From contig JAFXLS010000087.1 of the NCBI GenBank assembly GCA_017530965.1, positions 1 through 32,655 on the forward strand: a stretch of DNA of 32,655 nt, read 5' to 3'. This DNA is from Fibrobacter sp. (GTDB lineage Bacteria > Fibrobacterota > Fibrobacteria > Fibrobacterales > Fibrobacteraceae). Within the stretch, counting starts at the first letter, position 1; each line of letters begins with the position of its first letter. The notes under the pieces were generated by a model. The model did no database searches, was not told the origin of the DNA, and saw only the letters and a program-made list of their open reading frames with translations. This document shows positions 1 through 32,655 of the stretch, piece by piece. A program made the translations under genes and the position numbers.

Positions 1-502
1 GAACACGGCGCATGCCGAAGAAATTATCGCAAGCATCAAGGCATTCGCCAAGCCACTCGGCATAGCCGTCGGTGCAGGAACGGTCCGTCACGGAAGCGAC
101 CTCGAAAAGGCCATTGGCGCCGGAGCCGAATTCATCGTGACGCCCAACACGCGTAACGAAATCATCCGCCTTTCGGCCACGGCCCGCATTCCGATTATTC
201 CGGGTGCGCTCACCCCCACCGAAGTGCAAAAGGCATTCGACCTGGGCGCCACCGCCGTCAAGATTTTCCCGGTAAACTGCGTGGGCGGCCCCGAATACAT
301 CAAGGCGCTGCGCGGGCCGTTCCGCGACATTCCGCTAATGGCATGTGGCGGCGTGAACCCAGAGAACGCCGCAAGCTACCTGAAGGCCGGCGCAAACCTG
401 CTTTCGTTCGGAGCAAGTATTTACGACCCGAAACTCATGGCCGCAGGCGACTGGGCAACCATTGCCGAACGTCTGAAGAAGCTCCTCGCTTCGATCAAAT
501 AG
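1..502 (+). CDS. eda: KDPG / 4-hydroxy-2-oxoglutarate aldolase, 5' end cut off
   Basis: Class I aldolase that splits 2-keto-3-deoxy-6-phosphogluconate into pyruvate and glyceraldehyde-3-phosphate (Entner-Doudoroff pathway or sugar-acid breakdown), in the cytosol. The open frame runs from base 2 to the TAG at 500-502, giving 166 codons. The family is usually a little over 200 residues, so roughly 40 N-terminal residues lie outside the window. Visible family marks are GAGTV near the start of the fragment, the PGALTPTE segment, and AVKIFP, whose lysine is the Schiff-base residue, followed by the glycine-rich phosphate-binding segment ACGGVNPEN. A strong hairpin terminator follows 18 bases after the stop, so this gene ends its transcription unit. 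The exact keto-acid substrate cannot be told from sequence. Confidence 0.93.
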   Translation, partial: NTAHAEEIIASIKAFAKPLGIAVGAGTVRHGSDLEKAIGAGAEFIVTPNTRNEIIRLSATARIPIIPGALTPTEVQKAFDLGATAVKIFPVNCVGGPEYIKALRGPFRDIPLMACGGVNPENAASYLKAGANLLSFGASIYDPKLMAAGDWATIAERLKKLLASIK

Positions 503-520
503 CCGATAGCTCGTATAGAC

Positions 521-552
521 AAAAAAGTCCTGCTTTTAAGCAGGACTTTTTT
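521..552. terminator. Bidirectional intrinsic terminator
   Basis: A perfect 15-bp inverted repeat (arms 521-535 and 538-552, 2-nt TT between them) has the GC-rich core AGTCCTGC/GCAGGACT and runs of six A and six T at its ends. It lies between the convergent aldolase gene and the diguanylate cyclase gene and can end transcription from both sides. Confidence 0.93.
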
Positions 553-570
553 CTGTCTACAGTCTACTGC

Positions 571-1434
571 CTACTTTTTCCGCATTTCCTGCTTCATCTT
601 GTACATGGAAACATCGGCGCTGTGCAGCATATCGTCGACTTCCTTGTAGTCTTCGCTAGAATGGGCAACGCCGTAAGCGAAAGACGCCTGCTTGTCGACA
701 ATCTTGATTTCGGAAACAATCTTCTCCATGCGTTCAGCACAAACGAAGGCACCCTTTACATCGGTTTCGGGGCAAATGACCATAAATTCGTCGCCGCCCA
801 TTCTAAAGAGTTGGTCTGTTTCGCGCAGAATATCCTTGATGGCAGTGGACACCGAACGCAGCAGCAAGTCACCAGCCTGGTGGCCGTACTGGTCGTTGGT
901 CGCCTTAAGTCCGTTCAAGTCAAAATAAATGATGGCAAACTGGGTGCCGTAACGCTTGGAGCGCGAGAACCATTCGCGCAGCGAGAACATGCCATGACGG
1001 CGGTTGAAGCAACCCGTCATGTCGTCGGTCAAGGAAATGTCGCGCAAGTTGCGCAGTGAACGGGCCAGGCGAATATGCACGTTCACGCGGGCAAGCAAGA
1101 TTTCGGCAATGGCACTCTTGCTCACAAAATCAGAAGCGCCCGCCTGGAATCCCTTAGTCACGCTATCAGAATCTTCGCGGTTGGTCAAGAAAATGACCGG
1201 CAAGTCGTCCAAGGCATGGCGCTGGCGGATGCGCAAGCAAACATCAAAACCATTCATGTTCGGCATATTGATATCAAGCAAGACCAAATCGACCTGATTG
1301 TCGGCCAAAAAATCCAGAGCATCTTTTCCAGAATTACAACATTCAACACTATAACCGACACGCACCAGAAGGTCCTTGGTCTTTTCCAGGATCTCGGCGT
1401 TATCGTCTACAATAAGAATCTTTTCTTCAACCAT
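571..1434 (-). CDS. Response regulator with GGDEF domain (PleD-like diguanylate cyclase)
   Basis: A 287-residue cytosolic signalling protein that should make cyclic di-GMP when its receiver domain is phosphorylated. Residues 4-120 are a receiver domain with the acidic pair D10/D11, phospho-acceptor D54 in LLDINMP, T84 and K106. Residues about 133-285 are a GGDEF domain with an intact GGDEF at 213-217 and an RxxD product-inhibition site (RETD, 204-207) exactly five residues before it, so it looks active and feedback-controlled. The start is placed at the ATG at 1434: a GGGAGGA ribosome site lies 7-8 nt upstream of it, and the in-frame ATG at 1449 overlaps that site. No partner histidine kinase lies nearby, so the input is unknown. 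It is downstream of mqnA on the same strand with a 63-nt gap and may be cotranscribed with it. Confidence 0.95.
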   Translation of the reverse strand: MVEEKILIVDDNAEILEKTKDLLVRVGYSVECCNSGKDALDFLADNQVDLVLLDINMPNMNGFDVCLRIRQRHALDDLPVIFLTNREDSDSVTKGFQAGASDFVSKSAIAEILLARVNVHIRLARSLRNLRDISLTDDMTGCFNRRHGMFSLREWFSRSKRYGTQFAIIYFDLNGLKATNDQYGHQAGDLLLRSVSTAIKDILRETDQLFRMGGDEFMVICPETDVKGAFVCAERMEKIVSEIKIVDKQASFAYGVAHSSEDYKEVDDMLHSADVSMYKMKQEMRKK

Positions 1435-1497
1435 TGAACATCCTCCCATTAAACAACCTAGGGATTCCCCTAAATTAATATTGTTTTGGGTGATTGT

Positions 1498-2313
1498 CTA
1501 CAAAAACTCTAGGGCAGGCGCCTGTTTGATAAGCCCCTGGGCCGCGGCATGTTCAAAAAACAGAGACAGGGACTGTTTTCTTTCATCCGTAAAGCGATAA
1601 TCCAACGCGGAATAGTAATTTTCTATAACGGCCCGGGGCAGGTTTACCGGGTAACGGGCAAGCCACTTGTCCAGCGACCGAGAGGGATTTTCGCGGAACC
1701 GTTCAACGCTTTCACGGGTGGCCTGCAAATAGCGGAGCAACACCGGCTTCAGTTCCGGCTTCAGCGCATCCCTAGAAATGATCCACGCCCCAAAGACAAA
1801 GGGCACCTGCAGCCAATCCTGCCACAAGGTTCCCAAGTCGTAATCGCAGGCAAATCGGTGACGTTCGTTTTCTTCCAGGGCCTGGTCACCAATCAGCAGA
1901 CAGGCGTCATCTGCAGATTCGTAAACGCCGGCACGGTAAACCGGTTGCAAGCCGAAGCGTTCCTGCAGGATAATTTTCAACAAATTAATAGATGTTTCGC
2001 TTTGGGCTGTAAGGCACACTGTCTTGCCGGATAATTTTTCTATGGGCACCTTCGAGAATAACTTAACAGATCGAACCTCAAAGGAGCAGGAGGTGCAAAT
2101 ATCCGGAGCCAACACAAATGCCCCTGGCTTTTGCGCAAAAGTGATGGACGATGCCGGAGATAAATGGATTTGGCCCTCTTTAAGTGCGGCACAGTGTGCG
2201 CTAGGCGCCCCGTCCACAAATTCGATGTCATGGAATTCGGATTCTCGTCCAAGGAAGTCATGAAAAAACGGCGCACAGACCAAAAAAGGGATTCGTCCAA
2301 CTCGTAAAGCCAT
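1498..2313 (-). CDS. mqnA: Chorismate dehydratase MqnA (futalosine menaquinone pathway)
   Basis: A 271-residue protein of the MqnA/MqnD family, which has a periplasmic-binding-protein fold but acts in the cytosol. It dehydrates chorismate to 3-[(1-carboxyvinyl)oxy]benzoate, the first step of the futalosine route to menaquinone. Family marks are the N-terminal LRVGRIPF segment, DGAPSA followed by SPASSITFA, the SVKLFSK segment, LTAQSETSINLL, the LIGDQAL core and the C-terminal PFVFGAW. There is no signal peptide. No other mqn gene is in the window, so the rest of the pathway must lie elsewhere. There is no Shine-Dalgarno sequence; a TAACTT box ends 6 nt before the ATG. MqnD is the nearest alternative, but the length and the IGDQAL segment favour MqnA. 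Confidence 0.85.
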   Translation of the reverse strand: MALRVGRIPFLVCAPFFHDFLGRESEFHDIEFVDGAPSAHCAALKEGQIHLSPASSITFAQKPGAFVLAPDICTSCSFEVRSVKLFSKVPIEKLSGKTVCLTAQSETSINLLKIILQERFGLQPVYRAGVYESADDACLLIGDQALEENERHRFACDYDLGTLWQDWLQVPFVFGAWIISRDALKPELKPVLLRYLQATRESVERFRENPSRSLDKWLARYPVNLPRAVIENYYSALDYRFTDERKQSLSLFFEHAAAQGLIKQAPALEFL

Positions 2314-2319
2314 GTAAAA

Positions 2320-2325
2320 AAGTTA
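2320..2325 (-). promoter_or_regulatory. TAnnTT box of mqnA, 6 nt from the ATG
   Basis: On the minus strand TAACTT is followed by six bases and then the mqnA ATG. No ribosome site is present between them. The box belongs to the recurrent short-leader pattern of this window. Confidence 0.45.
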
Positions 2326-2384
2326 ATTTTTCGCCACGACCTGCAACAGGGTCAAAAAATAAAATAACCAAAGAATAACCGAAA

Positions 2385-2399
2385 ATGGCTAAGGTATAA
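2385..2399 (+). other. Possible four-codon upstream mini-ORF (MAKV)
   Basis: ATG GCT AAG GTA TAA lies directly before the 96-residue gene, and its stop overlaps that gene's ATG as TAATG. The mini-ORF and the gene both begin ATGGCT. It could couple translation of the two, or it could be chance; nothing else supports it. Confidence 0.2.
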
Positions 2400-2689
2400 T
2401 GGCTGTATTCCATGTAAAGAAGACATCGCTCGGCGACGACCAGACGTCTCTGGTGTTCAAGGGCAAGATTGTTGAAGGCCCCATTAGCAAGGGCATGACT
2501 GTAGAAATCCCCGTCACACAAGAGGCGGTGGTAAGAATGAAGATTTTTGATGTCGTCCTTTTTGAAAAGCAGAAGGACGAATCCAAGAAGGTTGGACTGG
2601 TTGTCGATTTCAAGGACTTGCCCGATGACATGGAAGTCATCATGAGCCTGAACATCGCCGAAGAAGACCTTACGATTGTAAACGAGTAA
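2399..2689 (+). CDS. Small beta-rich protein, resembling translation-factor domain II
   Basis: A 96-residue soluble protein of unknown function. The pattern GKIVEGPISKGMTVEIP near residues 22-38 recalls the beta-barrel second domain of EF-Tu-like GTPases, where a strand is followed by G-x-I-x-x-G and another strand, but no GTPase domain is present, so this is a fold guess only. The second half is acidic (KDLPDDMEV, EEDLTIVNE). The chosen ATG has AAGG four bases upstream, which is close for a ribosome site. It also overlaps a perfect TATAAT at 2395-2400. If that hexamer were a real -10 box, transcription would start inside the gene. It is followed by the GH5 gene after 35 nt on the same strand, so the two may be cotranscribed. 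Confidence 0.7.
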   Translation: MAVFHVKKTSLGDDQTSLVFKGKIVEGPISKGMTVEIPVTQEAVVRMKIFDVVLFEKQKDESKKVGLVVDFKDLPDDMEVIMSLNIAEEDLTIVNE

Positions 2690-2724
2690 GGCTATTCCGC
2701 CTTTTCGCACACACTGGTGACACA

Positions 2725-3798
2725 ATGATTAAAGAGAGACTGCGGGGAGTGAATTTGGGAGGATGGTTCAGTCAGGTAGACTGCATCCAGGAAAAAGATC
2801 CCGTAGGGTTTCCCGGGATCATTGAACACATCAAGACATTCCTCGGCGACGCGGATTTCAAACGCATCCGCGGTGCGGGGTTCAACCACGTGCGCTTGCC
2901 GGTGGACTACTTCAACTTGTTCGACGAAGGAACGATCAAGCCTAAAGAAGAAGTTTTCGCTCTGCTGGACAAGGCCATCAAGGACATCCTGGCAAATGAC
3001 CTGTACGTGATTCTGGACTTGCACAAGTGTCCGGGCCACGACTTCCATCTGGGTTGCTCGCAGGAACAGCCGTTCTTCGTGAGTGCAGACGCCCGCAAGG
3101 ATACCGCCAAGGTGTGGTCCTTCATGGCCGAACGCTACAGCGGCGAACCGCGCGTGATGATGGAACTCTTGAACGAACCGGCCGCTGCCGACTCCCTAGT
3201 TTGGGACAAAGTAAAGGACGAAATTTTCTGGGCAATCCGCAAGCATGCCCCGAAGAACACGATTGTGGTAGGCGCCAACAAGTGGAACAGCGCTCGCGAA
3301 TTCAAGTACCTGACGCCGCTGGATGACGACAACGCCATCTACAGTTTCCACACCTACACGCCGGTCACATTCACGCACCAAGGTGCCGCCTGGATCAACG
3401 ATCCGTTCTTCAAGATCGAACGTCCGTGGCCAGGCGACTACGCCGCTCCCGAACAGGGTGGAACCACCCGCCTCGACGTGGAATACGGCAAGTGGGACAA
3501 GGCTCGCCTGCAAGAAAGCATCCAGAACGCCCTTGACTTCCGTGCAAAGTATGATTTGCCGGTGGCCTGCAACGAATTCGGCGTGTATGTGCAGGTGCCG
3601 AGAAAGTACCAGCTCGCCTGGATGCACGACTTCATGGAAATCCTCCGTGATGCCGACGTAGGCTACAGCTACTGGAATTACAAGAACCTCGACTTCGGTC
3701 TCATATCGAAGGGAGAATCGCTGCACCAGAGCCTTAAGCAGTACGACAATCCGGACCGCCTCGACAGTGAACTCATGGAACTGCTGGCAAAAGGTTAA
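2725..3798 (+). CDS. Glycoside hydrolase family 5 (glucanase-type), cytoplasmic
   Basis: A 357-residue single-domain GH5 enzyme with a TIM barrel that cleaves beta-1,4- or beta-1,3-linked glucans or oligosaccharides by a retaining mechanism. The N-terminal RGVNLGGWF is typical of the exo-glucanase/cellulase side of the family. RLPVDYF (58-64) and LDLHKCPGH (98-106) are barrel strands, E151 in LLNEP is the acid/base, FHTY (208-211) is a substrate-site segment, and E284 in CNEFG is the nucleophile; both catalytic glutamates are intact. There is no signal peptide, membrane segment, carbohydrate-binding module or linker, so it probably acts inside the cell on imported cello-oligosaccharides or another short glucan. 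The only ribosome-site candidate is GGTGA before the ATG. A terminator follows 23 nt after the stop. The GH5 subfamily cannot be assigned by eye. Confidence 0.93.
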   Translation: MIKERLRGVNLGGWFSQVDCIQEKDPVGFPGIIEHIKTFLGDADFKRIRGAGFNHVRLPVDYFNLFDEGTIKPKEEVFALLDKAIKDILANDLYVILDLHKCPGHDFHLGCSQEQPFFVSADARKDTAKVWSFMAERYSGEPRVMMELLNEPAAADSLVWDKVKDEIFWAIRKHAPKNTIVVGANKWNSAREFKYLTPLDDDNAIYSFHTYTPVTFTHQGAAWINDPFFKIERPWPGDYAAPEQGGTTRLDVEYGKWDKARLQESIQNALDFRAKYDLPVACNEFGVYVQVPRKYQLAWMHDFMEILRDADVGYSYWNYKNLDFGLISKGESLHQSLKQYDNPDRLDSELMELLAKG

Positions 3799-3820
3799 TA
3801 GACCATAAGCAGTAAAAATT

Positions 3821-3850
3821 AAAAGCGCCTCGCATTACGCGAGGCGTTTT
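3821..3850. terminator. Intrinsic terminator after the GH5 gene
   Basis: An 8-bp GC-rich stem (3826-3833 with 3839-3846, loop ATTAC) is flanked by AAAA on the left and TTTT on the right, so it can act in both directions, between the GH5 gene and the convergent dksA gene. Confidence 0.88.
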
Positions 3851-3865
3851 CTTGTAATAAAGTAT

Positions 3866-3951
3866 CTAGAGATCCCGCTCCTTCGAACCTAACTCAACTA
3901 AGGCAACAAGTTGCCAAGTTTCGTATATCGACTTCGCTCGGGATGACAAGC
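3866..3951 (-). repeat. Dispersed 3'-UTR repeat, copy A
   Basis: The left end CTAGAGATCC (3866-3875) and the right end CGCTCGGGATGACAAGC (3935-3951) recur at 31374-31426 with a different middle. Outer ATCCCG/CGGGAT arms enclose a perfect inner hairpin, GGCAAC-AA-GTTGCC (3902-3915). On the minus strand it starts 4 nt after the dksA stop. Strand is given relative to that gene. Confidence 0.6.
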
Positions 3952-3955
3952 CCCT

Positions 3956-4426
3956 TTACTTACCGGCAGCGCGCTTCTGCATCTCGCGGCGCTGGGCTTC
4001 AGCAAGCATACGAGCCATTTCAAGACGGCTGTCTTCCTTTTCCTTGCGTTTGGTTTCTTCCTTGCAGTTCACGCACTTGGTAGCCGTAGGCACAGCAATC
4101 AGGCGGGCCTTGGGAATCAATTCGCCGCACACCTTGCAGATACCGAAGGTACCCTTCTTGATGCGTTTGAGAGCCTCTTCCAGGTACACCAGATATTTGC
4201 CTTCGCGAGCGGCCAAGGAGAAGTTCGTTTCCAGGGCATTGTAGTCGGTTGCAAGGTCTGCACTATTGGATTCGCCACCTTCACCCGCCTGCGCCTGATT
4301 CTTGAACGTTTCGGTCTTGTCAAAGTCGGTCTGAGCCGTAACAATCTGCCTACGTTTTTCAATCAACATATCCTCAAAGAACTTGAGGTCTGCATCGCTC
4401 ATCTTTACAGGTTTCTTTTCAGCCAT
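3956..4426 (-). CDS. dksA: DksA/TraR-family zinc finger transcription regulator
   Basis: A 156-residue cytosolic protein of the family that binds RNA polymerase in its secondary channel and tunes transcription together with ppGpp. It has an N-terminal helical part, a long coiled-coil region (about 15-90) and a four-cysteine zinc finger: C97 and C100 in CKVC, then C118 and C121 in CVNC, with 17 residues between the pairs. The FGICKVCGELIP segment is typical. Acidic residues near the coiled-coil tip (D57 and D61 in SADLATDYN) could play the part of the E. coli DksA tip aspartates, although the spacing differs. The C-terminus is a basic helix. A clear AAGGAGA ribosome site precedes the ATG. It follows the lptC-to-MCE run on the same strand with an 86-nt gap that may carry its own promoter. 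Whether it is a true DksA or a TraR-like paralogue is uncertain. Confidence 0.88.
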   Translation of the reverse strand: MAEKKPVKMSDADLKFFEDMLIEKRRQIVTAQTDFDKTETFKNQAQAGEGGESNSADLATDYNALETNFSLAAREGKYLVYLEEALKRIKKGTFGICKVCGELIPKARLIAVPTATKCVNCKEETKRKEKEDSRLEMARMLAEAQRREMQKRAAGK

Positions 4427-4512
4427 GGTCTTTTCTCCTTGGTTGCGATTTAACTCGTTTGTACCAATAAACTGATAAATAACTTTTTTTTCGCAAAAAG
4501 GGTAAACTTTTT

Positions 4513-5430
4513 TTAAAAAATATCAACATTAATGTCCAAGCCGTTCTTTTTGATGTCTTCAAGCAATGCATCGACATCCAAAAGCAGCTTATCCAGCTCA
4601 CTGTTGATAGGCGAAGTCAAATCCATGACAAGCCCAGCGGAGTTGTCCCCCTCCACAAGTTTACCCATAATCGCATTGGACTGGTCCTTGAGCCTCTTGA
4701 CCGATTCAAGCAACAGACGCGTACGGTCAACCAAAGCGTTCAGATCCCGGATCTTGACCGCCCCAGTCTGGGCAATGGCTTCTAAAGCCTCCTGCGCCTT
4801 TCCCAGGCTTTGGTCACATTTATCCAGAAGCGACTCCACCTCGGCCTTCCAGCTTTTCACATTCACGCGGCTCTTGTAGACCACATTCTTGGCCTTTTTA
4901 GACACCCGCTGAATCTGCACACCGGCCTCCCCGTCCGAAAGGGAATCCATCACCGAACGGACAGAATCCTTCAGTTCGCCCAAGTCCGCAATGATGCCAC
5001 GCAACTTCTGGCCGAAGCCGCTCAGCCCTTCGTCAAAGTGCCCTACCAGCGTATCGCCGTCTTGGACCAGTTCCTTGGAATCGCCAGTCAAAATGCATAC
5101 TTCACGTTCGCCCATAAGGCCCGCGGTAATCAGGCGGAATTCCGAATTGCGCGGAACCTTCGTTTCGGCAAGGACCCGAACCGTCACATAGACGGCATCG
5201 TCAGTCAGTTCCACCTTGGTAATCTCGCCACGTTTAATGCCGCGCACCTTGACCAGGTTTCCCGGAGAAAGTGTACCCACGGCATCGAACGAAACTACAA
5301 AAGAGAAACGCGCATGATACGGACTGGACGGATGTAAAAAGAACCATGCCGCCGAACAGGACGTCATCAGAATGACGAACACGACAAACGGTAAAAGGTT
5401 CTCTTTAATGCGTTTTGTGACCCTATTCAT
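4513..5430 (-). CDS. MCE-domain (MlaD-like) lipid-transport protein
   Basis: A 305-residue protein with one N-terminal membrane segment (about 12-32) that leaves the rest in the periplasm. Residues about 40-118 form an MCE domain: SFDAVGTLSPGNLVKVRGI and the following strands, then AGLMGEREV. MCE proteins carry phospholipids or other lipids between membranes, usually with an MlaE permease and an MlaF ATPase. The rest (about 135-300) is mostly helical with repeated leucines and charged residues, as in the longer MCE proteins that form helical tunnels or bundles. Its ATG overlaps the end of hprK by 8 nt, so translation is likely coupled. No permease or ATPase gene of the Mla type is adjacent, and LptB is the only ABC ATPase in the window, so its transporter partners must be elsewhere. 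Confidence 0.85.
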   Translation of the reverse strand: MNRVTKRIKENLLPFVVFVILMTSCSAAWFFLHPSSPYHARFSFVVSFDAVGTLSPGNLVKVRGIKRGEITKVELTDDAVYVTVRVLAETKVPRNSEFRLITAGLMGEREVCILTGDSKELVQDGDTLVGHFDEGLSGFGQKLRGIIADLGELKDSVRSVMDSLSDGEAGVQIQRVSKKAKNVVYKSRVNVKSWKAEVESLLDKCDQSLGKAQEALEAIAQTGAVKIRDLNALVDRTRLLLESVKRLKDQSNAIMGKLVEGDNSAGLVMDLTSPINSELDKLLLDVDALLEDIKKNGLDINVDIF

Positions 5431-6454
5431 AGTAAGACCAATTTTGATTGTCGAAATCTAACAAATCATCGACATACTCGCCCTTGGCCTTGGCCTTAAT
5501 CTTTTGCATTAAGGACTCATTGAAGTCCTGAGCCACGTTTTGACCGCTATATTTCATCAAGGTATTCATGGCGATGACCTCGGAAATCACGGTCAGGTTC
5601 TTGCCGGGAGCCACAGGAATCACCACTTTGGGGATTTTTACCCCCATCACTTCCTCTTCCTGCTCGTTGAGACCGGTACGGTCGTAACCGCCGTCGCGCT
5701 GCCACTGTTGCAATTCCACGATGGTTTCGATCTTTTTCACCTTACGAATGGCATGAATACCGAACATGGAGCGGATATCCAAAATACCCACCCCGCGAAT
5801 TTCCATATGGTGCCTGATAAGCGGGTCCGGACGGCCGATAATGGCACGGCCTACGTTACTGATGTGAACCACGTCGTCGGCCACCATGCGGTGTCCACTT
5901 TCTACAAGGTCCAGTACACATTCCGACTTGCCCACGTTGCTGTCGCCCACATAGAGCATGCCAACACCGTAAACATCCACGAGACTTCCGTGGATAATGG
6001 CATGGGGCGCAAAGAATTCTTCCAAGATACGCTGAGCAATCTTATTGAACTCGTAGGTGTGGAGCGTGGTAGAAAACAGGGGTATTCCCAAGCGTTCGCA
6101 CATGGCACGAAGCTCAGGATGAGGCATCTGGGAATGGGTCACCACCCACATGGGCGCCTTGAATACAGACAAATTCTCAAAAACCTTTGCACGGCCTTCG
6201 GGGCCAATGGATTCCAGGTAGTTCCATTCGGTGTGCCCAACCACCTGAATCTGCTGGGAGCTGTAAACCTTGGTAAAGCCCGCCATGGCAAGGCCAGGCC
6301 TGTTAATGCCGCTTTCGGCAATAGGGGCATCCAGGGTCGATTCCGAAGAATGGCAAGCCATTTGCAGGTCCTTGCCATAATGCAAAAAAAAGTCCCGCAC
6401 CAGGAGACGTTCCCGGTGCAGGATCTTGATGTCTTTTAATCTTGACTCAGCCAC
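5423..6454 (-). CDS. hprK: HPr kinase/phosphorylase
   Basis: A 343-residue two-domain protein of full family length. The N-terminal half (about 1-135) is the MurF-like HPrK_N domain. The C-terminal half holds the kinase: the IHGSLVDVYG segment with the catalytic-site His near 155, the P-loop GDSNVGKSE (170-178), where N replaces the more usual glycine, DD near 193-194, and the signature EIRGVGILDI (218-227). It phosphorylates and dephosphorylates HPr or an HPr-like protein on serine, linking sugar status to gene control and transport. The start is GTG at 6454, 12 nt after the hpf stop. Its place after rpoN-hpf matches where PTS regulatory genes (ptsN, npr) lie in proteobacteria. No HPr or EI gene is in the window, so the target protein is not shown. 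Confidence 0.95.
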   Translation of the reverse strand: MAESRLKDIKILHRERLLVRDFFLHYGKDLQMACHSSESTLDAPIAESGINRPGLAMAGFTKVYSSQQIQVVGHTEWNYLESIGPEGRAKVFENLSVFKAPMWVVTHSQMPHPELRAMCERLGIPLFSTTLHTYEFNKIAQRILEEFFAPHAIIHGSLVDVYGVGMLYVGDSNVGKSECVLDLVESGHRMVADDVVHISNVGRAIIGRPDPLIRHHMEIRGVGILDIRSMFGIHAIRKVKKIETIVELQQWQRDGGYDRTGLNEQEEEVMGVKIPKVVIPVAPGKNLTVISEVIAMNTLMKYSGQNVAQDFNESLMQKIKAKAKGEYVDDLLDFDNQNWSYYE

Positions 6455-6466
6455 GATTTCGTCCGC

Positions 6467-6784
6467 TTATACAACTTCAGACATTGGCTGGGCACGGTGA
6501 TCGTTCTGCTTGTCGTTTGCCTTCTTGAGCTGCACCTTGATGCGTTCAAGGGTTACATCCACAGCCTTGCCCATGTTTTCTTCGTCGGCGGAGGCCACTA
6601 CTTGAGAACCAGTAATATTAACAGTAATTTCGCAATGACGCTGATGTTCAACTTCGTGGTCAAGGATAACGGAGGCACTGGTGATATTCGGGTAGAATCG
6701 AGCTAATTTATCCATTTCTTCTTGAATACGATCCTGGAGTCCGGCAGAAGCATTAAAGTGACGAGCAGAGAACTGAATATCCAT
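6467..6784 (-). CDS. hpf: Ribosome hibernation promoting factor, short form
   Basis: A 105-residue HPF/YfiA-family protein that binds the 30S decoding centre of idle ribosomes. The beta-alpha fold is visible: the MDIQFSARHFNAS start, a helix with LARFYPNI, VILDHEV, ITVNITGSQVVASADEENMGKAVD, and a last basic helix with QLKKANDK. The length fits the short form that drives 100S formation with a partner, not the long form with a C-terminal dimerisation domain. The start at 6784 is fixed by AGGAGG 8 nt upstream; a longer open frame upstream lacks such a site. It sits between rpoN and hprK, the usual place for this gene. Confidence 0.95.
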   Translation of the reverse strand: MDIQFSARHFNASAGLQDRIQEEMDKLARFYPNITSASVILDHEVEHQRHCEITVNITGSQVVASADEENMGKAVDVTLERIKVQLKKANDKQNDHRAQPMSEVV

Positions 6785-6846
6785 AATATTAACCTCCTTA
6801 AAAAGGGTTTTCGTATGTATTGCAGAGCTTTTTGCTCCACGTCTAG

Positions 6847-6852
6847 AGTATA
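6847..6852 (-). promoter_or_regulatory. Possible -10 box upstream of hpf
   Basis: TATACT on the minus strand lies in the 176-nt AT-rich gap between rpoN and hpf, 62 nt before the hpf start. The best -35-like TTGAAC (6866-6871) is only 13 nt away, so the match is weak. Confidence 0.3.
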
Positions 6853-6936
6853 TACATCTTTTTTTGTTCAAAAACAAAGGGTTTTTCAAAAATTTTCAAA
6901 AAAACTTATTCCAACTTGGAATATTTAGTACAAAAG

Positions 6937-6952
6937 TGGCCTTTTTAGGCCA
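6937..6952 (-). terminator. Weak hairpin after rpoN
   Basis: TGGCC/GGCCA arms with a 6-nt loop, followed on the minus strand by CTTTTG. The stem is only 5 bp and the T run is short, so it may just lower read-through from rpoN into hpf. Confidence 0.35.
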
Positions 6953-6960
6953 AAACCAGC

Positions 6961-8586
6961 CTAAATGAGCTTTTTACGCTTGCTGGCTGGCAACAGGTGG
7001 AGCTCTTCTTCGCGGTATTTTGCCACCGTACGGCGAGCCACCTTGATCCCCTGTTCCATCAGTTTGTCTGCAATGGCCTGGTCAGAAAGGGGCTTTTTCT
7101 TGTCTTCTTCGTCCACCAACTTCTTGATGGCATCCAGAATGGTTGCCGAGCTGAGTTCCGCGGCATCAGGCGAAGAATCCTGCTTGACACCCGAGGTAAA
7201 GAACTGCTTGAGTTCGAAAATGCCGTAAGGCGTATCCACGTACTTGCCGTTGACCGAACGGTTCACGGTACTCACATCGCGCTTGATATCGTCGGCAATG
7301 TCCTGCTGCACCATGGGCTTCAGGAATGCCGGGCCCTTGGTGAAAAAATCCTTCTGGCGCTTGAAAATCGCACGCATCACCAGTTCCATTGTGGTGTAGC
7401 GGTTATCCAGCGCCTTAATGAATTCCACCGCCTTGAACAAATGAGTGCGCACGTAATCCTTGTCGGACTTGGATGCACCCTTGTCATCGAGGATGGCCTT
7501 GTAGGTCTGATTGACCCGGAGCCTTTTCTGCACCGAAGAACGCACCGATTCCACTTCCATACGGCCATGCTTGTCCACCACCTTGAGGTCTGCGGCAATG
7601 GTCTGCACGCGGGAATTGGACAGCTGAAAACCCGGATGGGGATTGAGCTTTGCGAAACTTGCCACCGCACGTTGCACATCTTCGGTAGAAACGCCTAAAG
7701 CCTTACCAATTTTAGCATAACGTAACGCCAGCAGATCGTCGTAGCACTTTTCAAGAATCTTGATACCCAACGGCGGGAAACTCGGGAGTGCATAAGCCTG
7801 AATCAAGAAGCATTCCCGCTGGTTGCGGGCACCGATTCCACGGGGGTTAAAGCCCTGCAGCACATGCACCGCCTCGCGCACCGGCAAGGAACATTCTTCC
7901 AGCGGAACCTCGTTACGGAGCATGGATTCAATTTCGTTAATGTACGGGTCTTCGGACAGACGCAAGGGAGTTTCATCGAGGGTCGCCTCTTGCAAGAAAC
8001 CGTTCTCGTCCAGCGAATCAATCAGGTACTCCACCAAGGAGCGGAATTTCTTTTCGGAACAGTTGCTCTGGGCAAGCTGTTCCAACTGTTCGCGGGAACC
8101 CGACCAGAGCAACAGCTGGTCACGCAACTTGTCCTGAAGGCTCTTGCCGTGATCCTTGATGGGGCGGTCCCATTCGTCATCGGAATCGTTACCCACATTC
8201 AAGTCCTTGAAGGGGGCGTCCTCGTTCATGGAGCCGTCTTTCAAGTACTGTTCGTAATTGATATCTTCGCCGCCGTCCAAAAGCGAGCTGTCGCCCATGG
8301 CGCTATCTTCGAGGCTAGAATAATCGCCCGAATCGTAATCGTCGAAGTCATCCTTGACTTCTCGCAGTTCTGCACCGGAATCCGGAAGTTCGTCTTCGTG
8401 GACTTCCCGTTCTTCCATGGGAGCGGCATCGTCCAATTCCAGAAGGGGATTGCTTTCCAGCTCTTCTTTGATAGCGGTATCGAGTTCCAGGGAATTCTTC
8501 TGCAGAATGGTTACAAACTGCCTAAGCTGGGGCGAAAGATTCTGCTCCAGTCGCTGATTTGTACCAAGTTGAATTCCGATATCCAC
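6961..8586 (-). CDS. rpoN: RNA polymerase sigma-54 factor
   Basis: A 541-residue sigma-54. Region I is glutamine- and leucine-rich (QRLEQNLSPQLRQFVTILQ, 11-29, then ELESNPLLE), as needed for activator-dependent control. Residues about 52-140 form a long acidic region II full of D, E and S, which makes the protein longer than the common 450-500 residues. The core-binding and DNA-binding domains follow, and the RpoN box ARRTVAKYR is intact at 517-525, so it should recognise -24/-12 promoters. The start is GTG at 8586 with an AGGGGG ribosome site; it begins 8 nt after lptB. I found no convincing -24/-12 promoter in the window, so its targets lie elsewhere. Confidence 0.97.
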   Translation of the reverse strand: MDIGIQLGTNQRLEQNLSPQLRQFVTILQKNSLELDTAIKEELESNPLLELDDAAPMEEREVHEDELPDSGAELREVKDDFDDYDSGDYSSLEDSAMGDSSLLDGGEDINYEQYLKDGSMNEDAPFKDLNVGNDSDDEWDRPIKDHGKSLQDKLRDQLLLWSGSREQLEQLAQSNCSEKKFRSLVEYLIDSLDENGFLQEATLDETPLRLSEDPYINEIESMLRNEVPLEECSLPVREAVHVLQGFNPRGIGARNQRECFLIQAYALPSFPPLGIKILEKCYDDLLALRYAKIGKALGVSTEDVQRAVASFAKLNPHPGFQLSNSRVQTIAADLKVVDKHGRMEVESVRSSVQKRLRVNQTYKAILDDKGASKSDKDYVRTHLFKAVEFIKALDNRYTTMELVMRAIFKRQKDFFTKGPAFLKPMVQQDIADDIKRDVSTVNRSVNGKYVDTPYGIFELKQFFTSGVKQDSSPDAAELSSATILDAIKKLVDEEDKKKPLSDQAIADKLMEQGIKVARRTVAKYREEELHLLPASKRKKLI

Positions 8587-8594
8587 AAAGCCCC

Positions 8595-9332
8595 CTAACC
8601 TAAGCTAAAGCTATCGCCCAAGTAAATGCGGCGGGCTTCGGGGTCGTTCGCCAAATATTCCGAAGAACCTTCGGTAAGCACCTGGCTCTTGTACATAATG
8701 TAGGCGCGGTCCGTAATCGAAAGGGTTTCACGCACGTTATGGTCCGTAATCAGGATACCCATGCCGCGATCCTTGAGACCCGAAATAATGGACTGGATGT
8801 CCGCCACGGCAATGGGGTCGATGCCTGCGAAAGGTTCGTCCAGCAAAAGGAACGAAGGGTCACTGGCGAGGGCGCGTGCAATTTCCAAACGGCGGCGTTC
8901 ACCACCCGAGCAACTCATGGACTTGGTTTTGCGGATGTGGGTAATCTTGAATTCTTCCAGCAATTCTTCGAGGCGGCGCTTGCGTTCGGAACGCTTCATG
9001 CCCTGGGTTTCAAGAATTGCCATGATGTTGTCTTCGACACTGAGCTTGCGGAAAATAGAAGCTTCCTGGGGCAAGTAACCGATACCCAAGCGAGCGCGCT
9101 TGTACATGGGCTTGTCCGTCATCTCGATATCGTCGAGGAAAATGTGACCCGACTCCGGACGCACCATTCCCACGATCATGTAGAACGAGGTGGTCTTGCC
9201 AGCACCGTTGGGGCCCAGGAGTCCGACGATTTCGCCCTGGGACACGCGAATGGATACGTCGCTCACCACCTGGCGACCGCCATAGACCTTTCTCAGGTGT
9301 TCCGTGCGTATGGTACTAACAAGATTCTTCAT
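8595..9332 (-). CDS. lptB: LPS export ABC transporter ATPase LptB
   Basis: A 245-residue cytosolic ATPase that powers lipid extraction from the inner membrane by the Lpt machine. It has Walker [10 protein letters not shown] (40-48), Q-loop YLPQE, signature [10 protein letters not shown] (141-150), Walker [11 protein letters not shown] (161-170) and a switch histidine in ITDHNVRE. The [11 protein letters not shown] and FAGIDPIAV wording is diagnostic for LptB among ABC ATPases. It lies between lptA and rpoN with short gaps, the order seen in proteobacteria. The permease partners LptF and LptG are not in the window. Confidence 0.95.
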
Positions 9333-9365
9333 AAGGACTGCTCAGCTCTAATATTCATCAATAAT

Positions 9366-10649
9366 TTATAAATCTTTAGGCGAGGCGTTCTGCTTGCCGC
9401 GCATTTTTTTTATCATATTCAATTGGGCTTTCATCATTTCAGATTGAGGCTTATCACCTGTTTCCACCTTAAGTGAATCCGCCTGAGCCTTCTTGATGCG
9501 CTGTTCCTTTTCCATATCGATGTAACGGCCGCTAGCCATAGCCGCAGCCCCCAAAAGCTTCAGGGACTTCACCGCATTTTTCTGGGCATCGAACACGATA
9601 TGGATGGTATCTCCCGTAGCTTCGTTCTTGCCCGAAACAGAACGATCCTTCTTCACGTAGAAATAGGTGCTTTGGGCCTTGCCCGAAACAATGGCCCGGT
9701 CCATCTTGCCCTGATTAAAGTACAAGTCCAGCCTATCGCCGTCCATCAGGTTGCGGTATTCCTTCAGGTCCGTTTCGTAGAAGAATCCCCGCGCGTTCAG
9801 GTTCACGTAAAGACGTTCAATCTTGTCATTGCTGAATTGTGCGTAAAGGGTGTCGCCAAAAGCTTCGGTCACGCTGCCGGGAGCATTCTTCTTGGGTTCC
9901 TCTTGCTGGATACCATGGGCATTGCGAATCACCAAAGCCGACTTCAGGGACTTACCCGTAGAATCCAGCACCAGGAAAATGGAATCCCCCGTAAGGTGGT
10001 AATTCTTGAGATCGCATGTGGGATGACCCTTCATAGAAAGCCAATTGTTCTTGCGGTCAAAGTACCCCGTATCGCAAGTCACCACCATTTCGTTCTGCGT
10101 CACCTTCACCTGGTCGAAAGCCTGGGCGAAGGCATCTTTCTTATTGTAAATAATGCGCTTGGCGGAAATCGTCACCGTATCGATTTTCCCCTTTTTCTGC
10201 TTTTCGAACTGATAAAGCATGGGCTTCTGGGGCATGGTGAGAATTTCTTTCTCTCGGTCGTATTCCAGGTATTCGCCCGTAAACAAGTAGCTGTTCGCAG
10301 AATCGCCTGCGTGGACATTGCCCGAAGCTGTCGCAATGGCGCTCTTTTTCTGGTACAGGCCGTTTTCGGCCTGGATATAGCCCGAAGGGTGCGTAAAGAG
10401 GAAGCCGCCATTGCACTGCACGGTTTCGGCGGTCTTGTGCCAAAAGGCGCGTTGCGTGCGGAACTGGATGCTGTCATGGACGAAATGCACTCGCCCTTGC
10501 AGCAAGAGCGTTCCGCGCTTGCGGGCGACAGCAAGGCTGTCGGCATGTTTCATGATCAAGGGCGAGGACTGGGCAGCAGCGCTAGTTGCAAGAAGGGCGA
10601 CCAGGAGCAGCGACAAGAGCCAAATTTTGCGGGAGAACGATTTCATCAT
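9366..10649 (-). CDS. lptA: LptA/OstA-type periplasmic lipid-bridge protein, enlarged
   Basis: A 427-residue exported protein with a signal peptide (about 1-26, ending AAA before Q27). The rest is beta-strand rich in the OstA style: repeated short strands such as GRVHFVHDSIQFRT, CNGGFLFTHPSGYIQAENG, ATASGNVHAGDS, RIIYNKKDAFAQAFDQVKV and AIVSGKAQSTYFYVKKD. LptA bridges the periplasm as a beta-jellyroll fibre. The E. coli protein is about 185 residues, so this one has about twice the folded length and could span the periplasm with fewer copies. The C-terminus is charged and helical. Its ATG overlaps the lptC stop as ATGA, so translation is coupled. Family placement rests on strand pattern and context rather than one motif. 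Confidence 0.8.
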   Translation of the reverse strand: MMKSFSRKIWLLSLLLVALLATSAAAQSSPLIMKHADSLAVARKRGTLLLQGRVHFVHDSIQFRTQRAFWHKTAETVQCNGGFLFTHPSGYIQAENGLYQKKSAIATASGNVHAGDSANSYLFTGEYLEYDREKEILTMPQKPMLYQFEKQKKGKIDTVTISAKRIIYNKKDAFAQAFDQVKVTQNEMVVTCDTGYFDRKNNWLSMKGHPTCDLKNYHLTGDSIFLVLDSTGKSLKSALVIRNAHGIQQEEPKKNAPGSVTEAFGDTLYAQFSNDKIERLYVNLNARGFFYETDLKEYRNLMDGDRLDLYFNQGKMDRAIVSGKAQSTYFYVKKDRSVSGKNEATGDTIHIVFDAQKNAVKSLKLLGAAAMASGRYIDMEKEQRIKKAQADSLKVETGDKPQSEMMKAQLNMIKKMRGKQNASPKDL

Positions 10650-11464
10650 TCGTCCCTCGGCTTTGCTTTGGCGCGAAGTCCCCTGTTCCTGATTTTCGAC
10701 AGGAACTCTTGTTCTGCCTTGGTGGGGGCAGGATTTTCGGCCTCTTTCGAAGTATCAGCTTTTGCAGGAGCGGAAGGTGTTAAAGTTTTTACCGGCAAAG
10801 GCGCAGCCGGTTTGGCCGGAGCAGCCGTTGCGGCCGTTGAAGATGCAGGAGCCGCTGCGGCCTGGGCGCTATCGCGGGATTCAATTTCTTTTGCCTGGGA
10901 CTTGTCTTCTTCCTTGAGGCGACGGGCGGCATCCTGGAAAATACCCGTGACACTGGAAAGAATGCGCCAGTTATCCATATGGGCGTCACTTTCAAAGCCT
11001 CGGCCCTGCAAAACGTCGCCTTCTTCGCTGACCACGCGGACATAGCTTTCCGTTTTAACCAGGTTATCTTTCTTGTTCCAAATCAAGGAGTCCGAACGTA
11101 CCGAAGCGCCCTTAGGCGTAAGGGCGTAAACGTGGCCATAGGCATACACGTAGGTAAACTTCAAGTCCATGCGGCCGGAATCGGCACGCAAGAATGCGGT
11201 TCGTTCTCCCAGGGAATCGTAGATATCCACCAGCACCGGGCGCACAAAGACCACTTCCTTGTCACCCCAGCGTTCCAAATAGGCGGTTTTCAGTTTCCAA
11301 GCCAGCACACCCTTGTCGTAGCTGTCCATGAGGGTTGTGTCGGTAAAAAGCATTTCGGGGCGTTCAACCTGCAACCAGGGCTTTTCTTCTTCAATTTCTT
11401 CGCAAGCGGTCATCAACAGACCGATCAGCAATAAAGGTATCAACGCCCACTTTTGAAGAATCAT
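10646..11464 (-). CDS. lptC: LptC-related lipoprotein
   Basis: A 272-residue protein starting at the ATG at 11464. Residues 1-20 form a lipoprotein signal ending MTA before C21, so it is probably lipid-anchored and not held by a membrane helix as in E. coli LptC. The two residues after the Cys are both glutamate, which by analogy with the E. coli Lol rule might favour inner-membrane retention. Residues about 30-185 carry LptC/OstA-like strands (AYLERWGDKEVVFVRPVLVD, RADSGRMDLK, YAYGHVYALTPKGASVRSDSL, VLQGRGFES). Residues about 200-255 are rich in Ala and Pro, then a basic tail. It heads the lptC-lptA-lptB-rpoN run. There is no Shine-Dalgarno sequence; a TATATTTG box ends just upstream of the ATG. 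Confidence 0.82.
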   Translation of the reverse strand: MILQKWALIPLLLIGLLMTACEEIEEEKPWLQVERPEMLFTDTTLMDSYDKGVLAWKLKTAYLERWGDKEVVFVRPVLVDIYDSLGERTAFLRADSGRMDLKFTYVYAYGHVYALTPKGASVRSDSLIWNKKDNLVKTESYVRVVSEEGDVLQGRGFESDAHMDNWRILSSVTGIFQDAARRLKEEDKSQAKEIESRDSAQAAAAPASSTAATAAPAKPAAPLPVKTLTPSAPAKADTSKEAENPAPTKAEQEFLSKIRNRGLRAKAKPRDE

Positions 11465-11470
11465 AGGCCA

Positions 11471-11476
11471 AATATA
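11471..11476 (-). promoter_or_regulatory. TAnnTT box of the lptC-rpoN run, 6 nt from the ATG
   Basis: TATATT, extended to TATATTTG on the minus strand, matches the TAnnTTTG element described for Bacteroidetes promoters. Only six bases separate the hexamer from the lptC ATG. Confidence 0.55.
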
Positions 11477-11491
11477 GATAATTTGATTTTC

Positions 11492-11497
11492 TATTTT
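11492..11497 (+). promoter_or_regulatory. TAnnTT box of the divergent phosphatase-fold gene, 6 nt from the ATG
   Basis: TATTTT is followed by six bases and the ATG at 11504. It lies inside the 39-nt space shared with lptC, so the two divergent promoters overlap. Confidence 0.45.
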
Positions 11498-11503
11498 ATT
11501 CGC

Positions 11504-13519
11504 ATGAAACTCCGTATTATTGAATTTTTGAAGAATGTAGCAACCGGGCTTATCCCTTTGCAGAACCTGGTCTTGATTTCCCTTGCGGCGTGGGTGACGC
11601 ATATTGTTCTAAGAGTGTTGCTCCTTTTCCGCAGCAACCCTTACGGATTTCCCTTTGTCAGCAAGCCGGACTGGTTTATTTTCCATGCGGTCTGCATCGA
11701 CTTCATGTGGATCGTGAACGCACTGGTGGTATTCCTTATCATCGGCGCCATCGGCATCAAGATTGCCGATGCGCTGAAAACCGACAAGGCAAAAAAAGCC
11801 ATCCAGAAAACCCTGACGATTTTATACGCCGTATTCCACGGAGTAATCCTTTTCTTTACCCTTCTCGACAATGAAACCCAGCGATTCCTGGGCGGGCACC
11901 TGACCTTCGGACTGGTGGATACCTACAAGGACACATCATCTATCATTGTATTCTACGACTACGTGGCAAACGACTTGTCTGTACCCTATTTGCAGTTTGT
12001 CGTCCTTGTCCTGATGCTTCCCTTGACTTATGTACTCTACAGATTACTCTGCAAATGGTACCGTCCCGCGAACCATTTTTATATGAGAAAATCTGTCATT
12101 GCGATGGTTATTTTCTACATCGCTTCTTATTCGTACGTTTACTTTATATGGACAGGCAGCTCCCGCATGACAAAGCTCTGTCCCGTTGTATCCTTAATCT
12201 ACAAGGACCTATTCGATACCGAAAAATCCGCAGGCATTTCAGATAAAGACCTTGACGCCTATAAGACATCCTATCAAAATTTGTGGCAAAAGATTGAAGG
12301 TGATTCTTTATGGGAGTTCTCTAGCGCCAAGGAAGGAAACGGGCTTCCACTTTACCGTGTACCTAAAGCCGAACTCTTGAACAGCGAAAAGCTCAAAGCC
12401 CAGCGCGAAATGAAGCCCAACTTCATCTTGGTGCTAATGGAATCACAACGCGGCCTTAACACGGGTTACATGAACCCGCAAATACAGCCCTCCCCGACCC
12501 CCTTTATGGATTCTCTCGCCGAACATTCCCATGTATGGATGCGCATGCACACCAGTGGCGTTCCCACGACCGGCGGCGTGCTTTCCACACACATCGGCAT
12601 TCCTGACCATACGGAACTTTCTCAAGCAACAGACCTGGCTCATATCACCCTGCCAAGTTTCGTCTCGACACTTACCGATTCAGGCTACACCACCCACTAC
12701 ATGTCAGCAGCCGATCCCGCTTGGGATAACTTAGGTGTATGGATGGCGAAATGGTACACGGCGCAGCACTACAACCGCAATCGTGAAGACGATTCCACCT
12801 TTATGGACCATGCGATTGAATATGTTCGCGACACGCTTTCAAAAGAAGGAAAGCCGTTCCTTGCGACACTGATGACGCGTTCCAACCACTATCCCTTTAA
12901 CTTTGCCGCAGGCATGACTGACGAAGAAAAGACGAGACCTTTGCAGGAACGCATCAACGTGACGATGGGTTATGCAGACAGACAGCTCGCCCGCTTTATC
13001 CGCGCCGTTCAAAACGAGGAATGGTACCAAAACACCTATGTCATCGTGATGGCCGACCATGGTTTCCCCTTGGGCGAAAACGGAGTTTCTACCATGAGCG
13101 GCGGCGGATACTCAAATGTCAGCTGGATTCCGTTCTTTATCCACGGAAAGGGCTTAGAAGCCACTCGTGACACGATGACCGCAGCCCAAATCGACATTGC
13201 GCCCACCGTGCTTGAACTGGCCGGATTCGCCGTACCGAACATCTTTATGGGACACAACCTGCTGCGTGGTGGCGATACAGGACTTTCGCTCGGCGCCTAC
13301 TCCGGCTATGCGGCCATCGGATTCGACGGCTATCGCTTTATTGCAAAGTACCCCGCACAAGACGAAACGCATCTCTTTGCAGAAAACGACCTCCGTCAAG
13401 AAAAAGAAATCACCGGTAGCAACAAAAACGAAGAGAGCCGCACCATAGAAACCTATTTAGGGGCGACTCTCGATACTTTGCTGAAGATTTCGAATTACAG
13501 CTTGGAAAAGGGTCTATAA
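11504..13519 (+). CDS. LTA synthase-family membrane phosphotransferase/sulfatase (A)
   Basis: A 671-residue inner-membrane enzyme. About five membrane helices fill residues 15-220, and the rest is an alkaline-phosphatase-superfamily domain in the periplasm. Family residues are visible: metal ligand E313 in VLMESQRG, the nucleophile threonine in SGVPTTGG (T355/T356), H462 in RSNHYPF, and the metal pair D518/H519 in VMADHGFP. Relatives move phosphoglycerol or phosphoethanolamine from a phospholipid to a glycan or lipid. The donor and acceptor here are unknown. I use the ATG at 11504 because it begins the hydrophobic N-terminus; an in-frame ATG at 11453 would overlap the lptC start. Its stop overlaps the convergent gene by 6 nt. 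Two distant paralogues lie at 20830-24716. Confidence 0.85.
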   Translation: MKLRIIEFLKNVATGLIPLQNLVLISLAAWVTHIVLRVLLLFRSNPYGFPFVSKPDWFIFHAVCIDFMWIVNALVVFLIIGAIGIKIADALKTDKAKKAIQKTLTILYAVFHGVILFFTLLDNETQRFLGGHLTFGLVDTYKDTSSIIVFYDYVANDLSVPYLQFVVLVLMLPLTYVLYRLLCKWYRPANHFYMRKSVIAMVIFYIASYSYVYFIWTGSSRMTKLCPVVSLIYKDLFDTEKSAGISDKDLDAYKTSYQNLWQKIEGDSLWEFSSAKEGNGLPLYRVPKAELLNSEKLKAQREMKPNFILVLMESQRGLNTGYMNPQIQPSPTPFMDSLAEHSHVWMRMHTSGVPTTGGVLSTHIGIPDHTELSQATDLAHITLPSFVSTLTDSGYTTHYMSAADPAWDNLGVWMAKWYTAQHYNRNREDDSTFMDHAIEYVRDTLSKEGKPFLATLMTRSNHYPFNFAAGMTDEEKTRPLQERINVTMGYADRQLARFIRAVQNEEWYQNTYVIVMADHGFPLGENGVSTMSGGGYSNVSWIPFFIHGKGLEATRDTMTAAQIDIAPTVLELAGFAVPNIFMGHNLLRGGDTGLSLGAYSGYAAIGFDGYRFIAKYPAQDETHLFAENDLRQEKEITGSNKNEESRTIETYLGATLDTLLKISNYSLEKGL

Positions 13520-14392
13520 AAACAAGCGTCTAAAGAAGTTGATGATGCCAGCGGGAACCCTATAGCGGTATCCCCGGCAATCCACAACCATCACGCCCTT
13601 ATACATGTTGAACGTATGGAAGGCAACCTTCATAGTCGGGTGCGGAGAAGATTTTCTCCACAGTTCCTTAAAGACGAGGCCTTCTGAAGATTCTTCAACT
13701 TGCTGGAAAGATATGGCATGGCCATATTCCACATTACATTCCTGGGCTGGGCGATAAATTTTTCCCTTATATTCAAACCAATCGCCCGCATTTCGGGCAA
13801 TGTTTTCAGGGAAATGGTATTCCTTCACCTTAGTGTACATTCCAGCTTCGTTCACTTCATATACACCTAGCGTGGATCCATTCGGCGTCGGCATCTCCGT
13901 GGAATAAATCTGTTTTTTGCCGAACAATTCCGTATAGACCGCATCCGTAAGGAGAGCGTCGCTAATCGGTTTTCCATTCACCAAAGCAGGCTTTTCCAAG
14001 TCCAATTCGTATAGCTTCAGGCCACCACCCTTGAAATTTTCAGGGTAAACCAGAATTTTATCGCCCCTACGAATAATTGCCGGGAAACTGAGGTGGGAAT
14101 CCAGCTCTAGGATGGTATCTACCTTGAGAAGGCTATTGCTCGCCTTATCAATGGTAAGCATAGCAAGGCGGCCTCTCTTGTGAGGATAGTAGTATTCTTC
14201 GACTAAGACATATATCTTGTCATCCGTAACATCGAGAATGAAAGGATCCGCAAACCACCGATCCTTACAATTGTGGTTCAACCACCTGATTTTCAGCGGT
14301 TCACCACCAATGACTTCATCCAAGGTGTTCTCGACAAAACCGATGTTCCAAACACCTTGCATGATGCTACGGTATAACTCAATGAATCTCAC
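13514..14392 (-). CDS. Beta-propeller-like protein (GH43-like / GINT N-terminal-like)
   Basis: A 292-residue soluble protein of uncertain role. The segments RWFADPFILDVTDDKIYVLVEE (from about residue 45), GRLAMLTID, HLSFPAIIRRGDKILVYPE, GGGLKLYELD, AVYTEL and AGDWFEYKGKIYRPAQ look like successive blades of the five-bladed propeller seen in GH43-like folds and in the N-terminal domain of glucosamine inositolphosphorylceramide transferase. ADPF is the most typical mark. No signal peptide or membrane helix is seen. It starts with GTG, and its AAGGAG ribosome site is formed by the last codons of the RND gene 4 nt upstream, so the two proteins are made together and are likely to work on the same glycolipid. 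The stop overlaps the convergent gene by 6 nt. The fold call is moderate and the function is unknown. Confidence 0.6.
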   Translation of the reverse strand: MRFIELYRSIMQGVWNIGFVENTLDEVIGGEPLKIRWLNHNCKDRWFADPFILDVTDDKIYVLVEEYYYPHKRGRLAMLTIDKASNSLLKVDTILELDSHLSFPAIIRRGDKILVYPENFKGGGLKLYELDLEKPALVNGKPISDALLTDAVYTELFGKKQIYSTEMPTPNGSTLGVYEVNEAGMYTKVKEYHFPENIARNAGDWFEYKGKIYRPAQECNVEYGHAISFQQVEESSEGLVFKELWRKSSPHPTMKVAFHTFNMYKGVMVVDCRGYRYRVPAGIINFFRRLFL

Positions 14393-14396
14393 CCGA

Positions 14397-16982
14397 CTAC
14401 TCCTTCTTTAGGATTTTGCCGCACAGGAACATTGAGAACACAATGCTTGCCACCAGGAATATGAATATGCTCATACAGGCGAGGTCACCGATTCCCTTCA
14501 GGCCCTTATGGGTCGTAAAGAGGAATCCCACAAAGCCCGCAATAGTCGTCAACGAACTGGCCATCACATTTCGGGCAGTCGTATCCATCAATCCGCGAAG
14601 CGTCATCTTCTTGTTAGAGGTCCATGCCGACACCAGGTGAATCGTAGCGTCAATGCCGATACCCAATGTCATGGGAATCACAATCACATTGTAAATACTG
14701 ATTCTACCATAATCGAAGGTTTCATTGAGGAAACCCAGCAAGCCCAAGGTAAGAAGCACGCCCATACCAAAAGGAATGCAACCCACAACGAAAATCTTCG
14801 GCTTCCTAAACGAAATAAGAAGAGTACCGAAAATCACAAGAACAATCACGATCGCCAGATTGAAACTATCCTCCTTTACAGAAGATATCACATCTGAAAG
14901 AATAAACTGCGAGGAGAATGTCCGGAGATCTTCGCCATCAAAATTCCAATGTCCATAACGGTCCTGGAAGCGCTGCAAGGCCTTTGCATCCCAACTGGGG
15001 AAATCACCATAGATAAAGCCAATCTTGCCATAGGAGCCGTCCTTTTCACGAACGATATCCAGAATCCAGCTAGGAATATCTTCTGGAGCAAAAGTTTTTT
15101 CAACTGCGGCAAGCTTACGCAAATTGGCTATATTGACGGAGTCTTCTCCTTCGGCGCGGTCAAAGACACGGGCCTCAACCAATTCACGGATTTCTTCAAT
15201 AACTTCAAGACGGGCTTCCTGGGAATCCTTTGGCGGAATAAAGCTCTTGAGCGTTATAAAGCTGCCCAACATCGAATCCTTTTCCACATTGAGGCGATAA
15301 ATCAGCGTATCGTAGAGTTGATCCAGCTGAGACACCTTGGAGCCCATCACGGCCGCAGGCGTAGACGATTTGGCCTTATAGCTAGCACGAGTCACTTTGG
15401 TAGAAATCTTGTTGTCTTCCACCGTCTTCACAGTCGATGTACGACGAAGATTCTTAAGGTCGTGTTCGAAATCCACATTCGGTGCAAAATAGAGCGCGAT
15501 TCCACCAAGAACAAAACCGACTATTGCTGCTGTCTGGAAGAACTTAAGGATTTTGGCCTCTGTCCAGGCTTTGGGGAAGAAGCTATTGTCAGGAGCCTTG
15601 GGAATGCCTCCCATACACTTGATGAAAACAGGAAGCACCAGGATGGAGGTGAGCATACTGAAGAAAACACCCGCAGATGCCACCACACCAAATTCATAGA
15701 AACCCTTGAAATGGGCGGCGAGCAAAGTCAAGAAAGCTGCGATGGTGGTGAAGCTTGCCAAGACAAAGGGCTTAAGCATACGCCTTTGGGCTTCTTGAAG
15801 GACCTCTTCCAAAGAAGCTTTTTCGCGTAATAGTTTTTGAGCAGTTCCCAACATGTGGATAGAATAGTCAATACCGATGCCCAGGATAATAGAGGCCACG
15901 AAAACCGTGAACGGATTCAACTTACCATAGAAAAGAGCCGTAAAGGCAAAAGTCGGAATGCAGGCGTAAAGCACGGAACTCGTTACAAGAATCGGTCCCT
16001 TAATGCCTCTAAAGAAATAGGAGGTAAGGAGCAGAATCAGCACCAAACTGATGCCAAAGGAGAATATACTATCATTGGCAACTTCATCTACTTCCTTAAG
16101 GCCCTCATAAGTACCGTCCACAGTAAAGCGAGTCGGAACAGGATAAGTCTTTCCGTTGAAATGCTGAAGCAACGTATCTGTACGTGCAAGAATATGGGTA
16201 ACAAATTCGTAGTCCGTAGAGGGCTTAATGAGTTTTGCATTCACCACGCCATTAAACAAAATCTTTCCCGTGCTATCGGGACGCGGGCAGCCAATGAGAC
16301 GAGACTTCAGATGAGAGGGCACAGGATCCTTGGGATGCCATTCATCGCTCTCTTCTTCAGCAGATTCAGTCTTGCTCTTTTGAATAAAGCTCGCAAAAGC
16401 ACCTACGGCTTCATCTGGAAGGCCAAGTTGCTGCGGCAAGTTTTCATCAAACCACACGCGCTCCTTCTTTTCAGATGCAGCGGCAGTTGTTTCTCCCAAC
16501 AGGTCCACAACAAGAGGACCATTCTTTCGGCCGATTTCCAGTTGCAGATCTTCCAAGTTATCGCGGATACGTTCCAGGTGGGACACCGGGAAATAGAGAA
16601 GAGCGTTGTCCTTGAAGAACTGATTGTCTTCATCTTTTTGCGTCGATACAAAATCACCTTGCCAGCGGGTATGAATGTAGTTCTCGATGGAATCTTGCAT
16701 CGCCGCCACAATTTCAGGATCATCGCTCTGGATGGCAATCGTAAAACGGTCCGTACTACCAAAACGCTGATAGGATTCCTGCAAAGCAAGAACGCTAGGG
16801 GTTTCATCGGGAAGCAAATGGGAAAGGTCTGCATCCAGTCGAAGACCCGGTTTAACAAAAATGGGGAAAGCGCACAATGCGGCAAGCAGGAGATAGAAAG
16901 CCAAAGCCTTGAACTGGTGCTTACAAATGAGTGGAATGTACCACGCTGAGAATTTTTCTTGCAAGGATTTCTTTGTAACCAT
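14397..16982 (-). CDS. RND/MMPL-superfamily exporter, lipid type
   Basis: An 861-residue inner-membrane protein with the RND layout: one N-terminal helix (about 25-45), a large periplasmic loop, five helices (about 300-450), a helix near 485, a second loop, and five C-terminal helices. The two repeats carry the motifs GIGIDYSIHM (about 364-373) and GIGIDATIHL (about 773-782), whose acidic residue is usual for proton-driven MMPL and Patched-like members. The length (under 900) and the missing TolC-docking features separate it from drug efflux pumps and favour lipid or hopanoid-like cargo carried to the outer membrane. The start at 16982 is chosen over the ATG six bases earlier because a TATATT box ends 6 nt before it. 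It forms a two-gene unit with the beta-propeller protein. Confidence 0.88.
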   Translation of the reverse strand: MVTKKSLQEKFSAWYIPLICKHQFKALAFYLLLAALCAFPIFVKPGLRLDADLSHLLPDETPSVLALQESYQRFGSTDRFTIAIQSDDPEIVAAMQDSIENYIHTRWQGDFVSTQKDEDNQFFKDNALLYFPVSHLERIRDNLEDLQLEIGRKNGPLVVDLLGETTAAASEKKERVWFDENLPQQLGLPDEAVGAFASFIQKSKTESAEEESDEWHPKDPVPSHLKSRLIGCPRPDSTGKILFNGVVNAKLIKPSTDYEFVTHILARTDTLLQHFNGKTYPVPTRFTVDGTYEGLKEVDEVANDSIFSFGISLVLILLLTSYFFRGIKGPILVTSSVLYACIPTFAFTALFYGKLNPFTVFVASIILGIGIDYSIHMLGTAQKLLREKASLEEVLQEAQRRMLKPFVLASFTTIAAFLTLLAAHFKGFYEFGVVASAGVFFSMLTSILVLPVFIKCMGGIPKAPDNSFFPKAWTEAKILKFFQTAAIVGFVLGGIALYFAPNVDFEHDLKNLRRTSTVKTVEDNKISTKVTRASYKAKSSTPAAVMGSKVSQLDQLYDTLIYRLNVEKDSMLGSFITLKSFIPPKDSQEARLEVIEEIRELVEARVFDRAEGEDSVNIANLRKLAAVEKTFAPEDIPSWILDIVREKDGSYGKIGFIYGDFPSWDAKALQRFQDRYGHWNFDGEDLRTFSSQFILSDVISSVKEDSFNLAIVIVLVIFGTLLISFRKPKIFVVGCIPFGMGVLLTLGLLGFLNETFDYGRISIYNVIVIPMTLGIGIDATIHLVSAWTSNKKMTLRGLMDTTARNVMASSLTTIAGFVGFLFTTHKGLKGIGDLACMSIFIFLVASIVFSMFLCGKILKKE

Positions 16983-16988
16983 ATGCAA

Positions 16989-16994
16989 AATATA
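16989..16994 (-). promoter_or_regulatory. TAnnTT box of the RND gene, 6 nt from the ATG
   Basis: TATATT on the minus strand, read as TATATTTTG, is followed by six bases and the ATG at 16982. No ribosome site is present. Confidence 0.5.
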
Positions 16995-17021
16995 AAAAAT
17001 TTGTACGGATTCTTTTTTTAC

Positions 17022-17027
17022 TAGATT
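17022..17027 (+). promoter_or_regulatory. TAnnTT box of the GT4 gene, 7 nt from the ATG
   Basis: TAGATT is followed by seven bases and the ATG at 17035. A TTTG at 17000-17003 lies 18 nt upstream, close to the spacing known for Bacteroidetes promoters. It is divergent from the RND promoter within a 52-nt space. Confidence 0.45.
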
Positions 17028-17034
17028 TATGCTT

Positions 17035-18111
17035 ATGAGAATAATGATAGTCCTTAACCGAATCGCCCGTGGTGGCGGGGAAAATGTGGCAGTTCAACTC
17101 GCCAATCAATTTTCCCGAATGGGGCACACAATTTTTTTCGTAAGCAATAAAGAACGAAACAACATTTCTGACTTTTACCCTATCGACGAAAATGTTCAAA
17201 TTCTCCCCTGTTTTCGTCATTTTTTCCCCTTCAAGATTTTCAGTCTTCGCCGCGCCATAAAAAAAGAGAATCCCGACATCATTATCGGCGTCATGCCGGA
17301 TTCCACTTTCTACACATACCTGGCGGCTTTCGGGCTCCACAAGAAAATCATTTCGTCTGACCACAGCTCTTTCGAAAAGAATCCTTATTCTCAAAGACAT
17401 CTTTTCCCTTACCTACTCAAGTTCTATTTCAACGCCGTCTACGACTGCGTTACCGTTTTGACAAAGACTGACCACGATATCGTCGTAAAGAGATTCAAAA
17501 AAACGGTGGTCATGCCCAACCCGCTTTCCATAGCGCCTGCAACGGCAATCAATACGAACAAGAAAAAACGAATTCTCGCCGCCGGCCGCCTTAATATTTG
17601 GCATTGCAAGGGTTTCGACATTCTCATTAAGGCATGGGCACGGATCCAGGAAAAATATCCTGATTGGACTGTTGAAATTGCTGGCGAAGGAGATAAGGGA
17701 CGTCAGTATCTGGAAAACCTTATTGCTGAAAACCACCTGGAAAACCGCGTCATTCTTTCCGGATTCCACCTGAACATCAAGGATTTCTTCGACGACTCCG
17801 AAATATTCGTCCTCAGCAGCCGCTACGAAGGATTCGGCATGGTGCTGATTGAAGCCATGTCACAGGGAGCCGCCTGCATCGCCTGCGATTACAAGGGCCG
17901 TCAAAGAGAAATCATCCAAAACGATTCCCAAGGCTTATGCGTAGAAAGCGAAAACGAAGAGGCCCTGGCCAAAGCGCTTTCAAGAATGATTGAAGACGAA
18001 GAATACCGCAAGCAAGTCCAAGAAAACGGCTGGAAGCGTTCCTTGGACTTTACTCCGGACAAAATCGGAAATAACTGGACCCGTCTCTTTGAAGAATTAC
18101 TAAGCCACTAA
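17035..18111 (+). CDS. GT4-family glycosyltransferase
   Basis: A 358-residue retaining glycosyltransferase of the GT-B fold, cytosolic or at the membrane face, that transfers a sugar from a nucleotide donor to a glycan or lipid acceptor. The N-terminal MRIMIVLNRIARGGGENV is the usual first Rossmann strand with a glycine-rich loop. The C-terminal domain starts near RILAAGRL, and the donor-binding EX7E motif is E265 to E273 in YEGFGMVLIEAMSQG. I choose the ATG at 17035 over the one at 17029 because it begins the first strand directly and has the recurrent TAnnTT spacing. The gene looks richer in A and T in its first third than its neighbours, which may hint at transfer. Its stop overlaps that of the convergent cytidylyltransferase gene by 4 nt. 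Confidence 0.9.
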   Translation: MRIMIVLNRIARGGGENVAVQLANQFSRMGHTIFFVSNKERNNISDFYPIDENVQILPCFRHFFPFKIFSLRRAIKKENPDIIIGVMPDSTFYTYLAAFGLHKKIISSDHSSFEKNPYSQRHLFPYLLKFYFNAVYDCVTVLTKTDHDIVVKRFKKTVVMPNPLSIAPATAINTNKKKRILAAGRLNIWHCKGFDILIKAWARIQEKYPDWTVEIAGEGDKGRQYLENLIAENHLENRVILSGFHLNIKDFFDDSEIFVLSSRYEGFGMVLIEAMSQGAACIACDYKGRQREIIQNDSQGLCVESENEEALAKALSRMIEDEEYRKQVQENGWKRSLDFTPDKIGNNWTRLFEELLSH

Positions 18112-18836
18112 TCCAAGGGGATTGTGGACTTCGCATTTTCGAAATCTTCGACCGTATCGAGCTCGCAAGAGAAATAGTCCGACGCATCCAGAACAGAATA
18201 GGTATGGCCCTGGGGAATCATGCGTTCAAAGGCCAGTTCGTAGAACGTATTTTCCAAGTGTTCCACGTTCATCATCTTTTCCAGTTCGGCATAAAGAGCG
18301 CTGGAGTAAGCCGCACCGATTTTTTCGATGCCGAGGCTTTCGCCCGCAGCGGCCTTCGGAGAGCAGGTCTTGCTGATCTCGGAAATGTTTCCGTCGGCAC
18401 CGAGCACAACCTTCATCTCTTCTTCGCCGAGTTCGTGGCGGATGAGCGTAAGCACGTTCGCCGCCTTGGATGCGAGCACGTTCTTCACGATTTGCGGGTC
18501 GTAAAGCAGGTCGCTATCCAGCAGCAGAAATTCCTTGCCTGCAACGGCCTTGCCGGCAAGCCACAGAGAATAAATGTTATTCGTGGAATCGTAAAGGGCA
18601 TTGTGAATGAAAGTGACGCGGATGGAATCGCCATAATGGCTTTTCACGAAGTCTTCAATCATGTGGTTCAGGTAACCCGTCACGATTACGAATTCCTGGA
18701 TACCGGCGCCCTTCAGGGCATCCATGGAGCGTTCCAAGAGCGAACGGCCCTTCACGTCCAAGAGGCACTTGGGCGTGTTATCGGTGAGCGGGCGCAGGCG
18801 CTTCGCCATTCCTGCAGCAAGAATTACGGCAATCAT
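18108..18836 (-). CDS. LicC/PntC-like sugar-phosphate-type nucleotidyltransferase (probable CTP:phospho-amino-alcohol cytidylyltransferase)
   Basis: A 242-residue single-domain nucleotidyltransferase. The NTP-binding loop is LAAGMAKRLRPLT (6-18) with K23 in TPKCLLD. The metal-binding acidic residues are in LLLDSDLLYD (D107/D109). DSTNNIYSLWLA (83-94) is the segment typical of phosphocholine and phosphonoalkyl cytidylyltransferases and not of sugar-1-phosphate enzymes, and the C-terminus has CELDTVEDFENA. I infer that it makes a CDP-activated small phospho-compound (choline, ethanolamine, aminopropanol or aminoethylphosphonate) for LicD. The ATG at 18836 overlaps the aminotransferase-like gene's stop as ATGA, so the two are translationally coupled. 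No choline kinase (LicA) is present, which argues against imported choline as the source. Confidence 0.82.
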   Translation of the reverse strand: MIAVILAAGMAKRLRPLTDNTPKCLLDVKGRSLLERSMDALKGAGIQEFVIVTGYLNHMIEDFVKSHYGDSIRVTFIHNALYDSTNNIYSLWLAGKAVAGKEFLLLDSDLLYDPQIVKNVLASKAANVLTLIRHELGEEEMKVVLGADGNISEISKTCSPKAAAGESLGIEKIGAAYSSALYAELEKMMNVEHLENTFYELAFERMIPQGHTYSVLDASDYFSCELDTVEDFENAKSTIPLD

Positions 18837-19867
18837 ACGGCAGCACAACGCTTGATGGTGTCAACCACCACCTGAATCTGTTCCTTGCGGCCAAGGGTAA
18901 TGCGCAGGCAATCTTCCAGGCCCTTGTCGCTCATGAACTTGATCTTGTAATCCTGTTCGGCCATCGCCTTCTGCAAGGCTTCCTTGATGCGGGTCGGGTA
19001 CTTGATAAGGATGAAGTTCGCAACGCTCTTGTACACCTTGAATCCCGGCAGGTTGCCAAGTTCCTTCTTGAACAGCTGGCGGTCCCATTCCATTTCGTCG
19101 GCGACCTTGCGGTAGTGATCTTCGCTTTCGATGGCGGCCATGGCCACCGCTTCGCTAAAGCGGTTGTAGCCCAGGTACTTGTTGGCGTAGCTCAGGAAAG
19201 ATTCATGGCCCTTGCCCATGAAGCCGAAGCCCATGCGGAGTCCCGGGAGGCCGAAGAACTTGGAAAGCGTGCGGGAAATAATCAAGTTCGAATACTTGCT
19301 CACGAGGGGTGCGATGTAGGCCGTATCCGTCGTAATGAAGGAGGCGTAGGCTTCGTCAATCAGCACCATGGTATCGCTCGGGATATTTTCCATGATGCGG
19401 CCAATTTCTTCCGGCGTAAGGCAGTTACCCGTCGGGTTGTTCGGAGAGGCCAAAAGCAACATGCGCGGATGAATCTTGTTGGTGAGGGCGATGACTTCAT
19501 CCACATCATAGGCGAAGGTATCGTCCTTTTCGTGGAGCGGATACATCTCGAAGGAACCGCCACATTCACCGGCAATGCGATTGTAATACCACCAGGAGAA
19601 TTCCGGAATCATGATGGTCTTATTTTCGCCCACCATCAGGTAGTAATGGACAGCATTCTTAAGGATATCTTCGCCACCGTAACCCAGCAACACCTGTTCT
19701 TCGGGAACGTTGTAGATTTCGCTGAGCTTCACCGAGAAAATACTCTTTTTGCCTTCATCGTAAATACGGGTATAGAAGCAGAGCTGTTCCGGGTCGAAAT
19801 TCTTGACGGCATCAAGCACTTTTTGAGACGGCTTGAAGTTGAATTCGTTTCTGTCCAAGTAGTTCAT
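18833..19867 (-). CDS. HisC/CobD-like PLP enzyme (aminotransferase or O-phospho-amino-acid decarboxylase)
   Basis: A 344-residue fold-type-I PLP enzyme. Visible residues are the GYGGEDIL loop (62-69), SPNNPTGN (141-148), D171 and Y174 in DEAYASF, PLP lysine K203 in SRTLSKFFGLPGLRMGF, and R211. These fit the histidinol-phosphate aminotransferase family, which also contains CobD, the L-threonine-phosphate decarboxylase, and relatives that act on phosphoserine. No histidine genes are nearby; instead it is coupled by ATGA to the cytidylyltransferase and follows licD. I therefore infer a role in making the phospho-amino-alcohol (or phosphonate) head group. Sequence alone does not separate transaminase from decarboxylase. 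A possible RBS is GG just before AAAAC-ATG. The 62-nt gap before it holds a TATATT box and a GGGG/CCCC hairpin. Confidence 0.82.
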   Translation of the reverse strand: MNYLDRNEFNFKPSQKVLDAVKNFDPEQLCFYTRIYDEGKKSIFSVKLSEIYNVPEEQVLLGYGGEDILKNAVHYYLMVGENKTIMIPEFSWWYYNRIAGECGGSFEMYPLHEKDDTFAYDVDEVIALTNKIHPRMLLLASPNNPTGNCLTPEEIGRIMENIPSDTMVLIDEAYASFITTDTAYIAPLVSKYSNLIISRTLSKFFGLPGLRMGFGFMGKGHESFLSYANKYLGYNRFSEAVAMAAIESEDHYRKVADEMEWDRQLFKKELGNLPGFKVYKSVANFILIKYPTRIKEALQKAMAEQDYKIKFMSDKGLEDCLRITLGRKEQIQVVVDTIKRCAAV

Positions 19868-19914
19868 GTTTTACCTTTTTCCGGGGCGACACCCCAATTT
19901 CAAAATTCTTTTAA

Positions 19915-19920
19915 AATATA
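19915..19920 (-). promoter_or_regulatory. Possible internal promoter for the HisC-like gene
   Basis: TATATT (TATATTTT on the minus strand) lies 47 nt before the ATG in the licD-aminotransferase gap, so unlike the other boxes it would give a leader of about 40 nt. That leader contains a small GGGG-TGTCG-CCCC hairpin (19883-19895) near the ribosome site. Confidence 0.35.
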
Positions 19921-19929
19921 GGTTTTTCC

Positions 19930-20739
19930 TTATTTCCACCACACATCGAGCCCATGATTATAGCGCTTTTCGACCGGAGGAAGCTGCATATAGTCGTGGT
20001 AGAATTCCGACAGGTAGTAATCGAAGTTCTTGTAGCCGCTAAATTCGCGGTTTTCGAAGGGATAGCCAACCGTTTCCGCAATTTTTTCAAGATCGAGAAT
20101 GCGGTCGGTTTTGGTATCGAAGAAAAGCGTTGCCACATGGCCCGAATGGTTTGTGGGATAACGGCGAATGACCCGTTCCACATAACGGCAGAAACGCTTC
20201 TTGCCCACGATGCATGCCACGGCGTAGAAGAAGCGCTTGTACAAAAGCGTCCACGCATCATAAGCCTTAGACTTGAAATCGGTGGTAATGGCGAGGGTAA
20301 TCACGCGCAAGAAACTGCAGTAAAGTACGAAAGCCTTTTCCCAAAAACGGGATTTCGGAAGACCATCCAGCGGGAAGATATCAACCCAAATTCCCATTTC
20401 GCCCTTGTGGCGTTCCATTTTCACAGCCGTGCGGTTGTCATAGGCCTTTGCAAACGGGTAGAAATAGCCATCGCAAGTATCGTCAACCAGCGTGAGCCAT
20501 TCCTTATGACCGGGAGCATTCTTGTCCTTGAGAACGGCAATCAGTTTCTCGTAATCTTCTCGCAAAAGGCAAATATCAATGTCATCGTCCCAAGGAATAT
20601 AGCCCTTGTGGCGCACCGCACCGAGCAAGGTACCGTAAGCAAGGCTATACTTCAAATTGTTTTCTTTGCAAATGCGCTGGATTTCATCCAAGATACACAT
20701 CTGGATTTCACGAAATTCATTCTGTTCAATCTTTTTCAT
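19930..20739 (-). CDS. licD: LicD-family phosphotransferase
   Basis: A 269-residue protein of the LicD family, which transfers a phosphate-linked group (phosphocholine and others) from a CDP donor onto a sugar of a surface glycan. The family core YGTLLGAVRHKGYIPWDDDI covers residues 35-54, with the metal-binding DDDID at 51-55. A short helical N-terminus precedes it, and the protein has no signal peptide, so it acts at the cytosolic side before export of the glycan. It is the first gene of the licD / HisC-like / cytidylyltransferase unit. There is no Shine-Dalgarno sequence; a TATATT box ends 7 nt before the ATG. The name licD gives the family; the transferred group is not proven to be phosphocholine. 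Confidence 0.93.
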   Translation of the reverse strand: MKKIEQNEFREIQMCILDEIQRICKENNLKYSLAYGTLLGAVRHKGYIPWDDDIDICLLREDYEKLIAVLKDKNAPGHKEWLTLVDDTCDGYFYPFAKAYDNRTAVKMERHKGEMGIWVDIFPLDGLPKSRFWEKAFVLYCSFLRVITLAITTDFKSKAYDAWTLLYKRFFYAVACIVGKKRFCRYVERVIRRYPTNHSGHVATLFFDTKTDRILDLEKIAETVGYPFENREFSGYKNFDYYLSEFYHDYMQLPPVEKRYNHGLDVWWK

Positions 20740-20746
20740 CGCCCAT

Positions 20747-20752
20747 AATATA
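20747..20752 (-). promoter_or_regulatory. TAnnTT box of licD, 7 nt from the ATG
   Basis: TATATT on the minus strand, directly after the T run of the upstream terminator, with seven bases before the ATG at 20739. Confidence 0.5.
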
Positions 20753-20759
20753 GAAAAAC

Positions 20760-20785
20760 AAGCTCCAGGACTAAACCTAGAGCTT
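20760..20785 (-). terminator. Terminator of the 27197-20830 operon
   Basis: A 10-bp stem with one mismatch (20760-20769 with 20776-20785, loop ACTAAA) is followed on the minus strand by GTTTTTC. It separates the flippase/phosphatase operon from licD, and its T run abuts the licD -10 box. Confidence 0.72.
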
Positions 20786-20829
20786 TAAGTAGTTGATAAT
20801 TAGACTATTTAAACTGATGAAATGCGGCT

Positions 20830-22794
20830 TTACGGCATCATGATGTCGTTACGGAGTACGGAACGCAACACACGCGCCGCCCCGACAGCCTTGTTTTTCC
20901 AGCCAATCGACACACTGTCTTGAACTTGGGTAAATTCACCATCTACACCGCTGTAAACTTCTTCATTTTCAAGCCCACCCACCAGCACATGGTCGCGGAA
21001 TCCCAGGTAATAGGAATTCTGTGAGAAAAATACCGACGGTTGGTTCGCAGGACGTTCTTGAGCAAGTAAGTCGTAGCCCCAGAAATGATTCGGCTCGCGG
21101 ACTCCCGCCAAATCAAAGACGGTCGGGCCCAAGTCAAGCTGCGACGCCACATCTTCTCGAACGGTCAAGCCTTGGAACAAGTTGGTGTCAGGAGAGAAAA
21201 TGCCGATGAAAATTTGCGTCGTCGCAACACCCAGCGGCTGCGGCACCTTATAATCGATAGAATCCACAGGAGTATCGTGATCTCCCAAAATAAAGACCAC
21301 CGTATTTTCAAAATCAGAACGCTTCGTAAGCACGTCGAAGAATCGGCCGAGCTGCTTATCGGTATAGCGAATGGCATTACGATAACGCACCATGGCATCT
21401 TCGGGCTTTTCTGCAAAAGCATTGGGATAGCCATAGAACGGAATATGAGAAGAGATGGTATTGAACGAAAGTTCCCAAGGCTTATCTGTCGGCATTTTTT
21501 CAAGAAGCTCAATAGCCAAATCAACACCCAGACTATCATCAATATCGTCCACAATGTCTTCACCGATCAAGTACCAATTCTTGTTGAAGAAGCGTTCGAC
21601 AAAGGGAAGCGTATGGTCAAAAATCGGGTTAGAAACCGTCGCATAGGCACGCTGATAATTTGTCAAGAATTCAGGCCAGCCCTTGAACTTGTTTGCCGCA
21701 TAAAAACTAGGGACATCGCGATTCGGGTGCGACGGAAAACCCAGATTGGTCGCCGTCGTACCACGCACTGTAGGATATCCTCCACTAAAGGCATTCTTGA
21801 ACCAGACGCCACCTACTTGCGCAAAATTCCAAATGTTCGGAGCAAAAGCCGTATCCCCAGAAAGCATCTGGTTAAAGATACGGCCCTTGAAAGATTCACC
21901 CATAATGAACACGATGTTATAGGGCTTTTTGGCCTTATACTCATGAGTAGGTGCGCTACGATACATGGGGTATTCCAAGGCATCCTTGCGACCCTTCACA
22001 AAGTCCTCGGGCAAGAAGGAATCCAAATCTTTAACCAAGTCGTCCGTAATTTTGGTATTGTCGTGAATAAACTCAAATGTTTCTACAGCCGCAATGTGAA
22101 GGATGGGTGCCGTAAGCGTATGCTTGCCTAGCGTAAAGCGTTTTTCGACCTTCACATGAACCAGCGGAATTTCGAACCAGCCTCGCGCCCCTGTCAAGAA
22201 TAGCACCAACGGTGTCACCGAAAGAGCAAGTCCCACCGTCAAAAGAACCGTCGGGATCTTTTTTGAAGCAGGGCGCCACGCACCGTTACGATTGTCAAGC
22301 ACCAAATTCGCCCGACGCTTGCGAAGCATCACTGTATAGGCAACGACAAAAATAATGGCGGAAACAAAGCCCAAAAGCACAAGGGCAATCCACGAAATGG
22401 TCCCGACAAGGTCTCCGCCTAATGTCGAAACAGTCGTCGCATCCGTGATGTTGGACAAGTGAAAATAAGTACGCAAAAAGGAATACGACAGGCGCTGATG
22501 AGAAAAGCGAAAAACATCGTAGTCAACGACTGCCAAGAAAAAATACAGTGCATAAAAAATCGCAAGGCCGCGGGGCGCACGAGCAAAAGCAAACAGTGCT
22601 CCTATCGCCATAATGGCGCCAAACGCCATGAACACTTGCCAAATCGTTTTACCCTCGAACATTTCCGTAAGCGATAGCCCGAGCGGATCCGGAAGTGAAT
22701 AAAAAAGCACAAGCATCACCGTCTGGAGCACAAGTGCTATCAGGACCATTACAACAAATGGATTGCGAACGATATTAGAAAGTCTGGTCATCAT
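20830..22794 (-). CDS. LTA synthase-family membrane phosphotransferase/sulfatase (B)
   Basis: A 654-residue inner-membrane enzyme with about five N-terminal helices (roughly 12-170, and one near 185-205) and a periplasmic alkaline-phosphatase-superfamily domain. Key sites are the metal ligand Glu in IMGESFKG (about 299), a threonine nucleophile in GGYPTVRGT (about 340), the SSHIPFYGYPN segment with the substrate-site His, and metal ligands in ILGDHDTP (about 503). Relatives transfer phosphoglycerol or phosphoethanolamine to glycans. Its ATG overlaps the stop of enzyme C as ATGA. Being last in an operon with a flippase and a glycosyltransferase, it probably modifies the exported glycan in the periplasm. 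The donor is unknown. Confidence 0.85.
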   Translation of the reverse strand: MMTRLSNIVRNPFVVMVLIALVLQTVMLVLFYSLPDPLGLSLTEMFEGKTIWQVFMAFGAIMAIGALFAFARAPRGLAIFYALYFFLAVVDYDVFRFSHQRLSYSFLRTYFHLSNITDATTVSTLGGDLVGTISWIALVLLGFVSAIIFVVAYTVMLRKRRANLVLDNRNGAWRPASKKIPTVLLTVGLALSVTPLVLFLTGARGWFEIPLVHVKVEKRFTLGKHTLTAPILHIAAVETFEFIHDNTKITDDLVKDLDSFLPEDFVKGRKDALEYPMYRSAPTHEYKAKKPYNIVFIMGESFKGRIFNQMLSGDTAFAPNIWNFAQVGGVWFKNAFSGGYPTVRGTTATNLGFPSHPNRDVPSFYAANKFKGWPEFLTNYQRAYATVSNPIFDHTLPFVERFFNKNWYLIGEDIVDDIDDSLGVDLAIELLEKMPTDKPWELSFNTISSHIPFYGYPNAFAEKPEDAMVRYRNAIRYTDKQLGRFFDVLTKRSDFENTVVFILGDHDTPVDSIDYKVPQPLGVATTQIFIGIFSPDTNLFQGLTVREDVASQLDLGPTVFDLAGVREPNHFWGYDLLAQERPANQPSVFFSQNSYYLGFRDHVLVGGLENEEVYSGVDGEFTQVQDSVSIGWKNKAVGAARVLRSVLRNDIMMP

Positions 22795-24716
22795 AATGAT
22801 TGCGGAGGCATTACTTTATTTAAATACACGACATATTCCCACGCCTTGGCGGCGGCACGCATCTTACGCGCGATTTCGACCAAAGAGTCCTCAGGAACTT
22901 CTACAGGAATACCGGTGACAAAACCATCTGCCGGATCATCCGTATTCCAGTCGGGTTCCATAATCACCTTCTGGGCAATGGCAGGATCATCGCCGTCTAC
23001 AGGAACCACGTAATACGACATGGAATCTTTTCGCATTGCCATCGTTCCGTATCTAAACGAATAGCAGGCAGGAATTTCCTTGAATGCCAAGGAATCATCG
23101 AGCAAGTTGATTCCCATAAAATGGTTCGAGACGTCTAGACCCAAGAACGACATCACCGTTTTCGAAATGCTTCCCTGCGACACGATACTCTTATTGACGG
23201 AAGGTTCAATTCCCGGACCGCTAATCATTATCGATATCCAGGAGAAGCCTTCGTTACCCATTCCAATTCTTTCTGAAACTTGCTGTTGCTTTCCATTTGG
23301 CGTAGAATGGTCACCGGTCAAGATGACCAGCGTATTTTGGAAACGCGGGTCTTGCGAAAGGGAATCCAGAATAATCCCGACAGCACTATCCATATAGGCG
23401 GCAGCACGCAAATAGGCCTCGCCTGGATCCTCCGGCGTCTCACCCATCTCCGCCGGCAACACAAACGGCGTATGCATGCTGAGGCTCATCCAATGGAAAA
23501 AGGTCGGCTTGTCCTTGGGACGTTCCTTATAGCGTTCCACAAATCTTAAAGCAGAAGAGACATCGTCTTCATATTCCGGCTTGAATTCGTGATAGTCAAA
23601 CCACTTGCTATACCAGGCTTCTTCATTGTCAAAACGAGGGTCAGCCCCGAGAATGACTTCGTTATAGTACCCGGCATCCGAAAGGACTTCTGAAAAAGCG
23701 CGCAAGTTGGTATTCGGAAAATCGCGAAGCAATGTCTTATTGGGAAGGCTCATGACACCCGTCATAATTCCAAGCAAGCCTTCTACCGACGGATTTCCAA
23801 CGCTATAGGCATTGGGGAAATACAGCCCCCGCTTTGACAACCTGCACAAGTTCGGGAACTTTTCGCAAATGGATTCCACACGCATATCGAGAGACCAGCC
23901 CCTTAGCGACTCGATTGTCATCAAAAGGATATCCGGTTTTTCTTCTAGCGTTTTCGCCTTGAATGCGGCGAGAGAAGATTCTTCATTCGGAGATTCCTTC
24001 CAGAACGGATATTCACTATCGGGGTTTCCACCCAAGATTTCAATTCCTTCTCTAAAATCCGCGGGTTCCGTCTGGAACATAAAGGATTCAGCCAAGTCGC
24101 CCACCAGAGAGTAAACGACAGGACGGATTCTATCCCAACGGTGCCGCGAATAGTTGTACCACAAATGCGATGTACATCCCAATGCCGCAAAAACAAGAAC
24201 AAGTCCCAGTGAAATCCATGTCTTCCTCTGAATCGGACGGCGCAGCACCGCTTCGAGATTCATCTTGTAAGAATAGACAGACAATCCTGTAACAGACAAA
24301 ACGACCAAGCCAACCGTCAGCAAGAAATGCGAAAGGCCGCCCAACGCAATTTTGGATACAAGCCCCGTATCGGTCCATGCATAGGTATAGGTCTTGATAA
24401 AGGAGAGCGAAAGCTTCTGGCTCATCCAGCGCTGTAATTCATCATCGACACCACACAATAGGAAATAAATTGCGGCAAAAACAACCGACGCAATTTTCAG
24501 CACCTTAAATCCTTTCCCGCGAACCAGGAAGGACAAGCCGAAAAAGAGCGAGGCTGTCGCCATGCCAAAACCAATTTCACAATACAGGGTATGCCATAAG
24601 AACCGATTATAGTCGGGCACCAGCGATGTTCCCGTAGGCGTATCGAGCATGTACAAGGAACAAAGCAGAGCAAAACGCCCCGCAATCATAATCAAGCCAA
24701 AAAAGAACCAATACAT
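22791..24716 (-). CDS. LTA synthase-family membrane phosphotransferase/sulfatase (C), serine at the nucleophile site
   Basis: A 641-residue inner-membrane protein, built like enzymes A and B: about five helices (5-185) and a periplasmic alkaline-phosphatase-superfamily domain. The metal ligand Glu is in MTIESLRG (about 266), and LTGDHSTP (about 466) holds the other metal residues. The segment aligned with the threonine nucleophile reads SVGNPSVEGL (about 307), so serine replaces threonine here. Serine serves as nucleophile in alkaline phosphatase itself, so the enzyme may still be active but with other chemistry or substrates. A formylglycine sulfatase motif (C/S-x-P-x-R) is not present. Its start overlaps the flippase stop as TAATG and its end overlaps enzyme B as ATGA, so the three are coupled. 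Confidence 0.83.
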   Translation of the reverse strand: MYWFFFGLIMIAGRFALLCSLYMLDTPTGTSLVPDYNRFLWHTLYCEIGFGMATASLFFGLSFLVRGKGFKVLKIASVVFAAIYFLLCGVDDELQRWMSQKLSLSFIKTYTYAWTDTGLVSKIALGGLSHFLLTVGLVVLSVTGLSVYSYKMNLEAVLRRPIQRKTWISLGLVLVFAALGCTSHLWYNYSRHRWDRIRPVVYSLVGDLAESFMFQTEPADFREGIEILGGNPDSEYPFWKESPNEESSLAAFKAKTLEEKPDILLMTIESLRGWSLDMRVESICEKFPNLCRLSKRGLYFPNAYSVGNPSVEGLLGIMTGVMSLPNKTLLRDFPNTNLRAFSEVLSDAGYYNEVILGADPRFDNEEAWYSKWFDYHEFKPEYEDDVSSALRFVERYKERPKDKPTFFHWMSLSMHTPFVLPAEMGETPEDPGEAYLRAAAYMDSAVGIILDSLSQDPRFQNTLVILTGDHSTPNGKQQQVSERIGMGNEGFSWISIMISGPGIEPSVNKSIVSQGSISKTVMSFLGLDVSNHFMGINLLDDSLAFKEIPACYSFRYGTMAMRKDSMSYYVVPVDGDDPAIAQKVIMEPDWNTDDPADGFVTGIPVEVPEDSLVEIARKMRAAAKAWEYVVYLNKVMPPQSL

Positions 24717-26158
24717 TAGTCCCTCGCCGAAACAGCGTTACGGTCTTTATCCATTCTCTTTTTCACAACAAGTCCGTATGCCCCAAGGAGAGCAATGATT
24801 GCCACATACACAACGGCCTTTTCAATCATGGATAAAACAAATACCTGCATATTGAGAGCGATATAGAATGCAATCAAAAGAAGAATCCACACCACCTGTG
24901 ACCAAAGGCGAATCGAATAGGGTTGCAGCCTCATCTTGAACAAATAGGCATTGTTGCAAATGATGGCGAACACATTGTAGCAAAGCATCGAAAGTGCCGC
25001 ACCCACCAGTCCAAATGCAGGAATCAGCAGGTATCCCGATATGAGCGCCACACCCAATGAAACAATGTCCATGATAAGCGAGAAGAGGCTCTTGCCCATG
25101 CCATTCAGCACCACATAAGACATTCCGCCAAAGCCTGCCACCAAATGCACAAGCAACAAGATGCCAAGAGTTTCTGGCTGTACGATAAAGTCCTTGCCCG
25201 CAATGCCCAAAATCAAGTCCGGGAACAGCACGATAAAGAAACCGATCATCAGCTGAATGAAAGTGACCATAAAGACGCAGTAACTGTAAACCGGCTTGAG
25301 ATCCGTCTTGAGGCGACCCTTGTCCATGCCAGCCACCACCGGAGTAAGGATAGGAGTGAAGCCCACGCGGATCGTTTGCAGCGCATTGGAAATCGTGACC
25401 ATGATGCCGTAGGCGCCCGCCTTTTCGGGGCCAAGGAAAAGCATGACCATCCAAAGGCTCGAACGGATCAAGAAAGACGACACAAATTCATCGACACCCA
25501 GCGGCAGCGAATATTTCAAAAGTACTCGCGAAACATTAAAGCGCGGATGTAGCGGCATTTCGGGGAACTGCTTACGGATAAGCACAAAGAGCACGCATGC
25601 CCCCACCATCTGGCCCACCAAAAGGCCCAGCGGAAGCGCATGGGGAACCCCCGTATAGTGAAGAACAATCGATGTTGCCGGAGCAAGAGACACCGTAAGG
25701 AACGAATTCACGAACACCGCATTCTGCGGATGACGGTTTCCTTCGGATGCGGTACCAAAAACATAGCAGCCTATGTAGAACAACAGCGATAGCGCATACC
25801 AAGGCAATTCCTTGGAAATATAAGGCGTAAAGGAACCGACAAATATCACGGCCGTACAGAGGAGGGCAATCGCAGCCGAAATCCAGAAGGATTCCATAAT
25901 GCCATCGTAACGGAGGCGGTTGTTCAAGCCGTTCTGCGGAAGATACCAGTACAGGCCTTTATCCAGCCCAAGGGTTGACGAATGGGCAATGGTCAAAAGG
26001 AGCGTCTGTGCAGAAATGAAGATTCCAAATTCCGCGGCGCCAAAAATACGCGCCATTACAAAAGTCAACAGCGGACCGCAAACCTTGAGGATCGTCCCCA
26101 CGATATTGACGATCATCGCCTTTTTCAAGAACTTACTGTCTGATTCCAGATTTCCCAT
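24716..26158 (-). CDS. MATE-superfamily polysaccharide/lipid-linked glycan flippase (Wzx-like)
   Basis: A 480-residue inner-membrane protein of about 12-14 helices with little outside the membrane. The opening (FLKKAMIVNIVGTILKVCGP, then MARIFGAAEFGIFISAQTL) is typical of polysaccharide biosynthesis flippases, with further helices to the end at about residue 470 and a short charged tail. Such proteins turn undecaprenyl-linked sugar units from the cytosolic to the periplasmic side. I choose the ATG at 26158, giving a usual start before the first helix; an open frame reaches 14 codons further into the 3' end of the upstream gene. No Wzy polymerase or chain-length protein is recognisable nearby, so the flipped unit may be a short glycolipid. 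Confidence 0.88.
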   Translation of the reverse strand: MGNLESDSKFLKKAMIVNIVGTILKVCGPLLTFVMARIFGAAEFGIFISAQTLLLTIAHSSTLGLDKGLYWYLPQNGLNNRLRYDGIMESFWISAAIALLCTAVIFVGSFTPYISKELPWYALSLLFYIGCYVFGTASEGNRHPQNAVFVNSFLTVSLAPATSIVLHYTGVPHALPLGLLVGQMVGACVLFVLIRKQFPEMPLHPRFNVSRVLLKYSLPLGVDEFVSSFLIRSSLWMVMLFLGPEKAGAYGIMVTISNALQTIRVGFTPILTPVVAGMDKGRLKTDLKPVYSYCVFMVTFIQLMIGFFIVLFPDLILGIAGKDFIVQPETLGILLLVHLVAGFGGMSYVVLNGMGKSLFSLIMDIVSLGVALISGYLLIPAFGLVGAALSMLCYNVFAIICNNAYLFKMRLQPYSIRLWSQVVWILLLIAFYIALNMQVFVLSMIEKAVVYVAIIALLGAYGLVVKKRMDKDRNAVSARD

Positions 26159-26168
26159 AATCAATCGC

Positions 26169-26174
26169 AATATA
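26169..26174 (-). promoter_or_regulatory. TAnnTT box before the flippase, 10 nt from the ATG
   Basis: TATATT on the minus strand sits in the 22-nt gap between the upstream glycosyltransferase stop and the flippase ATG. It could be an internal promoter. Its spacing is longer than in the other cases. Confidence 0.35.
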
Positions 26175-26180
26175 GAAAAA

Positions 26181-27197
26181 TCACTTACCGATAAGCGCAC
26201 CGAAAAGATGCAACGGTTTTACGAGAATCGGCAAATGCTTGTACAGCCAGGAGAGCGACTTGGCGAAGGCGTAGCTGCGGATAATGTAGGCGCCACCAGC
26301 ACCCACCTTGCGGGTCTGGAATTCAAATTCTTCCTTGACGTGGGCAATCACATCGTCGTAGTATTCGTTGATAGTAATGCTCTTGTCAGCATTGACCTTC
26401 ACCGGAATATTCTTCAGGTTGGTGTAGAAGTCCTTGCGCAAAATTTTCGGCAAGAACAAGTCCATGCTGGCAGGCACCTTGTGGCCGCGGGTATCGATGA
26501 TTCGCGAACCGAAGAAGTGCAGCACCTTTGCGGTGGGCAAGAAACGGTTGCCGTAAGCCAGCTGGCAGTTCCAGCCTCCGGGCATTTTTTGCGTAATGTA
26601 GCCGAACTTGAAGTTCGTTTCGGCAAGGCTTGCCATGTCGTAGGGGAAATTCTTGGACACGCAATAGAGCCAAAGTTCGTGCCAAGTTTCAAAGAACTTG
26701 CGAGCTTCGGGAGTGTCTGCCGCAAACATCACGCCCCCGTTAAAGATTTCGTCATTCAGAATCGGCGAGAAGCCCATCATTTTCGCGTTATTCAAAACTT
26801 TCTTGCGATTGATGGCCTTTGAAAGATTCGTGTGGAAATCGAGCACCGCGTAAATTCCACCCTTCCATTCTTCGGGAATCGAAAGGTCACCCACGATGGC
26901 GATGTCGGAATCCATGTACAGAAAATCGCCGTCAATGACGTTGCGCATGACCGTCTTGAGGTAACGGGAGCGGAGCATGGGCGTAAACTTTTCGTCGAGG
27001 GTCAGTACCTTGAGTTCGTCGACCGCATCCTTGAGGACCGCACGGGGGCCGGTAAGGGTCGCCGCCGTCTTGTCGTCGGTCAGGAGCGTTACGAATGCGC
27101 CCGGGTTATGCACACGCAAAGAGGCAATCGCCACCAGCGTCTGTTCACAGAAAAAATCCTTCGGGGAACTAGTCAGAACAAAAAGGTACTTTGTCAT
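26181..27197 (-). CDS. GT-A fold glycosyltransferase with DxD motif (GT8/GT77-like)
   Basis: A 338-residue probable glycosyltransferase. The N-terminal TKYLFVLTSSP opens a Rossmann-type domain, ASLRVHNPGAFVTLLTDD follows as in GT8-like enzymes, and the metal- and nucleotide-binding DSD (96-98, in FLYMDSDIAIVGD) is clear. FNGGVMFA near residue 172 is a second typical segment, and HFFG (about 227) may supply another metal-site histidine. There is no signal peptide; a weakly hydrophobic C-terminus may sit on the membrane. It is the first gene of the operon that continues with the flippase and enzymes C and B, so it likely adds a sugar to the lipid-linked unit that is flipped. The exact GT family cannot be fixed by eye. 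Confidence 0.75.
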   Translation of the reverse strand: MTKYLFVLTSSPKDFFCEQTLVAIASLRVHNPGAFVTLLTDDKTAATLTGPRAVLKDAVDELKVLTLDEKFTPMLRSRYLKTVMRNVIDGDFLYMDSDIAIVGDLSIPEEWKGGIYAVLDFHTNLSKAINRKKVLNNAKMMGFSPILNDEIFNGGVMFAADTPEARKFFETWHELWLYCVSKNFPYDMASLAETNFKFGYITQKMPGGWNCQLAYGNRFLPTAKVLHFFGSRIIDTRGHKVPASMDLFLPKILRKDFYTNLKNIPVKVNADKSITINEYYDDVIAHVKEEFEFQTRKVGAGGAYIIRSYAFAKSLSWLYKHLPILVKPLHLFGALIGK

Positions 27198-27203
27198 GGG
27201 TCA

Positions 27204-27209
27204 AATATA
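27204..27209 (-). promoter_or_regulatory. TAnnTT box of the glycosyltransferase-flippase operon, 6 nt from the ATG
   Basis: TATATT, extended to TATATTTG on the minus strand, exactly fits TAnnTTTG. Six bases separate the hexamer from the ATG at 27197, with no ribosome site. Confidence 0.55.
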
Positions 27210-27221
27210 CCTTTATTATAA

Positions 27222-27252
27222 GAAAAACTCCGATTCCCTTGCTGGAAATCGG
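27222..27252 (-). terminator. Second of two tandem terminators
   Basis: A 9-bp stem with one G-U pair (27230-27238 with 27244-27252, 5-nt loop) is followed on the minus strand by AGTTTTTC. It lies between the small coiled-coil gene and the next promoter. Confidence 0.65.
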
Positions 27253-27260
27253 ACAAATTG

Positions 27261-27285
27261 CAAAAACAAGTGCTTAAAAAGCACT
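27261..27285 (-). terminator. Intrinsic terminator of the small coiled-coil gene
   Basis: The perfect stem AGTGCTT/AAGCACT (27269-27275 with 27279-27285, 3-nt loop) is followed on the minus strand by TGTTTTTG. Confidence 0.75.
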
Positions 27286-27317
27286 GTTTTAAGATGTTTT
27301 ATTGGCGGTTTCGAAGA

Positions 27318-27659
27318 TTAACCGGCCTGGGCGGCTTCGAGCTTGCTGATTTCGCCGGCCTGCTTGTCGCAGACGTTCTTCAGGTTGTTGATTTCGGCGT
27401 CTTTCTTTGCAAGCTGGTCCTTAAGATCTTCGCACTGGGCGGCATAAGTCTGCTTGGCTTCGGTCTGGGTCTTGAGATCGTTCAGCAAGCTGTCGGCAGA
27501 GTTACGGAGGCTCTGGACGGTGTCTTCGGCATCCTTGAGCGCGGCATCGTTGTCGCAAGAATCATCTTCGTCGTCACACATGGCCTTGAGTTTTTTAGAG
27601 GCGGCAATAGCAGCAACAGCGCCCAAGGCAAGACCGGCAAAAAAACTTGATGCTTTCAT
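27318..27659 (-). CDS. Small membrane-anchored coiled-coil protein
   Basis: A 113-residue protein of unknown function. Residues about 4-21 (SSFFAGLALGAVAAIAAS) form a short glycine- and alanine-rich hydrophobic segment, as in YtxH-like and other small envelope proteins. It is followed by an acidic cluster (CDDEDDSCDND, 28-38), and residues about 40-110 have heptad-type spacing of leucines with many D, E, K and Q (DLKDQLAKKDAEINNLKNVC), so they should form a coiled coil. There are four cysteines. A clear AAGGAGC ribosome site precedes the ATG, and two tandem terminators follow the stop, so it is transcribed alone and perhaps strongly. It has no functional tie to its neighbours that I can see. 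Confidence 0.8.
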   Translation of the reverse strand: MKASSFFAGLALGAVAAIAASKKLKAMCDDEDDSCDNDAALKDAEDTVQSLRNSADSLLNDLKTQTEAKQTYAAQCEDLKDQLAKKDAEINNLKNVCDKQAGEISKLEAAQAG

Positions 27660-27686
27660 TTTAAGCTCCTTGAAAAATCTTTTCCT

Positions 27687-27717
27687 ATAATATCCATTCT
27701 GAAAATAGAAAAATCAA
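27687..27717 (-). promoter_or_regulatory. Possible promoter of the small coiled-coil gene
   Basis: TATTAT (27687-27692) and TTGATT (27712-27717) lie on the minus strand with a 19-nt spacer, giving a leader of about 20 nt that contains the ribosome site. The spacing is longer than ideal. Confidence 0.35.
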
Positions 27718-27763
27718 GTAAAAAATGGCCCTAGAGATAAAATTTTTCCGTTTTCTAAAAGCA

Positions 27764-27795
27764 AAAGACCCTCCGGATTGCTCCAGAGGGTCTTT
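27764..27795 (-). terminator. Terminator after tRNA-Ser
   Basis: A 10-bp perfect stem (27764-27773 with 27786-27795) with an inner GGA/TCC pairing is followed on the minus strand by TTGCTTTTAG just past the tRNA 3' end. Confidence 0.85.
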
Positions 27796-27799
27796 GCAG

Positions 27800-27888
27800 C
27801 GGGAAGAGCGAGATTCGAACTCGCGATAGGATTAAGTCCTATACGTCCTTAGCAGGGACGCGCCTTCGGCCAGCTCGGCCATCTTCCC
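27800..27888 (-). tRNA. serT-type: tRNA-Ser (anticodon GCU)
   Basis: The 89-nt gene folds as a class II tRNA. The acceptor stem is GGGAAGA/TCTTCCC with discriminator G, and the anticodon arm is CGTCC-CTGCTAA-GGACG with anticodon GCT (reads AGC/AGU serine codons). The long variable arm is ATAGGA/TCCTAT, and the T arm GCGAG/CTCGC has loop TTCGAAT. CCA is not encoded. It stands alone with its own promoter and terminator. The symbol is only a class label. Confidence 0.97.
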
Positions 27889-27903
27889 ATCTTGGGGACA
27901 CAA

Positions 27904-27932
27904 ATTTTAGATAAAATTCGGCAAAATTTCAA
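27904..27932 (-). promoter_or_regulatory. Promoter of tRNA-Ser
   Basis: TTGAAA (27927-27932), a 17-nt spacer and TAAAAT (27904-27909) lie on the minus strand, about 16 nt before the tRNA 5' end. This is the best match to a standard sigma-70 promoter in the window. Confidence 0.7.
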
Positions 27933-28013
27933 GGGTATCGACCCAAAAATGCCAAATTTAGCCCCATAATGGCACTTTTTTTTACATTACATGGAGCGAA
28001 AAACCAAATTTTC

Positions 28014-28019
28014 TAAATT
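28014..28019 (+). promoter_or_regulatory. TAnnTT box of the penicillin-binding protein gene, 6 nt from the ATG
   Basis: TAAATT is followed by six bases and the ATG at 28026, with no ribosome site. Confidence 0.45.
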
Positions 28020-28025
28020 TTTAGC

Positions 28026-31000
28026 ATGCGTTTCTTATCCAAAGTGCTAAAAATCGTGGCCGCTTTTGCGCTGGTCGGACTCATTTGTTGCATTCCCGCC
28101 TACATCGTGGTGTTCAAGATCCTGCCTACCCAGGATCCGGACAACCAGTTCAACCGATCCACCATTCTGCAGGTGCTTTCGGGCGAAACCCGCGTCTATT
28201 ATAATGACGGCGAAGAGCTTCTGGGAGCCTTCTTCGACGCAAACCACCGCGTGTACGTTCCCTATGGCGACATTCCAGCAAATATCGTGAACGCATTGAT
28301 TGCCGCCGAAGACGCAGGCTACTGGAACCACTCCGGCTTCAGCATTTACGGCTTTACCCGCGCCATGATTTCGAACATCAAGAGCGGGCACATGCGCCAG
28401 GGCGGTTCTACGCTGACCCAGCAGACCGTGAAGAACATCTTTGGCCGCGAAGAAAGAAGCATCAAGGAAAAGGGCAAGGAGCTCATCAACGCGCTCCGCA
28501 TGGAAAAGCACTTTAGCAAAGAAGACATCCTGGAATTTTACCTGAACCAGTTCCACGTTTCAGGTACCGGCAAGGGCGTGGCCATTGCCGCCCAGTACTT
28601 CTTCAACAAGGAACTGAAGGACCTGACACTTGCCGAATGCGCCTTTATCGCAGGCTCGGTGAAGGGCCCCTTCAACTACGACCCCTTCATTCAGCGTAAC
28701 GCCGAACGCCGCGAAAAAGCTTTGGCCCGCGGCAAGGAACGCCTGGAATATGTGCTTGGCCGCATGGTCGAAGAGAACTACATCTCCGAAGAAGACATGA
28801 GCGAGGCGCTGGCCAAGCCGCTGGAATTCAACCACGGCAACTTCCGCTTTAGCGTAAGCACCATGCTGGACCGCATCGAAGAAAAGCTGGATGGAGAATT
28901 CTTCCAGAAAAAGTTTGAAGCCGAGGGAATCGAGGACTGGCGCAAGGCCCAGCTTTCCATTACCACCACTCTTGATGCCCGCAGCCAGGACGCCGCAAAG
29001 ACGGCCCTGCAGGCAAACATCAGCGGGCTCCAGATGCAGTTGGGCGGTTTCGTTTTGCCCAAGGCCCAGTTCGCTAACCGCGCCCAGACGGCGCGCAAGG
29101 GCGATTACCTGTACGGCACCGTCGACAGCATCATGGTTGACGACAAGGGAAGCCTGAAGGCATTGACCCTCAGCTTCGGGCAGCTCAAGGGCTTGGTCTC
29201 TGAAGCCGCCGTGAAGGACTTCGCGAAAAAGGCCGGCGGTGACGTGAACAAGATTTTGGCACCGCAACTCAAGAAGGGAGCCATTCTCTTGGTGAGCGTG
29301 ATGGACGACAAGACCGTAGACGGTTTTGCCCCCTGCCAGATTGAAACGGAACCTGTACTGCAAGGTGGCCTCTTTGCCATCCAGAACGGAAAGGTGGTTG
29401 CTAGCCAGGGCGGTTTCCACAACACCGGATTTGACCGTAGCTTCAAGGCCGTGCGCCAGCTGGGTTCCAGCTGGAAGCCCATTCTTTATGCACTCGCCCT
29501 CAAGTACCACTGGAACTACCTGGACATGCTGGAAAACGACTTCAACGTGTTCCAGTTCACCAACCAGTTCTACTTCCCGCGACCGGACCACAAGAACAAG
29601 GGCGACGTCGTAAGCATCGCCTGGTCCGCCACCCGCTCCGAAAACATCGCCAGCATCTGGCTGTTGGAACACCTGCTGGACAAGCTTTCGCAGGAAGAAT
29701 TCAACGAAATCGCCGCCGTCAATGACATGGCCCGCTACGATGAAGAAGAAACCAAGAAGTTCTTTGAACGACTCCGCGACAAGTTCGGCCTGATTCTCAA
29801 GGAAGACACCAAGCGGGAAATCGAATTCACCAAGGCCCGCGACGCCCTGGCCGAGCGCTACCGCCTGGAAGGCAAGGACGACAAGGCCCGGGATGTCATG
29901 AACCTGCGTTACGGCACCTTTAACGATATCGCCATCAAGCAATCGAAAAAGGATGCAAAGACCATCGGATTTATCAACCACAATTACAAACGCTATTCCG
30001 AAATCTTGCGCAACCGCCAGGCCCAGGAGCTGGACCCCACCGTCGAATTGCCGCCTCTTGATTCCGTGGTATTGTACAACCACTTTACGCTGGCCGACAT
30101 GAAACGCCTTTCTACCATGGTGGAACCGGTGGACAGCGAAGTGGATTACCTGGACGCAGAACACCTGCGTTATTGGCCCGACTACAGACGTTCCCTGGCC
30201 TTTGCCGAATACGCACGCTTCGCCAAGGAAATCGGCATCAAGCAGAAGCTGCAGAAAGTGTTCAGCATGCCCCTGGGCGTGAACGACATTACCCTGGCTG
30301 AAATTTCTACCGCCTACCAGACCCTCCTTACCGGCAAGGTGTTCAAGTGCCTGGATGGCGACTGGACCGACCCCTGCTTTATCAAGGAAATCAAGAACCG
30401 CGACGGCAAGGTGATCTTTAGGAACAAGAGCGAAAGCAAGGTGGTCATCGGTGACACCATTACCTCGCAGATGGCGGTAATGCTGCACTCCGTGTTCGTG
30501 AACGGTACGGCACGCAGCCAGTACACCCACATTACGGTGACTTCGCCGGACAGCGCCATTACCCTGCGCTACCCCGCCCTCGGTAAGACCGGTACTACCA
30601 ACGACTACCGCAACGTGGCATTCCTCGGTGCACTCCCCACCTACGTGAACGAGAAGAACGGCATTTCTACGGACTCCGTGGTGGCCATCGGCAGCTACGT
30701 GGGCTTCGACGACAACAAGCCGCTGAAATCCGGACGCACCCGTATCGCAGGCGCCAGCGGCGGCTTGCCGCAGTGGGCCGACTTTGCCAAGAAAGAAATC
30801 AAGATTCTGGGCCTGCCCGAAAAGATCGACTTCCTGGATATTTCGATGCTTGCCGCTGGCGAAGTTCCGCTGGTGCTAAACAACGAACGCGGCCAGCTGA
30901 CGGTTGACCCGATGACCGGTAGCGTTATTGCAGGCGGTAGCGCCGAACAGGGCCGCCCGCTGCCGTGGATTGAAGTTCCGGGATTCACGCCGCCCCAGGT

Positions 31001-31313
31001 TCACGCCGCGGCTGCAGAAACCGCTGCCGAAAACGGTATCATGGTAAGCTTGCCCATGCCGGCAGCTGCACCTGCCGCAGAGCCTGCCACCGCCGATTCT
31101 TCTGCCGCACAGCCGACAGCAAGCGCCGCCCCTGCAGCAGAAACGGCCCAAGCCGCCCCCAGCGCCGAGCAGCCTACCGCACAGCCCGTTGTTCCGGCCC
31201 AGCCTGCACAACCGGCTCAGCCGAAGGCTGCCGCCATGCCGAAGGATGACGACTGGGATCTGCCTGAAGGCTTTGACAGCAAGAACGCCTTCGTGCCTAT
31301 CGAAGCGGAATAA
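28026..31313 (+). CDS. Class A penicillin-binding protein (GT51 glycosyltransferase plus transpeptidase)
   Basis: A 1095-residue bifunctional peptidoglycan synthase anchored by one helix (about 7-32) with the rest in the periplasm. The GT51 domain has catalytic E95 in AAEDAGYW, then RQGGSTLTQQT (124-134) and KGKELINALRME. The transpeptidase has S481 and K484 (SSWK), S538-E-N540 (SxN) and K854-T-G-T-T. Between SxN and KTG lie more than 300 residues, more than usual; about 170 of them (roughly 550-720) form a charged helical insert before the conserved MPLGVNDITLAEISTAYQTL region. After the KTG box comes an Ala/Pro/Gln-rich tail (about 1000-1075) ending in an acidic stretch with DDDWDLPEGFD. 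It is longer than typical class A enzymes (about 750-850). It stands alone between the tRNA gene and the convergent tsf gene. Confidence 0.94.
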   Translation: MRFLSKVLKIVAAFALVGLICCIPAYIVVFKILPTQDPDNQFNRSTILQVLSGETRVYYNDGEELLGAFFDANHRVYVPYGDIPANIVNALIAAEDAGYWNHSGFSIYGFTRAMISNIKSGHMRQGGSTLTQQTVKNIFGREERSIKEKGKELINALRMEKHFSKEDILEFYLNQFHVSGTGKGVAIAAQYFFNKELKDLTLAECAFIAGSVKGPFNYDPFIQRNAERREKALARGKERLEYVLGRMVEENYISEEDMSEALAKPLEFNHGNFRFSVSTMLDRIEEKLDGEFFQKKFEAEGIEDWRKAQLSITTTLDARSQDAAKTALQANISGLQMQLGGFVLPKAQFANRAQTARKGDYLYGTVDSIMVDDKGSLKALTLSFGQLKGLVSEAAVKDFAKKAGGDVNKILAPQLKKGAILLVSVMDDKTVDGFAPCQIETEPVLQGGLFAIQNGKVVASQGGFHNTGFDRSFKAVRQLGSSWKPILYALALKYHWNYLDMLENDFNVFQFTNQFYFPRPDHKNKGDVVSIAWSATRSENIASIWLLEHLLDKLSQEEFNEIAAVNDMARYDEEETKKFFERLRDKFGLILKEDTKREIEFTKARDALAERYRLEGKDDKARDVMNLRYGTFNDIAIKQSKKDAKTIGFINHNYKRYSEILRNRQAQELDPTVELPPLDSVVLYNHFTLADMKRLSTMVEPVDSEVDYLDAEHLRYWPDYRRSLAFAEYARFAKEIGIKQKLQKVFSMPLGVNDITLAEISTAYQTLLTGKVFKCLDGDWTDPCFIKEIKNRDGKVIFRNKSESKVVIGDTITSQMAVMLHSVFVNGTARSQYTHITVTSPDSAITLRYPALGKTGTTNDYRNVAFLGALPTYVNEKNGISTDSVVAIGSYVGFDDNKPLKSGRTRIAGASGGLPQWADFAKKEIKILGLPEKIDFLDISMLAAGEVPLVLNNERGQLTVDPMTGSVIAGGSAEQGRPLPWIEVPGFTPPQVHAAAAETAAENGIMVSLPMPAAAPAAEPATADSSAAQPTASAAPAAETAQAAPSAEQPTAQPVVPAQPAQPAQPKAAAMPKDDDWDLPEGFDSKNAFVPIEAE

Positions 31314-31338
31314 TCCAGAATCTTATAAAAACAAAAAC

Positions 31339-31362
31339 TGGCCGCCCCGAATGGGACGGCCA
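31339..31362. terminator. Bidirectional terminator between the PBP gene and tsf
   Basis: A 10-bp stem with one mismatch (31339-31348 with 31353-31362, loop GAAT) is followed by ATTTAATTT on the plus strand and by a stronger GTTTTTGTTTTT on the minus strand. Confidence 0.75.
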
Positions 31363-31373
31363 ATTTAATTTCG

Positions 31374-31426
31374 CTAGAGATCCTTCGGCTTCGAGGCTTC
31401 GCCTCTCCGCTCAGGATGACACAAGC
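31374..31426 (-). repeat. Dispersed 3'-UTR repeat, copy B
   Basis: It shares the ends CTAGAGATCC (31374-31383) and CGCTCAGGATGACACAAGC (31408-31426) with copy A at 3866-3951. The middle differs in sequence but again forms an inner hairpin, GAGGC-TTC-GCCTC (31393-31405), inside ATCCT/AGGAT arms. On the minus strand it starts directly after the tsf stop. Confidence 0.6.
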
Positions 31427-32308
31427 TTAGTTACCGCGTTCGAAGCGGATGAAGTTCACGACCTTCAAGCTGGAAAGACCGAGCTGCTTGGCAACGACTT
31501 CCTGGAGGTAGTCCTTGACAGAGAGCTTCTTCGGGTTCTTTTCGGACATGAAGAATTCCTGGTCTTCGAGAACAATTTCCTTGAGCACCTTGGCGACGCG
31601 GCCGTCAATCTGGCGCTGCAGGAATTCGGGCTTCGGAGCCTTGCCGGAAGCTTCGATCTGAGCCTTGGCAATTTCCTTTTCCTTTTCGATTGTTTCAGCC
31701 GGAACTGCAGCATCGTTCAATGCAACCGGAGCGAAAGCAGCGGCCTGCATAGCGATGTCCTTAGCGGCAGCCTTGAGGGCAGCTTCGTCGGCAGAGCCTT
31801 CGTAAGCGAGTTCGGTGATCACACCGATCTTGCCCTTCATGTGGCTGTAAACGCCAAACACGGAGTTTGCAGTCTTCTTCATTTCGGCGAACTTGCGGAA
31901 GTCGATGTTTTCCTGGATCTTGACGAGCACGTCCTGGAGCACATCGTTGATCTTCTTGCCGTCGACAACGGCGTTCTTGAGGTCTTCGACAGAGGCGATA
32001 GCCTGAGTTTCGACAGCCTTCACAGCCATGTTGGCGAGAGCGACGAAGTCGTCGTTGTTGGAAACCGGTTCAGTTTCGCAAGAGAGTTCGAAAGCAGCAG
32101 CTTTGTCAGCGGTTTCGATGAGGTAAATGCGGCCTTCCTTAGCGGCCTTGTCAGCGCGCTTGGCGGCAACAGCAGCACCCTGCTTGCGGAGGAGTTCAAC
32201 GGCCTTGTCCATGTCGCCGTCAGTTTCGGTGAGGGCCTTCTTGCACTGCATCATGCCCACGCCAGTCTTCTGACGGAGTTCGTTAACGAGGGAAGCGGTA
32301 ATCTGCAT
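31427..32308 (-). CDS. tsf: Elongation factor Ts
   Basis: A 293-residue guanine-nucleotide exchange factor for EF-Tu. The N-terminal UBA-like domain (LRQKTGVGMMQCKKAL, about 11-26, then AVELLRKQG) and the core segment CETEPVSNNDDFVALA (the counterpart of the EF-Tu-contacting TDFV motif) are clear, followed by the two-subdomain core and the C-terminal module. The start at 32308 is one base after the rpsB stop, with GGAAG about 8 nt upstream inside the rpsB end. This is the usual rpsB-tsf order, and the pair is transcribed together. A structured repeat begins at the base after the stop, before the shared terminator. Confidence 0.97.
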   Translation of the reverse strand: MQITASLVNELRQKTGVGMMQCKKALTETDGDMDKAVELLRKQGAAVAAKRADKAAKEGRIYLIETADKAAAFELSCETEPVSNNDDFVALANMAVKAVETQAIASVEDLKNAVVDGKKINDVLQDVLVKIQENIDFRKFAEMKKTANSVFGVYSHMKGKIGVITELAYEGSADEAALKAAAKDIAMQAAAFAPVALNDAAVPAETIEKEKEIAKAQIEASGKAPKPEFLQRQIDGRVAKVLKEIVLEDQEFFMSEKNPKKLSVKDYLQEVVAKQLGLSSLKVVNFIRFERGN

Positions 32309-32309
32309 A

Positions 32310-32655
32310 TTACTTTTCTTCCTCGCCGTTGTCGAACTTCTTAGCTTCTTCCTTTTCGGCCTTCTTGTCAGCAGAACGCTTTGCAACGTTAGCGGCAATG
32401 TAGTCAACGATGAGCGTGAGAGACTTCACGGCGTCGTCGTTAGCCGGAATCGGATAGTCCACGAGAGTCGGGTCGACGTTCGTGTCGCAAATGCCGATGA
32501 TAGGAATGTGGAGGCGGCGAGCTTCAGCCACGGCGATCTTTTCGTGAGCGAGGTCGGTCACGACGAGGAGGCCCGGGAGGTTCACCATTTCACGGATGCC
32601 ACCGAACACGGAAAGGAGCTTTTCGCGTTCGCGGTTCTTGTCGAGGACTTCCTTC
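32310..32655 (-). CDS. rpsB: 30S ribosomal protein S2, 5' part outside the window
   Basis: The last 114 codons of S2 are present; the family has about 240-270 residues, so more than half lies past the right edge. Family marks are EKLLSVFGGIREMVNLPG, VVTDLAHEKIAVAEARRL, IPIIGICDTNVDPTLVDY and IPANDDAVKSLTLI. The C-terminal tail is lysine- and glutamate-rich (AEKEEAKKFDNGEEEK). The frame is open from the window edge, and the GTG at 32609 is an internal valine, not a start. It is the upstream partner of tsf. Confidence 0.97.
   Translation of the reverse strand, partial: KEVLDKNREREKLLSVFGGIREMVNLPGLLVVTDLAHEKIAVAEARRLHIPIIGICDTNVDPTLVDYPIPANDDAVKSLTLIVDYIAANVAKRSADKKAEKEEAKKFDNGEEEK

Follow-up and report, generated by a model that had tools for sequence, protein, structure and literature searches.

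A PLP enzyme of the HisC/CobD superfamily is coupled to a LicC-like cytidylyltransferase in Fibrobacter and in gut Bacteroidota, and this coupling is not due to chance. Judged by sequence, the enzyme is best called a member of a third clade, beside HisC and CobD. We tentatively propose that the pair may catalyse steps one and two of a Kennedy-like headgroup pathway that needs no kinase, in which the PLP enzyme would convert dihydroxyacetone phosphate (DHAP) to serinol phosphate. The product is probably a small phosphate-bearing amino group that is put on surface sugars or membrane lipids.

The pair lies in a window that is the entire 32.7-kb contig of a Fibrobacter genome (Table 1). The order on the minus strand is LicD, PLP enzyme, LicC-like cytidylyltransferase. 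The initial annotation had reported overlapping starts and stops, a LicD gene directly upstream and no histidine or cobalamin genes nearby, and in these points it was accurate. Both reading frames are real and share an ATGA, as they do in 13 of 13 Fibrobacter loci; 62 bp separate the end of the LicD gene from the PLP gene; and no histidine or cobalamin genes, nor a choline kinase, were recognised among the window proteins scanned. The cytidylyltransferase stops at 18108, and the ATG at 18836, within the ATGA, is a better start for it than the mechanically assigned TTG at 18848. The LicD protein, which also has a weak NCBIfam match to the Mf1 cholinephosphotransferase, is the probable user of the CDP-activated headgroup.

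Table 1 Features of the window and fused proteins of other loci.
Feature	Location	Strand	Details
PLP enzyme, HisC/CobD superfamily	18833-19867	minus	344 aa; ATG start, AAAAAGG just upstream
LicC/PntC-like CTP:phospho-headgroup cytidylyltransferase	18108-18836	minus	242 aa; Pfam NTP_transferase/NTP_transf_3
ATGA overlap, PLP gene stop/cytidylyltransferase start	18833-18836	minus	read directly; translational coupling
LicD-family phosphotransferase	19930-20739	minus	Pfam LicD 153 bits, E=2e-44, cut-off 22.6
Wzx/MATE-type polysaccharide flippase	24716-26200	minus	Pfam Polysacc_synt
Fused cytidylyltransferase + PLP protein	L039:5891-7705
Fused cytidylyltransferase + PLP protein	L040:4875-6695
Fused cytidylyltransferase + PLP protein	L041:5449-7275
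Fused cytidylyltransferase + PLP protein	L042:5815-7635
Fused cytidylyltransferase + PLP protein	L043:5366-7180
Fused cytidylyltransferase + PLP protein	L044:5079-6893
Fused cytidylyltransferase + PLP protein	L199:5927-7822

The surroundings in the window are mostly cell-surface genes, with a Wzx-type flippase, a glycosyltransferase, an Lpt-like ABC/OstA pair and three sulfatase-fold proteins, two of which match LtaS weakly. The flippase is a conserved neighbour in most Fibrobacter loci, either upstream of LicD or elsewhere in the locus. The Lpt-like genes (8595-10649) encode an LptB-like ABC protein and an OstA/LptD-N protein and adjoin rpoN, although F. succinogenes has been described as lacking LPS. 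A match to the N-terminal domain of plant glucosamine inositolphosphorylceramide transferase (PF24793, E=1e-13) at 13514-14392 was unexpected in Fibrobacter.

The PLP enzyme belongs to class I/II (Pfam Aminotran_1_2, E=3e-40) and keeps the PLP-binding and catalytic residues expected of fold-type I (N144, D171, Y174, S202, K203 and R211). It is extremely improbable that it is an ordinary histidinol-phosphate aminotransferase that chances to adjoin a LicC gene. Its best NCBIfam match is indeed hisC, yet it scores 215 bits on the HisC model TIGR01141, under the cut-off of 276.55. The outcome that the initial annotation had seen as fatal to its proposal, a member of the true HisC clade in a genome with no other hisC, is not what we found: the source genome has a separate hisC on another contig (341 bits on TIGR01141), and a full-scoring hisC occurs besides the PLP gene in 17 of 18 carrier genomes examined. 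Score, second hisC and replaced pocket residues are the grounds on which we reject a true HisC.

The pocket residues are changed throughout the clade. Y20, Y110, Y243 and R322 of HisC (E. coli numbering) are presumably substrate-pocket residues. All 29 clade members have Trp for Tyr110, Leu for Tyr243 and Lys for Arg322 without variation (W92, L232 and K310 in the window enzyme), and all keep the PLP residues and Arg335. In almost all 29 the N-terminal arm with Tyr20 is missing or could not be aligned, and Tyr20 is absent in the window enzyme. We infer that the bulky Trp occupies some of the room meant for the imidazole and that positive charge for the phosphate is retained, so that the substrate would be a smaller phosphate ester.

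The initial annotation had called for a tree with HisC, CobD and phosphoserine decarboxylases. Ours took in HisC, CobD, SMUL_1544, the fused proteins of other Fibrobacter and window-type relatives, and it resolved the window-type enzymes as a single clade of their own (support 100/100, stem 1.77). With outgroup rooting this clade falls with HisC. AU tests rejected neither joining it to the CobD clade (p=0.12) nor holding HisC as one clade without it (p=0.13). A structure model of the PLP enzyme (pLDDT 77) matches HisC structures with TM of 0.7-0.8, and its best fold match is plant HisC with histidinol phosphate (8bj3).

These results bear on the proposal of the initial annotation, that a CobD-type decarboxylase of O-phospho amino acids supplies a substrate for CTP activation and transfer without a kinase. 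The kinase-free logic stood, and is strengthened by the conserved linkage to CDP-alcohol phosphotransferases and LicD, but the CobD-type assignment found no support in the signatures. The enzyme scores 117 bits on the CobD model TIGR01140, far under the cut-off of 290.55. At HisC position 243, where all CobD, fused and SMUL_1544 (6oux) rows have Trp, the window clade has Leu; at position 339 the Arg of the SMUL_1544/fused type is replaced by Gly; and the HisC-type G326 is kept. It is doubtful that the enzyme decarboxylates O-phospho-L-serine to phosphoethanolamine, from which its partner would make the CDP-ethanolamine used by LicD or in phosphoethanolamine lipids. Several points nonetheless speak for this reaction. 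Placement with CobD was not rejected by the AU test, and the solved decarboxylase SMUL_1544 matches the window enzyme nearly as well as plant HisC does (99 versus 101 bits). Cj1436 of Campylobacter catalyses the same conversion of phosphoserine to ethanolamine phosphate in a capsule locus (PMC12409886). Phosphoethanolamine lipids, unlike serinol-phosphate lipids, are well known in Bacteroidota, phosphoethanolamine dihydroceramide being a known Bacteroides lipid (PMC9246714). The literature searched held no direct report of a phosphoserine decarboxylase feeding CDP-ethanolamine. As to a stand-in for a missing phosphatidylserine decarboxylase, this role is unsupported, since Psd was present in 17 of the 18 carriers and all 4 of the non-carriers searched.

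The genus itself offers a better candidate for phosphoserine decarboxylation. In other Fibrobacter genomes a single protein of 604-608 aa starts with a cytidylyltransferase domain and ends with a CobD/SMUL_1544-like one; with one Bacteroidales genome included, the fused proteins span 604-631 aa. The PLP domain scores 152 bits to 6oux, and the proteins of loci L039-L044 group with SMUL_1544/CobD. The phosphoserine decarboxylase idea fits the fused protein better than the window enzyme, and we regard the fused protein as a strong candidate for converting phosphoserine to CDP-ethanolamine within one polypeptide. It also lends support to the wider idea of a PLP enzyme feeding a LicC-like partner, and its gene is near LicD in most of its Fibrobacter loci. 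In the loci inspected, an octopine/nopaline-dehydrogenase-like gene adjoins the fused enzyme (L043:7177-8193, L039:4893-5894), a neighbour that might modify the amine by N-carboxyalkylation.

We found the window-type PLP enzyme in 20 of 168 Fibrobacterota genomes, at identities of at least 89%. A scan of prokaryote genomes gave 359 relatives, the best 80 of which are from Fibrobacter and rumen/gut Prevotella/Bacteroidales (81-99%); such high identity across Fibrobacter and Bacteroidales is suggestive of exchange between phyla. Sampling 395 Bacteroidota genomes yielded a further 16 relatives at 37-43%. A plasmid collection held mostly ordinary hisC and one 60%-identical copy, from Prevotella oral taxon 299, with the same PLP-LicC-LicD order.

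The linkage spans both phyla: 82 of 97 loci have a LicC-like gene no more than 3 kb from the PLP gene, and in 80 the two genes share a strand and lie within 1.2 kb of each other. The 97 loci are in part related, so they do not count as independent events. In Bacteroidota the ATGA overlap occurs in 6 of 67 loci, so it is the coupling, and not the exact overlap, that is general. Six Prevotella-type loci (L093, L098, L100-L102, L104) have the PLP gene followed by Rnf-type-looking genes, so called from gene sizes and sequences, and not by LicC; in these a CDP-alcohol transferase, usually with an LPG_synthase_TM gene, is divergent upstream.

The third partner differs between the phyla. LicD is near the pair in 13 of 13 Fibrobacter loci, and in the near Bacteroidota loci its place is taken by a CDP-alcohol phosphotransferase (PF01066; within 3 kb in 51 of 67 by tblastn), which an LPG_synthase_TM protein often joins. 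By ORF clustering, the CDP-alcohol transferase family was also found in 14 of 17 distant loci (37-43% identity, except L226 at 60%), of which L227, L232, L233 and L236 have compact PLP/CDP-alcohol transferase/LicC operons with near-abutting or overlapping genes. The best solved matches of the cassette transferase are AF2299 and inositol phosphotransferases. Among 61 cassette transferases, 45 do not match the full DxxDGxxAR...GxxxDxxxD motif (for example L142:5849-6847 and similar Bacteroidales genes), and the deviating sequences displayed have Gly for the fourth Asp.

The initial annotation had considered a phosphonate-aldehyde transaminase as its main alternative. Such an enzyme would convert phosphonoacetaldehyde to 2-aminoethylphosphonate and feed a PntC-like partner. 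The best solved relatives of the cytidylyltransferase are LicC (1jyk, E=1e-18) and, second, PntC (6pd1, E=7e-13), its alignment shows PntC-like GExxGI(E/T)K and SD(L/I) motifs, and a different contig of the source genome carries a PepM-Ppd cluster. We nevertheless consider this role very unlikely. In 32 Fibrobacterota genomes PepM was present in 5 of 20 pair carriers versus 3 of 12 others (odds ratio 1.0); it was missing from the other 15 carriers, including the 100%-complete carrier G005, and from most Bacteroidota carriers tested. This distribution contradicts a phosphonate transaminase as the general function, and phosphonate could be a side substrate in the source genome. The PepM-Ppd cluster of that genome (L200:6502-8942) has its own nucleotidyltransferase and three LicD-type genes, and no PLP transaminase was seen within the stretch listed.

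For the proposed pathway we infer every catalytic step, substrate and acceptor, working from the observed clade, residues, linkage and distribution. The PLP enzyme would make a small aminoalcohol phosphate, and with modest confidence we assign this step to the transamination of DHAP to serinol phosphate. The LicC-like enzyme would then use CTP to turn the aminoalcohol phosphate into a CDP-aminoalcohol. In Fibrobacter the adjacent LicD would move the phospho-headgroup onto a surface glycan, and in Bacteroidota it would mostly be the adjacent CDP-alcohol phosphotransferase that moves it onto a lipid. We slightly favour DHAP transamination, itself a tentative choice, over the more doubtful phosphoserine decarboxylation, because the clade falls with HisC in the outgroup-rooted tree, HisC is the best fold match, G326 is kept and the CobD Trp is absent. 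By analogy, the step from DHAP to serinol phosphate would be the HisC reaction with a hydroxyl replacing the imidazole. Such a reaction was reported for Cj1437 of Campylobacter, which transaminates DHAP with glutamate to serinol phosphate (PMC12096443; PMC12409886). In the literature searched we found nothing direct on a serinol-phosphate lipid, CDP-serinol or phosphatidylserinol, and no published Fibrobacter glycan structures. Another transaminase or PLP reaction that yields some other phosphorylated headgroup, such as phosphoethanolamine (from glycolaldehyde phosphate), phosphoserine or an aminotetrol phosphate, is improbable. In its favour, the remodelled pocket matches no characterised enzyme compared; against it, the chemical analogy is less direct and the searches made gave no precedent.

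In its broadest form, which we regard as rather unlikely, the proposal is of a widespread, hitherto unassigned cassette, shared by Fibrobacter and gut Bacteroidota, in which the third-clade enzyme makes an aminoalcohol phosphate. This product, which may be serinol phosphate, would be activated as a CDP ester and end up as an undescribed phospho-headgroup on lipids, by way of the CDP-alcohol phosphotransferase, or on glycans, by way of LicD. If so, many rumen and gut Bacteroidota would have a headgroup pathway with a key enzyme that readily passes for one of histidine biosynthesis, and a PLP enzyme would be able to replace an alcohol kinase or an inositol-phosphate synthase in Kennedy-type tailoring of lipids and glycans.

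The Bacteroidota cassette resembles the alternative inositol-lipid cluster of Bacteroidetes (Prevotella/Bacteroides), which consists of an inositol-phosphate synthase, an NTP transferase, a CDP-alcohol transferase and a HAD hydrolase (Heaver et al. 2022, PMC9246714). Both are Kennedy-like cassettes that share an NTP transferase, a CDP-alcohol phosphotransferase and a lysylphosphatidylglycerol-synthase-like membrane protein, but the PLP cassette has the HisC-like enzyme in the place of the inositol-phosphate synthase. No HAD hydrolase was identified among the conserved neighbours of the PLP enzyme. Of 22 carriers examined, 14 had no match to inositol-phosphate synthase (PF01658), both Fibrobacter (the source genome and G005) among them, and an inositol-lipid role is rejected for these 14. 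Where genomes have both the PLP cassette and this synthase, a paralogous CDP-alcohol transferase (37-47% identical) was near the synthase in three genomes (3 of 7 regions examined). Together, the paralogous transferase and the carriers without PF01658 place the PLP enzyme in the position of headgroup supplier. Surveys of inositol-lipid capacity that use CDP-alcohol transferase homology alone may be misled by this sister cassette.

The Fibrobacter arrangement shares a cytidylyltransferase and LicD with the LicC-LicD phosphocholine pathway, from which it differs in that the headgroup is proposed to come from a PLP enzyme and not by way of a choline kinase. In PntC of Treponema denticola (6pd1), too, a cytidylyltransferase gets its substrate from an attached PLP transaminase; however, that transaminase is of class V, fused and PepM-linked, whereas the window pair is of class I/II, separate and PepM-independent. 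SMUL_1544 and CobD belong to the same superfamily as the window enzyme and both act on O-phospho amino acids, but the window clade stands separate from them and is without their Trp signature. Precedents for the chemistry are Cj1437 and Cj1436 of Campylobacter jejuni, PLP enzymes of a surface-polysaccharide locus that make serinol phosphate and ethanolamine phosphate, respectively. There, however, Cj1438 links the amine straight to glucuronic acid as an amide and Cj1435 takes off the phosphate, with no CDP activation.
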